Origin: Marinococcus sp. PL1-022 | GTDB taxonomy: Bacteria; Bacillota; Bacilli; Bacillales; Marinococcaceae | Direction of reading: 5' to 3' | Assembly: GCF_033845285.1 (NCBI RefSeq) | Contig: NZ_JAWXCX010000001.1 | Coordinates: 1,875,495-1,939,494, forward strand | Length of the DNA: 64,000 nucleotides | Shown: positions 1 to 64,000 of the stretch, piece after piece | How positions within the stretch are numbered: position 1 is the first letter of the stretch | Layout of the letters: each line of letters opens with the position of its first letter | Made by a program: the position numbers and the translations under genes | The notes under the pieces: model-generated | Database searches by the model: none | What the model was told of the DNA's origin: nothing | Seen by the model: the letters and a program-made list of their open reading frames with translations, nothing else

Positions 1-831
1 GGCCCCCATTTCCCCGGCTGCCTCTTCGAAGGCTTCCCGCATCGCAGCTACCTGTCTGCTCAATTTGTCTGGTTTAAAGGAGCGTGCTTCCGCAGAAATC
101 ACGACCTCATCACACACGACATTCGTCTGGGTGCCCCCGGCAAAGCTTCCAATATTGGCCGTTGTTTCTTCATCGATTCGTCCAAGCGGCATTTTGGTTA
201 CGGCTTTAGAAGCCACGCTGATGGCTGAAATGCCTTTTTCCGGCTCCACCCCTGCGTGTGCTTTTTTTCCGTAAATAGTCGCATGCATTTTTGTCTGATA
301 CGGCGCCGAGGTGACGAGAGTGCCTACCGGGCCGTCACTGTCAAGCGCATAGCCCATATCGGCATGCACCAGGCCGGTATCCAGATGCTTTGCACCCACA
401 AGCCCGGACTCTTCCCCGACCGTAATGATAAACTGGATGTCTCCGTAAGGCTCGTCTTCTTCCTGAAGCATTTTTACCAGTTCGAGCATGGACGCAATTC
501 CCGCTTTGTCATCAGCACCGAGGATTGTTTCTCCCTTCGAAACAATATATTCATCCTGCACCTCAGGTTCAATACCTTTTCCCGGTTCAACTGTATCCAT
601 ATGGGAGGTGAAATAAATCACCGGCTTTGCGCTGTCTGTGCCTTTCAGCGTACAGACCAGATTCCCCGCCCCGTGGCCGGTGGTGGCTTTAGCGTTATCT
701 TCTTTTGTTTCAAGTCCAAGCTCCTGGAATTTCCGTTTAATGACATCTGCAATTTTGGCTTCATGCTTTGTTTCCGAGTCAATTTTCACCAGTTCGATAA
801 ATTCCTGTATTAAACGTTCCTGATTTGCCAT
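1..831 (-). CDS. yqjE: M20-family peptidase (PepT/YqjE-like), C-terminus cut by window edge
   Basis: An open frame of 277 codons runs leftward off the window, so the C-terminus is missing. The product resembles the tripeptidase-T-like YqjE group of the M20 metallopeptidases. Visible hallmarks are the first metal motif SHMDTVEPG, the bridging-Asp region LGADDKAGIASM and the catalytic Glu pair in GEESGLVGA; all zinc-ligand regions in the visible part look intact. The start is the ATG at 831, preceded by AAAGGAG about 11 nt upstream. It is expected to be a cytoplasmic aminopeptidase acting on small peptides. Position next to yqjA agrees with B. subtilis order. Exact substrate is inferred. Confidence 0.85.
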   Translation of the reverse strand, partial: MANQERLIQEFIELVKIDSETKHEAKIADVIKRKFQELGLETKEDNAKATTGHGAGNLVCTLKGTDSAKPVIYFTSHMDTVEPGKGIEPEVQDEYIVSKGETILGADDKAGIASMLELVKMLQEEDEPYGDIQFIITVGEESGLVGAKHLDTGLVHADMGYALDSDGPVGTLVTSAPYQTKMHATIYGKKAHAGVEPEKGISAISVASKAVTKMPLGRIDEETTANIGSFAGGTQTNVVCDEVVISAEARSFKPDKLSRQVAAMREAFEEAAGEMGA

Positions 832-932
832 CACTATTATAACTCCTTTATGGATTGCTTAGGTTTATTATATATTTTTCGCCTGCTGTGTTATAATTTG
901 AGCATTAGTTTCCATTGAAAGCGGGGGTTAAA

Positions 933-1013
933 ATGCAGAAAGTCATTATTTACATTATGATCTTTGCGCTTGTCGGCAGCAGCCTGTTAATGGGCGGAGC
1001 GGTGATGTTTTAA
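933..1013 (+). CDS. prli42: Prli42-like stressosome-anchoring miniprotein (26 aa)
   Basis: A 26-codon ORF encodes a single hydrophobic helix (MQKVIIYIMIFALVGSSLL then a Met- and Gly-rich end), typical of the Prli42 membrane miniproteins of Firmicutes, which tether the stressosome in Listeria. A G-rich Shine-Dalgarno (GCGGGGG) lies just upstream, a TATAAT-like -10 sits near 890-896, and a terminator hairpin follows directly. The gene is divergent from yqjE and convergent with yqjA. The identification rests on size, hydrophobic pattern and the start MQKV; such a short protein gives little to align, so other single-pass miniproteins cannot be excluded. Confidence 0.62.
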   Translation: MQKVIIYIMIFALVGSSLLMGGAVMF

Positions 1014-1043
1014 ACGAACGCCAATTTTTGTATGTATTTGATA

Positions 1044-1087
1044 AAGCAGAACTTACGGGTGTACATGCCCGCTCGTTCTGCTTTTTA
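1044..1087 (+). terminator. Intrinsic terminator after the Prli42-like gene
   Basis: AAGCAGAAC pairs with GTTCTGCTT around an inner CGGGTGTACATGCCCG stem, followed by TTTTTATTT on the plus strand. It overlaps the stop codon of the convergent yqjA and may serve both. Confidence 0.75.
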
Positions 1088-2101
1088 TTTATTTCTGCGT
1101 GCCATCTGCCTGTGTAGTCTTTTGCCCGATATTGTATGAGTCCGCTTCGGATCGGGCTTAAACATTTTTTTAATGAGCAGGTATTCTTCAATTTCATACA
1201 AAATATAAAAGAGGGATGAGCGTATTTCGAATTCATGTCTTGTTTTTGGCAGCTCCATCTGCTGAATTTCATACTTCATTTCGTCAAGACGGTATAAAAA
1301 ATAGCCGGCAGTATTGCCCGGGGAGACGGCGTCGCTTAGTTCATCCATATAATCAGCCATTTTATGGCCCTGGGGCACGGACTGGTCAATCGAAGAAATA
1401 AACGGCAGAATACTTTCGAGTACCGAAAACTGCTTTTCTCTCATACGAAAATAGTGGTAAAAGTAGTCATCATCCCGCAGAAAATGGTTGTCTATATCCC
1501 TTAGGGCCTTCCCTTTAGCTTCATCAATGATCTTCGCTGCATCCGAAAATTCTGCCCCGTCCCAGATGTTATCGCCAAAACGAAGGTAGTTTGCGTACTC
1601 CTCCCATATTTTACGGAAAGCGTCTTCGAGGCTTAACTGGTCCTGGGCCAGGCTTTTTTCACTGCTCGGCATATAAAGATTCATAATTAATGCTACCCCA
1701 ATACCGACGAAAATAATAGCGAGCTCGTTCATCCAGATGCCTGCACTTACCTGTTCTTCTGTGTAGAGGTGCAGCACGATAACGCTGCTTGTGACGATAC
1801 CACGGGCAGCATTTGCTGCTACGCTGAGTGGAATGCTGATCAGAAAGAGTGCAGCTATGGCCACTGGATTATATCCTATCAGTTCAAAGAATACACTCGC
1901 GACCCCGAGCCCAATCACGCAGGAAACGAGTCGTTCGATGCTGACAGTCAGGGAGCCCCTCTTAGTCGTTGTAATACAAAGAATGGTAATGACGCCTGCT
2001 GATATATAGTAATCCAGCTGCAGCAGCTGAGCAATGTATACGGATATAGCTGTGCCTACTGCTGTTTTCAGCGTCCGATATCCAATTCGGAATCTCCCCA
2101 T
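1085..2101 (-). CDS. yqjA: YqjA-like aromatic acid exporter family (DUF939) membrane protein
   Basis: 338 residues. The N-terminal half (about residues 10-150) has several hydrophobic segments of the ArAE_1/DUF939 type, with the typical FRIGYRTLKTAVGTAISVYIA opening in shortened form. The C-terminal half (about 165-330) is a soluble, charged helical domain. Family knowledge points to an inner-membrane transporter-like protein; the substrate is unknown. The ATG at 2101 opens the frame. Context (yqjE on one side, brxB a few genes away) matches B. subtilis yqjA. Function beyond membrane-protein family is not established from sequence. Confidence 0.85.
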   Translation of the reverse strand: MGRFRIGYRTLKTAVGTAISVYIAQLLQLDYYISAGVITILCITTTKRGSLTVSIERLVSCVIGLGVASVFFELIGYNPVAIAALFLISIPLSVAANAARGIVTSSVIVLHLYTEEQVSAGIWMNELAIIFVGIGVALIMNLYMPSSEKSLAQDQLSLEDAFRKIWEEYANYLRFGDNIWDGAEFSDAAKIIDEAKGKALRDIDNHFLRDDDYFYHYFRMREKQFSVLESILPFISSIDQSVPQGHKMADYMDELSDAVSPGNTAGYFLYRLDEMKYEIQQMELPKTRHEFEIRSSLFYILYEIEEYLLIKKMFKPDPKRTHTISGKRLHRQMARRNK

Positions 2102-2226
2102 CTAAAAAACCTCTCTGTTTGTTCATTCGTACTTATATTATATCGTAAACACCGGCAGAGGGAAACTGACTGGCGCTTTTCGGCCCTGGCCCCTCTTCTG
2201 TGCTGATTCTAGCCCAAAAACCAAAT

Positions 2227-2256
2227 AAAAAAGCAAAGGAGACAGCTCCTTTGCTT
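2227..2256 (-). terminator. Terminator of the tRNA-Arg transcript
   Basis: Perfect stem AGCAAAGGA/TCCTTTGCT with a six-base loop, followed on the minus strand by a run of six T. It lies 15 nt beyond the CCA end of the tRNA. Confidence 0.85.
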
Positions 2257-2270
2257 ACACATTTATTCAT

Positions 2271-2345
2271 TGGTGCGCCTACCAGGACTCGAACCTGGAA
2301 TGCGAGAACCGGAATCTCGAGTGATATCCCTTTCACCATAGGCGC
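2271..2345 (-). tRNA. tRNA-Arg (anticodon CCG)
   Basis: Cloverleaf of 75 nt with acceptor GCGCCTA/TAGGCGC, D-arm GTGA/TCAC, anticodon stem CGAGA/TCTCG around loop TTCCGGT, T-arm CCAGG/CCTGG with loop TTCGAGT, and an encoded CCA. Anticodon CCG decodes CGG. It is a single-gene unit with its own promoter and terminator. Confidence 0.95.
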
Positions 2346-2376
2346 TTTTGTCATATGTTTTAACAAGACAATGAAT

Positions 2377-2406
2377 ACTATACCAATGAACGAATATGAA
2401 AGTCAA
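2377..2406 (-). promoter_or_regulatory. Sigma-A-type promoter for tRNA-Arg
   Basis: On the minus strand TTGACT (2401-2406) and TATAGT (2377-2382) are 18 bp apart. The -10 lies 31 nt upstream of the mature 5' end, leaving room for a short leader. Confidence 0.7.
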
Positions 2407-2418
2407 CCCATTTTTTAA

Positions 2419-2781
2419 TTACGCTTCCCCGGAAGACCCTTCGAGCATTTTTTCAAACTGTTCGTTGATATCCTCTTCACTGTATCCTGCTTCCTTCAGG
2501 CGTTTGGTGAAATGCTGGGAATACACTTTGGAGCGTTCCTGCATTTTGCCGAATTTCTTTGACTCCTGCTTTTTTTTCGTCCGCTTCTCCCGGTCCTCCG
2601 CGTTGGACATGATGCTTTCGGTAATAAACAAGGCTTTCCACACCTGCTCTTCTCCGTAGCCGGAGGCGTTTGCGTCAAGTTCATCGATGACGTTTTGGTA
2701 GTAATTGCGGAACTCGTCGTACGAAATTTCTTCGTCCATGTTTAAGTATTCCTGTATTTTTTCATAGTACGTCTGAATCAT
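2419..2781 (-). CDS. Small charged helical protein of unknown function
   Basis: 120 residues, almost entirely polar and predicted helical. It has an acidic N-terminal third (MDEEISYDEF), a central basic stretch (EKRTKKKQESKK) and an acidic end. There is no signal peptide or membrane segment and no motif I recognise. The ATG at 2781 has a GGGCGGAG ribosome-binding site. It lies upstream of tRNA-Arg in the same direction, and its stop is next to the tRNA promoter. I would call it a conserved-looking hypothetical cytoplasmic protein; function unknown. Confidence 0.7.
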   Translation of the reverse strand: MIQTYYEKIQEYLNMDEEISYDEFRNYYQNVIDELDANASGYGEEQVWKALFITESIMSNAEDREKRTKKKQESKKFGKMQERSKVYSQHFTKRLKEAGYSEEDINEQFEKMLEGSSGEA

Positions 2782-2883
2782 TTGTCTCCGCCCTTTTCAT
2801 TTATGTATTCCGAAACAGTATACCATGAATATAAAGCGGAGCGTCAAGGTACTTCCCTGTCTTTTCTTATTTTTGCAATTGAC

Positions 2884-2910
2884 GTTTAAATCAAAAGCGG
2901 TGGGGGGAAC
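2884..2910 (+). promoter_or_regulatory. Candidate SigB-type promoter
   Basis: GTTTAA (2884-2889) and GGGGAAC (2904-2910) with a 14-15 nt spacer resemble the general-stress sigma factor consensus (GTTTAA, then GGGWAW). It lies 41 nt before the ATG of the 78-residue gene. The -10 is imperfect, so this is a prediction. Confidence 0.45.
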
Positions 2911-2950
2911 AAACCTTAATAGATCATACACGAAGAAAGAGGGATAGCAT

Positions 2951-3187
2951 ATGGCAGAAGTAACTTTTAAAGCTAATGTAGGAGAACCACAGACAACGAT
3001 CGCTTCCAACGGCAAAACACTCTGGTACAGTGTGACAAAGGAAGAAGGCCCTTCAACAAAAAGTAATGACTTCCGGGTCGGGTTTGAAACTTCCCAGGAA
3101 TTTGAGCCGAAAACGAGCGAAATTGTATTTCCGGATGTTGATACTACTGTAGAGCAGGACGGCAACATTTATCATTTGGAAAAATAA
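2951..3187 (+). CDS. Small acidic protein of unknown function, possible stress gene
   Basis: 78 residues, soluble, with alternating hydrophobic/polar stretches that suggest a small beta-rich fold (AEVTFKANVGEPQTTI, TLWYSVTKEEG, FEPKTSEIVFPDVDT). No Cys, no signal peptide and no recognised domain. The ATG at 2951 follows GAAAGAGGGA. Monocistronic: candidate SigB-type promoter upstream, terminator directly downstream. A role in general stress is suggested only by that promoter. Confidence 0.65.
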   Translation: MAEVTFKANVGEPQTTIASNGKTLWYSVTKEEGPSTKSNDFRVGFETSQEFEPKTSEIVFPDVDTTVEQDGNIYHLEK

Positions 3188-3196
3188 ATCCAATGG

Positions 3197-3225
3197 GTTC
3201 CTCCTTTAGGGAGGAGCTCTTTTTT
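3197..3225 (+). terminator. Terminator of the 78-residue gene
   Basis: Stem TCCTCC/GGAGGA (3199-3215) followed by a T-run on the plus strand. Confidence 0.8.
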
Positions 3226-3253
3226 ACAAAAAAAAGCGCCCCGGAGGGCACCT
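3226..3253 (-). terminator. Terminator of brxB
   Basis: On the minus strand GTGCCC pairs with GGGCGC around a TCCG loop, followed by eight T. Confidence 0.78.
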
Positions 3254-3254
3254 T

Positions 3255-3683
3255 TTATTTTGTGCAGTACTGATCGAACGCTTCCTCAAGTTGTTGAACA
3301 ACCTGAATCGGCTCATGGCCTTCAATTTCATGACGTTCAACCATGCGTACCAGCTCTCCGTCTTTTAGGAGACCAAATGATGGAGACGATGGCGGAAATC
3401 CTGTGAAATAAGAACGGGCCTGCTCGGTCGCTTCTTTATCCTGACCTGCAAATACGGTCACAAGACGGTCCGGCTTCGTATCATAATTCGTCATGTACGC
3501 TGCCGCCGGACGGGCAATGCCTCCGGCACAGCCGCATACAGAGTTTACCATAACGAGTGTTGTGCCTTCCTTGTTCAATACTTCATCGACTTCTTCCGGA
3601 GTACGAAGAGACTGGTAGCCCGCTTCTTCGATTTCATCCCGGGAAGCTTGTACTATATCATTAACGTAAAAATCAAAATTCAT
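3255..3683 (-). CDS. brxB: Bacilliredoxin (BrxA/BrxB family)
   Basis: 142 residues, full length for the YphP/YqiW family. These thioredoxin-fold proteins remove bacillithiol from mixed disulfides after oxidative or hypochlorite stress. The diagnostic C-G-C active site is present in [10 protein letters not shown] (about residues 49-53), near residues TTLVMV of the central strand. The ATG at 3683 is preceded by AAGGAAAGGAAGG. Position between bkd and yqjA is that of B. subtilis yqiW (brxB), so BrxB is more likely than the paralogue BrxA. Monocistronic with a terminator downstream. Confidence 0.9.
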
Positions 3684-3763
3684 TAAAATCCTTCCTTTCC
3701 TTCATCGGATACCTATATTGTAGCGGATAAGAACAGGGAATCACAAGTGAGAAGCTTGAAAAG

Positions 3764-4792
3764 TTATTCGTTCAATGCTTTTTCAAGGTTATCGATATTC
3801 TGATTCATCAATGAGATGTAGCCCGCGCCATCAGCAATCTCTTCTTCGCTGGCTGATTCGAGGTTATTTAGCGTATAAACCTCCGCCCCGATTTCTTCCT
3901 GAAGAACGTCTGTGGTGTCAGACGGAATATTTTCCTCCACCATAATGGCATTCAGATCGTTTTTTTCTGCTGTATCGATAATTTCATTGATTTCCTGCGT
4001 GGAAGGCTCATTCTGGGCGTTCACGCCGTTAACAGCGATTTCCTCCAGGCCGTATCGTTCTTCCCAGTATCCGTATGCTGCATGGGAAACAATAAATTGA
4101 TTTTTACTGCTTTCATCCACAAGGGTCTCAAAACGCTCATCCAGTTCATCGAGCTCCGCCGCCAGTTCTTCATAATTATTTTCGTAGGCGTTCTCGTTAT
4201 CTGGGTCTGCCTCAATCAGCTCGTCTCTAATCACTCCGGCTGCTTCTTTCGCCTGAACCGGATCAATCCAAATATGGGGGTCTGTGCCGCCGTGGTCGTG
4301 CTCTTCCCCGCTGTGGCCTTCTTCAGCATGCTCCGCGTGTTCTTCTTCAGACTCTCCTTCTTCATGGTCATGGCCTTCTTCATGGTCATGGCCTTCTTCA
4401 TGATCATGGCCTTCTCCGTCGTCCCCGACTGCTTCTGCCACCCTGGCTATCTGCACATCCTGGTTGCCAATCGTGCTCTCCACTTCGTCGGCAAACCCTT
4501 CCATTCCGTTTCCGGTCATCACAAACATATCGCCCTCCGCAATGTTTGTTAGTGTCTGCGGCGTTGGGTCATATGTATGCGCATCTGACCCTGCCGGAAC
4601 GACGTTTTCTACATTTACATGATCGCCGCCGATCTGTTTTGTGAAGTCTTCCCAGGCAAAAAGTGTAGTATATACTTCGAGCTTTTCCTCATTTTCTGCT
4701 CCCTGTTCTTCCTGAGTATCCTCCGAACCGCAGGCGCTTAAAGAAACGAATGCTGCCCCGGCTGCCCCTAAAATAAATGGTTTTTTCATCAT
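3764..4792 (-). CDS. znuA: Zinc ABC transporter substrate-binding lipoprotein (ZnuA/AdcA-like)
   Basis: 342 residues. The signal peptide ends in a lipobox, LSACGSE, so the mature protein is anchored outside the membrane. Cluster A-1 fold motifs are visible: a first His in GSDAHTYDP, a His/Asp/Glu-rich loop with repeated GHDHEE units (about 130-165), then DPHIWIDP and later SHAAYGY. The His-rich loop is characteristic of zinc rather than manganese carriers. A Zur-type palindrome lies right upstream. No permease or ATPase gene is adjacent, so it must work with components encoded elsewhere. The start is one of two adjacent ATGs (4792 or 4789) after AGAGGTG. Confidence 0.9.
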   Translation of the reverse strand: MMKKPFILGAAGAAFVSLSACGSEDTQEEQGAENEEKLEVYTTLFAWEDFTKQIGGDHVNVENVVPAGSDAHTYDPTPQTLTNIAEGDMFVMTGNGMEGFADEVESTIGNQDVQIARVAEAVGDDGEGHDHEEGHDHEEGHDHEEGESEEEHAEHAEEGHSGEEHDHGGTDPHIWIDPVQAKEAAGVIRDELIEADPDNENAYENNYEELAAELDELDERFETLVDESSKNQFIVSHAAYGYWEERYGLEEIAVNGVNAQNEPSTQEINEIIDTAEKNDLNAIMVEENIPSDTTDVLQEEIGAEVYTLNNLESASEEEIADGAGYISLMNQNIDNLEKALNE

Positions 4793-4801
4793 GGCACCTC
4801 T

Positions 4802-4822
4802 TTATCGTAATGATTACGTTTT
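4802..4822 (-). promoter_or_regulatory. Zur box upstream of znuA
   Basis: CGTAATGATTACG (4806-4818) is a perfect palindrome flanked by AT, matching the core of the Bacillus Zur operator (TCGTAATNATTACGA). Located 10-30 nt before the znuA start, it should repress znuA when zinc is plentiful. Confidence 0.8.
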
Positions 4823-4887
4823 GTATGTACATTGATTTTAGCGCACGGGAATTCATTTGTAAATAAGAATGATTCTTTTTTATATTT

Positions 4888-4917
4888 AAAAAAGAGAGCT
4901 TCCCTAGGAAGACTCTC
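4888..4917 (-). terminator. Terminator of the bkd operon
   Basis: Stem GAGAGTCTTCC/GGAAGCTCTC followed by TTTTTT on the minus strand, directly after the bkdB stop codon. Confidence 0.85.
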
Positions 4918-6165
4918 TTAAATGTTTTCCGTGCCTTTATAATTTTCAAGCCGCTGCTTTAAATCAGCTAGAAACCGTCCGCACAGCAGGCCGTCTAAAA
5001 TCCGGTGATCCAGGGAGAGACACAGGTTAACCATATAGCGTATTGCTATCATATCCCCCTGCATGACTACCGGTCGTTTCACGATCGATTCCACAGAAAG
5101 AATGGCCGCCTGCGGGTGATTAATAATCGGCATGGACTGTACAGAACCGAAAGACCCGGTGTTATTCACCGTGAACGTCCCGCTTCTCATTTCTTCAGCC
5201 TTAATGGTGCCCTGGCGTACTTTAGTGGCAAGAGACTGCATATCCCGGGCGAGACCGCGGATGTTTTTTTCGTCTGCCCGCTTAATGACTGGAACATACA
5301 GAGCTTCTTCGCTGGCTACAGCCATCGACAGGTTCACTTCCTTGCGCTGAATGATCCGGTCGCCGTCCCAGGTGGAATTAAGGCTTGGAAACAGCTGCAG
5401 AGATTCAGAAACAGCTTTCATGAAAAATGGCAGATACGTAAGCGAAAAGCCTTCTTTTTGTTTAAACTCATCCTTCACGCTGTTCCGGTACGCCACCAGA
5501 TCCGTCACGTCCACCTCTATCATCGTCCAGGCGTGGGGAATTTCCTGCTTACTTTTCACCATGTTGTCTGCAATTGCTTTTCTTGCTCCGGTTACCGGAA
5601 TGATCGTGTCGCCTTCACGCTCCTCCTGATTTTCAGAAGGCTTTGTTGAATAGATTGGAAATGGCGAAGGTGCAGCTTCCTCCTGTTTGGTTTTTTCTGC
5701 GCCTTCCCGGATCGCTTTTTCAACATCCTTTTTTGTAATGCGCCCCTGTCTGCCGGATCCTTCGATATCGTCAAGATTCAGCCCGTTTTCCTGGGCGAGT
5801 CGCCATACAACCGGCGAATACCTTTTTTTCATCGACTTCTCTTCTTCTCCATTTGTTTGTGCTGCGCCCGGTTGTATCGTTTCTGCAGAAGGCTTTTCAG
5901 TTTTTTTTGCCTCGGCCGGCTCCTCATCTTCTGTTTCCATATAGCAGATGAGCGTGCCTACAGCCACTGTTTCGTTTTCTTCAGCAACGAGCTCGCTGAT
6001 TTCGCCTGTATACGAGCTGGGAATTTCTGCACTCACTTTATCTGACAGCACTTCTGCGATGGGATCATATTTTTTTACTTTATCGCCCGGCTTTACAAGC
6101 CACTGGGATAGCGTGCCTTCAGTGACACTCTCCCCGAGCTGGGGCATTGTTACTTCTTTGCGCAT
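4918..6165 (-). CDS. bkdB: Branched-chain 2-oxoacid dehydrogenase E2 (dihydrolipoamide acyltransferase)
   Basis: 415 residues. Domains in order: a lipoyl domain with acceptor Lys43 in LSDKVSAE; a Glu/Ala-rich linker (85-110); a peripheral subunit-binding domain (about 113-150, YSPVVWRLAQENGL); a second linker; and the catalytic acyltransferase domain ending in DHRILDGLLCG with the HxxxDG signature. It forms the core that passes the acyl group from E1 to CoA. Last gene of lpdV-bkdAA-bkdAB-bkdB, 13 nt after bkdAB. The ATG at 6165 follows GGAGGG. A pyruvate or mixed substrate range is possible, but lpdV/bkdA neighbours and nearby bcd favour branched-chain acids. Confidence 0.93.
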   Translation of the reverse strand: MRKEVTMPQLGESVTEGTLSQWLVKPGDKVKKYDPIAEVLSDKVSAEIPSSYTGEISELVAEENETVAVGTLICYMETEDEEPAEAKKTEKPSAETIQPGAAQTNGEEEKSMKKRYSPVVWRLAQENGLNLDDIEGSGRQGRITKKDVEKAIREGAEKTKQEEAAPSPFPIYSTKPSENQEEREGDTIIPVTGARKAIADNMVKSKQEIPHAWTMIEVDVTDLVAYRNSVKDEFKQKEGFSLTYLPFFMKAVSESLQLFPSLNSTWDGDRIIQRKEVNLSMAVASEEALYVPVIKRADEKNIRGLARDMQSLATKVRQGTIKAEEMRSGTFTVNNTGSFGSVQSMPIINHPQAAILSVESIVKRPVVMQGDMIAIRYMVNLCLSLDHRILDGLLCGRFLADLKQRLENYKGTENI

Positions 6166-6178
6166 CCTTGATACCCTC

Positions 6179-7162
6179 CTAAAATTCCGCCAATTCCCGG
6201 ATCGCTTTCGTGATTTTATCCGTATTCATTAAAAATTCTTTTTCCAGTGTTGGAGCGTAAGGCATGGCCGGCACATCGGGAGCTGCAAGTCTCCGGACCG
6301 GCGCATCAAGGTCAAACAAATTGTGTTCGGAAATGATGGCCGACACTTCGCTCATGATACTTCCTTCGAGGTTATCTTCAGTGACAAGGAGCACCTTTCC
6401 GGTTTTCGCCGCGGCTTCTTTGACTGCTTCCTGGTCGACTGGATAGACGGTTCTCAGATCCACCAGATGCACATCGATGCCTTCTGCGGCAAGTGTATCA
6501 GCGGCCTGGTTGGCCAGATGTACACACAATCCGTATGTAATCACGGTAACATCCGTGCCTTCCCGTTTGACTGCCGCCTTTCCGATTGGCACAGTGTAGT
6601 CCTCTTCCGGCACTTCGTCTTTAAGCATCCGGTACGCGCGCTTATGCTCAAAAAATAACACCGGGTCGTTATCCCGTATCGAAGCCTTCAGCAGTCCTTT
6701 CGCGTCGTAGGGGGTGGACGGAATGACCACTTTCAGCCCCGGCGTATTCGCAAACAGCGCCTCCACTGACTGTGAATGATACAGAGCACCGTGCACTCCG
6801 CCGCCAAACGGCGCCCGGATCGTAATTGGACAGTACCAGTCATTGTTGGAGCGGTACCGGATTTTTGCTGCTTCAGAGACAATCTGGTTGACTGCCGGCA
6901 TAATAAAGTCCGCAAACTGCATTTCCGCTACCGGGCGGAGGCCGTACATCGCAGCCCCAATACCCACTCCGGCAATTGCTGATTCGGAGAGCGGAGTGTC
7001 GATGACACGCTCGTCGCCGTACGTGCTGTGCAGCTCTTCGGTCGCACGGAACACCCCGCCCTTCAGACCGACATCCTCACCCAGAACGAACACGTTCTCA
7101 TCACGTGCCATTTCTTCCTTCATCGCTGTATTGATTGCCTGAATATAAGACATGACTGCCAT
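6179..7162 (-). CDS. bkdAB: Branched-chain 2-oxoacid dehydrogenase E1 beta subunit
   Basis: 327 residues from the ATG at 7162 (GAAGAAGGGA ribosome-binding site). A longer in-frame extension upstream has no ribosome-binding site and runs through bkdAA, so it is rejected. The product carries the transketolase pyrimidine-binding domain (MSYIQAINTAMKEEMARD, LGEDVGLKGGVFRAT) and the C-terminal transketolase domain (DVTVITYG, VDLRTVYPVD). Together with BkdAA it performs thiamine-diphosphate-dependent oxidative decarboxylation. Its start codon lies one base before the bkdAA stop codon, which suggests translational coupling. Confidence 0.93.
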   Translation of the reverse strand: MAVMSYIQAINTAMKEEMARDENVFVLGEDVGLKGGVFRATEELHSTYGDERVIDTPLSESAIAGVGIGAAMYGLRPVAEMQFADFIMPAVNQIVSEAAKIRYRSNNDWYCPITIRAPFGGGVHGALYHSQSVEALFANTPGLKVVIPSTPYDAKGLLKASIRDNDPVLFFEHKRAYRMLKDEVPEEDYTVPIGKAAVKREGTDVTVITYGLCVHLANQAADTLAAEGIDVHLVDLRTVYPVDQEAVKEAAAKTGKVLLVTEDNLEGSIMSEVSAIISEHNLFDLDAPVRRLAAPDVPAMPYAPTLEKEFLMNTDKITKAIRELAEF

Positions 7163-7163
7163 A

Positions 7164-8171
7164 TTAGTTCCCTTCTTCCTCGTAAACATACTGCCCAAGC
7201 GTTTCCACAGCCGGATATTCTGCTGCTTCAGCGGCATCCGTTGCGGCATCCACTTCCTCGCGGATCCGCTGCTCCATCGTCTGTTCTTTTTCTTCGGTAA
7301 GGATCCCCTCATTCCGCAGGTAATCCGCAAAAGCCACGACAGCGTCGGTCTGCTTTTCTTCATCCATTTCTTCGACGCTTCGGTACAGTTTATCGTTATC
7401 ATCACTTGAATGAGGCGTCAGTCTTGCTACGAGCGCTTCAACGAGGCTCGGGCCTTTACCGTCCCGCGCCCGGTCCACTGCTTCTTTCATAGCTTTATAC
7501 ACCTCAAACGGCCGTGTGCCTTCCACAGTGACCCCCGGCATACCATATCCCTTTGCGCGGTCCGCAACATGTTCGCAGGCGAGCTGTTTACTGAGAGGCA
7601 CGCTGATGGCATATTTGTTGTTCTCACAGAAAAATACAACCGGTAGATCGTGGACGCCGGCAAAGTTCATGCCTTCATGAAAGTCTCCCTGGTTGGAGGA
7701 CCCCTCACCAAACGTAACCATCGTAACAAAATCCTTATTTTTCATTTTAGCTGCCAGTCCGAAACCGGCAGCATGGGGAATCTGTGTAGTTACCGGAGAG
7801 GACTGGGTCACGATACGGTTTTTTCGCTGGCCGAAATGGCCCGGCATCTGTCTGGATTCAGAGTTGGGGTCCCCCTGCTTGGCAAAAGCCGCCAACATTA
7901 AATCCTTCGCTGTCATCCCAAATGCCATTACGAGACCAAAATCCCGGTAATACGGAAGCAGGTAGTCCTTGTCACGGTCAAGTGCCATAGCTGCAGCTGC
8001 CTGTGCCGCTTCCTGGCCCTGGCAGGAGACAACAAATGAAATTTTACCGGCACGGTTCAGCAGCCACATCCGTTCATCAAGACGTCTTGCCTGCAGCATG
8101 ATTTCATACATTGTGAGCGCTTCTTCGTCGCTTAAGCCTACTTCCCGGTGGGTACTGTATTCCTGAATCAT
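7164..8171 (-). CDS. bkdAA: Branched-chain 2-oxoacid dehydrogenase E1 alpha subunit
   Basis: 335 residues. The thiamine-diphosphate/Mg motif is present as FGEGSSNQGDFHEGMNFA (mid-protein), followed by FFCENNKYAIS. The phosphorylation-loop-like region ARLTPHSSDDN is also seen, as in other E1 alpha chains. Forms the alpha2beta2 E1 with BkdAB and decarboxylates 2-oxoacids derived from Val, Leu and Ile, feeding branched acyl-CoA primers for fatty acids. ATG at 8171 after AAGGAGG. It sits 20 nt after lpdV in one operon. Confidence 0.93.
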   Translation of the reverse strand: MIQEYSTHREVGLSDEEALTMYEIMLQARRLDERMWLLNRAGKISFVVSCQGQEAAQAAAAMALDRDKDYLLPYYRDFGLVMAFGMTAKDLMLAAFAKQGDPNSESRQMPGHFGQRKNRIVTQSSPVTTQIPHAAGFGLAAKMKNKDFVTMVTFGEGSSNQGDFHEGMNFAGVHDLPVVFFCENNKYAISVPLSKQLACEHVADRAKGYGMPGVTVEGTRPFEVYKAMKEAVDRARDGKGPSLVEALVARLTPHSSDDNDKLYRSVEEMDEEKQTDAVVAFADYLRNEGILTEEKEQTMEQRIREEVDAATDAAEAAEYPAVETLGQYVYEEEGN

Positions 8172-8191
8172 ATTCGTTCCTCCTTGTTATT

Positions 8192-9607
8192 TCACCCGTG
8201 GTGAATAGCTTTTCCGTCTACCGCCAGGGCACCTTCAGCATAAATTTCCGCCAGTGTCGGATGCGCGTGCACCGCTCCCTGTATTTCAAGATGAGAGGCA
8301 TTCATATAGACAGCAAGTGCTCCCTCGTTAATCAATTCGGTCGCTTTTTTCCCCACAATATGAACGCCAAGCACATCTTCTGTTTCTTTATCCACAATCA
8401 TTTTCATAAATCCTTCCGGATCATTTTCCACCAGGGCCTTGCCTATTGCCTGAAAAGGAACATTGCTTGTTTTGATATTCAGGCCGGCGTCAGTGGCCTC
8501 ATGCTCTGTCCAGCCTACCGAAGCCATTTCCGGATCCGAGTAGACGCAGGAAGGAACGTTTTTATAGTCAAGAGGCTCCGGGTGATTTCCAAGCATATGC
8601 TCTACAGCGATGATGCCTTCACGCGAAGCCACGTGGGCCAGCTGCATGCCGCCGATGACGTCGCCGATAGCATACATATGTGATTCCTTCGTCTGGTACA
8701 TGCCCGACGTCTGGATGAAGCTGTTCTGTACTTCGACTTCCGTGTTGTGGAGTCCCAGATCCCCCGTATTGCCGGTCCTTCCTACAGCGACGAGCATTTT
8801 CCCGGCCGTCAGTACCTCTTTGGACGTTGTATGGACCGTTATTTCTCCATTTTTCGTGAGTGAAGAAGGATCGAGCTCTGTATTTGTAAAAATACGGACG
8901 CCTTTTCGTTTCAGGCGTTTTTCCGCCTCTTTCGACACAGCGTGGTCCATCATCGGAAGCAGACGGTCTCCGAGCTCCACCAACTGTACCTCCACGCCGA
9001 AATCCTGAAGCATTGAAGCCCATTCCACGCCGATAACTCCTCCCCCGACAATAACCATCGATGAAGGGAGCTTTTCTGCCTCGAGCAGTTCTTCGGAGGA
9101 TAAAATGTATTCACCATCAATTTCGAGCCCCGGGACAGTAGCCGGACGTGAACCGGTGGCGAGCATAATCTGCTTGGGCTGCAGCATAATATTTTCCCCT
9201 TCAGTTTCTGTTTCCACTGAGATAGTGCTTGCTGTTGGAGAAAAGATGGAAGCTCCGAGGATGCGCCCGTGACCGTAATATACATCCACCTGGTGCTTGG
9301 ACAGCAGCTGCTGAACCCCTTTATGTAATTGTTGCACCGTCTGATTCTTTTTTTCGCGTACCTTTCCGAATTGCAGGCTCACATTGTCTGCTTCGACGCC
9401 GTAGCTCAGACTTTCCTGCACCATTTTGTATACCTCTGCGCTTTTTAAATACGATTTGCTTGGGATACATCCACGGTGCAGGCAGGTGCCGCCGATATCA
9501 CGCGCTTCTACCACCGCCGTCGATAATCCTCTTTTTGCTGCATGCACAGCGGCCACATATCCGCCAGTACCAGCTCCTAATATGACCAGGTCATATTCTT
9601 TAGCCAT
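8192..9607 (-). CDS. lpdV: Dihydrolipoamide dehydrogenase (E3) of the Bkd complex
   Basis: 471 residues. An FAD-binding GAGTGGYVAA lies at residues 11-20 and the redox disulfide C42/C47 in GGTCLHRGCIPSK. The NAD-binding GGGVIGVEWA is mid-protein and the catalytic His-Glu dyad is in HAHPTLAEI near the end. It reoxidises dihydrolipoamide on BkdB using NAD+. First gene of the bkd operon here; the buk and ptb genes that precede it in B. subtilis are absent. The ATG at 9607 follows GCAGGAGG. Confidence 0.93.
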   Translation of the reverse strand: MAKEYDLVILGAGTGGYVAAVHAAKRGLSTAVVEARDIGGTCLHRGCIPSKSYLKSAEVYKMVQESLSYGVEADNVSLQFGKVREKKNQTVQQLHKGVQQLLSKHQVDVYYGHGRILGASIFSPTASTISVETETEGENIMLQPKQIMLATGSRPATVPGLEIDGEYILSSEELLEAEKLPSSMVIVGGGVIGVEWASMLQDFGVEVQLVELGDRLLPMMDHAVSKEAEKRLKRKGVRIFTNTELDPSSLTKNGEITVHTTSKEVLTAGKMLVAVGRTGNTGDLGLHNTEVEVQNSFIQTSGMYQTKESHMYAIGDVIGGMQLAHVASREGIIAVEHMLGNHPEPLDYKNVPSCVYSDPEMASVGWTEHEATDAGLNIKTSNVPFQAIGKALVENDPEGFMKMIVDKETEDVLGVHIVGKKATELINEGALAVYMNASHLEIQGAVHAHPTLAEIYAEGALAVDGKAIHHG

Positions 9608-9684
9608 AAAAATTCCTCCTGCGGGCTTTCACCCAGGATTTTATTCGTTTATCTCTACTTTATTTTAATGGATTTTTCCGTTTC

Positions 9685-9742
9685 ATCATAGCACGAAAAT
9701 AGATCTGGTAAAGAGAAGTTTTGACACTTGGAGATTATTATA
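9685..9742 (-). promoter_or_regulatory. Candidate extended -10 promoters for lpdV-bkd
   Basis: Two minus-strand extended -10 elements are visible in the 205-nt gap before lpdV: TGC-TATAAT (-10 at 9737-9742) and TGC-TATGAT (-10 at 9685-9690). Neither has a good -35. No sigma-54 -24/-12 pair of the SigL type used by the B. subtilis bkd operon was found. Confidence 0.45.
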
Positions 9743-9785
9743 GCACATCCTTTCGATATGCCGGAAAACAGACGCCGGTGCTAAA

Positions 9786-9812
9786 ATAAAAAAAAGCAGC
9801 GCTCAGGCTGCT
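9786..9812 (-). terminator. Terminator between bcd and the bkd operon
   Basis: Stem AGCAGC/GCTGCT (9795-9812) with eight T following on the minus strand. It separates the spo0A-bcd unit from lpdV-bkd. Confidence 0.85.
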
Positions 9813-10913
9813 TTACCGATTCGTTAAAATATGCCGCGAGTGGGGCAGAAACTGTTTTCTTGAACGTTTGATGGATTCAATGCGCTCTTCGGCCAGCCGG
9901 TTTGCGGCCTGGAACGATGGAATACCGTCGCGTCTAGCGATTTCAAATACACGGACAATATTATCGTAAATACCGTCGACTTTCTTCAGGGCCCGCTCAC
10001 GATCGTAACCATAGAGCTCGTCGGCGATGTTAATGACGCCGCCTGCATTAATAATGTAATCTGGGGCGTAAACGATGCCCCGCTCCTCTAAACGGATGCC
10101 GTCCTCTTCTGTCTGCAGCTGATTATTGGCTGCTCCCGCCACTACCTTTGCCTGAAGACGCAAAATGGTATGTTCGTTCAAACCGCCCCCCAGTGCACAG
10201 GGACTGAATATGTCGCACGGAACATCGTAAATTTCTTCCGGTGCCACTGCTTTTGCCCCATAGGCATGAACGGCACGCTCCACCGAAGCCTCCCGGATAT
10301 CGGTCACAATTAATGATGCTCCTTCTTCATGAAGAAATCTGCACATTTCAAACGATACGTGCCCCACACCCTGAACTGCAATCGTTCTGCCGGCAAGATC
10401 ATCGGTACCGAAGGCCTCCTTTGCCGCTGCCTTCATGCCCTGATACACGCCCCGGGCCGTGACCGGAGAAGGATTTCCACTCGATCCGGAAGCAGTCGAC
10501 AGTGAAATACCAGTCACAAAATTCGTTTCTTCGTGGATAATATCCATATCATGCTCTGTGGTACCGACATCCTCTGCCGTAATATAGCGCCCGGCAAGGC
10601 CCTCAATGTAACGCCCGAATGCACGAAACATTTCTTCATTTTTATCTGTGCGCGCATCTCCTATAATCACAGCTTTGCCCCCTCCGAGGTTCAGGCCGGC
10701 TGCTGCATTCTTATAGGTCATTCCTTTGGCAAGGCGCAGCACATCTTCAAATGCTGCTTCTTCGTTCTCATACGTCCACATTCTTGTGCCCCCCAAAGCC
10801 GGGCCGAGTGTCGTATCATGTATGGCAATAATTGCTTTTAACCCTGAGTTCCGGTCCTGGCAGACCACTACCTGTTCATAATCGTGCAGCTCCATACGCT
10901 CAAACAATTCCAT
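9813..10913 (-). CDS. bcd: Leucine dehydrogenase (Glu/Leu/Phe/Val dehydrogenase family)
   Basis: 366 residues, typical length. Reversibly deaminates Leu, Val and Ile to the 2-oxoacids used by the Bkd complex. The substrate-binding glycine-rich loop with catalytic Lys is seen in [12 protein letters not shown], and the Rossmann motif in [13 protein letters not shown]. The ATG at 10913 follows AAAAGGAG, only 24 nt after the spo0A stop codon with no terminator in between. It is therefore probably co-transcribed with spo0A, unlike in B. subtilis where bcd lies between ptb and buk. Ends with its own terminator. Confidence 0.93.
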
Positions 10914-10937
10914 TTTTCGTTCTCCTTTTGTATAAAT

Positions 10938-11714
10938 TCATATTTCTATCTGCTCTGTACGCAGCCGGTCAGCTACTACCGCGACAAATTCACTGTTTGA
11001 AGGCTTATAGGGCAGAGCCCCGTCCTGACTCCAGCCGAACAGATCGGAAATCGCCTGCGTATGTCCGCGGTCCCATGCAACAACGATGGCATGCCTGAGC
11101 GCCCGTTCGACCCGGCTTGGCGTCGTCTGAAACTTTCTTGCAATCTCAGGGTACAGCTGCTTGGTGACTGCATTTATCATCTGCATATCCTCCATTACGA
11201 GCTTCACTGCTTCCTGCATATATACATAGCCTTTAATATGGGAAGGAATGCCAACATATTGGATAATGTCTTTGATACGCTCTTCCATTGACTGGCGGCT
11301 GGCAGGTTTTTTCGGAGCCTCTTCCGTCAGCACCTGGGAATTTAGGCTTTCTCTGTGTACATCCCGAATATTTGCCATCAGCGCCTCCATGTCAAATGGC
11401 TTTAAAACGTAATAAGCAGCCCCAAGCTCCACTGCTTTTTTCGTTACATCCTCCTGGCCGAATGCAGTTAACATAATAACTTTCGTGTTAACAGTATGTT
11501 TATTTTTCAGTGCCGTTAATACAGAAAGCCCGTCCCGGTGCGGCATAATTATATCAAGGAGTAAGACCTCGGGCTGCTCCTGCTCCACCACCTCAAGTGC
11601 TTCTTCCCCGTTTTGGGCTGTGCCTGCTATTTCCATGTCCTCCTGTTCTTCTATATGTTCGATTAATACTTCGACGAGTTCCTTGTTATCGTCGGCCACC
11701 ATGACCCGTATCAT
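10938..11714 (-). CDS. spo0A: Stage 0 sporulation response regulator Spo0A
   Basis: 258 residues. An N-terminal receiver domain holds acidic pocket D9/D10, phospho-acceptor D54 (LLLDIIMPH), T83 and K105 (YVLKPFD). The C-terminal effector domain (about 145-258) is strongly Spo0A-like, with the recognition helix region TTPSRVERALRHAI and SEFVAVVADRLR at the end. All catalytic and DNA-contact regions look intact. In B. subtilis spoIVB lies just upstream, but here recN is next with only 133 nt between. So the regulator seems kept while neighbouring sporulation genes are lost. Followed at once by bcd. Confidence 0.95.
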   Translation of the reverse strand: MIRVMVADDNKELVEVLIEHIEEQEDMEIAGTAQNGEEALEVVEQEQPEVLLLDIIMPHRDGLSVLTALKNKHTVNTKVIMLTAFGQEDVTKKAVELGAAYYVLKPFDMEALMANIRDVHRESLNSQVLTEEAPKKPASRQSMEERIKDIIQYVGIPSHIKGYVYMQEAVKLVMEDMQMINAVTKQLYPEIARKFQTTPSRVERALRHAIVVAWDRGHTQAISDLFGWSQDGALPYKPSNSEFVAVVADRLRTEQIEI

Positions 11715-11795
11715 GTCTTCCCACTCCTTTTGCCGCAGGCTTTTGCTGCACTCCTTTTCTCTCTCAACATTATTTTACCATAGCGTGTCGCATAG

Positions 11796-11825
11796 AAAAA
11801 GACAACTTCAACAGTTGTCTTTTTC
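11796..11825 (-). terminator. Terminator of recN (symmetrical)
   Basis: Stem AGACAACT/AGTTGTCT flanked by A- and T-runs on both sides. It ends the recN transcript and lies just before the spo0A promoter region. Confidence 0.75.
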
Positions 11826-11847
11826 AGGTGGACACATTCTATTGGGA

Positions 11848-13572
11848 CTACACATTGCTTTTAGCTTTCTCAGCCATTTCTAACAGCTCGGTCGCATTTT
11901 CTCTCGTTAGTGCCGTCACTTCAACTCCGGAAATCATCCGGGCGATTTCATCAATCTTATAATCTGACGTTAACGGAGTGACAATCGTCTGTACTCTTTC
12001 TTCTTTTTCTTCTTTTTGAATATACAAATGACTGTCTGCCATCGCAGCAACCTGCGGCAGGTGGGTGATGCAAAGCACCTGGGAGCCTCTGGACACCAGA
12101 TGGATTTTTTCCGCAATCGCCTGGGCGACACGGCCGCTTACACCTGTATCAACCTCGTCAAAAATCAGGGAGGTAACGTGCTGGAAGCCGGAAAGAATCG
12201 TTTTCAATGCCAACATGATTCTGGAAATTTCCCCGCCGGAAGCTACTTTTGCGAGCGGCTTTAAAGGCTCACCGGCATTGGCTGAAATAAGGAACTCGAT
12301 CTTGTCCGCTCCCTTATCATTAAATACCCACGTCTCCCCATCAGGTGTCTGATAGGTTTTCCCCCGGTTAAGAGGTGAGATCTGCACTTCCATCGTAGCC
12401 TTTTCCATGTACAGCGCCTGAAGCTCCTGCTGAACACTCCCGGCAAGCGAGTGGCCGGCCTGCCGGCGCAAATCAGTTAATGTTTTAGCCTCAGCAATCA
12501 GCTCTTCCGCTGCCTGGGAGAGCGCCTGTTCATATTCGGCGATTCGCTCTTCTTTATTGGCGAGTGAATCAATTTCCTCTTCGATTTTGGATGCATAAAC
12601 TAAGATTTCTTCGACGGAATCTCCGTATTTTCTCTTCAGCTTATTCAGTTCATCGAGCCGGTTCTCCACTTCGTTTAATCTTTCAGGATCAAACGCCATG
12701 GAATCAGCTTTATCCCGGAGTATAAACGTTGCCTCCTCCATCATGTAATAAGCTGAGCTGATTGACTCGGAAAGCTCTCCGAGATCTGTATCGATTTCTG
12801 CGGCTTCTTCTACGCTTGATACTGCCATACCTGCCCAGTCAAGCGCCTTCCCTTCGCCGTACAGGTGGTCATAGGCCCCCCGGATTGCCTCGAACAGTTT
12901 TTCACTGTTAGCCAGAATATGACGTTCCTTTTCCAGGTCTTCGTCCTCTCCCGGCTGCAGGCCGGCGGCTTCAATTTCCTGAAGCTGGTATTGAATAAAA
13001 TCCAGCCGGTTTGCTGTTTCCTGATCACTTTCCTTCAGCTGCTTTAATTTTGACTGCAGCTGTCCAAAACGGTGGTAGCGCTTTTGATAATCTTCGAGTG
13101 CTTCTTCAAGCTCTGTTTTTCCGAACCGGTCGAGCATCTGCTGGTGACGCTCAGCATGCATCAGGTCCTGGTGCTCGTGCTGACCGTGGATATCTACGAG
13201 GCTGTGGCCGGTTTCTCTCAATACAGCAAGCGTTACTAATTTGCCGTTGATCCGGCAGATGCTTTTACCCTGATGCGTGATGTCCCGGCGCAGAACGACC
13301 ATGTCATCTTCAATATCAATGCCTGCGGCCTCTAATTTCTCAACTGCGGGGTGGTTATCCTCCAGGCGGAACAGCCCTTCCATTTCCGCCCGTTTTTCTC
13401 CGTGGCGCACATATTCAGCCGATCCCCTTCCACCGATAAGCAGGCCGATCGCATCAATGATGATGGATTTCCCGGCGCCCGTTTCACCGCTTAATACTGT
13501 TAAGCCATTTTCAAATGAAACGGTTAACTCCTCGATAATGGCAAAATTCTTGATGGAAATTTCTTCAAGCAT
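11848..13572 (-). CDS. recN: DNA repair protein RecN
   Basis: 574 residues, an SMC-like ATPase that acts early at double-strand breaks. Walker A SGETGAGKSIIID lies near the N-terminus, a long coiled-coil region occupies the middle (about 160-370), and the C-terminus carries the ABC signature KVASGGEISRIMLALK and Walker B LIFDEVDTGVSG. Next to argR upstream and followed by a terminator. In B. subtilis spoIVB follows recN, but here it does not. Confidence 0.95.
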   Translation of the reverse strand: MLEEISIKNFAIIEELTVSFENGLTVLSGETGAGKSIIIDAIGLLIGGRGSAEYVRHGEKRAEMEGLFRLEDNHPAVEKLEAAGIDIEDDMVVLRRDITHQGKSICRINGKLVTLAVLRETGHSLVDIHGQHEHQDLMHAERHQQMLDRFGKTELEEALEDYQKRYHRFGQLQSKLKQLKESDQETANRLDFIQYQLQEIEAAGLQPGEDEDLEKERHILANSEKLFEAIRGAYDHLYGEGKALDWAGMAVSSVEEAAEIDTDLGELSESISSAYYMMEEATFILRDKADSMAFDPERLNEVENRLDELNKLKRKYGDSVEEILVYASKIEEEIDSLANKEERIAEYEQALSQAAEELIAEAKTLTDLRRQAGHSLAGSVQQELQALYMEKATMEVQISPLNRGKTYQTPDGETWVFNDKGADKIEFLISANAGEPLKPLAKVASGGEISRIMLALKTILSGFQHVTSLIFDEVDTGVSGRVAQAIAEKIHLVSRGSQVLCITHLPQVAAMADSHLYIQKEEKEERVQTIVTPLTSDYKIDEIARMISGVEVTALTRENATELLEMAEKAKSNV

Positions 13573-13597
13573 TTCTGTACCCCATTTCCAATTAGCA

Positions 13598-14047
13598 TTA
13601 AAGCATTTCTAAAAATCGGTTTACAATCTCCGGTGAATGTTCCTTCTGCTTACAGATAATGAGAATCGTATCATCGCCGCAAATGGTGCCCATAATGTTT
13701 TCCCAGTCCAGGTTATCAATCAGGGCCCCTACCGCATTGGCGTTTCCCGGCAGTGTTTTCATGACAATTAAATTCTCCGAATGATCAATGCCGACAAAGC
13801 TGTCCACAAGTGCCCGTTTTAGTTTCTGCATGGGGTTAAAGCGCTGATCGGCAGGCAGGCTGTACTTGTATCTGCCGTCAATCATCGGCACCTTTACAAG
13901 ATGAAGCTCTTTAATATCCCGCGACACCGTCGCCTGAGTTACGTTGTAGCCGTCTCCCCGGAGTCTTGCTACTAAATCATCCTGCGTTTCTATGTCTGTA
14001 TTTGAAATTAGTTCCCTGATTTTTATGTGTCTCTGTCCCTTATTCAT
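13598..14047 (-). CDS. argR: Arginine repressor ArgR/AhrC
   Basis: 149 residues, full length. The N-terminal winged helix-turn-helix includes [16 protein letters not shown]. The C-terminal domain binds arginine and hexamerises ([14 protein letters not shown], with the adjacent Asp pair). Represses arginine synthesis and activates catabolism in B. subtilis. Located between tlyA and recN as in B. subtilis. ATG at 14047 after AGGAGG. A promoter lies upstream, and AT-rich palindromic sequence overlapping its -10 could be an autoregulatory ARG box. Confidence 0.94.
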
Positions 14048-14090
14048 CCCGAAACCTCCTGTGCAAAACTACTTTCATCATAACTATTTC

Positions 14091-14118
14091 ATTATAATTA
14101 TACAAGTTTATGAGTAAA
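14091..14118 (-). promoter_or_regulatory. Sigma-A-type promoter for argR
   Basis: On the minus strand TTTACT (14113-14118) and TATAAT (14091-14096) are 16 bp apart. A second TATAAT directly precedes the -10, creating a TATAATTATA palindrome that could be part of an ArgR site. Confidence 0.6.
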
Positions 14119-14163
14119 TAGCATGCGTTGATTTAAAAATTCTTTTGAAACCATAGTCCAAAT

Positions 14164-14192
14164 AAAAAAAAACGCCGACGGGCATCGGCGTT
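14164..14192 (-). terminator. Terminator after tlyA
   Basis: Stem AACGCCGA/TCGGCGTT with loop TGCCCG, followed by seven T on the minus strand. Ends the nusB-to-tlyA gene cluster. Confidence 0.88.
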
Positions 14193-15019
14193 TACGAAGG
14201 TTCCAGTTTATTCTTGAATGACTCGTGTGCTTCCCGGACGACAGCCTCTATTCGCTCCTCCCCGGGAGGAGACGGTTTATCGCTTAATACCGATCCGTAC
14301 AGCAGATATTCAATATTGCCGTCTCCCCCGGTAATCGGGGAAAAATCGAGCGCTTCCGGTGCTAAACCAACGCTTTCGGCTGACTGGATTGTTTTTGCCA
14401 GTACTTCCCTGTGCACCGATGGGTCCCTGACGATTCCTTTTCTGCCTACCTTCTCCCGTCCCGCTTCAAACTGTGGCTTGATGAGTACGCAAAAGCCGGC
14501 GCCTTCGTCCAGCACCTGCGGCATCACAGGGAAAAGCTTTTCCAGGGAAATAAAGGATACATCAGCGATCAGCATCCCGGGCAGCCCCCGCGACAGCTGA
14601 CTTTTATCGAGGTACCTGAAATTCACTCTTTCCATTACCTCTACCCGTGAATCCTGGCGCAGCTTCCAGGCGAGCTGATTGTAGCCGACATCCAAAGCAT
14701 ATACCATAGAAGCTCCGTTTTGCAGCGCACAATCCGTGAAGCCTCCGGTGGAGGCCCCGACATCGAGTACCACGGCGTTCTGCAGCTCCAGCTGAAACGA
14801 CTGAATGGCTTTTTCCAGCTTTAAACCGCCTCGGCTGACGTATGGCATCTGTTTGCCCTTCAGGCGCAAAGCTGCCTCATCACTGATTTTTGTCCCGGGC
14901 TTGTCCACCACTTCATCATCTGCCAGTACAAGACCTGCCATGATTGCCCGTTTGGCTTTTTCCCGGGAATCAAACAGTCCCTTCTGCACTACCAGCGTAT
15001 CAATTCGTTCTTTATTCAT
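14192..15019 (-). CDS. yqxC: TlyA-family rRNA 2'-O-methyltransferase (YqxC)
   Basis: 275 residues. An N-terminal S4-type RNA-binding domain ([20 protein letters not shown]) precedes an FtsJ-like Rossmann methyltransferase with SAM motif [17 protein letters not shown] and the later DVSFISLEK. TlyA enzymes methylate 16S/23S rRNA; the older label hemolysin is misleading. The start ATG overlaps the dxs stop codon (ATGA), indicating translational coupling. Confidence 0.9.
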
Positions 15020-16914
15020 CCCCGGATATTTGTTCTTTCTTTACTGGTCATCGCCGTCACTTTTTCCACTACTTTCTCTGGAGTGAGACCCAGTTCCTCA
15101 TAAAGCTCCGGCACGCTGCCGTGCTCGACGTAGTAGTCAGCAATGCCCATCCGGCGGACTGGAAGCGAGTCATGCTCATGGTCGGCCATGTATTCAAGCA
15201 CTGCACTTCCAAAGCTTCCCTTTAGTGCTGCTTCTTCCACTGTCAGCACCGGTTTGCCTTCTTCAGCTAATTCTTCAAGCATTGCTTCGTCAAGCGGCTT
15301 GGCTGAACGGGCGTTAACGATACGGACACTGGTTCCCTGTCCGCTTAACTCGGCAGCTGCCTCCTCTACGATCGGAAGCATTGTCCCAAACGAGAGGATC
15401 GTACAGTCTGTGCCTTCCCGGACGATTTCCCATTTGCCGTAAGGAATCATTTGAAACTCTTCGTCCATCTCCACCCCGAGTCCATTACCACGCGGATAGC
15501 GGACGGCTGTTGGGCCATCGTCATTATGAAAAGCCGAATACAGCATGTGCTGCAGTTCATTTTCATCCTTAGGCATCAGTATTTTCATATTTGGCAGGTG
15601 CCGCAGGTATGCAATATCAAAAACGCCCTGGTGCGTCTCCCCGTCAGCACCGACGAGGCCTGCACGGTCGATCCCAAAGAGCACATTCAGATTCTGGCGG
15701 CAGACGTCATGCACCAGCTGGTCGTATCCCCGCTGCAAAAACGTAGAGTACACCCCGAATACCGGCTTCATTCCCTGCGTCGCAAGCGCACCTGACATTG
15801 TCGTGGCGTGCTGTTCGGCGATACCTACGTCAAACATGCGATCCGGAAATTTTTCCGCAAACGTGTCGAGCTTCGTGCCACCGGCCATAGCAGCGGTCAC
15901 AGCCACAAGACGGGAATCCATTTCTGCTATTTTTTGCAGGGTATTGCTGAAGACAGCACTGTAGGCAGGCGCGGCTGCCGGTTTTTTGATTACTTCACCG
16001 GATTCGATCTTATATGGTCCAAGTCCGTGCCAGGTTCCCTTGGCATCGTTTTCCGCCGGTGTGTAGCCTTTGCCTTTTTTGGACAGCACATGCACAATCA
16101 CCGGGCCGTTAGTGTCTCTGGCGTATTTAATATTGGCATGCAGATCATCAAGATCATGGCCATCTACCGGGCCGAGATACGTAAATCCAAGCTCTTCAAA
16201 AAACATGCCGGACAGAACCATCTGCTTCATGCTGTCTTTCATCCGGTCGGCGTAGGAAGCAAGCTTCGAGCCGAACGCAGGAATTCTGCGCAGCATATGG
16301 TCGACGTCTTCTTTCGTTCTTCGGTAAGTACCGGCTGTGCGAATGCGGCCGAGCATACTGTGAAGCGCCCCTACGTTCGGAGAAATAGACATTTCATTGT
16401 CGTTTAGAATAATAGTGACATCCGTCTGTTCATGACCGATATGGTTAAGTGCTTCGAGGGCCATGCCTCCGGTAAGAGCACCGTCACCAATGATAGCGGC
16501 AACTTTGGCGTCCTCGCCCTTCAGCTGATTTGCAAGCGCCATTCCTTCTGCTGCGGACAGTGACGTTGAGCTGTGGCCGGTCTCCCATACGTCATGTTCA
16601 CTTTCTGAACGTTTAGGGAAGCCGCAAAGCCCCTGGTACTGGCGCAGTGAATCAAAGCGATCCGCACGTCCGGTTAAGATTTTATGCACGTATGACTGGT
16701 GCCCAACGTCCCAGATGAGTTTATCTTTTGGTGTGTTGTACAGCTGGTGCAGGGTGAGCGTTAATTCCACTACTCCGAGATTGGGACCGAGATGACCACC
16801 GGTAACGGATAATTTTTCAATCAGGAACGCCCGTATATCTTCACCCAGCGCTTTTAGTTCTTTATCGTTGTACTGCTTCATGAATCCAGGGTCTTGGATC
16901 GTTTCCAGGTTCAT
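15016..16914 (-). CDS. dxs: 1-deoxy-D-xylulose-5-phosphate synthase
   Basis: 632 residues, full length. Condenses pyruvate and glyceraldehyde 3-phosphate in the first step of the MEP isoprenoid pathway. Thiamine-diphosphate motif [18 protein letters not shown] with [10 protein letters not shown] is in the first domain. The central pyrimidine-binding domain and C-terminal transketolase domain follow ([20 protein letters not shown]). The ATG at 16914 lies 10 nt after the oapA stop and it overlaps yqxC by 4 nt. With ispA nearby, it links the OLE region to isoprenoid synthesis. Confidence 0.95.
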
Positions 16915-16924
16915 TTGAATCCCC

Positions 16925-17536
16925 CTACCTGCTATGTTTTTCTGCTGATGATTTCCATCTTCTTTTCTTTGGAATTAACTTAATCTTTAACTTATTCTCA
17001 ATAAAATACAAGATTCTTCCTACCTGAAAAACAATATTGTTCGCGTACGTGATCGCAAATGTTTTCCCAAGTGCTTTTCCGCTGACTGTGAGCGCTGCCA
17101 CCACAGCTGTGAATATAGTACTCAGAATCAGCTGGCCGTTGGAGCTGTTATTTGTCCCAATCGTCATACCAAGCTGCACGACAACGGCCGAGCTGGCCGT
17201 CCCGCTCACAACCCCGCTGATATCACCGATCACGTCGGCACAAAAGTTCGCGACCCGGTCGGCATTCCTTTGAATAAATACACTGTGGGAAGCCCCCGGC
17301 ACTTTTTTGGCAGCCATGGCATTGAACGGCCGTGGCTTTGCCGCGGTGGCAGCTACGCCGATCACGTCAAAGATGACACCGGTAAATACGATGATCAGCA
17401 CGACGACCATGCCGATCGCCCAGCCAACTCCCGAAAGCACTGCTGTCGAGACTACTGAGAAGATTGCTGCAAGTATCAGGGTGACAAACCCAATTAACGT
17501 ACTCCACTGGAGCGATTTTCTCCATAAATTATTCAT
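16925..17536 (-). CDS. oapA: OLE-associated membrane protein OapA
   Basis: 203 residues from the ATG at 17536 (GTG at 17542 is an alternative; GGTGATAA fits the ATG better). Several hydrophobic segments are seen: about residues 12-35, 38-62, 112-130 and 138-160. Between them is a conserved-looking polar block with [14 protein letters not shown] and [19 protein letters not shown]. The C-terminus is very basic ([10 protein letters not shown]), suitable for RNA contact. Its position directly downstream of OLE RNA and upstream of dxs is the established context of oapA (BH2780 in Bacillus halodurans), whose product binds OLE RNA at the membrane. Resemblance to a CorB-type membrane domain is weaker. 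The exact function is unsettled. Confidence 0.88.
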
Positions 17537-17682
17537 GTTCACTTATCACCAAATTCTTTGTATTTATCATAACGTACATCTCATTCTTTTAATATCATTT
17601 TATGCCCTGGCCTGATTGTTTATACCCTAAATAACATACATTTAAGCTTTTCCCCGCTTTATCCTCAAACACTCACGTAAAA

Positions 17683-17705
17683 GAAAAAAGCGCCTGTCAG
17701 CGCTT
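17683..17705 (-). terminator. Terminator of OLE RNA
   Basis: Stem AAGCGC/GCGCTT with loop TGACAG (17688-17705), followed by TTTTTTC on the minus strand. It lies about 20 nt beyond the closing helix of OLE. Confidence 0.88.
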
Positions 17706-18344
17706 CTTCAACTGCTTATGTATAAAGTTGAATGGTCGCCCGGAGCGTAAACCTTGTGGCTTAGGTCCAGTAGGATTTCCCACCAGGCAGCCAATTCGTC
17801 GCCGAATCGGTGGTTTCCCTTTAATGCCTGGTGAACGCCGTCACCGGCAGTTCGACTGAATTACCACTCAGACCACACTGCAATCCACTCCGGACGTGCG
17901 TCAAACAGCCTAGGGGTTTTCCCCGGCAGTTCCGTGCCACTTTCTTATCCTCTTTTGCAGAACAGGTTTCAGTTGTTGGGTCCCATACCAGTTGGCCTAC
18001 CGGTATGATACCAATTGAACAACCTCCCCGCTGTTCCACTCAAGGCAGGCTACGCTGTTGAAAGGCCTTCCCTTGGCCTTTGCAACAGGTCTTACCGCAG
18101 CATGCACCCGGGACGGTATCCGTCTTCCAGGATGACCCGGATGCATCACCGCAGCCTCCACGGCGAAAGGGTTCGCGCCCACATGCCATTGTGGATCGCC
18201 CTTACGCCTTAACTCCCAGCACCGACCCAGGGCTGGGCGCCGCAAGCCGACGCCAGGAACTTCATCGATGTGCCCTTCAGCGGATTTTTAGGCCCGCCTT
18301 CGAAAATGGAGAACCGACTAGGATACTGCACCATTCAACTTTTC
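17685..18344 (-). ncRNA. ole: OLE (ornate large extremophilic) RNA
   Basis: The gap between ispA and oapA has no coding gene but is densely structured. A perfect 13-bp helix (18342-18330 with 17736-17724) closes a 619-nt domain, close to the known size of about 610 nt for OLE RNAs. Inside are a GNRA hairpin (stem 17803-17810/17791-17798, loop GCGA) nested in a 7-bp stem (17825-17831/17783-17789). There is also a GCATCCGGG/CCCGGGTGC helix near 18100-18150. Location between ispA and oapA upstream of dxs is the diagnostic context. OLE forms a membrane ribonucleoprotein with OapA and is linked to cold and alcohol tolerance in B. halodurans. It has its own promoter and terminator here. Confidence 0.9.
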
Positions 18345-18350
18345 AAAATT

Positions 18351-18379
18351 ATTTTAGCATGGTTTGTCTGTTCTGAAAA
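18351..18379 (-). promoter_or_regulatory. Promoter of OLE RNA
   Basis: Minus-strand TTTTCA (18374-18379), 17-bp spacer, then TAAAAT (18351-18356) preceded by TGC, an extended -10. The expected start near 18344 falls 2 nt before the closing helix of OLE, a strong positional agreement. Confidence 0.75.
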
Positions 18380-18394
18380 CTAATTCGTTCTGTT

Positions 18395-19282
18395 TTAGTG
18401 GTTACGCTGTCCAATATATTGAAGAAACGCGGTTAAAAGAGACGTATCTACTGTCATGCGCTCCAGCACGTTTTCTGCCTGTTCAATATGGTGGGCAAGT
18501 TTCTCTTTTGCCCCTCCCAGTGTCAGCAGTTTTGGATAGGTGCTTTTTTCTTTCGTTTCATCGCTTCCAGAGGATTTCCCCATCTCCTCAAGAGATCCTT
18601 CGACATCCAGAATGTCATCCTTGATTTGAAAAACGAGACCGAGCTCCCGGCCAAACGCCCGCCAGTTTTCCACATCTTCGTCTGCCGCTTCTGCTATTAA
18701 CGCTCCGGAGACCACGGCAAAGGTCAAAAGATCTCCCGTTTTGTGATGATGAATGTATTCAAGCTCTTCCAGGGTAAGGCTCTGCTTCTCCCCTTCAAGG
18801 TCAGCCATCTGACCGCCGACCATGCCTTCGCTCCCTGAAGCAGCAGCCAGCTCCTGTACCAGCTTCAGTCTAGCAGCGGCAGAAGCAGGCCGTTTTGCTT
18901 CCACAATCAAGGAAAAGGCTGTCGTCTGCAGGGCGTCCCCGGCTAAGATGGCAGCGGCCTCCCCGAATTTTTTGTGATTCGTCGGCTGTCCCCGGCGCCA
19001 GTCATCATCGTCCATCGAGGGCAGATCATCATGCACGAGTGAATACGTATGAATCAGCTCCACTGCAGAGGCAGCCGGAAGATCCTCTTCTTTCACCGGG
19101 CGGTAGCATTGAAGCACGGCCAGTGAAAGCAGCGGCCTCACACGCTTCCCCCCCGCTTCAAGGGAATAAAGCATTGCATCCTTCAGCGTCTCCGGCGTTT
19201 TCAATGCACCTACACGGTCAGTTAAAGCGCGGTCGACAGACGGCCGGTATGTATCGAAAAAATGTTGGAGCTCCCCACTCAT
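18395..19282 (-). CDS. ispA: Farnesyl diphosphate synthase (polyprenyl synthetase family)
   Basis: 295 residues. Both aspartate-rich motifs are present: the first as [14 protein letters not shown] (about 85-98) and the second as [13 protein letters not shown]-type substrate loop GGKRVRPLL and HKTGDLL are also seen. Condenses isopentenyl and dimethylallyl/geranyl diphosphates to farnesyl diphosphate. The start overlaps the end of xseB by 4 nt; the OLE promoter begins just after its stop codon. Confidence 0.94.
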
Positions 19283-19512
19283 TCGCCCGGCTCCTCGTTT
19301 TCAAGCGGTGTTACCTCTCCATTTTCGTCCACAATTTCGTCCATCTGTTTTTCAACCTTCTGCAGCTTTTCGTGACACGTGTTGGAAAGCGTCATACCCT
19401 CCTGATACATCGTGATCGCTTTTTCTAAAGGCACTTCGCCTTCCTCAAGCCGTTCTACGATCTGCTCGAGCTTTTCCATTGCCTGTTCAAATGATTGTTC
19501 TTGTTCTGCCAA
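19279..19512 (-). CDS. xseB: Exodeoxyribonuclease VII small subunit
   Basis: 77 residues, the usual size. Typical signature [27 protein letters not shown] followed by a helix ending in [12 protein letters not shown] and an acidic tail (shown in part: [18 protein letters not shown]). Binds XseA to form the nuclease that degrades single-stranded DNA into oligonucleotides. It starts 2 nt before the xseA stop region and overlaps ispA by 4 nt. Confidence 0.94.
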
Positions 19513-19514
19513 GA

Positions 19515-20900
19515 TTACCGCTCCTTTTCCGGACGGGAAAGTGCCTCAAAGCCGTCTTCCCCTTTTTCTTTAACTTCACATTGCAGGTATCCATCTGTCA
19601 TATACATCCGCAGGCTGCTTCCTTCGTCTGCCTGGGCAATCGAAGTCAGCACCTTATCATTTTCATCGTAAGCAACATTGTACCCGCGCTGTAAAATGGC
19701 GAGCGGGTTCAGAAGTTCAAGCGCCTGCAGCGATTTTGCAAAGGTGGCTTTTATCCGTTCCACCTGCTGATTCATCGCTTTTTGCAGCCGGGCCCGCTTT
19801 TCGTACATTCTTTGGCGTTCAAGTTCGATTAAGCGCTCGGGGTGCTGGCGCATAAGCCGCTTTTCTGTGTCTTCAAGCTTTTGTCTGCTTGTTTTCACTG
19901 TCTGCACCGCCTGCTTTTCGAGCCGTTCCATCATCCGGTCAAGGTCCTGTTCTTTTTGCTCGAACAGGCGGGCCGGGTATTTAAATGCATACGAACGGCG
20001 GAGCTTGGCAAGCCGGGTGCGCTGTTCCTGAACTTTATAATGCATCTGCCGGTGCAGGCGATTCTGCAGCTGTCGGACTTTTTCTTCAAGTTCGCTGATC
20101 ATCGGGACAGCTATCTCGGCAGCCGCTGTCGGCGTTGCTGCGCGCACATCCGCCGTGAAGTCGGCAATCGTAACATCTGTTTCGTGTCCAACAGCGGAAA
20201 TAACCGGTACGATTACGTTCCGAATAGCCCGTGCGACCACTTCTTCATTAAACGCCCACAGGTCTTCGATAGAGCCGCCTCCGCGCCCAACGATGACCAT
20301 ATCCGCGCTGCTCATTTTTTCGACTCTCTCAAGAGCCCGTGTGATTGACCCCGGGGCCTGCTCTCCCTGCACCAGCACCGGGAACAGCGTGATTTTCACC
20401 GGCGGGAAACGCCGCTTCAGCGTGGAAACGATGTCACGTATGGCCGCACCCGTCGGCGACGTAATGACGACAATATGTCTTGGGATGGGAGGGAGCGCGC
20501 GCTTGTGCTCCGCTGCAAACAGTCCCTCTGTCTCCAGCTGTTTTTTCAGCTGTTCAAAGCGTACGTACAGCTGGCCGATACCATCCGGCTCCATCGCGTT
20601 CACATACATCTGGTACTGCCCGAAAGGCTCGTACACAGAGACACTGCCTGTAACGAGCACCTTCATGCCATTTTCCGGCATAAAGGAAAGATTTTTGTTT
20701 TTTCCGGCAAACATCACTGCCGATATTCTCGCCTGCTCGTCCTTCAGGGTGAAATACATATGTCCCCTGCTGTGCTTTTTAAAGTTCGAGATTTCTCCGC
20801 GGAGCCATACCTTCTGCAGCCCCGGGTTTTGTTCGATAGAGCGCTTGATCGCCCCCGTCAGCTGGGAAACGGAGAGCCATTTATCCGCAGGTGACTGCAT
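19515..20900 (-). CDS. xseA: Exodeoxyribonuclease VII large subunit
   Basis: 461 residues. N-terminal OB-fold domain ([37 protein letters not shown]) precedes the catalytic domain with [21 protein letters not shown], the [17 protein letters not shown] motif and [16 protein letters not shown] long Arg/Gln-rich coiled-coil follows (about 280-400), then a short C-terminal beta domain. Forms exonuclease VII with XseB. Tight spacing with folD (4 nt) supports an operon. Confidence 0.95.
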
Positions 20901-20904
20901 GACG

Positions 20905-21765
20905 TCATGCCTCCTGCCGCTGAAAGCGTTTAGCGGACTGCAGCGTGTTGTAGAGGAGCATCGTGATCGTCATCGGACCGACGCCTCCCGGTACCGGTGT
21001 GAGATACGAGGCTTTTTCGCTCACTTCCTCAAAATCAACATCTCCGCACAGCTTGCCGTCATCCTTGCGATTCATCCCAACGTCTATCACGACAGCTCCC
21101 GGTTTAATATCCTTTCCTTTTACAAATTCCTGCCGGCCAATTGCCGCGATCAAAATATCTGCCGACTGCATATATGACTCCAGATCTTTTGTGCGCGAAT
21201 GGCAGTGGGTAACCGTGGCATTTTTATTTAAAAGCAGCTGCCCCATCGGTTTACCAACAATGTTGCTTCGTCCAAGGACAACAGCATGTTTGCCTTCAAT
21301 TGAAACGCCGACGTATTCAAGCATTTTAATAATGCCGTACGGCGTACAAGGGAGGAATGCTTCCTGGCCAGTCATCATCCGGCCGATATTAATAGGATGG
21401 AATCCATCAACATCTTTATCCGGCGAAATAGTTTCAATTACTTTTTTATCCGAAATATGATCTGGCAGCGGCAGCTGCACAAGAATTCCGTGGATATCCG
21501 CATTGTCGTTATAATCCTTTACAATCTGCAGAAGTTCTTCTTCAGTCACCGACTCAGGCAGTTCTTTTAATTCTGAATGGATTCCGACTTCTTTAGACGC
21601 CTTCTGTTTTCCTTTAACATACGACCTCGAAGCCGGATTGTCTCCTACTAAAACTACGGCAAGTCCCGGTATTTGCTCTCCATTATTCCAGGAGGCGACC
21701 TCCTGCTTAATTTCTTCACGCAAAGAAGCTGCTACTTCTTTGCCGCTGATCAGCTGGGCGCTCAT
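20905..21765 (-). CDS. folD: Methylenetetrahydrofolate dehydrogenase/cyclohydrolase
   Basis: 286 residues, full length. Interconverts 5,10-methylene- and 10-formyl-tetrahydrofolate. Catalytic Lys lies in [12 protein letters not shown], and [11 protein letters not shown] and [14 protein letters not shown] (NADP-binding) are diagnostic; the C-terminal [15 protein letters not shown] is intact. The start overlaps the nusB stop by 4 nt. Supplies one-carbon units that also connect to the glycine cleavage genes later in the window. Confidence 0.95.
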
Positions 21766-22175
21766 TCGCTTTCTCTCCCTTCCCGTTCACAGTCACTTAA
21801 AATATTCGACAATACGCCGTTGACAAATTTCCCTGCCTCTACACCACCGAATGCTTTGGCCAGTTCAATAGCTTCATTGACGCTGACGTGAAGCGGAATA
21901 TCAGGCACATATAACATTTCATGGACGCATTCTCTTAAAATAGCCCGGTCCACGTTACCAACCCGTTCCAGTGTCCAGTGTTCAAGCTGGTCTACGAGCC
22001 GTTCATCAATTTCTACAAGGTGTTCCCATACGCCATGCACCGCAGAAATCAGAAATTCATCTGCTTCTTCATCCTCTAGCATGGAATTTTTTATTGCCTG
22101 GTCTGCATCAACATCTGTAATATCCATCTGGTACAGTGCCTGTACGGACCGAAGCCTGGCTAAACGTCGATTCAT
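21762..22175 (-). CDS. nusB: Transcription antitermination factor NusB
   Basis: 137 residues. All-helical NusB fold with the RNA-binding N-terminus [17 protein letters not shown] and the C-terminal signature [27 protein letters not shown] (shown in part: [18 protein letters not shown]). Works with NusE/S10 on boxA in rRNA transcription. Coupled to folD by a 4-nt overlap. In B. subtilis it lies between yqhY and folD, as here. Confidence 0.95.
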
Positions 22176-22272
22176 TTCGTGTTCTCCTTTTCTCCTATGT
22201 ACCCGGAGCCGTATTCGTAAATGAAAGAAGGACGGCTCCCCCGAAAAGCGGTTGCGGGACAGCCCTCCCTGG

Positions 22273-22677
22273 TCATTTTTCCTGTTCCTGTAACGACTGC
22301 TCTTCTTCAGGGAACTGCAGGCCGATAATGTGTACGTTCACCGCATCGATGTGAATATCTGTCATTCCCCGTACGGTCTGCTGAATGTTTTCCTGGACCT
22401 GCTTAGCCGTGACGGGCGCAGAGCTTCCGTAGTGAATCAGCATGCTGATTGTCACCACCGCACCGCTATCGCTCAGGTCCACCTTCACGCCTTTTCCGTA
22501 TGATTTCCGTCCGAAACGCTCTGCAACATCATCTGCGATGCTGCCCTGCAGGTCGTATACCCCTTCGACTTCGAGCGCGGCAATGCTTGCCACTACTTCA
22601 ATCACGTCCCGGGCGATCTCAATATTTCCCAGGCTTTCTTTTTCTTCACCTATCGTAAGCAGCGTGTATTCGCTCAC
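22273..22677 (-). CDS. yqhY: Asp23/Gls24 family envelope stress protein YqhY
   Basis: 134 residues. The Asp23 domain spans most of the protein: EIARDVIEVVASIAALEVEGVYDL, a GKGVKVDLSDSGAVVTISMLIHYG strand region (shown in part: VKVDLSDSGAVVTISML), then QVQENIQQTVRGMTD and VNVHIIGLQF. B. subtilis YqhY is encoded with accBC and influences acetyl-CoA carboxylase; here accB and accC are not adjacent. Probably cytoplasmic or membrane-associated. Cotranscription with nusB is likely though the gap is 97 nt. Confidence 0.88.
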   Translation of the reverse strand: MSEYTLLTIGEEKESLGNIEIARDVIEVVASIAALEVEGVYDLQGSIADDVAERFGRKSYGKGVKVDLSDSGAVVTISMLIHYGSSAPVTAKQVQENIQQTVRGMTDIHIDAVNVHIIGLQFPEEEQSLQEQEK

Positions 22678-22707
22678 AGCGCTCCCCGCTTTCTATGCAG
22701 CATGATT

Positions 22708-23091
22708 TTATTCTTCCTGCTCCGCCTCTGCCTCTGCTCTTTCTTTTTCTTCCGCTTCCTTCTGTTTTTGTACATACTCATACTTATACTGGCGGAAGAC
22801 GGGATATTCGGAAAGATTATCAGGAATTTTTCCTTTCTCAAGCAGAATCAATTTGACAATATCCTTGTTCCGGGCCATATGATACTTTTCACCGTACTCG
22901 TTTTCTTCAGCAAATTGTTTAATGCTCTGGTAATCCTCTTCCTGAATGGACACCGTATATTCATGGCCGGGTTCCCCGTACTGGTGCTCAAACCCTATTT
23001 CAAATTCCACGATCTGAATCTGGTCGCTTTTCATATTGCGGGTCTGTTCGAGTACCGCTTTTGCGCCTTCCGTTAAATCATTCCATTCCAT
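22708..23091 (-). CDS. Acidic protein of unknown function between efp and yqhY
   Basis: 127 residues. It has a possible compact N-terminal domain (IQIVEFEIGFEHQYGEPG, YTVSIQEEDYQSIKQFAEEN) and a highly charged C-terminal helix rich in Glu, Ala and Lys (KQKEAEEKERAEAEAEQEE). No signal peptide, membrane segment or recognised domain. It occupies the place where B. subtilis carries accBC and the spoIIIA operon. An extended -10 (TGATATAAT on the minus strand near 23147) precedes it and yqhY follows 30 nt later, so it may open the operon. Function unknown. Confidence 0.65.
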   Translation of the reverse strand: MEWNDLTEGAKAVLEQTRNMKSDQIQIVEFEIGFEHQYGEPGHEYTVSIQEEDYQSIKQFAEENEYGEKYHMARNKDIVKLILLEKGKIPDNLSEYPVFRQYKYEYVQKQKEAEEKERAEAEAEQEE

Positions 23092-23193
23092 ATAATAGCC
23101 TCTCTTTCCGTATTACCGCTCAAAATTCCATTTCATTATATCACGGTGATTCTGCAATTTCATCGGTCCACAGCCGCCTGTGTGTATTGTTCA

Positions 23194-23225
23194 AGAAAAA
23201 ACGGCCTCCCCAATGGCAGGCCGTT
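23194..23225 (-). terminator. Terminator of efp
   Basis: Stem AACGGCCT/AGGCCGTT (23200-23225) followed by TTTTTTC on the minus strand. Confidence 0.88.
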
Positions 23226-23230
23226 AGTTT

Positions 23231-23788
23231 TTAAGCACGGGAGGCGTATGCCCCAGTCCTTGTATCGACGACGATCCGCTCGCCTTCTTCAATAAAAATA
23301 GGAACCTGCAGACGGTAGCCGGTCTCCATCACTGCCGGCTTGGATCCTCCGGACTGGGTGTTTCCTTTAATGCTCGGATCTGTTTCTTTAACTTCGAGCT
23401 CTACCATGTTAGGTACTTCAACACCAAGCGTTTCTGTACCATAACTGGTAATGGATACTTCCATGTTTTCTTTTAGAAAGTTTAATTCATATTTCAGCTG
23501 CTCGCTTGTCAGCTCCATTTGATCAAACGTTTCCATGTCCATAAATGTATGCACATCACCGCTTGCATACAGGTACTGCATTTTCCGGCGTTCGATATGT
23601 GCATTATTTACTTTTTCACCAGCACGAAAAGTTTTTTCCTGGATGTTACCCGTACGCAGACTGCGAAGCTTCGAGCGGACAAATGCTGCCCCTTTTCCAG
23701 GCTTTACGTGCTGGAATTCGACAACTGTCCAGATATCGCCGTCTGTTTCAATGGTGAGTCCTGTTTTAAAATCGTTAACTGAAACCAT
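23231..23788 (-). CDS. efp: Translation elongation factor P
   Basis: 185 residues from the ATG at 23788, which has TGGAGGAACG upstream. An upstream in-frame ATG adds 7 residues not found in the family. The modifiable-Lys loop is [14 protein letters not shown] (about 29-42), and the three OB/KOW domains end in [18 protein letters not shown]. Relieves ribosome stalling at polyproline. The spoIIIA operon normally downstream is missing. Single gene, with terminator; pepP lies 75 nt upstream. Confidence 0.95.
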
Positions 23789-23862
23789 AAACGTTCCTCC
23801 ACTCTTCAATTGATCGATTATTACTATATCACAGCTGTCCAGTTTTTTATACGCACTCCCGG

Positions 23863-24933
23863 TTAATTGCCGACAATCGTCAGCTCTTTTGCAGAGTAAC
23901 TGAGCTTCCGGCTGCCCGTTTCGGTAATAAGAACGTCGTCTTCTATTCGAACGCCGCCAAGCTCCGGAACATAAATCCCCGGTTCAATGGTAATTACCAT
24001 GCCCGGCTCGAGCTCGACATCGCTTTTCGGGGAAACACCGGGCTGTTCATGCACTTCCATGCCAAGACCGTGACCGAGGCTGTGTCCGAAGCGGTCGCCG
24101 AACCCTTCTTTATTAATATGCTCCCGCGCGATTGCGTCTGCTTCTTTCCCGGTCATTCCCGGCCCAACCTGCTCCACGGCTTTCATCTGGGCTTCATATA
24201 CGGTTTGATATATTTTTTTCATGTCATCAATTGGTTCGCCGACAGCGAGCGTTCTTGTAATGTCCGAGCAGTAGCCGTCCACATAGGCCCCGAAGTCAAG
24301 CGTCACCAGCTCCCCGTCTTCTATCACTTTATCGGAAGCGATACCGTGAGGAAGAGCACCTCTCCATCCCGAAGCAACGATAATATCAAACGAAGATCCT
24401 GCTGCTCCGTTTTTTCTCATATAAAACTCCAGTTCATTGCTGACATCGAGCTCGGTCATGTTTGGAGCAATGATCGATTTAATGTGTTCAAACGCATCTT
24501 CAGCGATATTGACCGCTGTCTGCAGCTTTTCCACTTCTTCTTTTGATTTATAAACCCGAAGCTTCTCCACGATGCCTGATACCGGAGAAAGAGATCCGCT
24601 CAATTTTTCTCTCATATCTTCAAACTGCGCATAGGTTACATGCTGCTTTTCAAATCCAATAGAACTCACTTCTTCTTTTTGGGCAATCTCTTCGACCATA
24701 TCCCATGCCGAACCCTTCTGCTCGATTACGTCGAAATCAAGGGCTTCGTCATTAGCCTGTTCGACATAACGAAAATCTGTAATCAGCCGTGCCGATTTTT
24801 TAGTGATAATCAGCGTACCTGCCGAACCGGTAAAACCGCTCACATAACGGCGGTTGTAGGGACTTTGTATGACAAGTGCATCAAGCTTTTTATGCTCAAG
24901 GTCTTCCCGAATACGTGCTGTGATCTCATGCAT
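23863..24933 (-). CDS. yqhT: Xaa-Pro aminopeptidase (YqhT/PapA)
   Basis: 356 residues. Creatinase-like N-terminal domain (to about 125) and a pita-bread metallopeptidase domain. Metal ligands are visible in [17 protein letters not shown] (two Asp), [13 protein letters not shown] (His), [11 protein letters not shown] (Glu) and [10 protein letters not shown] (Glu). Cleaves N-terminal residues preceding proline. It is immediately upstream of efp, as in B. subtilis, a recurrent pairing with the polyproline translation factor. Confidence 0.93.
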
Positions 24934-25398
24934 TTACCGACACCTCTTTTTGGATTAACTTTGCTTCCTTGTTAATCGTAACACAACGCGCGGAAGGGAA
25001 ACAGGCATCAGCAGCGAGAAGGGAGCTCTTTTATATATTACGTGTAGTTTCATTAAAATATGGGAATAATATGATTACCGTATAAGGAATAGTTAAAAGT
25101 AGCGCATTTTAAATCTTTATTGTAAAATTTAAGTACTATTTCGATTAATGCTCTATGCATCCCCTCACGCTTTATGCCTCTGCGAACTGCTGTTATTTTC
25201 CGCCTATAGTTTTACCGCAGTACACAGCGGGTATTGAAGTAAATCTTCTTAATAAAACTGTTCCGTACGGGAAAAAGAGAGCCAGAGCATTTCTGATTTT
25301 CACTATTTAATGCACTATACTAATTGCTTAATTTCGATACAGTTCACCATGCCCCCTGATAACGGATGAAAATTTTAATGAAACGAGAGGTGTGTTCC
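24934..25398. other. Gene-free gap of about 460 nt between pepP and the SA1362-like gene
   Basis: AT-rich sequence without a coding ORF, recognisable RNA motif or clear terminator. In B. subtilis this interval carries aroQ, yqhR and yqhQ. It probably holds divergent promoters for the flanking genes, but I see no convincing elements. Confidence 0.5.
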
Positions 25399-25770
25399 AT
25401 GCAGCAAGCGCTGAAGAATCCCATTGCCACTGTTGTGCTGGGACTTGCCATTTTAGGGGTGGGTTACCGGCTCGTAACAGATCCGCTCGGTCTGCTTCTC
25501 TACCTTGTTATTGGTGCAGCCATCGCGGTTGGATTATATTTTCTTTTCACAAGAGTTATTATGAAGCGAGCGATGATGAACCAATACCAAGCCGGCTCCA
25601 ATGCCGCATCCGGACGATCCGGGGCAGCGAAGGGCACTCAGGCGAAAAATTTTAAACAGGCCCAGAAGCAGCAGAAGAAAAAATCCGCTAAAAACTCCAG
25701 CAGACGACGGAATGATGCAAACCTGAAAGTAATTCAGGGAAATAAAAACCGAAAAAAAGATCGGGCGTAA
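25399..25770 (+). CDS. yqhP: Small membrane protein, SA1362/YqhP-like
   Basis: 123 residues from the ATG at 25399 (GAGAGG ribosome-binding site; earlier in-frame ATGs at 25366 and 25378 are possible). Two hydrophobic helices (about 10-25 and 30-55) are followed by a strongly basic, Gln/Lys-rich cytoplasmic tail with KQAQKQQKKKSAKNSSRR. This architecture and the place between pepP and mntR match YqhP/SA1362-family proteins, whose role is unknown. Convergent with mntR. Confidence 0.7.
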   Translation: MQQALKNPIATVVLGLAILGVGYRLVTDPLGLLLYLVIGAAIAVGLYFLFTRVIMKRAMMNQYQAGSNAASGRSGAAKGTQAKNFKQAQKQQKKKSAKNSSRRRNDANLKVIQGNKNRKKDRA

Positions 25771-25788
25771 AACAAACGCCTGATCTTT

Positions 25789-26205
25789 TTATTCGTACGA
25801 ACGCTGAATATCGCGCAGCGACTGCACACGTTCGTCATCCTCTTCAAAATACTGAAGAACGTCCCCGATGCGGTCGATCGCATCCCAGCTGAGGTGATGT
25901 TCAATTCCTTCCACATCGGCATATATTTTATCTTCCTCCACCCCGATAATATGTAAAAACTTCTCAAGCAGCTCGTGCCTGTAAACCAGGCGCTTGCCTA
26001 TTTTATTTCCTTTTGAAGTCAGTACAAGTCCCCGATACCGTTCATAAATCAGATATTCCATTTTATCGAGTTTTTGAACCATTTTTGTTACCGAAGAAGG
26101 ATGCACCTCGAGCGTTTCTGCAATATCTGAGACCCGCGCATACCCTTTCGATTCAATCAGTTGATAAATCCGCTCTAAATAATCTTCCATACTAGGAGTC
26201 GGCAT
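25789..26205 (-). CDS. mntR: Manganese-responsive repressor MntR
   Basis: 138 residues from the ATG at 26205 (GGAGGG upstream; the longer frame adds 13 unlikely residues). N-terminal winged helix ([24 protein letters not shown], shown in part: [18 protein letters not shown]) and DtxR-type dimer domain. The metal ligands of B. subtilis MntR are present: D8 and E11 in [10 protein letters not shown], His in [10 protein letters not shown] and the E-x-x-E-H cluster in [13 protein letters not shown]. Controls Mn uptake and efflux genes, none of which are in this window. Confidence 0.93.
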
Positions 26206-26440
26206 CGAGACCCTCCAATAAATATGATAAAAACCGTCACACAAAAAAATTGGCTTTCTTCATTTTAACGAAACTATTTCTAAAAAACAAACCTTCTTTC
26301 TCTTATAATTAACCCTTATTTCAAAATTGCCCCTAAGAAACTTTTTTGTTTTCTGAATAATTCTTTCCCTTTTGAAGAGCTTTTCTTTTTTTCGTCCGTG
26401 CAATCTTGTACAATATAAAGTATTGAAGGAGGCAGCATTC

Positions 26441-27316
26441 ATGAGCTATGTGATGTATAACGAATCCATCATTCCAAAAGAGGAAGCCGCTATTTCATTC
26501 GAAGACCGCGGGTATTATTTTGGCGACGGCATTTATGAAGTGATCCGGGTGTACAACGGGAAACTGTTCCTCCAGGAGGGTCATCTTGAGCGTTTTCAGG
26601 ACAGCGCTTCTAAACTCGACCTGGTGGTTCCCTATTCCCCCGATACCATGAAATCGCTTCTCCGCCAGCTGATCGATAAAAACGAGCTTACCACGGGCTA
26701 TATTTACTTTCAGCTGACCAGAGGGGTCCAGGCCCGGGATCATCTGTATGAACGCGGTACCGCCCCTGTGTTAACCGGCTTTACAAAGACGGCTGGGGTG
26801 CCGTTTGCTAAACAGACCGACGGTATTGATGTGTACGCCACTGATGACATCCGCTGGCTTCGCTGTGACATAAAAACCATTAATCTGCTCGGAAACGTGC
26901 TCGCTAAACGGGCTGCAGAAGACCACCACTGCGCCGAGGCGCTCCAGCACCGCGGGGACGTTATTACGGAGGGTTCTTCCACTAACGCCTTTATTGTTAA
27001 AAATGAAACAATTATTACCCACCCACAGAGCAACTATATTCTTGAAGGCATTACTAAGCGCTATGTGCTTCAGCTTGCAAAGCAGCTGAATATTCCCGTT
27101 GAACAACGTCCATTTACCATTAAGGAGGCCCAGGAGGCTGACGAAATGTTTATGACGAGCACTTCAATTGAAATCGTGCCTGTGCGATCCGTTCAGGGCT
27201 CCTTTGAAGCCGAGTACGGGGATTCTCCGGTGACGAGAGAACTTCTTGGAGAATTCCGCCGGGAGGTCGAACTATTCGAAGCAGGCGACACCCAGCCGCT
27301 TGTGACCTATAACTGA
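26441..27316 (+). CDS. dat: D-amino acid transaminase
   Basis: 291 residues from the ATG at 26441 preceded by GAAGGAGG. Fold-type IV PLP enzyme. DRGYYFGDGIYEVIRVYNG near residue 24, the PLP Lys in RWLRCDIKTINLLGNV (about 145) and TEGSSTNAFIV are typical of DAAT rather than branched-chain transaminase. Provides D-Glu or D-Ala for peptidoglycan. Monocistronic, divergent from mntR, with its own terminator. Compared with B. subtilis it is an addition between mntR and lipM. Confidence 0.9.
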   Translation: MSYVMYNESIIPKEEAAISFEDRGYYFGDGIYEVIRVYNGKLFLQEGHLERFQDSASKLDLVVPYSPDTMKSLLRQLIDKNELTTGYIYFQLTRGVQARDHLYERGTAPVLTGFTKTAGVPFAKQTDGIDVYATDDIRWLRCDIKTINLLGNVLAKRAAEDHHCAEALQHRGDVITEGSSTNAFIVKNETIITHPQSNYILEGITKRYVLQLAKQLNIPVEQRPFTIKEAQEADEMFMTSTSIEIVPVRSVQGSFEAEYGDSPVTRELLGEFRREVELFEAGDTQPLVTYN

Positions 27317-27340
27317 GTATTGCTATGTATAATCAGCAAA

Positions 27341-27370
27341 AGACCGCTGCGGAGCGGTCTTTTGTATTTT
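27341..27370 (+). terminator. Terminator of dat
   Basis: Stem AGACCGCT/AGCGGTCT with a GCGG-type loop, followed by TTTTGTATTTT. Confidence 0.88.
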
Positions 27371-27393
27371 AATTCCGTTATTTTATGCCCGTA

Positions 27394-28230
27394 TCAGCGC
27401 CTGAAATTCCATTCCTCTGCCTGATAGCGCTCAGCAGCCAGCTCCTGCACCTCTTGTTCCTGGGCAGTGGTCAGCTGATATTCTTCCAGGCCGGCATTCA
27501 GACCGTCGGCAAATCCTTCCTTAAATGCTGCGCGCAGATCGGCCAGTGTAAACGGGGTGTCTGTCAGCTCATTAATGGCTACAGCTTTGTTTTTAAATGA
27601 TTTCTGCATCCTCTCCCGCACTCGCTCGCTCGGGTATTTAAACAAATCGAACAATTTATCCTCATCAAGATCCAGAATAATCGAGCCATGCTGAAGAATG
27701 ACGCCGCGCTGTCTTGTCTGGGCGCTTCCTGCAATTTTCCGGTCCTCTACGACCAGCTCATACCAGGATGAGGCGTCAAAACAGTTAGCCGAACGGGGAT
27801 TTTTCAATGAATCCTCTTCCTCCTTCGTTTTCGGCACGGAAAAATAAGCATCCAGACCAAGCTTTAAAAACCCCTGCAGAATCCCTTCCGAAAGCACGCG
27901 GTAGGCTTCAGTCACCGTTTCCGGCATTTCCGGATGATCTTCTGACACAATAATGCTGTAGGTCAGCTCCTGATCATGCAGAACAGCCCGGCCTCCCGTC
28001 GGCCGGCGCACAAAGCCTACACCGTGCTTTTCCACCGCGTCCATATCAATGTCTTTTTTCGCCTTTTGGAAATAGCCGACCGACAGTGTCGGCGGATTCC
28101 ATCCGTAAAACCTTATCACCGGAGGAATCTGCCCTTCGCTGTGCCACTGCAGGAGCTTTTCATCAAGTGCCATGTTGTAGGCCGGTGACTGATTACCCGA
28201 ATCTATAAAAAGCCAAGTATCTTTTGCCAT
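27394..28230 (-). CDS. lipM: Octanoyltransferase LipM
   Basis: 278 residues. BPL/LplA-like cofactor transferase domain with [19 protein letters not shown] (lipoate-binding RRxxGGxxV...H motif) and the catalytic Cys in [15 protein letters not shown]. Transfers octanoyl from ACP to GcvH at the start of lipoate synthesis. Lies next to yqhL and gcvP as in B. subtilis, and supports the lipoate-dependent Bkd and Gcv systems of this window. ATG at 28230; divergent from the rhodanese gene. Confidence 0.92.
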
Positions 28231-28394
28231 TAATGTTCATCTCTCTTTCTCGATTTTTCCATTTCCATTGTAGCAGAGATCACTGCTTTCCATATATAAA
28301 AATGACCGCCCGTTAATTAGAAATCTAGCAAAACAACAGGGTTATGCGTTATAATTAATTTGCAATCGACCTGGAAAGAGGTGAAATAATATAT

Positions 28395-28787
28395 ATGATA
28401 TTTGAATGGTTATGGGTAGTGCTTATTGCGGTATTAGTTTTTCTTATTGTGCGCCGGTTTGTCGGTCCGAAGGACTTAACTGCATTACCACAGGAAGATT
28501 TTATAAAAGGCTATCGTAAAGCCCAGCTTATCGATGTGCGGGAGCCGAAGGAATATGACGGCGGCCACATCCTCGGGGCCCGGAATATTCCTGTTTCCCA
28601 GATGAAGCAGCGGATGGTGGAAATCCGGGAAGACCAGCCTGTTTATTTATACTGTCAGTCAGGTATGCGTTCAAAGCAAGCGGCAAAATTGATCAAAAAG
28701 CATAAAGGGAACCGGGACATCTATCACCTGAAAGGCGGCTTCAAGCGCTGGACAGGAAAAATCAGCAAAAAGAAAAAAAGCGCATAG
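28395..28787 (+). CDS. yqhL: Membrane-anchored rhodanese-domain protein (YqhL)
   Basis: 130 residues. An N-terminal membrane helix (about 3-21, WLWVVLIAVLVFLIV) precedes a single rhodanese domain. The catalytic Cys lies in YLYCQSGMRSKQAAKL and the entry motif in LIDVREPKEYDGGHILGARNIP (partial). Likely sulfur or thiol carrier at the inner face of the membrane. ATG at 28395 follows GAAAGAGGTGA. Terminator downstream. The link to LipM, which neighbours it, could be sulfur supply for lipoate synthesis, but this is inference. Confidence 0.9.
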   Translation: MIFEWLWVVLIAVLVFLIVRRFVGPKDLTALPQEDFIKGYRKAQLIDVREPKEYDGGHILGARNIPVSQMKQRMVEIREDQPVYLYCQSGMRSKQAAKLIKKHKGNRDIYHLKGGFKRWTGKISKKKKSA

Positions 28788-28791
28788 TTAA

Positions 28792-28823
28792 AAGGAAGAG
28801 CGGGAGATGCTCTTCCTTTTTTA
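28792..28823 (+). terminator. Terminator of yqhL
   Basis: Stem AAGGAAGAGC/GCTCTTCCTT followed by a T-run. Confidence 0.85.
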
Positions 28824-28857
28824 TATTTTTGAAGACATGGGGCCACCCCGTCTTATT

Positions 28858-30339
28858 TTATTTCATAGACTTGAGCGACGTTTCGGTATTGTATGTCAGC
28901 ACTGGTTTACGTGCTGCGAGCGTTTCGTCCAGCCTGCCGACTACGGTAGTGTGAGGTGCTTCCTGCACCATTTCCGGGTCTTCCTCTGCTTCTTTGGCAA
29001 TCCCGATCATGGCGTCTGCGAATGCATCCAGCGTCTCTTTCGCTTCGGTTTCTGTCGGTTCGATCATCATGCACTCTTCCACATTGATCGGAAAATAAAT
29101 GGTCGGCGGATGGTAGCCATAATCAAGCAGACGTTTAGCCATATCGAGCGTACGTACACCGAGCTTCTTCTGGCGGCGGCCCGAAATCACAAATTCGTGC
29201 TTGCAGTGGCGGCCATACGGAAGGTCAAAATACGGCTCGAGCCGTCTCATTAAATAATTGGCATTTAATACAGCATACTCCGAAACTTTTTTGAGTCCCT
29301 CTGCGCCCATCGTACGGATGTACGTGTAGGCACGCACGTTAATACCGAAGTTGCCGTAATACGGCTTCACACGGCCGATGGAATGCGGACGGTCTTTGTC
29401 CCAGTAGTACTTACCGCTGTCTTTCATAAGCACCGGTCCGGGCAGATAAGGGATCAGCTCTTTTTTTACGCCAACCGGCCCGCTGCCGGGGCCCCCGCCT
29501 CCGTGAGGGCCGGTGAATGTTTTATGCAGATTCAGGTGAACAACATCAAATCCCATGTCCCCGGGTCTTGTGATACCCATGATGGCATTGGAGTTGGCTC
29601 CGTCATAATAGAGTCGGCCGCCGGCCTGATGAATCGTATCTGCCATTTCCATAATATCTTCCTCAAACAAACCGAGTGTGTTCGGATTCGTAAGCATGAG
29701 AGCAGCTGTTTTTTCACTCGTTACTTCTTTTAAATGCTCAAGGTCCACCAGTCCGCGTGCATCGGTCCGGACCGTTACGTGATCGAATCCTGCCACCGTT
29801 GCTGAAGCAGGGTTCGTTCCGTGCGCAGAATCGGGAACGATCACTTCTGTGCGTTCTGTTTCCCCGTTAGCCTCGTGAAGCGCCCGGATCAGCATCAGGC
29901 CGGTCCACTCTCCCTGGGCGCCGGCCGCCGGCTGCAGCGTCACTTCATCCATGCCGGTTATTTCGGCAAGTGCCTGCTGCAGGTCGTACATCATTTCGAG
30001 ATTTCCCTGCACCTGCGCCTCCGGCTGATACGGGTGCGCAGCGGCAAAACCGGCCATACGGGCCGTTTCTTCATTAATTTTCGGATTGTATTTCATCGTG
30101 CAGGACCCGAGGGGATAAAAGCCCGAATCTACTCCGTAATTTCGATTCGAAAGCGCCGTATAATGACGCATTAACTGCAGCTCGGACACCTCCGGCAGAG
30201 ACGGCTCTTCCTCCCGGATGCTCGCCTCCGGCAAAATATCACTTAGGCTTTGCTCAGGTATATTCGTTTCCGGGAGGGAATACGCTACCCTGCCTGGTTT
30301 GCTTTGTTCGAAAATTAACGGCTGGTTAGACTGTTTCAT
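28858..30339 (-). CDS. gcvPB: Glycine dehydrogenase (decarboxylating) subunit 2, P-protein
   Basis: 493 residues from the ATG at 30339 (GGAGGTGC upstream). Contains the PLP lysine in [23 protein letters not shown] (mid-protein, partial quote), [11 protein letters not shown] and [13 protein letters not shown]. It pairs with GcvPA to decarboxylate glycine and load aminomethyl on GcvH. It overlaps gcvPA by 14 nt, so translation is coupled. Last gene of gcvT-gcvPA-gcvPB. Confidence 0.94.
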
Positions 30340-31687
30340 GTATAAGCACCTCCAAATGATTGGCAAGGGTTTCAAGCTGTTCCTTTGTCCGAAGCTCAGT
30401 CACACATATAAGCATTTGTCCGTTTTTATCTTTAGAGACCTCCCCTAAATCATAACCGCCAATGATTCCATGCTGGAATAGTTGTTCATTTACCTCCGCT
30501 GCCGGGCGGCCGAGATTGATGACAAATTCATTAAACGACGGTGACTCATGGACAATCTGTATCCCTTTTTGCTTGAGCAGCTGCTTTAAAAAGTGGGCGC
30601 CTTTAATATTTCGTTCGGCCGTTTCCCGCAGGCCTTTTTTTCCTAGTGCCGTCATCGCCACAGAAGCAGCCAGTGCGTTTAAAGCCTGGTTCGAGCAAAT
30701 GTTGGAGGTCGCTTTATCCCGGCGGATGTGCTGCTCTCTTGCCTGCAGCGTCAGTACGTAGCCGCGGCTTCCGGCTTCATCCTCCGTCTGTCCGACGAGA
30801 CGCCCGGGCACCTTCCGGATATGCTTTTTAGTCGTGGCAAAAAATCCGCAGTGCGGACCGCCAAACTGCATTGGAATACCAAGCGGCTGGGCGTCTCCTG
30901 CCACAATATCCGCCCCGAAACGTCCTGGCGGTGTCAGGGCACCGAGCGCCAGAGGATTTGCCGAAACAATCATCAGTGAGTTTTCTTTATCAGCTGCCTG
31001 CCTTACAGCAGCTAAATCTTCAATAGTACCGTAAAAGTTCGGGTACTGTACGATCACTCCTGCCGTATCAGCATCAATCATGTCTTCAAGCTTATCCAGG
31101 TCCGTGTGCCCTTCCTTTTCGGGAACAATTTTCACGGTAAGTCCAGGGCCTGCAGCGTATGTTTTCAATACATCAAGTGCTTCGGGGTGAACCGTTTCCG
31201 AGACGACGATGGTGCGTCGTTTTCCCCTGTTTTCACTTGCGGCCATCAGTGCTGCTTCCGCAAGCGCCGTTGGCCCGTCATACATAGACGAATTGGCGAT
31301 ATCCATCCCTGTAAGTTCGCTGATCATCGTTTGAAATTCAAAGATTGCCTGCAGCTCGCCCTGTGAAATTTCCGGCTGGTACGGAGTATACGCGGTGTAG
31401 AATTCCGAGCGCCGGAGCACGTGATCAACGACCGTTGGTATATAATGCTCGTACACTCCCGCCCCGAGGTAGGAGACGCAGTCCTGCACGTTAGTATTTC
31501 TGTCGCTCAGGCGTTTCATTTCCTTTAGAAGGTCCGTTTCTCCAAGAGCCTTCGGCAGATTCATCTTCCCGGAAAAACGAATATTTTCCGGCACGTCCTC
31601 AAACAATTCACCGATCGAATCCACACCGATTGTTTTAAGCATTTCTTCCTTATCCTCGCCGGTTACCGGCAGGTAGCGATAATCCAT
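30326..31687 (-). CDS. gcvPA: Glycine dehydrogenase (decarboxylating) subunit 1, P-protein
   Basis: 453 residues. N-terminal signature [25 protein letters not shown]-type loop [37 protein letters not shown] (partial) and the later [22 protein letters not shown]. It contributes to the PLP site with GcvPB. 17 nt separate it from gcvT. Controlled with the operon by the upstream glycine riboswitch. Confidence 0.95.
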
Positions 31688-31704
31688 TCTGATGCCTCCT
31701 CTGT

Positions 31705-32811
31705 TTATTTTTCCCGTTTATAAAAAGGCACAGCCGCCACTTTCGCCCGTTTAGCTTTGCCCCGTACATTCACTTCGACAGCCTGATCCAGATTTGTCCA
31801 TTCGATATTCAGAAGTGCAAGCCCTACGTTTGTTTTCAGCGTAGGCGACTGGGTGCCGGTAGTGACCCATCCGATTTCCACTCCCTCGTCGCTATGTACC
31901 TTGTAACCCGGGCGCGGGATTGCTTTATCAACCATTTCGATGCCGACGAGTTTTCGTTTTAAGCCCGCTTCTTTTTGTTTTTTTAAAGCTTCTTTACCAA
32001 TAAAATCATCTTCCTGCTTCAGCTTGACGCAAAAGCCAATGCCTGCTTCAAGCGGCGAAATATCTGCGCTCAGCTCCTGACCGTACAGCGGGAGTTTTGC
32101 TTCAAACCTCAAGGTGTCCCGCGCGCCAAGACCGCATGGAATGATCCCTTCAGGCTCTCCTGCTTTTATGATTGTCTCCCAGCAGCGGACCGCCTCCGCG
32201 GCCGGACAGTATAATTCAAAGCCGTCTTCACCGGTATAGCCGGTTCTTGACATGATGACATTTCCCGTTTCCCCTACCGAAGCTCCGGCAGCGAAACGAA
32301 AAGGCAGTACCTCTGCAAGAGAAGCATCGGTTACTTTCTGCAGCACCGCTTCTGCCATCGGGCCCTGCACAGCAAGTAATGCTGTATCCTCTGATATATC
32401 GGTAATAGTTACGCTTTTCGTCACATGGTCACGCAGCCACTCCAGATCCTTTTCAATATTGGCTGCGTTTAACACAAGCATGTATTTTTCTTTTTCAAGC
32501 TGATACACAAGCAGATCGTCAACCGTGCCCCCATCTTCATAGCACATGGCAGTATACAGTGCTTTTCCGGGCTCTGCATTTTTTATGTTGTTTGTGAGCA
32601 TATACTGCAGAAACTCAGCGGCCCCATCCCCTTCTACAATCGCCTCGCCCATATGGGAAACGTCGAAAAGACCGGCCTTTGTGCGCACTGCCTCATGTTC
32701 GTTTTTGATGCCGGAAAACTGAACAGCCATTTCCCATCCGCCAAAATCGACCGTTTTTGCTCCGTATTTCTCATACACAGGATACAAAGGAGTTCGTTTT
32801 AATTCCGCCAA
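31705..32811 (-). CDS. gcvT: Aminomethyltransferase (glycine cleavage T-protein)
   Basis: 368 residues if translation starts at the TTG at 32811, preceded 5-6 nt by GAGGTGA. A longer frame would run into the riboswitch terminator and is unlikely; an ATG at 32829 lacks a ribosome-binding site. Folate-binding GcvT domain with DFGGWEMAVQFSGI, FDVSHMGEA and GCV-type C-terminal barrel (PIKR-like RPGYKVHS, WVTTGTQSPTLKTNVGLA). Releases ammonia and forms methylene-tetrahydrofolate. Starting gene of the riboswitch-controlled operon; gcvH is elsewhere. Confidence 0.93.
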   Translation of the reverse strand: MAELKRTPLYPVYEKYGAKTVDFGGWEMAVQFSGIKNEHEAVRTKAGLFDVSHMGEAIVEGDGAAEFLQYMLTNNIKNAEPGKALYTAMCYEDGGTVDDLLVYQLEKEKYMLVLNAANIEKDLEWLRDHVTKSVTITDISEDTALLAVQGPMAEAVLQKVTDASLAEVLPFRFAAGASVGETGNVIMSRTGYTGEDGFELYCPAAEAVRCWETIIKAGEPEGIIPCGLGARDTLRFEAKLPLYGQELSADISPLEAGIGFCVKLKQEDDFIGKEALKKQKEAGLKRKLVGIEMVDKAIPRPGYKVHSDEGVEIGWVTTGTQSPTLKTNVGLALLNIEWTNLDQAVEVNVRGKAKRAKVAAVPFYKREK

Positions 32812-32862
32812 GAAAATCACCTCATTCATTATTTTCTGAAAAATCAAAACAGTAAAAAGCAT

Positions 32863-32900
32863 AAAAAAGACAGAACTCCATAAACTATGGAAGCTCTGTC
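32863..32900 (-). terminator. Expression-platform terminator of the glycine riboswitch
   Basis: On the minus strand GACAGAGCTTCCATA pairs with TATGGAGTTCTGTC, followed by six T. It lies between the second aptamer and the gcvT ribosome-binding site and overlaps the 3' end of aptamer 2, as expected for an ON switch. Confidence 0.85.
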
Positions 32901-33073
32901 CTATAACCAGAAAGTTTCTCCTTTCCGTCGTACGGAAAGAGTGTCTTCGTGGGTGGCTTCTAAAAGAAGCGCTCTCCAGAGGAGCGTCCAGTAAGAGTCT
33001 GTTTGCCTGAGAGATTCACCTGTTACGGTTTGCTCCTTCGGCGCTGCCTGGCAGTCTCTCCCCTTACCATCAT
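32897..33073 (-). promoter_or_regulatory. Tandem glycine riboswitch upstream of gcvT
   Basis: Aptamer 1 on the minus strand shows GGGGAGAGAC, GCGCCGAAGGAGCAAACC and GTGAATCTCTCAGGCAAA, a near-consensus gcvT motif. The linker CAGACTCTTACTGGACGC joins aptamer 2, CTCTGGAGAGCGC...CCACCCACGAAGACAC...GGAGAAACTTTCTGG...GGACAGAG, which follows the B. subtilis second aptamer but is more divergent. Glycine binding should stop terminator formation and turn on gcvT-PA-PB. Confidence 0.93.
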
Positions 33074-33266
33074 CCGCGCATTATATGTACTTCTTTATTT
33101 GCTCATATTCTATCACTAATTCAGATAAAAACCAATGCTGAAAAAAATTAAACCGAACATTCCTGATAAATTTGTTTTTATTATTCGTCCCACACTTTGG
33201 ATCGGCCATTTCTTCCCGATGAAATATTGTTTATACTAAAATCAGCATAAAAATTGGAGGGAAACT

Positions 33267-33908
33267 ATGAACTGGAAACAGCTTCCGCTAGGACCACTGC
33301 AGACTAACTGCTATGTTCTTTATGATAATGATAAAAATGTCGTGATTATTGATCCGGCCGGAGATGCCGATAAACTCCTCGCCTATCTTCAGGAAAACGA
33401 CCTGCACCCTGTCGTCATTCTGTTAACCCATGCCCACTTTGACCATATCGGAGCGCTTGATGCCGTGCGGGACGCCTACAATATTCCTGTTTATCTTCAT
33501 GAACAGGAAAGCGACTGGCTCGGAGATCCACAGAAAAACGGCTCCGGACGTATGATGCCGGAGGCTGCATTCACTACAAAACCCGCTGATCACCTGCTTC
33601 AGGCTGAAGGAACGCTTCAATTCGGCAGCTTTGAATTCCAATGGCTTCATACGCCGGGTCATTCGCCGGGCAGTGTGTCTTACTGGCACAAAGAAACAAA
33701 CACGGTGTTCTCCGGCGACGTATTATTTTCAGGCGGCGTCGGCCGGACCGATCTCTACGGAGGCGATATGGATACACTGTTAGCCTCTATTCACGAGCAG
33801 CTGCTTGAGCTCCCGGATAATACGGTAGTAGCCTGCGGCCATGGGCCCTTTACCGATATCGAAACCGAAATGGACTCCAATCCGTTCATTAATGGGTTTG
33901 GTGCATAA
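33267..33908 (+). CDS. yqgX: Metallo-beta-lactamase fold hydrolase (YqgX, glyoxalase II-like)
   Basis: 213 residues. The dinuclear metal motif is LLTHAHFDHIGALD (about 52-65), with further ligands in HTPGHSPGSVSYW, FSGDVLFSGGVGRTD and CGHGPFTDI. Family members are hydroxyacylglutathione-hydrolase-like; in bacillithiol-using bacteria the substrate is unclear. ATG at 33267 after TTGGAGGG. Monocistronic and divergent from gcvT, terminated by a symmetrical hairpin shared with the next gene. Confidence 0.9.
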   Translation: MNWKQLPLGPLQTNCYVLYDNDKNVVIIDPAGDADKLLAYLQENDLHPVVILLTHAHFDHIGALDAVRDAYNIPVYLHEQESDWLGDPQKNGSGRMMPEAAFTTKPADHLLQAEGTLQFGSFEFQWLHTPGHSPGSVSYWHKETNTVFSGDVLFSGGVGRTDLYGGDMDTLLASIHEQLLELPDNTVVACGHGPFTDIETEMDSNPFINGFGA

Positions 33909-33910
33909 TC

Positions 33911-33953
33911 AGTAAGGAACCTCTGATTTTAAACAGAGGTTCCTTACTATTTC
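33911..33953. terminator. Symmetrical terminator between yqgX and the CapA-like gene
   Basis: Stem AGTAAGGAACCTCTG/CAGAGGTTCCTTACT (15 bp) with loop ATTTTAAA. A weak T-rich tail (ATTTC) exists on the plus strand. Confidence 0.7.
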
Positions 33954-34023
33954 AATACAGTAATTGAAATTATGTAAGCTCTCCACCTGTCTCCAGGCGG
34001 ATATTACCTTACTTCTGTATACA

Positions 34024-35157
34024 TTATTCCTGATCCTCGATCCACTGATATACGTGCTCATGCAGTTCTTCTTCTGTTTCGCCGCCATTCGCCGGATGAT
34101 CTGCTTCGGCCATCGGCTTTACGGTGTACTGGTCTTCAGGTCCCGGCACGACCTGGGTAAAATCAACATTAGGCTCCGTGATTTTCACCTCTTCACCGTT
34201 TTTTTCCACCTCGAATGTGGCAATGCCGCCTGTATCGGTATAATCGTGGTCCTGACCGGAATAAAAATTACCTAGAGAATAATAAACAAGCGTTTCATTG
34301 CCTTCTTCACCCTCCACCCATTCCATTGGCTGAAGCACGTGAGGGTGATGACCGATAACTACGTCCACTTCCTGGTCTGCAAGAAATTGGGCCAGCTCTT
34401 TCTGCTCTTCATTCGGAAGCCGCTCATATTCATTTCCCCAGTGCATATTGACGACTACAATGTCGGACTTATCTCTTATTGCTTCAATGTCTTCCTGTAT
34501 TTGCTGCTTATCAATTTCCTGAACGACATATTCGTCTCCCTCCGGCACCTCGATGCCGTTCAGCCCGTATGTATAGGAAAGCACACCCATATCTATATTC
34601 TTTACGTCTATGATACGCTGCCTCGCTGCATCTTCTTCATCCTTATATACTCCTACATAATCCATTCCTGTCTGCTCATAATGATTAATCGCATTGTTTA
34701 CAGCTTCCATGCCACGGTCAAGCGTATGGTTATTGGCTCCGGAGAGCATGTCCACTCCGGCATCCTGAAGGTCATCCACGATCGCGTATGGACTGTTAAA
34801 GGAAGGATAAGCTGATAAGCCAAGCTCTTCGCCCCCGGGGATTGATTCCTGATTCACAATTGTGTAATCCGGTTCTTCAAGCATCGGAGTAACAGCCTCA
34901 AGTGCCGGGGTGAAGTCATACTCTCCGTCCTCTTCCATTCTTTTATAGACACGTCCGTGCAGCAAAACATCTCCTGCCGCGCCAATCGTAACATTTTCGT
35001 CCTTCTGCTCCTGTTTTCCGGACTCTTCTTCTGTCTGTGACTCTGACTTTTCATTCTGCGCCTCTGAATTACCATTTTCTTCGGTAGTTTCCTGAGCACT
35101 GCTGCAGCCACTCAAAAGGAAAGCTCCGCACGCTAATCCATAATAAAGTTTTCGCAT
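34024..35157 (-). CDS. capA: CapA/PgsA-like lipoprotein (poly-gamma-glutamate synthesis family)
   Basis: 377 residues. Lipobox LLLSGCSSA (Cys about residue 19) is followed by a Glu/Gln/Ser-rich spacer (20-50) and a PGA_cap metallophosphoesterase-like domain. Motifs include VTIGAAGDVLLHGRV, NQESIPGGEE, GANNHTLDRGMEAVNNAI, VVVNMHWGNEYE and VIGHHPHVLQPMEW. Family members assist poly-gamma-glutamate export or are standalone phosphoesterases. capB/capC are not adjacent, so the link to capsule is uncertain. ATG at 35157 follows AAGAGGATG. Confidence 0.85.
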   Translation of the reverse strand: MRKLYYGLACGAFLLSGCSSAQETTEENGNSEAQNEKSESQTEEESGKQEQKDENVTIGAAGDVLLHGRVYKRMEEDGEYDFTPALEAVTPMLEEPDYTIVNQESIPGGEELGLSAYPSFNSPYAIVDDLQDAGVDMLSGANNHTLDRGMEAVNNAINHYEQTGMDYVGVYKDEEDAARQRIIDVKNIDMGVLSYTYGLNGIEVPEGDEYVVQEIDKQQIQEDIEAIRDKSDIVVVNMHWGNEYERLPNEEQKELAQFLADQEVDVVIGHHPHVLQPMEWVEGEEGNETLVYYSLGNFYSGQDHDYTDTGGIATFEVEKNGEEVKITEPNVDFTQVVPGPEDQYTVKPMAEADHPANGGETEEELHEHVYQWIEDQE

Positions 35158-35252
35158 GACATCCTCTTTTCTACAAATAGAATTCCTAGTCTAAATATAC
35201 TATAAGTTTACTAATATATTCATTGGAAATGAAGAGGTTTTCATGCATTTTT

Positions 35253-35768
35253 TTATGCCTGCCGGAGCGTACCATTTTTCCTCCCACGCACAGCAAGCGT
35301 CCCCAGAACAGCCGCAAGCGGCACAATCACCCACCATTCCTGGTCAATCAGATGGTAGGAAAAATTCTTCGAGGTTACCGGGAATAAAAACTGAGTACCG
35401 TTTCCCAGAAAGTCAATCAGCATAGAACCAAGGGCCAGCGTGAAAAAAGCAGCTATCCAGGCTTTTAGGAATTCTCCCCCGAGCATGCGGCGGACAACCG
35501 GGGCAAATGCTGCTGCAATAAACGGCAGCGTCAGCAGCGTATGAAAAATATAGTTGCCAAACAGCTTCGGAATATCCGGCACAAGCACCATCACACCAAA
35601 CGCCATCACCCTTAAGCGCCGCGTAATAGTTAAATCCGTCGTTCCGTAAAATATATACATCACCACTGCACCGGTCAGCAGATGCAGCAGTGTACTCGGT
35701 ACGTGCTCAATCAAAATTTCAATCACAGGCCGTTCCTTCTTTCTGCGGGAGATGGTTGTTTTATTCAC
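35253..35768 (-). CDS. Membrane protein of unknown function (YdjM-like?)
   Basis: 171 residues with about four hydrophobic segments (residues 27-43, 52-65, 73-90, 100-122) and a final one near 147-162. The stretch LVPDIPKLFGNYIFHTLLTLP vaguely resembles the HTLL/His motif of YdjM-type membrane metal-dependent hydrolases, but only one His is obvious. The frame starts at GTG 35768, which has a poor ribosome-binding site of its own and overlaps a 7-codon mini-ORF with a good one. Function unknown. Confidence 0.6.
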   Translation of the reverse strand: MNKTTISRRKKERPVIEILIEHVPSTLLHLLTGAVVMYIFYGTTDLTITRRLRVMAFGVMVLVPDIPKLFGNYIFHTLLTLPFIAAAFAPVVRRMLGGEFLKAWIAAFFTLALGSMLIDFLGNGTQFLFPVTSKNFSYHLIDQEWWVIVPLAAVLGTLAVRGRKNGTLRQA

Positions 35769-35784
35769 GATTTTCTTTTTTCAT
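35761..35784 (-). other. Seven-codon mini-ORF overlapping the start of the membrane-protein gene
   Basis: On the minus strand GGAGGGAG precedes ATG (35784) and an ORF MKKENRE that ends at 35761. The GTG start of the next gene lies inside it in another frame. This could be a leader for translational coupling, or a frameshift at the 5' end of one gene. Confidence 0.4.
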
Positions 35785-35877
35785 AAACTCCCTCCATAAT
35801 GCTTTACGGGATTGAATGATAGAGCTGCCGGGGTATGGGAAGAAAACAGCTAAACTATTGTCAGGAGGAATATTACA

Positions 35878-36210
35878 ATGACCCCCGTGGAAAAACCATC
35901 TGCGCTCAACCGGGCGCGAAAGAAAAAAGCCGCTGCCATAAAGGCAGAAGGCGAGTTTGCCAGGCAGCTTAAAAGTATTCTTGTTTTTCAGGAAATCGAT
36001 AAGCAGAGTGCTGATAAAATGGACAACAGCTTTCGTCCGAAAAAAACGATTTACGCTCTCACTGGGGAAAGGTTGAAGATGAAGGATATTGCATTTGTAA
36101 TCAAACTGAAAGGGTTCACCGGACTTTACCGTTTATTTTCCGCTTACCATGCTGATTGTCATACAAATGAACGAGGCGAACCGGTCGTGGTCTTTCAGCG
36201 ACGCTCTTAA
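35878..36210 (+). CDS. Basic protein of unknown function
   Basis: 110 residues, Lys/Arg-rich N-terminus (ALNRARKKKAAAIKAEGEF), then a helical middle (FARQLKSILVFQEIDKQSADKM) and a C-terminal part with IYALTGERLKMKDIAFVIK. No signal peptide or membrane segment. The ATG at 35878 is preceded by a strong AGGAGGAA. No domain recognised; the RNA/DNA-binding look of the N-terminus is only an impression. Monocistronic. Confidence 0.6.
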   Translation: MTPVEKPSALNRARKKKAAAIKAEGEFARQLKSILVFQEIDKQSADKMDNSFRPKKTIYALTGERLKMKDIAFVIKLKGFTGLYRLFSAYHADCHTNERGEPVVVFQRRS

Positions 36211-36397
36211 CAGAGACCGTATACGGACTGCTTTTCATTTTCCTGGAAGCATATCCTGCTTCTGAGGGTTTCTGTAGACAAACCGTCGCCTGCTTCCATA
36301 TACTATTAGTAGGCAAATTATATACAGGAGAAGCTGAAAGCCCGGCTTTTCCCTGTCCTGGTTCTGAATCCATACATATTACAGAGGAGTGGATGGT

Positions 36398-37519
36398 TTG
36401 ACAAATGCACCGTTTCGCGCAGAACACGTAGGAAGCTTTCTTCGTCCGGAGCGACTCAAAAAAGCTCGGCAGCAGTACGCAGAGGGAGAGTTAAGCGCCG
36501 AAGCACTATGGAACATTGAAAACGAAGAAATTACTGCTCTTGTAAAAAAGCAAAAAGAAGCCGGCCTGCCGGTCGTTACAGATGGTGAGTTCCGCCGCGC
36601 CTGGTTTCATCTCGATTTTATGCAGGAGGTCGAGGGAGCAGAATTTATTAAATTGGACCAGGGGCTTGTATTCAGCGACAATACGGAAACAAAAGCCGAA
36701 GGGGTCAAGGTTGTTAATAAGTTAGCCTTCCGCGATCACCCTGTGGTGCGCGAGTACGAATTTCTGCACAGTCTGAAAGGCGAGCATGCTGCCCGTGTGA
36801 CAGTCCCAAGTCCAAGCATGTTTATTTTCCGGACGGTAACTGAAGAAGAAAAAAATGTCTATCACTCGGAAGCGGAGCTTTTTTCCGACCTCGTGCAGGT
36901 TTATAAGGATACGATACAGGCTCTGTACGAAGCCGGCTGCCGCCACCTTCAGTTTGATGATACGACCTGGTCTTTATTTCTCGGCGCTGAAAAGGACAGG
37001 GACCTCGTCCTTTCCGGCGGTCTGCTTGAAGCACGAGGCCTGGATCCGAAAGAAACGCTGGAGATGTTTGTAAACACCGTCAATGAAGCAATTGCTGATA
37101 AGCCTGAGGATATGCGGATCTATATGCACGTCTGCCGCGGCAATTACAAGTCCACGTATGCCTCCAGCGGCAGCTACGATGCCGTTTCAGAATACATGTT
37201 CAGTAAATTAAACGTCGATGCTCTTCTGCTGGAATTTGATGATGAACGCTCCGGGGGCTTTGAGCCATTAAAGTACGTAAACCGCAGTGATCTGCAGGTG
37301 GTGCTCGGTTTAATCACTTCAAAATTTCCTGAACTCGAAGATGCTGGTTTAATCAAATCCAGACTGCAGGAAGCTAAAAAACATGTACCGCTTAAACAGC
37401 TCGGTTTAAGCCCTCAATGCGGCTTTGCTTCCACCGAAGAGGGTAATATTCTCACTGAAGAAGAGCAATGGGCGAAGGTGCGCCACGTCGTTTCACTTGC
37501 CGAAGACGTCTGGAAATAG
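36398..37519 (+). CDS. MetE-like cobalamin-independent methionine synthase family protein (YxjG/YxjH-like)
   Basis: 373 residues from the TTG at 36398, which has GAGGAG 9 nt upstream; a GTG at 36389 overlaps that site. Corresponds to the C-terminal catalytic barrel of MetE only. Features: RAEHVGSFLRPERLKKAR, VTDGEFRRAWFHLDF, FDDTTWSLF, zinc ligands H-x-C in YMHVCRGNYKS and Cys in SPQCGFASTEEGN. Such short forms transfer methyl groups to homocysteine in some bacteria. No SAM riboswitch was seen upstream, unlike B. subtilis yxjG/yxjH. Confidence 0.87.
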   Translation: MTNAPFRAEHVGSFLRPERLKKARQQYAEGELSAEALWNIENEEITALVKKQKEAGLPVVTDGEFRRAWFHLDFMQEVEGAEFIKLDQGLVFSDNTETKAEGVKVVNKLAFRDHPVVREYEFLHSLKGEHAARVTVPSPSMFIFRTVTEEEKNVYHSEAELFSDLVQVYKDTIQALYEAGCRHLQFDDTTWSLFLGAEKDRDLVLSGGLLEARGLDPKETLEMFVNTVNEAIADKPEDMRIYMHVCRGNYKSTYASSGSYDAVSEYMFSKLNVDALLLEFDDERSGGFEPLKYVNRSDLQVVLGLITSKFPELEDAGLIKSRLQEAKKHVPLKQLGLSPQCGFASTEEGNILTEEEQWAKVRHVVSLAEDVWK

Positions 37520-37530
37520 GTATCTTGATA

Positions 37531-37559
37531 AAGAAGCCGGCGTTCCCCGGCTTCTTTTT
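37531..37559 (+). terminator. Terminator of the MetE-like gene
   Basis: Stem AAGAAGCCGG/CCGGCTTCTT with loop CGTTCC-like, followed by TTTTTAA. Confidence 0.85.
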
Positions 37560-37601
37560 AACAGACACGTACGATAATTCTCCCTGCCAAGGCACCCGGA
37601 T

Positions 37602-37630
37602 GCCTAAATCTTTTCTGGCATTTAGGCCAG
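37602..37630 (+). repeat. Nested palindromes upstream of the DUF2513 gene
   Basis: GCCTAAAT (37602-37609) is inverted at 37620-37627 as ATTTAGGC; CTGGC/GCCAG (37615-37630) overlaps it. It lies about 50 nt before the start codon and could be an operator. It lacks a T-run, so it is not an obvious terminator. Confidence 0.45.
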
Positions 37631-37676
37631 TCCCGATATTATAATTTCAGTAAGTATAAAAAAGGTGGAAGATAAA

Positions 37677-38039
37677 ATGGTTATGGAAAGAGACATGGAA
37701 TCAATCAGGAAGCTTTTGATTGATTTGAAGGAGCAAAAACCCGGCTTCAGCCTGACATCTAAAAACGAAGAAACCGATTATTACATGTATCTGCTCACCG
37801 AAGGAGGCCTGATCGAGGCCACCAGGCACAAAACCTTGAGTAAACAGGTGACAAGCTACCATAATATTAAGATTACATTTGCCGGCCATGATTTCATTGA
37901 TGTTGCTGAAGACGACAATATTTGGAACAAAACACAGGAAAAAGCCATGGAAAAGGGTTGGTCGATGTCCAACATCCCCCTGACCGTCCTGACAGATTTA
38001 CTTAAAACCACACTTTACCAGCATTTAAGCAGCGACTGA
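37677..38039 (+). CDS. DUF2513 family protein
   Basis: 120 residues from the ATG at 37677 (AAGGTGG upstream). The pattern RDMESIRKLLIDLKEQ near the start and YMYLLTEGGLIEA, ITFAGHDFIDVAEDDNIWNK later are typical of DUF2513, a small winged-helix-like family often found in phage or accessory regions. Function unknown. Single gene with palindromic DNA upstream and a terminator downstream. Confidence 0.8.
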   Translation: MVMERDMESIRKLLIDLKEQKPGFSLTSKNEETDYYMYLLTEGGLIEATRHKTLSKQVTSYHNIKITFAGHDFIDVAEDDNIWNKTQEKAMEKGWSMSNIPLTVLTDLLKTTLYQHLSSD

Positions 38040-38090
38040 AGCACAACTAATTTCTCATGGTTTATGCTTTACCCACATAGCTTCCCGCGA

Positions 38091-38118
38091 ACCTCCTGAT
38101 ACTTCAGGAGGTTTTTTG
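38091..38118 (+). terminator. Terminator of the DUF2513 gene
   Basis: Stem ACCTCCTGA/TCAGGAGGT followed by TTTTTTGTT. Confidence 0.88.
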
Positions 38119-38555
38119 TTGTTCCGGCTGAATACTTTTCTTGTCCGGCATCAGCTCTTTTTCAGCAGCATTTTTAAGAGGTTTACTGATTTATATAAAT
38201 TAGTTCATTCCTCATGAAACACAAGAATCAGGTTATTTTTCTCACATTATTCATTTGTAACATTATGTTCGTTTCCTCACTGAAATTTTAAATTTTTCGC
38301 TTTAAAACCCTCGTTTTATAAGGGTTTTGTAAATATTACACATAATTTCTCATATATTTCATAAAGCTTAATCTTGTTACGTTTGCATTACATTCGTCCT
38401 ATTCGCTTGAAAGTTCTTCTTCTTCAAGTTAAATTTACAAACGTGCGATAGATTACTTTGACATACGCATCCAACTATTAATTTGTTTACGCTCATTCAC
38501 ACTTAATGCTCATTAAATAAAAATTTTATACCTTCCAAGGAGGAATTTTTCAACC
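38119..38555 (+). other. AT-rich gap of about 440 nt upstream of the 3D-domain gene
   Basis: No ORF. It holds a perfect 8-bp inverted repeat AAAACCCT/AGGGTTTT (38304-38328) and a consensus -35 TTGACA (38458-38463) without a clear -10. The length suggests a complex promoter or leader, but I recognise no riboswitch (in particular no ydaO-type c-di-AMP motif). Confidence 0.5.
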
Positions 38556-39254
38556 ATGATGAAATCTACGAAAGCTTCACATTGGATCGGCGGCGCAATT
38601 CTTGGTACAGCTCTAGCTTTTGCAGCACCAGCGGTAAGTGATGCATCAGACAGCCTGCTGGTCCAGGGAGACTCCAGTGACTCTGTATCCCAAGCCCAAT
38701 CGGTACTCGATGATAAAGGATATTATGATTATGAAGTAGACGGGATTTTTGGTTCGATTACAGCAGCAGCTGTCCGCGATTTTCAGGCTGATGAAGGCCT
38801 TACGGTCGACGGTATCATCGGTCCGAATACAAAAGCAGCGCTTTATGGAGAGAGCTCCAGTGACAATGATACTGAAGCAGACTCTAAAGCAGACGACAGC
38901 GATGATGAAGCGGTCGAATCTGCTTCCACCTCGGAAAGCAGCAGCTCTGCAGACACCTCCGGCGGAGAATCCATGACAGTTGAAGCTACTGCTTATACAG
39001 CAGACTGCGCAGGCTGCAGCGGCATTACAGCTACCGGCGTGAATTTAAATACCAACCGCTATGCGAAAGTCATCGCTGTAGACCCTGATGTTATTCCACT
39101 CGGCTCTGAAGTGCAAATTGAAGGTATGGGTACTTATACGGCAGCGGATACCGGCGGAGCGATAAATGGAAACCGCATTGACGTTCACGTTCCAAGTAAG
39201 TCCGAAGCTTATTCCTTCGGCCGCCGAAGCGTTGAAGTAACCGTAGTAGATTAA
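38556..39254 (+). CDS. Secreted peptidoglycan-binding protein with 3D domain
   Basis: 232 residues. Signal peptide (about 1-31, cut after VSDA), then a PG_binding_1 domain (SVSQAQSVLDDKGYYDYEVDG, partial; to about 98). A Ser/Asp/Glu-rich linker (100-145) leads to a C-terminal 3D domain with YTADCAGCSGITATG, VIPLGSEVQIEG, AADTGGAINGNRIDVHV, holding the three conserved Asp. 3D domains are lytic-transglycosylase-like and act on the cell wall. ATG at 38556 after AAGGAGG. The acidic linker fits a salt-adapted secreted protein. Confidence 0.92.
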   Translation: MMKSTKASHWIGGAILGTALAFAAPAVSDASDSLLVQGDSSDSVSQAQSVLDDKGYYDYEVDGIFGSITAAAVRDFQADEGLTVDGIIGPNTKAALYGESSSDNDTEADSKADDSDDEAVESASTSESSSSADTSGGESMTVEATAYTADCAGCSGITATGVNLNTNRYAKVIAVDPDVIPLGSEVQIEGMGTYTAADTGGAINGNRIDVHVPSKSEAYSFGRRSVEVTVVD

Positions 39255-39278
39255 TCTACTTATAAGCTTTATAAATGA

Positions 39279-39322
39279 AGAGACGCCTTTCCTTCGAAAT
39301 GGAAAGGCGTCTCTATTTTTTT
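39279..39322. terminator. Terminator between the 3D-domain gene and cynS
   Basis: Long stem AGAGACGCCTTTCC/GGAAAGGCGTCTCT around TTCGAAAT, followed on the plus strand by ATTTTTTT. It serves the plus-strand gene and probably also the convergent cynS. Confidence 0.85.
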
Positions 39323-39328
39323 ATTCCT

Positions 39329-39775
39329 TTACCACTTTGTATATGGAAGAAATTTGCCGTTTAACGTGACGACGACCCGGTCCCCTTTTGGGTCCTCTTC
39401 ACGTTCTACATCCATTTTAAAATCGATGGCGCTCATAATACCATCACCGAATTCTTCATGGATAACTTCCTTTAATGTCGTTCCATATACCTGAGTAATT
39501 TCATGAAACCGGTAAATAAGCGGATCTGTCGGAACATCCTCGTTTAGAGAACCTTTGTATGGAACAGCCATCAGTTCATGCTTAATTTCTTCATAAGGAA
39601 CTTCGAGGTAGTTAATGAGCGCGTCTGCTTCCTTTTCGTCCATTGATGCCTGACCCTGAATTACAGCAGCAACCCATGTTTTGTTACGGCCCACGGCTTC
39701 CGCTAGATCCTGATAAGTAGCTCTTTTCCGGTTCTTTGCTTCTATCAGCTTGGCGGTGACTTCACTCATTTCCAT
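39329..39775 (-). CDS. cynS: Cyanate hydratase (cyanase)
   Basis: 148 residues, normal length. Converts cyanate and bicarbonate to carbon dioxide and ammonia (via carbamate). An N-terminal helical DNA-binding-like domain (YQDLAEAVGRNKTWVAAVIQGQ, partial) precedes the catalytic segment. The catalytic triad of E. coli cyanase is preserved: Arg and Glu in IYRFHEI and Ser in GIMSAIDF; the C-terminus VVVTLNGKFLPYTKW is typical. No carbonic anhydrase (cynT) or transporter is adjacent, so it stands alone. Confidence 0.95.
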   Translation of the reverse strand: MEMSEVTAKLIEAKNRKRATYQDLAEAVGRNKTWVAAVIQGQASMDEKEADALINYLEVPYEEIKHELMAVPYKGSLNEDVPTDPLIYRFHEITQVYGTTLKEVIHEEFGDGIMSAIDFKMDVEREEDPKGDRVVVTLNGKFLPYTKW

Positions 39776-39860
39776 TATTTTCTCTCCTTCCTTTTTCTAT
39801 TCTACTTTACTTTAACATGCAGGCATTACCACAATATATGATTTTTGCCATCTTCTTTTA

Positions 39861-39912
39861 GGCGGTTGGAATTCAAACTGCGCTAAGCTTAGTTCCAACA
39901 GCCTATTTTTTG
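39861..39912 (+). terminator. Terminator-like hairpin without an upstream gene
   Basis: GTTGGAA/TTCCAAC with flanking GGC/GCC (39861-39903), then TATTTTTTG on the plus strand. Nothing on the plus strand precedes it except sequence antisense to cynS and its promoter, so it may end a small RNA. The rest of the 39776-40160 gap shows nothing else convincing. Confidence 0.45.
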
Positions 39913-40160
39913 TTAATTTACCGTAATTTTGTTTCAAAAAGATGCATTAAGGATATATGTATAGCTACCTGCATATTTTTATGCCGGTTTTTAAAAGTGA
40001 ATATAACCAGCTTCAGCAGCAATGAGTTAGACCATTGGGAGCTAATCATAAGCTGAAAAGAAAAAGCCTGAGAGCTGTTTCTTTTTAGTTCCAGGCATGC
40101 ACCGGGTGCTTCTGTGACTGAAACAGATTATTACTACTACCCCACGAAGGAGTGCTTGTT

Positions 40161-41012
40161 ATGTCTTATTTTTCTCCCTATATTGTTACCACTGTAGCTG
40201 ATGCTAATTATGCTGAGCATACAGCTGTGTCCTTTACTTCTCTTCTCACGAACACTGCAAGGCCGGAGAGAATTGAATTCCACGTTATTGAAACCGGCTG
40301 GAGCAGCTATCAAAAACAAATGCTCGAGCAGCTTGGAGCTTACTTTAATTCCCGTGTCGTTTTTCATGCCATCGACACCGACAGATATAAAAATCTTTTT
40401 CAGGCAAATCACAAATATTCCTATCATATTACCAATGCTGCCTATTACCGGTTATCCATTCCATACTTGTTTACGAATGTAGACAAGATACTGTATATCG
40501 ACTGCGACACCATCGTCCAGGAAGACATTACTATTTTGTGGAAGATCCCTCTGCGGCGCCAGGTTATGGCCGCAGCAGAAAACTTCGGCGGATTCTACCG
40601 CAACGATGATTTGTTTATGCCGCCGGAAGCTAAATATTTTAATTCCGGGGTTATGATGATTCACGTGCCAAATTGGAAAAAACACCAGGTGACCGACCAG
40701 GTCGTCCAGTTTATCCAAAAGCATGAGAGCCGGATGCTTTATCACGATCAGGACGGCTTAAACGCCGTGCTTTACAATCATTGGTTCGAGCTTCATCCTA
40801 AATGGAATACAATGACTGATATGTTCCTGAAGGCTGTTCCTGACACCCACCAGGGAAAAAAGGTGATGAGTGCTGTCGAAAAGCCGGCTGTCATTCATTT
40901 TACCGGGCCGGAAAAGCCATGGCAGCCAGATACCAAGCACCCTTTAAAGCATTTGTATCATGAATATGCTGCCCAAAAAGACGAAATTGTCGTGAAGCCT
41001 ACTTCCCTGTAA
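40161..41012 (+). CDS. Glycosyltransferase family 8 protein
   Basis: 283 residues from the ATG at 40161 (GAAGGAG upstream). GT-A fold: N-terminal nucleotide-binding region (YIVTTVADANYAEHTAVSF, partial), the DxD motif in KILYIDCDTIVQED, NSGVMMIHVPNWKK and the C-terminal HDQDGLNAVLYNHW and IHFTGPEKPW motifs. Retaining enzyme expected to add a hexose to lipopolysaccharide-like, teichoic or protein acceptors; the acceptor is unknown. Single gene. Confidence 0.9.
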   Translation: MSYFSPYIVTTVADANYAEHTAVSFTSLLTNTARPERIEFHVIETGWSSYQKQMLEQLGAYFNSRVVFHAIDTDRYKNLFQANHKYSYHITNAAYYRLSIPYLFTNVDKILYIDCDTIVQEDITILWKIPLRRQVMAAAENFGGFYRNDDLFMPPEAKYFNSGVMMIHVPNWKKHQVTDQVVQFIQKHESRMLYHDQDGLNAVLYNHWFELHPKWNTMTDMFLKAVPDTHQGKKVMSAVEKPAVIHFTGPEKPWQPDTKHPLKHLYHEYAAQKDEIVVKPTSL

Positions 41013-41019
41013 TACCGGT

Positions 41020-41054
41020 GCCGCTCTTTTAATCAAAAGGAGCGGCATTATTTT
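41020..41054 (+). terminator. Terminator of the GT8 gene
   Basis: Stem GCCGCTCTTTT/AAAAGGAGCGGC followed by ATTATTTTG. Overlaps the end of the convergent mpsC. Confidence 0.75.
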
Positions 41055-41743
41055 GCTTCGGGCTCCTTACTGCTGCAGACAAATATTAAATAATTGATGT
41101 CTTTATCCACGTCCCAGATAATAAATGGATCGATCACTTCCCGCGGCATCCGTGCCAGTAAATCTGTTTCATCGATGATGCTTTTAACGAGTGTTGTTTT
41201 TGCTGCTTCAATTTCCTCTGCATGCCCTTCTTCAAGAAGCTGACGTTCTACCGGGGTCAATACATTCGTTCGTTCAATCAGCACTACGCGGTGATTTAAA
41301 GGTTTTGTGTTCACAAACGCAGAGAGACCTTCTTTGTTTTCTCCCGCTTTTTTCACAACGCTGTTTAACTCTTCCTGCCACTTTTCTACAATTCCGGATT
41401 CCGCTGGCGCCTCCACAGTACCGAAAATCACCCCTGAACGCTGGTCAAGGTTCCAGTTAGTGTAAATATCGAGTATTTCCTTTCCGGTCACTGCTTCGAG
41501 CTCTGATTTTATATCAGCATAGATAACGCTCATCAGCATCTCCCTCAACTCTTCAACTTTTTTGCCTTCATTTTTTTGAATTAAAATTTGTTCCATCGGC
41601 ACCAAAAAATCACGAATGTGGACACAAAAATAAGGCGGGGCCCACGTAGTATGTACAGAGATAGGTCCTTTTCCAAAGCTTTCCCTCAAAACCTTTCCAA
41701 TATATCCAGCTATCGCTGATTGTACTTCCTTTACTTCTGACAT
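41048..41743 (-). CDS. mpsC: MpsC family protein (two DUF2294 domains)
   Basis: 231 residues from the ATG at 41743 (GGGAG upstream; an upstream ATG adds 8 residues). Two DUF2294 units: the first (about 5-105) has IAGYIGKVLRESFGKGP and WAPPYFCVHIRDF; the second (about 120-230) has KPLNHRVVLIERTNVLTPVE (partial) and ARMPREVIDPFIIWDVD. MpsC is part of the MpsABC group linked to bicarbonate/Na+ membrane function in staphylococci; mpsA/mpsB are not adjacent. No membrane segment. An unusual structured leader precedes it. Confidence 0.8.
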   Translation of the reverse strand: MSEVKEVQSAIAGYIGKVLRESFGKGPISVHTTWAPPYFCVHIRDFLVPMEQILIQKNEGKKVEELREMLMSVIYADIKSELEAVTGKEILDIYTNWNLDQRSGVIFGTVEAPAESGIVEKWQEELNSVVKKAGENKEGLSAFVNTKPLNHRVVLIERTNVLTPVERQLLEEGHAEEIEAAKTTLVKSIIDETDLLARMPREVIDPFIIWDVDKDINYLIFVCSSKEPEAK

Positions 41744-41830
41744 CACATTTTTCTCCCTTTCTTCCAAGCATCATCTTGTTTTGCCCCCGCTCTTCCAGTC
41801 TTTCCGGAAAAAACGAAAGCTTATAAAAGC

Positions 41831-41868
41831 ATAAAAAAAGCCACAGAGGAAAAATATCCTTTGTAGCT
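41831..41868 (-). terminator. Terminator between the antiporter and mpsC
   Basis: AGCTACAAAGGA pairs with TCCTCTGTGGCT (two G-U pairs), followed by seven T on the minus strand. It is 226 nt after the antiporter stop and 88 nt before the mpsC start, so it may belong to an mpsC leader RNA. Confidence 0.75.
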
Positions 41869-41937
41869 TACCGTTTAGCTCAATTGTCTAACGATCCTGC
41901 ATCATTTACTGATTATTAAATTTTACATTGCCGCCTG

Positions 41938-42015
41938 GGACGACACCCGGGGCTTCATTTCCTGTGAGTGTAACGACTTATTTTCAGCCCTATTGTCCAA
42001 AAATTTCTATCGTCC
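41938..42015 (-). promoter_or_regulatory. Structured leader element of unknown class upstream of mpsC
   Basis: On the minus strand GGACGAUA (42015-42008) can pair with UGUCGUCC (41945-41938), enclosing an inner GGGCU/AGCCC stem (41990-41986/41954-41950). The terminator lies about 70 nt beyond. The layout resembles a riboswitch plus expression platform, but I do not recognise the class. It may equally be the 3' untranslated region of the antiporter mRNA. Confidence 0.4.
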
Positions 42016-42094
42016 TTATAAAACATACATTATTTATTCATGTTTCACTTTACCTGTTTTGAACTGATTTTGCAATGCATTTGCTGCAGGAATG

Positions 42095-43402
42095 CTACAG
42101 AAGAAACGCTGCGGCCAGTCCGCAGATAAACAGCGGAATGTTGAAGTGCAGGAATGTCGGTACACATGTATCCCATATGTGATCATGGCGTCCATCGGCA
42201 TTCAGGCCGGCTGTCGGTCCAAGCGTGCTGTCAGAGGCCGGTGAGCCTGCATCCCCAATCGCACCTGCAGTGCCGATTAAAGCTGCGGTGGCAAGCGGAG
42301 AGAAGCCGAGTGAGGCACTTAGTGGCACAAACAAGGCTGCAAGGATTGGAATCGTCCCGAATGAAGAGCCTATCCCCATTGTAATCAATAGCCCTGTCAA
42401 AAGCATCACGACTGCTCCGAGAAGCTGGCTGCCGCCAAGAACGTCAGACGTCACTGCCACTAACTGCTCTACTGCTCCAGTGTCCTTCAGAACAGTCGCG
42501 TAGCCGGAGGCAAGGAGCATCACAAAGGCGATCATCCCCATCATTCGAACGCCGTCGTTCACCGTCTGATCGGCTTCTTTCACCGGAACCACCCGGAAAA
42601 TAAACATAGCTGCAATACCGGTCAGTGCACCGATTACCAATGATTCGGTCCATACCTGTACTAACAGCGCAGATACAATCGCTATCAGTGTTAACAAATG
42701 CGATAGCTGAAATTTATTAGTGTTCTTCAGGGAAGCCTCTGCTTCTGTAACGTCTACGTTTCCCGCTTCCATTTCTTTATCTTTACGGTACGTAACGAAA
42801 ATAGCTATCAGCAGGCCGATCACCATGCCGCCGACTGGAATAATCATCGCCTGCCAAATCTGCCCGAACGCAATATTCATGCCGTTGTCGTTCATGCTCT
42901 CCTGAATAATCTCCTGAAAAATCAGTCCATAGCCGACAGGGATCAGCATATAAGGCGCCTTTAAGCCAAAGGTCAAGCTTACAGCTACCGCCCGGCGGTT
43001 AATTTTCATATGATCAAATAAATGCAGAAGCGGCGGTATAAGTATCGGGATAAATGCAATATGTACCGGCACAAGATTCTGCGATAAACAAGCCACTCCT
43101 GCAATGGTCAAAAGCAAAGCTGCCCGTTTATTTTTTAACAGCTTTACCAGATTTGTCACTAAAAACCCTGTAATCCCCGAATAGCCAATCATAACTGCAA
43201 AAACACCGAGCAGAATGTAGCTGAGGGCGGTGCCAGCCCTCCCACCCATGCCGGATACGAGCATTTCAATGGAATCGGTAAATGACAGACCGGCCAGCAG
43301 CCCTGCCGTCACTGCTGCCCCCATCAGTGCAAGAATGACATTCAGCCGGAACAGACTGAGAACAATCAGCACCAGGACTGAAACTATAACTGCGTACTCC
43401 AC
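42095..43402 (-). CDS. Na+/H+ antiporter family protein (YuiF/NhaC-like)
   Basis: 435 residues with about 11-12 membrane segments spread over the whole length. Typical features: N-terminal EYAVIVSVLVLIVLSLFRLN (20 residues), ACLSQNLVPVHIAFIPILIPP (partial), a charged cytoplasmic loop (YRKDKEMEAGNVDVTEAEA) at about 207-225, and GDAGSPASDSTLGPTAGLNADG near the end. Members of this Na_H_antiporter family exchange Na+ for H+ or amino acids for H+. In an alkaliphile or halophile it would help sodium extrusion. Single gene; substrate not proven by sequence. Confidence 0.87.
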   Translation of the reverse strand: MEYAVIVSVLVLIVLSLFRLNVILALMGAAVTAGLLAGLSFTDSIEMLVSGMGGRAGTALSYILLGVFAVMIGYSGITGFLVTNLVKLLKNKRAALLLTIAGVACLSQNLVPVHIAFIPILIPPLLHLFDHMKINRRAVAVSLTFGLKAPYMLIPVGYGLIFQEIIQESMNDNGMNIAFGQIWQAMIIPVGGMVIGLLIAIFVTYRKDKEMEAGNVDVTEAEASLKNTNKFQLSHLLTLIAIVSALLVQVWTESLVIGALTGIAAMFIFRVVPVKEADQTVNDGVRMMGMIAFVMLLASGYATVLKDTGAVEQLVAVTSDVLGGSQLLGAVVMLLTGLLITMGIGSSFGTIPILAALFVPLSASLGFSPLATAALIGTAGAIGDAGSPASDSTLGPTAGLNADGRHDHIWDTCVPTFLHFNIPLFICGLAAAFLL

Positions 43403-43529
43403 TTTGTTTCCCTCGTTTCTCTTCTTTTATCGTTTATGTACATGGATACAGATTAAACGCACAAAGAAGATTTTAGCATAGATCCTTTAGCCTGCTCAAA
43501 CTTTATCAGAGTAAAATATTCTGCTTTAT

Positions 43530-43982
43530 TTAAAATTCCCACTCGTAGTGCGTCCATGCGCTCTTAACCCCGCCAAGCGATTCGTAAAGTCTGCGTGCTT
43601 TTTTATTGCTGCGGTCTGTTTCAAGCACCATACCGGCATAATCCTCTGACTGCACGTAAGAAAGAACAAACTCAAGAAGCTCTTTTCCGTAATGCTGACC
43701 CTGGAATTCTTGATAGATATACAGGTCGTTTAAAATGGCTGTTTTTTTAACCTGTAAGGTGCTGAACGTCTGATACAGGGTAGCAAAACCGATCAAGTCG
43801 CCGTAATGCTCCACGATAAACTGGATGCCGATTTCCGGCTGGGCCAGAAGCTTTTTAATCAGTGTCTTTAATTTGCCGATACCCGGATCGGGATGCTCGT
43901 AATGGTCCACAATATACGCCTGCATGGCTTCTGCGAGACTGGGGATATCTTCTGTTTCTACGGTTCGTATTCTTATACTCAT
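43530..43982 (-). CDS. GNAT family N-acetyltransferase
   Basis: 150 residues from the ATG at 43982 (AGGAGG 6 nt upstream). Acetyl-CoA-binding motif A is visible as LYIYQEFQGQHYGKELLEFV (20 residues, about 90-110), with the C-terminal motif B LETDRSNKKARRLYESLG. Substrate unknown. Stands alone between the antiporter and cysI. Confidence 0.88.
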   Translation of the reverse strand: MSIRIRTVETEDIPSLAEAMQAYIVDHYEHPDPGIGKLKTLIKKLLAQPEIGIQFIVEHYGDLIGFATLYQTFSTLQVKKTAILNDLYIYQEFQGQHYGKELLEFVLSYVQSEDYAGMVLETDRSNKKARRLYESLGGVKSAWTHYEWEF

Positions 43983-44118
43983 GACGGCCTCCTGCATAGT
44001 TCTATTACCTTGCGTTTAATTGTTTTATCGCACTATATTTCATCTTATGGCACACAGAAACATGATACAACCCCGAAAGCAAAAGCACGGAGGAAAAATA
44101 TCCCTTTTACATTCATAT

Positions 44119-44153
44119 AAAAACGGGAGCCGCTTTTGCGCGCCCCCGTTTTT
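44119..44153 (-). terminator. Terminator of cysJI
   Basis: AAAAACGGG...CCCGTTTTT hairpin with a GC-rich interior, continuing into TTTTTATAT on the minus strand directly after the cysI stop. Confidence 0.78.
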
Positions 44154-44154
44154 A

Positions 44155-45873
44155 TCAGTCATGAAAATTTGTTCCGTCTGTAGTGGCTTTAACATAATCT
44201 GCACGGATGACAAAATCCCCAAAATGCTCTCCGTCGTAACGTTCCTTCGCAAAACGGGCAATCATCGGTTCGAGTTCACTTAAAATTTCCTCTTCCCCAA
44301 TATTTTCCCGGTAAAGCTTGCTCAAGCGGTCACCGGTAAAGCTTGCGCCTAAATACATATTGTATTTCCCGGGTGCTTTTCCGATAAAGCCGATCTCTCC
44401 GAGCGCCGAACGGGCACAGCCATTTGGACAGCCCGTCATTCGGATAATAATATCTTCATCCCGCAGGCCCTGTTCCTCAAGCGTAACCTCGAGTTTATCG
44501 ACCAGCGAAGGAAGATAACGCTCTGCTTCCGCCATGGCAAGTCCACAGGTCGGGAAGGAAACACAGGCCATCGAGTTGCGGCGGAGAGCGGAATAGTGCT
44601 TTCCGTCAGTCAGACCGTAATCCTCAATCAATTTGCTGATCTGCCGTTTTTTATAGTCTGTTATATCGGATATGACAACGTTTTGATTCGGCGTCATCCG
44701 GAAATCGCCGGTGTGGATTTTGGCTATTTCCCGAAGCCCGGTCATTAATTGATAGTTTTCCTCGTCCTTGATCCGCCCATTTTCGATAAACAGAGTGAAG
44801 TGCCACTTACCATCGTTGCCTTTAATCCATCCGTACTCGTCTCCGTTGCTTTCAAATTCATAGGAACGGGCCGCCTCTATTTCATAGCCAAGCCGTTCAT
44901 TCAATTCGCTTTTCAGCCATTCGACCCCGTAGCGGTCAATTGTATATTTGAAACGGGCATTTTTCCGGTTGGAACGATTGCCGTAATCGCGCTGAATTGT
45001 CAGAAGCTTCTCTGAAGCATTCACCACTTCTTCCTTCGGTACATAGCCGATCACACGTCCAAGCTGCGGATACGTATCCGGTTCGCCGTGCGTCATTCCC
45101 ATACCGCCGCCGACTGACACGTTAAATCCCTTCAGCTCGCCGTCTTCCACAATAGCAATGTAGCCGATATCCTGGGAGAAAACGTCAATGTCGTTGGACG
45201 GCGGAACTGCCACACCGATCTTGAATTTTCTTGGGAGGTACGTTTCGCCGTAAACCGGCTCCACTTCTTCCTTGCTGTCCGCCACCTTTTCTTCGTCAAG
45301 CCATATTTCATGGTAGGCCGTCGTGCGCGGCAGCAGATGGTCGCTGATCTGTTTGGAATACTCATACACTTCCCCGTGCACATCGGATTGATTCGGGTTT
45401 ACATTGCACATAACGTTTCTGTTAACGTCCCCACATGCGGCAATCGAATCCATCATAGCTGCGTTAATTTCCTGGAGATTCTTTTTCATATTCCATTTGA
45501 GAATCCCGTGCATTTGAAACGTCTGCCGGGTAGTAAGCCGGAGAGTGCCGTTGCCGTATTTATGCGACACTTCATCCATTGTGAGCCACTGTTCCGGTGT
45601 AATGACGCCTGCCGGCAGACGGACACGGAGCATAAACTGATATGCCGGTTCAAGCTTTTGCTGGCGGCGCTCGTTGCGCAGGTCCCGGTCGTCCTGCATG
45701 TAGCTGCCGTGAAACTTCATCAGCTTTCCATCTGCTTCAGGAATGCTCGCAGTGATTGGATTTGCCATCGTTTTAACAAGCGTACCGCGTAAGAAGTTAC
45801 TGTCTTTTTTCAAGTGCTCCATGCCATCTAACGGGGCATCCTGAATGTTTTTTAAGCTGCTGTATTCTGACAT
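44155..45873 (-). CDS. cysI: Sulfite reductase (NADPH) hemoprotein beta subunit
   Basis: 572 residues, full length. Duplicated ferredoxin-like and siroheme domains. The Cys ligands of the 4Fe-4S/siroheme centre are in [10 protein letters not shown] and [11 protein letters not shown] (C-x5-C ... C-x3-C). The sulfite/siroheme Arg and Lys regions lie in [11 protein letters not shown] and [10 protein letters not shown]. Reduces sulfite to sulfide with electrons from CysJ for cysteine synthesis. Lies 27 nt after cysJ in one operon. Confidence 0.95.
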
Positions 45874-45900
45874 ATGCGTTTGGTTCCTCCCCGGTAGTTA

Positions 45901-47751
45901 TTAATATACGTCACGCTGATAGCGTTTTTGCTGCTGCAGGTCGAGCATGTATGCTTCAGCTTCTTCATGGGTCATATTTCCTTCTTTTTCAAGCACTGAC
46001 ACCAGGGCTTCATGCACGTCATGGGCCATCCGCTTTTCATCTCCACAGATGTATAAAAACGCCCCGTCCTGCAGCCACTGATAAACTTCTTCACTGTTTT
46101 CAAGAATCCGGTGCTGAACGTATATCTTTTCTTCGTTATCCCGCGAAAAGGCTACATCCATTTTTGACAACGAGCCTTCCTCAAGCCATTGCTGCCATTC
46201 TGTCTGATACAGAAAGTCCGTCCGGAAATGCTGGTCCCCGAAGAACAGCCATGATTTGCCGTCCGCTTCCACTTCTTCGCGTTCTTCAACAAATGAGCGG
46301 AACGGAGCAATTCCAGTTCCCGGTCCTACCATAATAACAGGGGCAGACGGGTTATCCGGAAGTTTGAAATTGGGGTTGTGCTGAATATAAATAGGCAGGG
46401 TATCCCCCGGCTCCGTGCGTTCTGCGCACTGACCGGAGCAGACACCTGTCCGTGGTCTTCCATGAGCATCGTAGCGAACGGCCCCCACTGTTAAATGCAC
46501 TTCATCAGGGTTTGCGGATGGGCTGCTTGCTATTGAGTACAGGCGCGGCGGTATTTTCCGTAAATTACCCACCACGTCTGCAGCTCCGCCCTGCCACGGT
46601 CCGTAATCCTTTAATAGATCCAATAGGTCGCGTCCTTCCAGGTAGGAGCGCAGGTCATCCGCATGTTCTGTATCGAGCAGTTCCTGAATTTTTTCGTTGT
46701 TTGTCAGCTTGCTCATTTTTTCAAGCAGTGGTTTAGTCAAAACCGTGATTTCAAAATGAGAGAGGAGTGCTTCACGAAGCGAGCGAATATCGCCCTGTTT
46801 ATTCAATACTACGGTTTCTTCCGGATTCCAGTCCATTTCACGAATCAGCTGGTCCACCAGAAGCGGATCATTTTCCGGAAACATCCCGAGGCTGTCCCCA
46901 GGTTCAAAGGTCAGTCCTGACCCTTCAAGCGAAAGCTCTACGTGACGAGTTTCTTTTGCCGATCCCCGGCCGTTTAAATTAATGTTATCCAATATTTCCG
47001 CCCGGAACGGGTTAGTTCTTGAGTACGCCGGCTGTTCTGTGGCGGGAGCAGCTGAAGCAGCCGCTCCGGCAGGGGCTGCTGCCGCCTGCGCCGTTTCCTC
47101 CTGAAGCTCATTCAGGCTTGAAAGGACGCCCTGGATCCATTCTTCGGCATCGTCGTCAAAATCAACATCACAGTCTACTCTTGGATAAAGACGGGTGCCT
47201 CCAAGATCTTCAAGCCGCTGATCAAAATCTTTACCTGTCTGACAGAAATATTCGTAGGAGGTGTCCCCAAGCGCGAGAACGGAAAAGCGTGCATCTTCAA
47301 GTTTCGGGGCTTTACGCCCGTTCAGAAACTCATGGAAGGAAATAGCGTTGTCCGGAGGATCGCCTTCTCCGTGTGTACTCACGATAACTAATAGGTTTTC
47401 CACCTTTTTCATATTTTTTGTCTTAAAATCATCCATCGAGCTCACAGTTACATTGTAGCCCTGATCTTTCAGCCTTCTTGAGCTGTCTTCTGCAATCATC
47501 TGACCGTTACCGGTCTGGGAGCCAAATAAAATGGTTACCTCCTTGGAAGCCGCCTCCGCCTGGGATGCCTGGGGTGCAACCGATTCCTGGACAGCCGGCC
47601 CTTCAGCTGCTGGTGCAGCGCCTGAATTCGCCTGAGAAGCCAAATACCCGCTTAACCAAATTTTCTGATTTTCTGTTAATGTCGGCAGGAGCTGGTTCAG
47701 TAAATCTACCTGCTCCTGGCTAAAAGGACTATTCGTAACCTGCAATTGCAC
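45901..47751 (-). CDS. cysJ: Sulfite reductase (NADPH) flavoprotein alpha subunit
   Basis: 616 residues from the GTG at 47751, preceded by GAGGTGG; the resulting start MQLQVTNSPFSQEQ matches the known N-terminus of B. subtilis CysJ, so the upstream GTG at 47760 is rejected. Order: short N-terminal segment and Ala-rich linker, flavodoxin domain (ILFGSQTGNGQMIAEDSS, about 73-90), Ala-rich linker, FAD-binding domain (RLYSIASSPSANPDEVHLT) and NADPH domain (VGPGTGIAPFRSF, FFGDQHFRTDF). Transfers electrons NADPH-FAD-FMN to CysI. Confidence 0.95.
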   Translation of the reverse strand: MQLQVTNSPFSQEQVDLLNQLLPTLTENQKIWLSGYLASQANSGAAPAAEGPAVQESVAPQASQAEAASKEVTILFGSQTGNGQMIAEDSSRRLKDQGYNVTVSSMDDFKTKNMKKVENLLVIVSTHGEGDPPDNAISFHEFLNGRKAPKLEDARFSVLALGDTSYEYFCQTGKDFDQRLEDLGGTRLYPRVDCDVDFDDDAEEWIQGVLSSLNELQEETAQAAAAPAGAAASAAPATEQPAYSRTNPFRAEILDNINLNGRGSAKETRHVELSLEGSGLTFEPGDSLGMFPENDPLLVDQLIREMDWNPEETVVLNKQGDIRSLREALLSHFEITVLTKPLLEKMSKLTNNEKIQELLDTEHADDLRSYLEGRDLLDLLKDYGPWQGGAADVVGNLRKIPPRLYSIASSPSANPDEVHLTVGAVRYDAHGRPRTGVCSGQCAERTEPGDTLPIYIQHNPNFKLPDNPSAPVIMVGPGTGIAPFRSFVEEREEVEADGKSWLFFGDQHFRTDFLYQTEWQQWLEEGSLSKMDVAFSRDNEEKIYVQHRILENSEEVYQWLQDGAFLYICGDEKRMAHDVHEALVSVLEKEGNMTHEEAEAYMLDLQQQKRYQRDVY

Positions 47752-48058
47752 TCTCTCCACCTCACAAATAAATTTAACTGCAATCCTGTCGTTCTAAGGA
47801 CAAAATAATTTTCTCTTTAGCTTTATCTTATCCATGTGTATAAACTGGTCATTTTATTATGGTCAATTTTATCCGTATAATTCTTATGTGTCAAGTTGGT
47901 TTTAAATTCCTAACAGAATATTGGGCAATCATTTATATTTTATCACATCCCTGCTTCCGTTACGCTTTCTTCAAAAGTTTTATGCATTGAAAAAAATGGT
48001 AGATTATTCCTTTGTTTTGCCATATAATAAAATTACTTTTCAGAAAGAAGGTGAGGCC
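47752..48058. other. Divergent promoter region between cysJ and comGA
   Basis: A gap of 307 nt, AT-rich. A TATAAT lies at about 48024-48029 facing comGA, without a clear -35. I found no convincing ComK box (AAAA-N5-TTTT pair) and no T-box or S-box for cysJ. Confidence 0.5.
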
Positions 48059-49063
48059 TTGACCAACATCGAATCATTTACACGGCAGTTGATCCACCAG
48101 GCAGCAGCCGCCGGCGCATCGGATATTCATCTACTGCCGGCTTATTCAGAAGCTTCTCTCTATTTTCGTATTCATGGACGCCTTGAGCTTTCAGATACGT
48201 ATTCTGCGGCTTTTGCCCACCGGCTTATAACGCACTTAAAGTTCAGAGCCGGCATGGACATCGGCGAACGAAGACGTCCGCAGGACGGCTCGCTTACGTA
48301 CCGCTCGCTTCATCCTCCTGTACATCTCCGTTTTTCCACCATGCCTTCCGATCGTATGGAAAGCTTTTCTATCCGACTGCTCCCGCAGACCTTTCAGTTT
48401 ACCCTCCCGCAGCTGTTTTTAACTTCCACCGCTGCACGATCATTCGAAGACGTGCTTGCCTCCCGTAAAGGACTGGTTCTTTTGACCGGCGCCACCGGGT
48501 CTGGAAAATCCACTACCCTGTACGCTATGCTCGAGCATCTGCTTACCTCCCAATCGCAGCGTATCATTACAATTGAAGATCCTGTAGAGCTCCGGGTACC
48601 CGGCTGCATCCAAACAGAGGTCAACGAAAAAGCCGGGCTTACCTATGCCTCTCTCCTGAAGGCGTCCATGCGGCATGACCCCGACGTGATTATGATCGGG
48701 GAAATACGCGACACTGAAACAGCACAGCTCGCACTCCGTGCTGCACTCACCGGCCACCTTGTACTCACTACGCTTCATGCCGGCAGTACCTTTGGGGTTC
48801 TCCGCAGACTGCTCGACCTAGGTCTTTCAAAAACCGACCTCCTTGAAACAACCACCTTCATTGCCCACCAGCGGCTTATTCCCACAATTTCTCTTTCAAC
48901 CCCCGGGCGCCTGGCGCTATTTGATTTTTCCACCCGAAAGGATATCCATTCCATGCTTCATTCCAATAAACCACTCCATTCGTCCCGTATAAATGAGCAG
49001 CTGAGGCGGGGGTATGCACTCGGCTTATTCGACAGGGAAGCTTTTGCCGGGGTTCAGCCATGA
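48059..49063 (+). CDS. comGA: Competence pseudopilus ATPase ComGA
   Basis: 334 residues from the TTG at 48059, which has AAGGTGAGG upstream and gives the family-like start LTNIESFTRQLIHQAA; the longer frame upstream has no ribosome-binding site. GspE/PilB-type secretion ATPase with SDIHLLP, MDIGERRRPQDGSL, Walker A LLTGATGSGKSTTLYAM, DPVE-type IITIEDPVELR, Asp/His boxes and Walker B VIMIGEIRDTETAQLAL (partial). Powers assembly of the DNA-uptake pseudopilus at the membrane. Overlaps comGB by 4 nt. Confidence 0.93.
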   Translation: MTNIESFTRQLIHQAAAAGASDIHLLPAYSEASLYFRIHGRLELSDTYSAAFAHRLITHLKFRAGMDIGERRRPQDGSLTYRSLHPPVHLRFSTMPSDRMESFSIRLLPQTFQFTLPQLFLTSTAARSFEDVLASRKGLVLLTGATGSGKSTTLYAMLEHLLTSQSQRIITIEDPVELRVPGCIQTEVNEKAGLTYASLLKASMRHDPDVIMIGEIRDTETAQLALRAALTGHLVLTTLHAGSTFGVLRRLLDLGLSKTDLLETTTFIAHQRLIPTISLSTPGRLALFDFSTRKDIHSMLHSNKPLHSSRINEQLRRGYALGLFDREAFAGVQP

Positions 49064-50100
49064 ACAAGCCATTAAAAAAAAACTGGAAGCCGGAGACTAA
49101 AGCATTATTTCTTCAACAGCTGGGCGAGCTGCTCGGCAGCGGGTATCATCTGGATCAATCCATCCAGATGCTTTCCTGGGAACAGCCAGCTTTCGTTACT
49201 GCTTCCCTGCGCAGCATACGAAGACAACTTCGAAGCGGCCGGGAGCTGCATGAGCTTTTACTTGAACACCATTTCCCCTCTGATATTACTGCTTTCGTTT
49301 ATTTCGCGGAGCAGTCCGGCCGGCTCTCTGAAGGATTAACTGCAGCGGGTGATCATTACATGAGCCGCCTGGAGGCCTGGAGCAGTTTCCGTAAAGTTCT
49401 GTATTACCCTTTGTTTCTTCTATGGCTTCTGATCATTCTAGCTTATGTATTTGTCCGCTATCTTTTTCCACAGTTTCTCGAATTGTTTGAACAGCTGAGC
49501 ATGGACCTTCCTTTTTACACCCGGATGGTGATGAACATGATTTCTGCAGCTCCTTTCTTCTTTGCCCTTGTTTTTGTTCTGCTGACTGGCCTCGGGGCAT
49601 TTTATGCTTTCGTTGTCCGTCCGAAGCCCGCTTCAACGCGAGCTTATTTTTGGACCAGGCTGCCGTTTCTCCAGGCTTTTATTACTATGAGAACTACTGC
49701 CTCTTTTGCTGAACAGTTCGGCTACCTGCTACTGAATGGATTATCTCTCTCCGAGAGCTGTACGGTGTTAAAAAACCAAAAGCATTCCCTTTTGATTCAG
49801 GAGGAAGGGGCGCGCTTAGAACAAATGCTCGCTGCCGGGACGCCTCTGCCGGAAACGTTCCGGCGGCCATGGTATCTTGAAAGTCTCGGGCAGGCGGTAC
49901 TATACGGCCAGTCCATCGGAGCGCTAGGCCAAGTGCTGGTGCAATACAGCAGCCATACACAGCACAAACTTGAAGCAGACATCCAGCGGATGACCATGAC
50001 CGCCCAGCCCATTCTTTTCTTTTCGGTCGGCATTCTGATTTTAAGTCTTTTTGCTGCTGTATTTTTACCTATGTATCACATGATTACTTCCATACAATAA
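49060..50100 (+). CDS. comGB: Competence pseudopilus platform protein ComGB
   Basis: 346 residues. GspF/PilC family with two cytoplasmic helical repeats (FLQQLGELLGSGYHLDQSI at the start, FAEQFGYLLLNGLSLSESC in the middle) and three hydrophobic segments (about 108-130, 155-180, 312-340). Inner-membrane platform on which ComGC subunits assemble. The start ATGA overlaps the comGA stop. Confidence 0.92.
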   Translation: MNKPLKKNWKPETKALFLQQLGELLGSGYHLDQSIQMLSWEQPAFVTASLRSIRRQLRSGRELHELLLEHHFPSDITAFVYFAEQSGRLSEGLTAAGDHYMSRLEAWSSFRKVLYYPLFLLWLLIILAYVFVRYLFPQFLELFEQLSMDLPFYTRMVMNMISAAPFFFALVFVLLTGLGAFYAFVVRPKPASTRAYFWTRLPFLQAFITMRTTASFAEQFGYLLLNGLSLSESCTVLKNQKHSLLIQEEGARLEQMLAAGTPLPETFRRPWYLESLGQAVLYGQSIGALGQVLVQYSSHTQHKLEADIQRMTMTAQPILFFSVGILILSLFAAVFLPMYHMITSIQ

Positions 50101-50115
50101 AAGGAGCGACCATTC

Positions 50116-50268
50116 ATGCACACCCCTCACGATTATCTTTCTGAACAACTCCTGGCACTTGAAAAACGCTTGACGGAACTCGAAATGCATAAAGAAGAAG
50201 ACATTGCTTCTTTATTGCAGCTGCTTCACCAATCCCGCCCTGCCAGAAAGGAAAAAACATATGCTTAA
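50116..50268 (+). CDS. Extra 50-residue protein inside the comG operon
   Basis: An ATG at 50116 with AAAGGAGCGA upstream opens a 50-codon ORF between comGB and comGC. The peptide begins MHTPHDYLSEQLLALEK and is amphipathic-helical (LEKRLTELEMHKEED, LLQLLHQSR), ending in a basic tail. No signal peptide or membrane segment. Its stop overlaps the comGC start by 8 nt (ATGCTTAA), and the comGC ribosome-binding site lies in its coding end, so translation is likely coupled. B. subtilis has no gene at this place. Function unknown; a role in pseudopilus assembly is a guess from position. Confidence 0.7.
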   Translation: MHTPHDYLSEQLLALEKRLTELEMHKEEDIASLLQLLHQSRPARKEKTYA

Positions 50269-50560
50269 AAACAATAAAGGTTTTACTATGGTGGAAATGC
50301 TGATTGTACTGCTCATTATTACTGTGCTTCTTTTAATTGCTATCCCGAATATCGGTACAAATAACCAGGTTGCCCAGTCCAAAGGATGTGAAGCCACCAT
50401 CCAGCTTTTAGAAACGCAGGCTGCTGCTTATGAGGTTGAATACGGCAGCGAACCGTCTTCCCTTCAGGACCTTGTTGAAGCTGACTATGTAGAAACGATC
50501 ACCTGCCCGGACAATACTCCGCTTGTATATAACAACGGAGCCGTAAGTAAAGGATCCTGA
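50261..50560 (+). CDS. comGC: Major pseudopilin ComGC
   Basis: 99 residues from the ATG at 50261 (AAAGGAAAAAAC upstream). A longer frame starting at 50204 is in the preceding small gene and is rejected. Type IV pilin N-terminus NNKGFTMVEMLIVLLIITVL with cleavage after Gly and methylated Phe, then a hydrophobic helix. Two Cys (GCEAT and ITCPDN) could form the conserved disulfide. Needs prepilin peptidase ComC, encoded elsewhere. Polymerises into the DNA-uptake pseudopilus. Confidence 0.93.
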   Translation: MLKNNKGFTMVEMLIVLLIITVLLLIAIPNIGTNNQVAQSKGCEATIQLLETQAAAYEVEYGSEPSSLQDLVEADYVETITCPDNTPLVYNNGAVSKGS

Positions 50561-51012
50561 TGCCCATTTTCAGTTCAAAGGGGTATACGCTTCCGGAGAC
50601 TATCATAGTACTGCTCCTATTAAGTGTGCTGGCCGGCGTTCCATTTATTCATTTCTCTTCGGCCTACGAGAGCACCCGTGAAGACCATTTTGTTCAGCAG
50701 CTTCAGGCCGATCTCGTCTACAGCCAGCACTATGCTTATACTCACAATACATCCACCCGTCTCGATTGGAAGGAAGAGGAGGGCTACTATGCCATTTCAG
50801 GCAACGACCGCATTGAACCTTTAATCAGGCGAACTATCCCCGAAGGCTTTTTTTCTCCTACTGCATCTAAGCTGCAGTTTCATACATTGTCTTACACGGG
50901 GAAGGGAAATATTAAAAAAGCAGGCACCATATCTCTTCACGGCCCGTCCCGGTCGTACCGGTTTATATTTCAAATCGGAAGGGGGCGGCTCCGTGTTGAA
51001 ACATCCCCGTAA
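50560..51012 (+). CDS. comGD: Minor pseudopilin ComGD
   Basis: 150 residues. Prepilin motif SSKGYTLPETIIVLLLLSVL followed by a hydrophobic helix and a soluble domain (DLVYSQHYAYTHNTSTRLDW). Start ATG overlaps the comGC stop codon (TGATG). Overlaps comGE by 20 nt. Confidence 0.88.
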   Translation: MPIFSSKGYTLPETIIVLLLLSVLAGVPFIHFSSAYESTREDHFVQQLQADLVYSQHYAYTHNTSTRLDWKEEEGYYAISGNDRIEPLIRRTIPEGFFSPTASKLQFHTLSYTGKGNIKKAGTISLHGPSRSYRFIFQIGRGRLRVETSP

Positions 51013-51322
51013 AGGATTCACGCTGATTGAAGCTGTCAGCGCCCTCTCGCTTCTGTTCGCAGTCACTCTATTTATGCTCCCTCTTCTTCATCAGACCTAT
51101 CAGACCTGGAGCAGTCAGCAGCTGTATTACGAGCAGCTGTATGTGATGGAAAAGGAAGCAGGGCGCATTCACCAGTCTGCCTCTGCTGCAGTCACTGCTG
51201 CCGCTTATGCGAAAGGAAGGATTCATGTTCACATTAAAGAACACGAAGAAGGCTATAAAGTGTGTACCTCGATCGAAGGGAGTCGAAACGAACAGTGTGT
51301 TTACGTCCTTGCAAAACAATAA
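50993..51322 (+). CDS. comGE: Minor pseudopilin ComGE
   Basis: 109 residues, GTG start at 50993 with GGAAGGGGG 7-8 nt upstream. Prepilin motif RKGFTLIEAVSALSLLFAV. Soluble part is short. It overlaps comGD and, by 98 nt, comGF, a dense arrangement typical of this operon. Confidence 0.85.
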   Translation: MLKHPRKGFTLIEAVSALSLLFAVTLFMLPLLHQTYQTWSSQQLYYEQLYVMEKEAGRIHQSASAAVTAAAYAKGRIHVHIKEHEEGYKVCTSIEGSRNEQCVYVLAKQ

Positions 51323-51737
51323 GGGAGTCACACTTCCTGAAATGATTATTACTCTTTTGCTGTTCAGTCTGTGGGCGCTGGCCGCCGCTAAATTCAGCAG
51401 CCTGTTTTTAACTGAGGTTCCGGTCCCGGACACTGAAGCACGCTTATTTGTTCAGCAGATGGAGGAGGATATGCAGAACGCTCAATCATTAGCGTATGAT
51501 AAGCAACGGTTTTATATTGAGTCCAGACAACATTCGTACGAATATTTTATGTCTAACGGACGGGTCATACGCCGGGTGGACAACGAAGGGTTTGAAATTA
51601 TGCTTCAGGGAGCTTCTTCATTTTTTGTGGAGACAGAAAAGTACGGGGCAGATGTGGAGGTGATTTTAAACGATGGGCAGTACATTCAATCGTTTCTTTC
51701 CTATCATGCAGCAACAAAGAAGCTTTTCCCTTCGTAA
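51225..51737 (+). CDS. comGF: Minor pseudopilin ComGF
   Basis: 170 residues from the ATG at 51225, which follows AAGGAAGG by 4-5 nt; a GTG at 51297 would remove the 24-residue leader. Prepilin motif NNKGVTLPEMIITLLLFSLW, then the ComGF domain (ARLFVQQMEEDMQNAQSLAY, FMSNGRVIRRVDNEGFEIML). The long leader and large overlap with comGE leave the true start open. Assembly factor of the pseudopilus. Confidence 0.82.
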   Translation: MFTLKNTKKAIKCVPRSKGVETNSVFTSLQNNKGVTLPEMIITLLLFSLWALAAAKFSSLFLTEVPVPDTEARLFVQQMEEDMQNAQSLAYDKQRFYIESRQHSYEYFMSNGRVIRRVDNEGFEIMLQGASSFFVETEKYGADVEVILNDGQYIQSFLSYHAATKKLFPS

Positions 51738-52080
51738 AGGCTTTATTCTCCCCTCCACCATTTTCTTTCTTTTATTCATTTTCTTATTTATGGTGCTGGC
51801 TGCCGGGCTTTTAAAGCTTCAGCTTCTGCAGCAGAACGAGGAGTTTGGATCTCTGGACGTAAAATGGATGATCCGCAATGCTGAAAATATTTATATTGAA
51901 GCTCCATCTGAAACCGGAGCCGTTTCGATGCCGGATGGAACTGTGGAATGGGTGGAATCAGAGAACGGCGAAATCAAATTCACCGCCCGTCACCGTCTGG
52001 GATTTTCCAAACAGGTAACTTATTCCGCAGACTGGAAAGCCTCTGTTTATGAAGCTCTTTCTTACCCGGAACATAAATAA
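51706..52080 (+). CDS. comGG: Minor pseudopilin ComGG
   Basis: 124 residues from the ATG at 51706. N-terminus LRKGFILPSTIFFLLFIFLF (20 residues) is pilin-like though the usual Glu5 is replaced (GFILPS), which fits ComGG proteins. Acidic soluble domain (SMPDGTVEWVESENGEI). Last gene of the operon, overlapping comGF by 32 nt; followed by a hairpin. Confidence 0.82.
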   Translation: MQQQRSFSLRKGFILPSTIFFLLFIFLFMVLAAGLLKLQLLQQNEEFGSLDVKWMIRNAENIYIEAPSETGAVSMPDGTVEWVESENGEIKFTARHRLGFSKQVTYSADWKASVYEALSYPEHK

Positions 52081-52111
52081 AGCCGGCAGATTTTATTCTG
52101 CCGGCTTTCAT
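52081..52111. terminator. Hairpin between comGG and the DUF1385/YqgV gene
   Basis: Stem AGCCGGCAGA/TCTGCCGGCT with loop TTTTAT; tail TTTCATATT on the plus strand is a weak T-run. Probably ends both convergent transcripts. Confidence 0.65.
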
Positions 52112-52116
52112 ATTGG

Positions 52117-52428
52117 TTATTGCTTTCGTGCATTGCGTACTGATTCCATTTTCTTTTTCATCTGCCTGCCTTCTGCATCACGGCGGTCGTCAATACGAAT
52201 ATTTGTTGATACACGCTGATAGCCTTCCTGAAAAGGAAGCTCGTGTATTTCTCTGACGGCCTGAAGCAGATCATCAATATTTCCTTCGAGAAGCGTACTC
52301 ATTGGCGTCATTTCAATATCAATTTTATCATTATATTTTTCCAGCACGTCCTGAATTTTTGCTACTGTGTCCGACATCCCAGTCCCCTGCTTATCTACAG
52401 GCGATACTGTCACATCAACAATTGCCAT
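52117..52428 (-). CDS. yqgV: YqgV-like MTH1187 family thiamine-binding protein (internal start)
   Basis: 103 residues starting at the ATG at 52428 within the larger ORF. AAAGGAG ends 9 nt before it, an ideal ribosome-binding site. The sequence MAIVDVTVSPVDKQGTGMSD begins exactly where stand-alone family members begin, and continues with VAKIQDVLEKY, IEMTPMSTLLEG and the conserved VSTNIRIDDRRD. Family members are small ferredoxin-like-fold proteins binding thiamine or related ligands. Likely a separately translated product; whether the long form is also made is unknown. Confidence 0.75.
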   Translation of the reverse strand: MAIVDVTVSPVDKQGTGMSDTVAKIQDVLEKYNDKIDIEMTPMSTLLEGNIDDLLQAVREIHELPFQEGYQRVSTNIRIDDRRDAEGRQMKKKMESVRNARKQ

Positions 52429-53139
52429 AGATATCTGCTCCTTTCGTTTTCTTCCAAGCCGGTGCGGGAATTCACGCTCAGCAAGCATCCGAAACGCTGC
52501 AATCGCAGTTTGAATGTGCACCTTCTCCGGCACAGAACATGTAACATTTCGTTGAAGCCAGTACGAAGGCTTCAGCCATGTGTTTCTGCTCCCGGCAAAG
52601 TGCCGCTGAAGCACTTCTTCTGCCGCTAAAGCCATCGGCAGAGATATATAAGCACTGACAGCTATAAAAACATTTCCCGGGGAAGAAGCAATATAAACCG
52701 GAGACGCCATGACAAGAAACAAAACGAAGTATATAAATACAATATTGGTAGAACAGTGACGGTTTGTAATCGCTGCCCTTCTCACTCTTCTCCAAGAGCT
52801 TTTTCCAGGCACGCCCGTGAAGCTGAATACTTTGTGCTCTGCGCCGTGGAACTTTTTGAGCTGCTGTGGAAAAATAAAATGAGTGCCCATGACAAACAGT
52901 AAAAACGAATATAAAGGCAGCAGCTGAAAAATGGCCGCTATGAGCCAGGCTGCGGCTGTGAGCTTGTACCAGGCAGGCATCGCACCTGTAACTACTGCTG
53001 CCACTCTTGAATAAGACCGCAGGGAAAGTGGAAGCAGTTCGGCATGTATCTTTCCTTCGCTGTCGACATAGGCTCTGCTGATAAAGGAAGCCCCGAAGAA
53101 AAATACGCCGCGCTGATAGGAAAGCCCGCGAATTTTCAT
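52117..53139 (-). CDS. DUF1385 membrane protein in frame with YqgV-type thiamine-binding domain
   Basis: 340 codons. Residues 1-235 are a divergent DUF1385 (YqhQ-like) membrane protein: hydrophobic segments at about 60-90 and 130-165 and family motifs KKFHGAEHKVFS (97-107) and NRHCSTNIVF (126-135). Residues 238-340 are a complete MTH1187/YqgV-type domain. No stop separates them, but an ATG at codon 238 has a consensus ribosome-binding site. So the locus may make a fusion protein, a separate YqgV, or both. YqhQ lies elsewhere in B. subtilis (near pepP). ATG at 53139. Confidence 0.78.
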   Translation of the reverse strand: MKIRGLSYQRGVFFFGASFISRAYVDSEGKIHAELLPLSLRSYSRVAAVVTGAMPAWYKLTAAAWLIAAIFQLLPLYSFLLFVMGTHFIFPQQLKKFHGAEHKVFSFTGVPGKSSWRRVRRAAITNRHCSTNIVFIYFVLFLVMASPVYIASSPGNVFIAVSAYISLPMALAAEEVLQRHFAGSRNTWLKPSYWLQRNVTCSVPEKVHIQTAIAAFRMLAEREFPHRLGRKRKEQISMAIVDVTVSPVDKQGTGMSDTVAKIQDVLEKYNDKIDIEMTPMSTLLEGNIDDLLQAVREIHELPFQEGYQRVSTNIRIDDRRDAEGRQMKKKMESVRNARKQ

Positions 53140-53147
53140 GCCGGCTG

Positions 53148-54566
53148 TTACTCGCCGTACATGAATCGCGAACCGGCAATTCCGGGTTTGGTCATTTCCT
53201 TGGCATCCAAAATTTCATCGAGCTCTTCTTCCGATAATATCCCCCGTTCGATGCAGATCGAACGTACACTCTGATCCGTTTCAATCGCTTCTCTTGCTAT
53301 TCTCGCAGCTGTTTCATACCCAACATGCGGATTGATGGCTGTAATAATACCTACGCTTCGTTCCACCATGTTCCGGCAGTGTTCAATATTGGCTGTAATT
53401 CCTTCAATAGTAAATTCGCGAAACACCTTTAAACCATTCTGGAGCACTGACAGGGACTGAAGCAGATTAAAGACGAGCACTGGCTCCATTACATTCAATT
53501 CGAGCTGACCGGCTTCCGAAGCATGGCTGATCGTATGGTCATTGCCGATAACCTGAAAGGAGATCTGATTGATTAATTCGCACATGACCGGGTTTACTTT
53601 CCCCGGCATAATCGAGGAGCCCGGCTGACGGGAAGGAAGGTTAATTTCATTCAGGCCGGTTCTAGGCCCGGAGCTCATCAGCCGCAGATCGTTCGCCATC
53701 TTGGAAAGGTTAATCGCATGTACCTTGAGTGCCGCGGACAGTTCGGTGTAGGAGTCCGTGTTCTGAGTCGCATCCACAAGATCAGTGGCACTGTAAAACG
53801 GCATCCCGGTCTGCTCAGCAAGAATTTCTGCTACGCGGCCAATGTATTCAGGCATCGCGTTGAGTCCTGTGCCGACCGCTGTTGCCCCGAGGTTGATTTC
53901 ATACAAATGATCCACTGACCGTTTAATGCGGCGCAGGTCTCTCGTCAGCACCCGGCGGTAGGCACCGAACTCCTGGCCGAGGCGGATCGGCACAGCATCC
54001 TGCAGATGCGTACGCCCCATTTTAATGACATTGTCAAACTCTTCTTCTTTGTGCCCCATCGCTTCGATCAAGTTGTCGAGCGCAGTCACAAGCCCCTGTG
54101 AAAGGCGCAGCGCTGAAATGTGAATCGCCGTCGGGAACGAGTCGTTGGTGGACTGGGCCATGTTCACATGAGTATTCGGGCTGACCCGCAGGTAATCCCC
54201 TTTTTCGCCGCCCAGTAATTCAATGGCCCGGTTGGCAATAACTTCGTTTGCGTTCATATTAAAGGAAGTCCCTGCTCCGCCCTGAATGGAGTCCACAATA
54301 AATTGATCATCAAATTTGCCCTCGATCACTTCATCCGCTGCTTCTACAACTGCCTGAGCAATAGATTCATTCAGAAAGCCAACTTCCGCGTTGGCAGTGG
54401 CTGCTGCTTTTTTTACGTAACCGAACCCTTTAATCAATTCCGTGTGCGGCGGGTAGCCGGTTATTGGAAAGTTTTCTTTTGCCCTCAGCGTCTGAATTCC
54501 GTAATAAGCATCTTTAGGTACTCTCTTTTCTCCTAAAAAGTCACGTTCCACACGGTAGTTTTCCAT
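53148..54566 (-). CDS. aspA: Aspartate ammonia-lyase
   Basis: 472 residues. Fumarase/aspartase superfamily with the signature loop GSSIMPGKVNPVMCE and substrate motifs TSTNDSFPTAIH-like (AQSTNDSFPTA) and GRTHLQDAVPIRLGQEF (partial). GGAGTSFNMNANEVIANRA is more typical of aspartase than fumarase. Converts aspartate to fumarate and ammonia. ATG at 54566. 8 nt separate its stop from the DUF1385/YqgV start, so they may be cotranscribed. Fumarase activity cannot be fully excluded. Confidence 0.9.
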   Translation of the reverse strand: MENYRVERDFLGEKRVPKDAYYGIQTLRAKENFPITGYPPHTELIKGFGYVKKAAATANAEVGFLNESIAQAVVEAADEVIEGKFDDQFIVDSIQGGAGTSFNMNANEVIANRAIELLGGEKGDYLRVSPNTHVNMAQSTNDSFPTAIHISALRLSQGLVTALDNLIEAMGHKEEEFDNVIKMGRTHLQDAVPIRLGQEFGAYRRVLTRDLRRIKRSVDHLYEINLGATAVGTGLNAMPEYIGRVAEILAEQTGMPFYSATDLVDATQNTDSYTELSAALKVHAINLSKMANDLRLMSSGPRTGLNEINLPSRQPGSSIMPGKVNPVMCELINQISFQVIGNDHTISHASEAGQLELNVMEPVLVFNLLQSLSVLQNGLKVFREFTIEGITANIEHCRNMVERSVGIITAINPHVGYETAARIAREAIETDQSVRSICIERGILSEEELDEILDAKEMTKPGIAGSRFMYGE

Positions 54567-54602
54567 GTTTTTAGCCCCTTTTTAACAATCATTTTTTCTA
54601 TC

Positions 54603-55574
54603 TTATTTATTCATATAATGATTTTTAGCCAGCCAGGCGGCTCCCGCTACCCCGGCGTCGTTCCCGAGATCGGCAATGACAAAATCCGTTCCTCTTTTTA
54701 CTTTGTCGAGCGCGAACATATCAAAATGAGCGCGCAGTGTCTGCAGTAAATCGTCTCCGGCAGCGGCCACTCCGCCTCCGATCACGATTCTCTCCGGATT
54801 CAGGGTGTTGGCAATATTGCCGACAGCAAGCCCCAGATAATACATGGCGTGGTCAATCACACCGGCACAATATGGATCAGCGGAGGTGGCATAGGCGAAC
54901 AAATCCTTGGTCGTAATTTCTTCTCCGCGCTGGTGCACATCATAAATCGGAGAGCCTTCTGCTTCGTCTATATGTTCGAGGGCCCCGCGTACCATACCCG
55001 TTGCCGAAGAGATGGTTTCCAGGCAGCCGCGTTTACCGCAGTTGCAAAGCCGGCCGCCCTCCGGTTTTACGGTGACATGGCCAATTTCACCAGCCATATT
55101 ATCTTTGCCGTTCACAATGTCCCCATTGAGCACAATGCCGGCTCCGACCCCCGTGCCAAGGGTGATAAAAATCATATCCTGGACGTCCGTGCCGGCCCCT
55201 TTCCAGTATTCGCCCGCCGCTGCCAGGTTCGCATCGTTATCGAGCGCCACGGGAAAACCGAGCTTTTCTTCGAGAATACGTGCGACCGGGTAATCCTTCC
55301 ATCCTATGTTTGTTGCGAATTCAATAATGCCATTTTCTATGTCGATAAAGCCGGGAAGCCCCGCGCCGGCGCCGGCGACTTCCTTAAGCGGAATATTTTT
55401 TCCATTCAGTTCATGCTCAATCGATGCTGCAATTTCATCGAGAACGTATTTTCCGTTTTCTTCCTTGCTGGTGGTAATGCTCCATTTGTGCTGCATGCCG
55501 CCGTCCTGGTCAAACAGCGCCATTTTTACCGCGGTGCCTCCGATATCAATTCCGATCACGTATTTTCCAGCCAT
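54603..55574 (-). CDS. glcK: Glucokinase (ROK family)
   Basis: 323 residues from the ATG at 55574 (AAGGGG upstream). ATP-binding GIDIGGTAVKMALFD near the N-terminus, substrate motif GAGLPGFIDI, DNDANLAAAGEYW and the ROK zinc motif CNCGKRGCLETISSATG (C-x-C-x4-C). Phosphorylates glucose. In B. subtilis glcK (yqgR) follows yqgQ, as here; it starts 4 nt after the yqgQ stop. Confidence 0.94.
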   Translation of the reverse strand: MAGKYVIGIDIGGTAVKMALFDQDGGMQHKWSITTSKEENGKYVLDEIAASIEHELNGKNIPLKEVAGAGAGLPGFIDIENGIIEFATNIGWKDYPVARILEEKLGFPVALDNDANLAAAGEYWKGAGTDVQDMIFITLGTGVGAGIVLNGDIVNGKDNMAGEIGHVTVKPEGGRLCNCGKRGCLETISSATGMVRGALEHIDEAEGSPIYDVHQRGEEITTKDLFAYATSADPYCAGVIDHAMYYLGLAVGNIANTLNPERIVIGGGVAAAGDDLLQTLRAHFDMFALDKVKRGTDFVIADLGNDAGVAGAAWLAKNHYMNK

Positions 55575-55578
55575 TTGT

Positions 55579-55779
55579 CTACCCCTTTTCCTGCTCAATT
55601 CGTCGTTCTCTTTTTATCGTTAACAAAGAAGTCTGATACATCCTGACATCCATAAGCCCGTTTTTGTAGGCCTCTCTAATTTCTTCTTCCATTAAATCTA
55701 GATCCATTAAACGATTTTTCGTATAGATAAAAGCTCCGACTGTGCGCAGCCACATCCGGATTTCTGTCATGGATTCCAT
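55579..55779 (-). CDS. yqgQ: YqgQ family protein (DUF910)
   Basis: 66 residues from the ATG at 55779 (AGCAGGATAACT upstream; an ATG at 55800 would give 73). Small, helical, with MWLRTVGAFIYTKNRLMDLD and MEEEIREAYKNGLMD, characteristic of DUF910. Function unknown, nucleic-acid binding has been suggested for the fold. Between yqgP and glcK as in B. subtilis. Confidence 0.85.
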   Translation of the reverse strand: MESMTEIRMWLRTVGAFIYTKNRLMDLDLMEEEIREAYKNGLMDVRMYQTSLLTIKRERRIEQEKG

Positions 55780-55839
55780 AGTTATCCTGCTTCCTTTCAT
55801 TATATCAAGCGAAAGGCGTTTTTCTACTACGTATTCTGA

Positions 55840-57021
55840 TTAATTCCACCGGTACATACCGATCGCAAAAAAGACGGCAAAGGCAAGAACAAAAAACGCC
55901 AGCGCCCCTACACGTACAAACTGCCAGCGGTGTCCCGGCAGATGCACAAATACGGAGGCGATAAATCCGCCGACAAGGCCGCCAATATGGGCACCGTTAT
56001 CCACTGCCTGCACGGTAAATCCAAATACCAGATTAATCCCGAGAATAACAAGCACGTTCATGCCAAGCGTGCGGAAAAACAGCCGCTGGTGGGCAAGACC
56101 CAGGTATAAAAGGGCTCCAAAACAGCCGAAGATAGCACCACTGGCCCCGGCTGACACCTGTTCATTCATCGCAAAGCTGACTGTCGATGCAAATACGCCT
56201 GCAGCAAAATAAATGATAATAAAGCGAGCTGTGCCGTAAATACGTTCTGTGATGCCGCCAATAAAAAACAATGCCAGACTGTTCATAAACAAGTGCAGAA
56301 AACCAATATGCAGGAACATGGCACTAACGAGCCGCCACCATTCCCCGTCTACAATTCCCGGGTTATATTTCGCGCCAAGCTCGATGAGGGTGTTGACGTT
56401 CATACTGCTTCCCGAGCGTTCCAGCACTAAAAAAATGACAGCAAGTAATGCCAGCACCGTATAGGTCACAATCGGCTTTCCGCTCGAGAAAAAGGACATG
56501 TCCTGCTCTTCAAGCTCCCGCTGCCTTTTTTCTGCCTGACGACGGTAAAAGGAGGCTCTTTGTTCGTGCTCTTCGGCTTCAAGCTCTTCTTCAAGTCTTC
56601 CCCATGTCCATTCACTGGTTTTTAGATACGTACTGACAGCCGGGGGCGCATCCGCCAGACCCCGCCCGTTGTCATTGGCGAATAAAAAGGAACGGGCATC
56701 CAGGTCCCCGCTCTCCAGCGGCTCTGCCATATCCGCCGGAGGATAGGAAGTAATATATACGTTTGCAAATTTTGCTTTTCTTAAGGCGAGCCGCCTCTTC
56801 CACCCGTGAAAGCTTTTCTCCGCTTCTTGCCTGTCGTCCTCCAGCCGCCCTAGACGTTCATATTCCACCCGAGCCACACGCACAATCCAAGGCTGTCCAT
56901 CGACATCCCCCTGGAGCCATATCCGCTTCCGGTCCGGGCCGACATCAATCAGGCGGAAGGATTCTTCCTCCATAAGCTGCTCTGTGAATTTCCAAAACTG
57001 ATGAGCTTCCCGTTTAGACAT
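55840..57021 (-). CDS. yqgP: Rhomboid family intramembrane serine protease (YqgP-like)
   Basis: 393 residues. Soluble N-terminal domain (1-175) with KRIWLQGDVDGQPWIVRV, then a rhomboid core of about six or seven helices. The catalytic Ser is in SAGASGAIFGCFGALLYLG and the His in VDNGAHIGGLVGGF; HLFMNSLALFF precedes them. B. subtilis YqgP is about 507 residues with a C-terminal TPR domain; here that domain is absent. YqgP cleaves the Mg transporter MgtE under Mn stress with FtsH. ATG at 57021, overlapping the preceding gene. Confidence 0.9.
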   Translation of the reverse strand: MSKREAHQFWKFTEQLMEEESFRLIDVGPDRKRIWLQGDVDGQPWIVRVARVEYERLGRLEDDRQEAEKSFHGWKRRLALRKAKFANVYITSYPPADMAEPLESGDLDARSFLFANDNGRGLADAPPAVSTYLKTSEWTWGRLEEELEAEEHEQRASFYRRQAEKRQRELEEQDMSFFSSGKPIVTYTVLALLAVIFLVLERSGSSMNVNTLIELGAKYNPGIVDGEWWRLVSAMFLHIGFLHLFMNSLALFFIGGITERIYGTARFIIIYFAAGVFASTVSFAMNEQVSAGASGAIFGCFGALLYLGLAHQRLFFRTLGMNVLVILGINLVFGFTVQAVDNGAHIGGLVGGFIASVFVHLPGHRWQFVRVGALAFFVLAFAVFFAIGMYRWN

Positions 57022-57769
57022 CTGAACGCCGTCCTTCTTCCACTATTTCTCTTAAATATGAGGCTGCCTGATTGAATTCACTAAACTCTTTTACTGTGTT
57101 CGATGAATGCCCCGCTTTCTCCCCGCGGGTATTCACATAGATAGCTTCCCATCCTGCATTTTCCGCTCCCTGTATATCATGGGCCCATGAGTCGCCGATA
57201 AACAACGCCCGTTTTTTGCGGCTGCCCAAAAGCTGCAGCGCCTCGTCAAAAATGGCCGTTTTCGGCTTCGGGGCTTCAGCCGTTTCAGAAATAAAAAGAT
57301 GGTGGTGATCGATCCAGCGATCAAGCTTCAGCTGATAAAACTTTTCCTTCTGCATATCCTCTGAACCATTTGTGATAATGCCGAGGCGGATGCTGCTTTT
57401 TGTGAGCGATTCCAACAAATCAGGTACACTCTCAAACAATTCGCTGAATTCCGGCAGCCGCCGCTCGTACTCCTGATGAAAATCCAGAGCTTCCCGGTCA
57501 GATCCCGGGAGCCCGAACACGCGCATCGTTTCTAGATACCGCTTGATACGGTACTGCTTTTGCGTAAGAATGCCTTCTTCATATTCCTGCCAAAACAAAT
57601 CACAGTGATATTTAAACACCTCGAACCACCTGTCTTCATGAACAAACGGAGCTTCTTTATTTAACTGCTGTCTGATGGAAACAAACACAGCTTTAGTTGT
57701 TTTTTGAAAAGCTTTTTCGTGATCATAAAGGGTGTTGTCGAGGTCGAAACAAATCGTTGTCCAGCGCAT
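57014..57769 (-). CDS. HAD-superfamily hydrolase (YjjG-like)
   Basis: 251 residues. HAD motif I is CFDLDNTLYDHEKAF (two Asp), motif II in LGIITNGSEDMQKEK, motif III Lys in PKPKTAIFDEAL and motif IV in ALFIGDSWAHDIQGAENAGW. The C1-type helical cap (about 20-95) resembles nucleotidase YjjG. Substrate unknown. Overlaps yqgP by 8 nt. Confidence 0.88.
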   Translation of the reverse strand: MRWTTICFDLDNTLYDHEKAFQKTTKAVFVSIRQQLNKEAPFVHEDRWFEVFKYHCDLFWQEYEEGILTQKQYRIKRYLETMRVFGLPGSDREALDFHQEYERRLPEFSELFESVPDLLESLTKSSIRLGIITNGSEDMQKEKFYQLKLDRWIDHHHLFISETAEAPKPKTAIFDEALQLLGSRKKRALFIGDSWAHDIQGAENAGWEAIYVNTRGEKAGHSSNTVKEFSEFNQAASYLREIVEEGRRSDV

Positions 57770-57824
57770 GTACTTGTGCCACCTTTCTTCCTTCCATTAT
57801 AGCAACCTCCCGCTAAAGGCGAAA

Positions 57825-58595
57825 TCAAAAGGAAAAGAAAGAAACAATATACAGTACTACAACCACCATACCGCCGCCAAAAGAACTTAACGCGTTCACA
57901 GCGTTGTTTGTCATCCATGAAATGCCCGAGACGTGCATGGTTTTCCTTTCATGATGAACGTCGGCTTCCGTATAGGATCCACACACGATGCAATGATTCA
58001 GCCGTTCTGCGTAGGCTCCGAGAAATGTATCGATAAAGCAGCCGCACACGCCAGCAATACCTACAGCGATAAACATAAAGACGGCCGGTTCTAAAGAGAC
58101 GAAACAGACCACCCCTCCCACGAGAAAAGCACCGCCGACAGCCCCCAGCGTTCCTGCTCCGGAGACCGCTCCGGAAAAGCCGTTATCTATCCGCTTTCGG
58201 CTGCGCACATGAAGCGGCCTGCCCCCGAACCGGCGGCCGATCTCTGATGCCCACGTATCCGCATTTGACGCCGCCGCTGCACCAGCAGCAGCGGCTAGAA
58301 GCCCTTCCCACGAAGTGACACTGAACAAAGCAGCAAACATAAGCATGGGTCCTCCATTTGCCCATACCTGCCAGCTGTCCCGCTGCTCCTTTTCCTGTTT
58401 ATTCAAACGGGACAGAGCTGTTGAACTCACAAAAAAAGTGAGCAGGGCTGCCGTCCCCGGCCACCCTGTCCACGTGTAAATAAGCGTGCCTAGCACCCCT
58501 GCTGATACGGTAGCGACAGGTGTTAATGCTCGTTTCCGCCAAATTATCAGCAAAAACAGCACAAATGCTGAACCAAGCGCTGCTTCAGTCCACAT
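57825..58595 (-). CDS. DUF92 family membrane protein
   Basis: 256 residues with about six membrane segments. Family motifs: LTPVATVSAGVLGTLIYTWT, FFVSSTALSRLN, AAASNADTWASEIGRRFG and GGVVCFVSLEP. DUF92 proteins are related to phytol/farnesol kinases and to CTP-using prenyl kinases; function in Bacillaceae is unproven. Overlaps the fthC gene by 11 nt. Confidence 0.88.
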   Translation of the reverse strand: MWTEAALGSAFVLFLLIIWRKRALTPVATVSAGVLGTLIYTWTGWPGTAALLTFFVSSTALSRLNKQEKEQRDSWQVWANGGPMLMFAALFSVTSWEGLLAAAAGAAAASNADTWASEIGRRFGGRPLHVRSRKRIDNGFSGAVSGAGTLGAVGGAFLVGGVVCFVSLEPAVFMFIAVGIAGVCGCFIDTFLGAYAERLNHCIVCGSYTEADVHHERKTMHVSGISWMTNNAVNALSSFGGGMVVVVLYIVSFFSF

Positions 58596-59148
58596 GAATA
58601 AGCCCCTCGCTGCTGATCAGGGTTTGTACCGGCACGTCGTGCGCTTCCACCGGAATACGGTCCTGAAGCTGAAATGGATGAATTAGGGCAGCCGTAGAAA
58701 AATCCCCCCTGTTTAAAAAGCGGTCATAGTAGCCGCCCCCGAACCCAACGCGGTAGCCCTGCCTGTTAAACGCAAGACCAGGGACAAGAACAAGGTCAAG
58801 CTGCTCCGGAGGCACAAGGGGGCAAACGCCTCTTTTAGGCTCGTAAATCTGACCGATCGTACGCTCGAGTTCACCGAATTGCTGGATTTCATAAAAATCC
58901 ATTCCGCGTTGTTCAGGCTCGATTTTAGGGACACACATCCGTTTTCCCTGCTTCCATCCGGCTTCAATAATAGGACCGGTATTTATTTCATTTTTGAGTG
59001 AAACAGTCACGGCTATTGTTTCCGCCTGCTTCCAGCCGTTCCATTGGAATAAATACTCGTAAATCTTCTTTTCTGCCTTTAGGCGCTCATTCGCGGAAAG
59101 AGTTTGATAGGTGTTATTTACCTGCTGCCGGAGCATATGTTTATTCAA
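58585..59148 (-). CDS. fthC: 5-formyltetrahydrofolate cyclo-ligase
   Basis: 187 residues. ATP-binding Arg/Lys region near the N-terminus (YQTLSANERLKAEKKIY), and the signature LVLVPGLAFNRQGYRVGFGGGYYDRFL (quoted in part: LAFNRQGYRVGFGGGYYD). Converts 5-formyl- to 5,10-methenyl-THF. A TTG start at 59148 is close to AGGGGAAG; an ATG at 59136 is possible. Corresponds to yqgN. Confidence 0.92.
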   Translation of the reverse strand: MNKHMLRQQVNNTYQTLSANERLKAEKKIYEYLFQWNGWKQAETIAVTVSLKNEINTGPIIEAGWKQGKRMCVPKIEPEQRGMDFYEIQQFGELERTIGQIYEPKRGVCPLVPPEQLDLVLVPGLAFNRQGYRVGFGGGYYDRFLNRGDFSTAALIHPFQLQDRIPVEAHDVPVQTLISSEGLIHVD

Positions 59149-59233
59149 TTGTCTTCCCCTCCCGTGCCTTTTTCATTTTAGAATGCTTTAAAGACAAAAG
59201 AAAAAGCAGCTGGGAGATGTAATCTCCTGCTGC

Positions 59234-59383
59234 TTATTTCGTTTCGCGATGAAGAGTGTGCTTTCCTAAACGAGGAGAATATTTGTTCAACTCAATACGC
59301 TCAGGGTTTGTGCGTTTATTTTTGCTGGTGATGTAATTACGGTCACCGGTCTCTGTGCAGGCAAGTGTTACTTGTACACGCAT
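59234..59383 (-). CDS. rpmG: Ribosomal protein L33, cysteine-poor (C-minus) form
   Basis: 49 residues, [20 protein letters not shown] then [20 protein letters not shown] and HTLHRETK. The zinc-binding CxxC pairs of C-plus L33 are lost (one Cys remains: ACTETG, and KYSPR in place of KYCPR). It sits in the usual rpmGA place beside fthC. The ribosome would thus need less zinc. ATG at 59383 follows AGGGAGGGAATCAC. Confidence 0.93.
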
Positions 59384-59496
59384 GTGATTCCCTCCCTACT
59401 TTCGTACATTTTTCATACTTAGTAATACTATCAGATTCCTATTTGTGCTTCAAGTCTGTGGTGTTAGTTTTTCTAAGGAAAGTTAAGAAGATTTTT

Positions 59497-59547
59497 TATA
59501 AAAGCGGCAAATCAGTGAAAAATGTTAGCAGCACATCGATTTGCCGC
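59497..59547 (-). terminator. Terminator of pbpA
   Basis: Perfect 10-bp stem GCGGCAAATC/GATTTGCCGC with an unusually long 24-nt loop, followed by TTTTAT on the minus strand. Confidence 0.65.
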
Positions 59548-59567
59548 AGTTATTTATTCCGGAGGAA

Positions 59568-61673
59568 TTACTGTTCTTCTTCGCCGCCCCCGGTTTCTTC
59601 CTCATCTTCGTCACTGTCTTCCGCGTTCCCGCCGTCTTCTTCATTCTCATCCTGGCCGCTTCCAGCGCCCGGACGTTCCTCTTTAAGATTCACATATGCC
59701 TGCATTGTATCAGCGGCAATGCTGTTGGCAATACCTGAGCGCCCGCCATTATCACTTGAATAAGTGTTAGGGACAACTACCGCAATCGCAATCTCCGGAT
59801 CTTCATACGGCCCGTAGGCGATAAAGGTCTGGTTGTTTACCTTTACTACTTCATCATCACTTTCCCTGCGGACACTTCGCTCAGCCGTACCGGTTTTACC
59901 GGCAATTTCCATATTTACATCGGTGAAATAGCTGTCCGCGGTTCCAAGCTCGGTGTTTACCACGTCGTACATGCCCTCCTGGGCAATATCAAAGTATTCT
60001 TTGTCAATATTAACCCGGTTCAGCATGTTCGGTTCAAACTGGTGAAGCACCGCTCCCATTTCATCGGTATTGCGGTTAGGTTCACGGATTTCTTTCACCA
60101 GGTGCGGCTCCATCCGTTTGCCGTCCGAAGCAATAGTCGCGGAATACTGTGCCAGCTGCAGCGGCGTGTACGTATCCAGCTGGCCGAAGGAGAAGAACAA
60201 CAAGCTGCCTGGCACATCTTTCCCAGCATTTAAACCGGTAGCTTCTGACGGCAGATCGACGCTGGTTTCCACCCCAAGCCCGAACTGATGGTAGTAGTCT
60301 CTCATCGTCACATATGCCTCATCCACTTTTTCGTCATTAAAACCATCACTGACTCCATATTCATAATCCATCAGCCGCATCGCAATTTCGGACATGAACA
60401 CGTTGGAGGATTCCTGAATGGCGCCGACAACATCTATCGTACCGATTTCATGAGAAGAACTGACGTCTCCCCCTGGACCAGGAAGGTTAATCGGCCTGTC
60501 GTTGATTTTCGTATCTTCTGTAATGACTTCCTCCTGGAGACCAATCATGCCTGTCGCCGGCTTGATCGTCGAACCCATCTCATACGTATTTGTTATATTT
60601 CCCAGCTGGTTGTCATAGCCATTCATGGCAAGTATTTCCCCCGTGTTCGGGTCGATCGCAGTCACATATGCCTGCTGATCGTTTGGAAATGAGCCTTCCG
60701 ACTGTGCCATCTGATTATCAAGTATTGTCTGCACTTCCTGCTGCAGATCCATGTCAATCGACAGCACGAGGTCATTACCACGGCTTCCGTTGTTCGTTTC
60801 CTCAGCGTCATCATCCTCACCGCTGACGGTTCCTTTTTTGCCCCTCAGCGTGTCTTCATAGTATTGCTCGAGAAAGCTCTGACCGACCTCATCGGAACGC
60901 TGATACCCTTTAGCAAGAAACTCGGTTACCGTTTCTTCAGGAATTGATCCCACCTTCCCGTAAAGGCTCTGAAAGGCCTGCGTGTACTGGTAATCACGCC
61001 GGAAGTCCCTGGTTACATCCACGCCCTCCAGTTCATCGAGACGCGCGCTGATCGCTGTGGCCTCTCCTTCTGTCAAGTCCCGTTTGACGCGCTGCGGCGA
61101 ATCATAGTATCCGGAAATCATTTCACTCCAGATCGCTACGACCTCCAGCTCTTCATCGCTGATGTCATTCAATTGCTCTTCTGTAATCCGGTCAAGCTGT
61201 ACGTCATATGGATCTTTGCCGTTTTCCATCAGCCGCTGTTCTTCTTTGTCTGAGACAAGCTCCTCCGCTTCATTTTCGCGCGTTAAAAGCCAGTAGTCCT
61301 GCAGGTTTCTTTCCGGCATGCTGTCACGATCTGTTTCCTCTTCATCAAATTCAATCAGTTCAGCCAGTTCTTCAGCCGTCTGGATGCGTTCTTCATCCTC
61401 ATAGCTTCTCTGGTTTGTATACGTTAACGTCAGAATAAGATTATTGTCCACCAGCTCCGTTCCATTGCGGTCATACATAATCCCGCGCGGGGCATCGACA
61501 CGGCTCGCTGAGGTGGAAGCCGTTTCATTCACGTCCTCTTCATACGTATCCCCTTCAACGATCTGAACGTATCCAAGACGCAGTATTAATATTGAAAACA
61601 ATATGAAGACAGCGAAAAAAAGAACGTTCAACCGAAAAGGAATGGAAGGTTTTTTATTTTTTCTGGAAGCCAC
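59568..61673 (-). CDS. pbpA: Class B penicillin-binding protein 2 (transpeptidase)
   Basis: 701 residues from the GTG at 61673 (GAGAGGG 7 nt upstream; the TTG at 61679 touches that site). An N-terminal membrane anchor (about 13-35, LNVLFFAVFILFSILILRLG) precedes the dimerisation domain and the transpeptidase domain. Active-site motifs: SxxK in MGSTIKPATGMI, SxN in ESSNVFMSE and KTG in AGKTGTAERS. Highly acidic C-terminal tail (ENEEDGGNAEDSDEDEEET). Cross-links lateral-wall peptidoglycan. Position beside sodA matches B. subtilis pbpA. Confidence 0.93.
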   Translation of the reverse strand: MASRKNKKPSIPFRLNVLFFAVFILFSILILRLGYVQIVEGDTYEEDVNETASTSASRVDAPRGIMYDRNGTELVDNNLILTLTYTNQRSYEDEERIQTAEELAELIEFDEEETDRDSMPERNLQDYWLLTRENEAEELVSDKEEQRLMENGKDPYDVQLDRITEEQLNDISDEELEVVAIWSEMISGYYDSPQRVKRDLTEGEATAISARLDELEGVDVTRDFRRDYQYTQAFQSLYGKVGSIPEETVTEFLAKGYQRSDEVGQSFLEQYYEDTLRGKKGTVSGEDDDAEETNNGSRGNDLVLSIDMDLQQEVQTILDNQMAQSEGSFPNDQQAYVTAIDPNTGEILAMNGYDNQLGNITNTYEMGSTIKPATGMIGLQEEVITEDTKINDRPINLPGPGGDVSSSHEIGTIDVVGAIQESSNVFMSEIAMRLMDYEYGVSDGFNDEKVDEAYVTMRDYYHQFGLGVETSVDLPSEATGLNAGKDVPGSLLFFSFGQLDTYTPLQLAQYSATIASDGKRMEPHLVKEIREPNRNTDEMGAVLHQFEPNMLNRVNIDKEYFDIAQEGMYDVVNTELGTADSYFTDVNMEIAGKTGTAERSVRRESDDEVVKVNNQTFIAYGPYEDPEIAIAVVVPNTYSSDNGGRSGIANSIAADTMQAYVNLKEERPGAGSGQDENEEDGGNAEDSDEDEEETGGGEEEQ

Positions 61674-61771
61674 ACGCAATCCCTCTCTTAATATATGTAA
61701 GTTTGCTTGTTTCCATTTAAGTATAGCATAGAAAAAAGCCGATGCCGAACTTCAACTCCATCCATAAACAG

Positions 61772-61805
61772 AAAAAAATCCGTTCCCGGCAATAGGGAAC
61801 GGATT
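61772..61805 (-). terminator. Terminator of sodA
   Basis: Stem AATCCGTTCCC/GGGAACGGATT followed by TTTTTTTC on the minus strand. Confidence 0.88.
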
Positions 61806-61816
61806 CTTAAAATATA

Positions 61817-62428
61817 TTATTTAGCTTCCTGATAGTTCTTTTCAACTTCGTCCCAGTTTACAACATTCCAGAATGCTGCTACATAATCCGGACGACGGTT
61901 TTGATACTTCAGGTAATACGCGTGCTCCCAGACGTCGAGGCCGAGGAGAGGCGTTTTGCCTTCCATGATCGGGGAATCCTGGTTGAGCGTATCCATAAGC
62001 TCAAGCTCGCCGTTATTTAATACGAGCCATGCCCAGCCGGAACCAAAACGTCCGGTAGCTGTCGCGCCGAATGCTTCTTTGAATTTGTCAAAGCTTCCCC
62101 ATTTGCTCTTAATGGCATCTGCCACTTCGCCTTTTGGTTCGCCGCCGCCGTTAGGGCTGAGAAGCTTCCAGAAGATGGAGTGGTTGGAATGGCCGCCGCC
62201 GTTGTTTCTTACTGCGGTGCGGATATCCTCAGGAACAGCGTTCAAATCGCTGATCAGTTCATCAACGCTTTTGTTTTGAAGGTCGCTGTGATTTTCCAAG
62301 GCTGAATTTAATTTTGTTACATACGTGTTATGGTGTTTATCATGGTGAATGTTCATTGTCTGCTCATCGATATGAGGCTCTAATGCGTTTGGTGCAAAAG
62401 GTAGATCTGGTAGTTGATGTGTACTCAT
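61817..62428 (-). CDS. sodA: Superoxide dismutase (Mn/Fe)
   Basis: 203 residues from the ATG at 62428 (AAGGAGGG upstream). Metal ligands: His in [16 protein letters not shown], His in [12 protein letters not shown], and Asp/His in [16 protein letters not shown]. Gly-rich [16 protein letters not shown] is typical of Mn forms. Detoxifies superoxide in the cytoplasm. Confidence 0.95.
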
Positions 62429-62793
62429 ACAAAATGCCCTCCTTGAAAGTTCTGGTGGTTTGTTCAAAGTGACTCTGTAATAATTTAGTATACAAAATTA
62501 CACTTAGTCTACTTTTACTTTACCAAAACAATTCTTATTTTTCAAATCAGCTTTCCGGTTTATTCAAACTAGAAAGCCTGCCACGGTTGATTATTCCCGT
62601 ATGCTTCTTCTTTAAACATAAAAATCGCACCAGCATCCGCTGCATTTGAAAAAACCAAATAACAAATACCGGCTCCATCCCCGGCTGACGCCGTCCCGGT
62701 CAGGGCTTTTTTCAAAACAAAAAAACTTTCCCGTGCAGGACGGAAAAGCTTTCGGTGCCGCTATATAGAAATCGATGTTTAACATAATAATTA
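62429..62793. other. Gap between sodA and the tRNA cluster
   Basis: 365 nt containing the sodA promoter region and the tRNA operon terminator (62717-62749). No coding ORF and no other structure seen. Confidence 0.6.
62717..62749 (-). terminator. Terminator of the tRNA cluster
   Basis: Stem CTTTTCCGT/ACGGGAAAG with loop CCTGC, followed by TTTTTTTG on the minus strand, 45 nt after tRNA-Ser. Confidence 0.85.
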
Positions 62794-62886
62794 TGGCGGA
62801 GGAAGAGGGATTCGAACCCTCGCGAGCCGTAAAGCTCCTAACGGTTTTCGAGACCGTCCCCTTCAGCCGTACTTGGGTATTCCTCC
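62794..62886 (-). tRNA. tRNA-Ser (anticodon CGA)
   Basis: 93 nt, type II tRNA with a long variable arm (TAGGAGC...GCTCGC region). Acceptor GGAGGAA/TTCCTCC, anticodon stem ACGGT/ACCGT with loop CTCGAAA, T-loop GGTTCGAATCC, encoded CCA. Last tRNA of the cluster. Confidence 0.95.
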
Positions 62887-62916
62887 ATATACATATTTAC
62901 CCACCGCTTCTTAAGG

Positions 62917-62993
62917 TGGTGGACCCTGTAGGACTCGAACCTACGACCGGACGGTTATGAGCCGTCTGCTCTAACCAACTGAGCTAAGGGTCC
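62917..62993 (-). tRNA. tRNA-Ile2 (anticodon CAT, lysidine-modified)
   Basis: 77 nt. Acceptor GGACCCT/AGGGTCC, anticodon stem GACGG/CCGTC with loop CTCATAA. The body is nearly identical to B. subtilis tRNA-Ile2, not to elongator or initiator tRNA-Met, so it should be modified by TilS to read ATA. CCA is encoded. Confidence 0.88.
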
Positions 62994-63017
62994 TTAACAG
63001 TATTGCAGACAAAAAAA

Positions 63018-63094
63018 TGGGGCGGTTGATGGGAATTGAACCCACGAATGCCGGAACCACAATCCGGTGCGTTAACCACTTCGCCACAACCGCC
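63018..63094 (-). tRNA. tRNA-His (anticodon GTG)
   Basis: 77 nt including the G-1 residue opposite C73, a hallmark of tRNA-His. Anticodon stem CCGGA/TCCGG with loop TTGTGGT; encoded CCA. Confidence 0.95.
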
Positions 63095-63114
63095 GTATGA
63101 GTATGTAAATATAT

Positions 63115-63191
63115 TGGTAGCGGCGGAGGGGATCGAACCCCCGACCTCACGGGTATGAACCGTACGCTCTAGCCAGCTGAGCTACGCCGCC
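63115..63191 (-). tRNA. tRNA-Met (elongator, anticodon CAT)
   Basis: 77 nt. Acceptor GGCGGCG/CGCCGCT, anticodon stem ACGG/CCGT around TTCATAC, T-arm GGGGG/CCCCT. Matches elongator tRNA-Met of Bacillus. CCA is encoded. Confidence 0.93.
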
Positions 63192-63192
63192 A

Positions 63193-63267
63193 TGGCTCCG
63201 CAGGCAGGATTCGAACCTGCGACCAATCGGTTAACAGCCGATTGCTCTACCACTGAGCTACTGCGGA
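63193..63267 (-). tRNA. tRNA-Asn (anticodon GTT)
   Basis: 75 nt. Acceptor TCCGCAG/CTGCGGA, anticodon stem ATCGG/CCGAT with loop CTGTTAA, encoded CCA. First tRNA of the five-gene transcript. Confidence 0.95.
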
Positions 63268-63298
63268 ATGTGTTACTGCCGTTTTTACGACAGTAATT

Positions 63299-63327
63299 AC
63301 TATATCATTTCCCCAAAAACGCGTCAA
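63299..63327 (-). promoter_or_regulatory. Sigma-A promoter of the tRNA cluster
   Basis: Minus-strand TTGACG (63322-63327), 17-bp spacer, TATAGT (63299-63304). The leader to tRNA-Asn contains an ACTG...CAGT hairpin. Confidence 0.85.
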
Positions 63328-63345
63328 ACAGAATTTTGTATTTCT

Positions 63346-63828
63346 TTAAACAAGAATTATTATAATATAAATGGCGTTCACTAGCAATATACCGCCCTTT
63401 ATAACAACGCTTGCGATAAACCCGCCAACAGATCCCACACCAATTTTACCAAGCTGTTTCCACGATTTCTGGCCACCAATTAACTCTCCAATAACGGCTC
63501 CGGCAAGCGCGCCGATCAGAATACCGGCGACCGGGATAATAAACGGGCCGACGACCAGTCCGATCAGGCTCCCCCAAATGCCGTATTTGGTACCACCGCT
63601 CCGCTGGATTCCATAATAGTTAGCCGCGTAATCAATTACAAACAGCAGCACAGCAATAACCGCCTGTATCACCCAGTATACAACACCGATATCCGTAAAT
63701 CCGTAGCCCAGTGCAAACAAAAGCGCAGCTGCTGCGTGAAAAATCCCGCCCGGCAGAATCGGATAAACAACCGCGACAAGCGCCAGCGCGTAGCAGGCAA
63801 TCCCCAGCAAATACCAGATAAATTCCAT
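63346..63828 (-). CDS. yqgC: DUF456 family membrane protein (YqgC-like)
   Basis: 160 residues, nearly all hydrophobic, with four to five membrane helices and Gly-rich loops (YPILPGGIFHAAAALL, GLVVGPFIIPVAGILIGALAG). RSGGTKYGIWGSL and GELIGGQKSWKQLGKIGVG are typical of DUF456. Function unknown. ATG at 63828 follows AAAAGGAGG. Precedes the tRNA cluster in the same direction. Confidence 0.87.
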   Translation of the reverse strand: MEFIWYLLGIACYALALVAVVYPILPGGIFHAAAALLFALGYGFTDIGVVYWVIQAVIAVLLFVIDYAANYYGIQRSGGTKYGIWGSLIGLVVGPFIIPVAGILIGALAGAVIGELIGGQKSWKQLGKIGVGSVGGFIASVVIKGGILLVNAIYIIIILV

Positions 63829-63888
63829 ACGTTCCTCCTTTTGCAGCCATAATGGTATTCTATAGCCGCTTTTCTCTTTGTATAATCA

Positions 63889-63921
63889 ATAAAAAAGAAG
63901 GAGGCGGTCCTCCTTCTTTTT
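63889..63921. terminator. Terminator between phoU and yqgC
   Basis: Stem AAGAAGGAGG/CCTCCTTCTT with A- and T-runs on both sides; ends phoU on the minus strand. Confidence 0.85.
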
Positions 63922-64000
63922 TATGACACTTCCCGGTCATCCAGTACCGTTTCAGCAATATTCACTGAATGGTCGCCGATCCGTTCAAGATTACTGATCA
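63921..64000 (-). CDS. phoU: Phosphate transport regulator PhoU, C-terminal end only
   Basis: The last 26 codons enter from the right edge. ISNLERIGDHSVNIAETVLD is the characteristic C-terminal helix of PhoU, with the conserved ERIGDHxxNIAE metal motif. The rest lies outside the window; a pst operon is expected further upstream. Confidence 0.85.
   Translation of the reverse strand, partial: ISNLERIGDHSVNIAETVLDDREVS

Follow-up and report, generated by a model that had tools for sequence, protein, structure and literature searches.

Frame and domain organization of the locus

Does a single open reading frame that joins a DUF1385-type membrane domain to a YqgV-type domain, and that carries a strong start signal between the two, give one protein or two? 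The frame lies in the window, i.e. the whole stretch of 64,000 nucleotides from Marinococcus sp. PL1-022 that was analysed. It occupies positions 53139-52117 of the minus strand and has 340 codons, an ATG start and no internal stop; the full-length product would have 340 aa and a calculated mass of 38.7 kDa. Its N-terminal part (aa 46-219; 52483..53004, minus strand) matches DUF1385 (PF07136) in Pfam with an E-value of 3e-11 and 43.4 bits (gathering score cut-off: 22.1) over profile positions 51-224 of 227, and contains the invariant HGAEHK and CST motifs and hydrophobic helices. This domain (N-domain below) belongs to a divergent DUF1385 subfamily, for which NCBIfam has no name, with about 28% identity to ordinary DUF1385 proteins (B. 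subtilis YqhQ type). The C-terminal part is an MTH1187 family thiamine-binding protein according to NCBIfam (TIGR00106), with a Pfam Thiamine_BP match (PF01910; E 6e-27) at aa 241-335 (52135..52419, minus strand). The genome has a single Thiamine_BP gene and a single DUF1385 gene, and both are this frame. In a literature search for DUF1385, YqgV and YqhQ, DUF1385 was hardly named, YqgV appeared mostly as an unrelated peptide string, and YqhQ was mentioned in passing.

The two domains are connected by a short basic linker (52429..52464, minus strand), which carries a Shine-Dalgarno (SD) sequence, AAAGGAG (52438..52444, minus strand), that encodes Lys-Glu in the fusion. Nine nucleotides further on is an internal ATG (52426..52428, minus strand); it is residue 238, and the TIGR00106/YqgV domain starts just there. 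Across the junction the letters are CGA AAG GAG, followed by the 9-nt spacer CAGATATCT and then ATG GCA, and the duplex of the internal SD with the 16S tail has an energy of -10.5 kcal/mol. The locus therefore has an in-frame start within a larger ORF, preceded by an SD of its own at a suitable spacing, as expected of internal initiation. The nested frame from this ATG (52117..52428, minus strand) would give a free YqgV/MTH1187 protein of 103 aa and 11.8 kDa (calculated), which matches the full-length family profiles (TIGR00106, PF01910) with 87.7 bits over 54.7 and 97.6 over 24.9. The sequence-only reading had described DUF1385 and YqgV in one stop-free ORF, with AAAGGAG 9 nt ahead of the ATG at 52428 and at the YqgV N-terminus, and had expected products of about 38 and 11 kDa; the Pfam matches, the junction letters, the domain limits and the calculated masses agree with it on each of these points. 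We note that the pattern AAAGGAG-N6..9-ATG occurs six times in the window (0.9 expected). Most of these matches are probably ordinary gene starts, so the case for internal initiation rests on comparative evidence and not on the rarity of the pattern. No Rfam RNA elements were found in window positions 48000-57000.

The structure model of the whole protein has a mean pLDDT of 87.5 and is weakest at residues 232-235 of the linker, just ahead of the internal Met. The C-terminal domain matches the MTH1187, MJ1052 and TM0486 structures and has the ferredoxin-like fold of the solved members (Foldseek: 2eky, 1lxn and 1vk8, target TM about 0.74-0.81). The N-domain modelled alone has a pLDDT of 93.6; searches for a solved relative gave no Foldseek match at E<=0.001 and no VIA-align match above Z 4.6. 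Its loops and C-terminal linker are positively charged, which together with the hydrophobic helices suggests that the YqgV domain faces the cytoplasm. Membrane tethering is accordingly predicted from the topology, and thiamine binding by the C-terminal domain is putative, following the family name.

The start codon of the full-length product (53137..53139, minus strand) is 8 nt past the TAA of the upstream gene, aspartate ammonia-lyase (aspA; 53148..54566, minus strand; TIGR00839 over cut-off), and has a weak SD (-3.7 kcal/mol). The short gap and the weak SD suggest that the long product is translationally coupled to aspA, with which the fusion likely shares a transcript. The gene order is rhomboid protease, yqgQ, glucokinase, aspA and the fusion, followed by the comG operon in convergent orientation on the other strand. 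YqgV appears to sit at its old location, because relatives of several families keep glucokinase and/or comG next to the fusion gene; the membrane domain would then have been joined to YqgV there.

Distribution of the fusion among relatives

The same in-frame fusion is found in 52 distinct genomes (from a survey of the order plus further searches), including all three sampled species of the same genus. These genomes span about seven GTDB families of alkaliphilic/halophilic Bacillales, with the fusion present in Halalkalibacter, Alkalihalobacillus, Alkalihalophilus, Shouchella clausii, Evansella, Salipaludibacillus and Alteribacillus, and the aligned fused proteins share 35-92% identity with the window protein. 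The arrangement is both widespread and old, which the sequence-only reading could not know. Among the 397 genomes drawn from the order for the survey, 51 contain the N-domain subfamily. Inspection of their junctions gave 41 fused genes, four adjacent but separate pairs, five N-domain genes without an adjoining YqgV, and one fused gene with a broken N-terminal part.

In that last gene (G156, L076), the membrane part is apparently broken while the internal SD, the start and YqgV are intact; this reflects either an error in the draft sequence or a lineage in which the free product alone was kept.

Among the checks proposed in the sequence-only reading were verification of the letters at the junction and a search of relatives for a stop codon between the domains. 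An error is not indicated, as three same-genus genomes (86-92% identity) share both the open frame and the SD, and altogether 52 genes are fused and five are adjacent but separate. Neither a hidden stop nor separate genes in all close relatives was found. A stop-codon loss private to the window genome was ruled out, since relatives carry the same fusion.

Most of the order has YqgV as a gene by itself, and Brevibacillus has the N-domain by itself, which makes the joined gene the derived state. In Brevibacillus and the other searched families of the class, the N-domain is separate, with no YqgV within the fetched flank. In Brevibacillus-type genomes (L114:2998-3702, L185:1498-2169) the stand-alone relative of the N-domain divergently adjoins the radical SAM gene yfkAB (TIGR04478), and this neighbour may be a clue to the function of the membrane domain. 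In a quick tree, which has long branches and several unresolved forks, the stand-alone forms fall outside, whereas the forms with adjacent but separate genes (G011/G004; G285/G305/G168) fall within fused groups or next to them. This suggests that the latter are secondary splits, which would have arisen in two or three lineages. The frame is broken by an out-of-frame overlap in G004, G285 and G305 and by a stop just upstream in G168, and all five split genes retain the YqgV start. G011 (L016/L110, Bacillus sp. FJAT-44742) is a natural separation experiment, with a lone in-frame TAA directly ahead of the internal ATG.

Other genomes differ in their complement of the two domains. G252 (L080/L095) has the membrane domain between glucokinase and comG and no Thiamine_BP gene anywhere in the genome, so the membrane domain can presumably act without YqgV. 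Some genomes carry a second PF01910 gene, and the internal-start product is therefore not always the sole source of YqgV.

Selection on the internal start and on the frame

Synonymous codon choice singles out the SD. Of 36 genes, 34 write the first Lys-Glu pair ahead of the internal start as AAG-GAG, compared with 3.3 expected from each gene's own codon use; at other places in these genes, only four of 70 such pairs are AAG-GAG. In a synonymous-conservation scan of 45 genes, AAG at codon -5 (33 of 35; z 7.1) and GAG at codon -4 (41 of 41; z 8.2) rank top of all non-serine columns; like the other counts given here, these were made on related genomes and so lack full independence, although at about 40% protein identity one expects synonymous sites to be close to saturated. 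The Lys/Glu codons at -6, -3 and -2 of the same genes are nearly evenly split, and they serve as an internal control for shared ancestry. Serine is encoded by two separate codon blocks, which is known to inflate synonymous-conservation scores; the serine columns, the highest in the scan, were set aside as an effect of these blocks.

The start codon tells the same story. Among 52 genes it is ATG in 45, TTG in six and GTG in one, and no other codon is found. At least seven independent changes have occurred at this position, each to a bacterial start codon and none to another Leu, Val or Ile codon. TTG and GTG make up 12% of the Leu/Val/Ile codons in the fused genes, so if hydrophobicity alone mattered they would be expected about 12% of the time. 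Codons +2 and +4 after the internal start are biased to ATT/GAT, as they are after real starts. The spacing from SD to start (counted from AAGGAGG) is 8 nt in 37 of 44 genes, though linker length varies. In 46 of 52 genes the predicted pairing of the internal SD is stronger than that of the upstream SD (median -11.8 vs -7.8 kcal/mol), which agrees with a report that alternative starts in Salmonella have a stronger SD context (PMC11005335). The start site is conserved beyond what the protein sequence needs, as expected of internal initiation. Judged from these comparisons, selection acts on the internal SD and start codon of the fused clade independently of the protein sequence, and this points to two products.

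The frame itself is also retained. Linkers of the fused genes range from 11 to 18 residues, and at least 18 changes of linker length are seen on the tree, each by whole codons and without stops, with only two or three frame-breaking events; this count is partly circular, as an intact frame was itself the criterion for counting a gene as fused. Since the frame survived these changes and is free of stops in 52 of 57 adjacent pairs, loss of the fusion appears to be counter-selected in most lineages. In most lineages, then, the long product would seem to matter as well as the short one; the split lineages show that the fusion is dispensable in them.

Alternative explanations

The fusion could be an evolutionary accident without a job, with free YqgV as the product that does the work and the membrane protein ahead of it simply reading through. 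The stronger internal SD, the prevalence of YqgV alone as the usual form in the order and the occurrence of split versions are all compatible with such an accident, but it leaves the retention of the frame unexplained, and we consider it improbable. Less probable still, and indeed quite unlikely, is that the fusion is the sole product and the SD-like sequence is a programmed pause that aids insertion or folding. The site is well placed for a pause, just past the last helices of the membrane domain and just ahead of the soluble domain. A pause, however, needs no start codon, whereas ATG, TTG or GTG stands at working distance in 52 of 52 genes; it likewise does not call for changes that lead only to start codons, or for the bias at codons +2 and +4.

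It is also conceivable that only the fusion is made and that its K-K-E-E linker is kept for protein reasons, with the SD as a by-product. A basic/acidic linker is indeed common in the family, but a protein-level demand would not make the synonymous choice near-absolute in just those two codons that form the SD and leave the Lys/Glu codons next to them without bias, so this reading has very little going for it. The chance that a sequencing or assembly error conceals a stop codon is negligible, since three same-genus genomes and a further 48 share the frame.

One gene, probably two products

The comparative evidence makes it very probable that one gene gives two products by internal initiation: a membrane-tethered protein of 38.7 kDa and a free YqgV of 11.8 kDa. 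Both options raised in the sequence-only reading, a fusion by stop loss and two products from one frame, found support and are compatible, the joined gene being derived and the internal start selected. Under the two-product reading, ribosomes starting at 53139 would make a membrane protein with a C-terminal, cytoplasm-facing YqgV/MTH1187 domain, and those starting at the internal SD/ATG (52438-52444 / 52428) would make free YqgV. Free YqgV should be the commoner product, because the internal site has the much stronger SD in the window. Since crystals of YqgV-type proteins contain several chains, the working form is likely to be a mixed oligomer, with free subunits held at the membrane domain by one or a few tethered ones. 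Given two products, we would put the co-assembly of tethered and free YqgV, argued here by analogy, at an even chance.

In-frame internal initiation is already known from Cas11, CcmM and LysIME-EF1, and DUF1385-YqgV would be a new and unusually clearly conserved example. The gene of the phage endolysin LysIME-EF1 has an internal RBS and start and, as proposed here, yields the full-length protein and its free C-terminal domain; three of the free domains join one full-length chain in the assembly (PMC7098653). LysIME-EF1 is, however, a soluble phage lysin with a cell-wall-binding domain, whereas the present case is a chromosomal membrane protein with a thiamine-binding-type domain, for which co-assembly is proposed. 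This precedent and the multi-chain entries of MTH1187-type structures (1lxn has four chains) make a mixed oligomer the most natural reason for both products. According to PMC11899642 (citing McBride et al. 2020), the Cas11 small subunit is translated from an in-frame internal start in cas10d/cas8 large-subunit genes. A small product from inside a larger gene would be the shared feature; Cas11 belongs to a CRISPR effector complex and its proteins are unrelated to DUF1385-YqgV. CcmM (long/short) and SsaQ, as described in PMC11005335, are N-terminal proteoform pairs. Cooperation within one complex is a feature of CcmM and SsaQ, which are unrelated proteins, and here the long form adds a membrane domain. 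Known members of the YqgV/MTH1187/UPF0045/DUF77 family (1lxn, 2eky, 1vk8) match the C-terminal domain in sequence and fold over its whole length but are free-standing, whereas in the present gene it is joined to a membrane domain as well; DUF1385 proteins resemble the N-domain by a Pfam match over the gathering score and differ from it in that it forms a divergent subfamily fused to YqgV.

In-frame internal starts are difficult to establish from sequence. Start-codon substitution, SD codon choice and frame retention over dozens of genomes make a strong sequence-based case, and an annotation giving a single CDS at this locus would miss the small protein. The fusion also connects two conserved families that are unknown or poorly known, DUF1385 and YqgV, and offers a testable lead for both. 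A role in thiamine/HMP handling may be supposed. More tentatively, and with the odds rather against it, the gene could be a conserved one-gene device with which alkaliphilic/halophilic bacilli control the proportion of tethered and free subunits in a thiamine-binding-type oligomer. If so, it would provide the first functional link for two poorly understood families, and YqgV would have the DUF1385-type domain as its partner in the membrane, perhaps for taking up or sensing vitamin B1/HMP.
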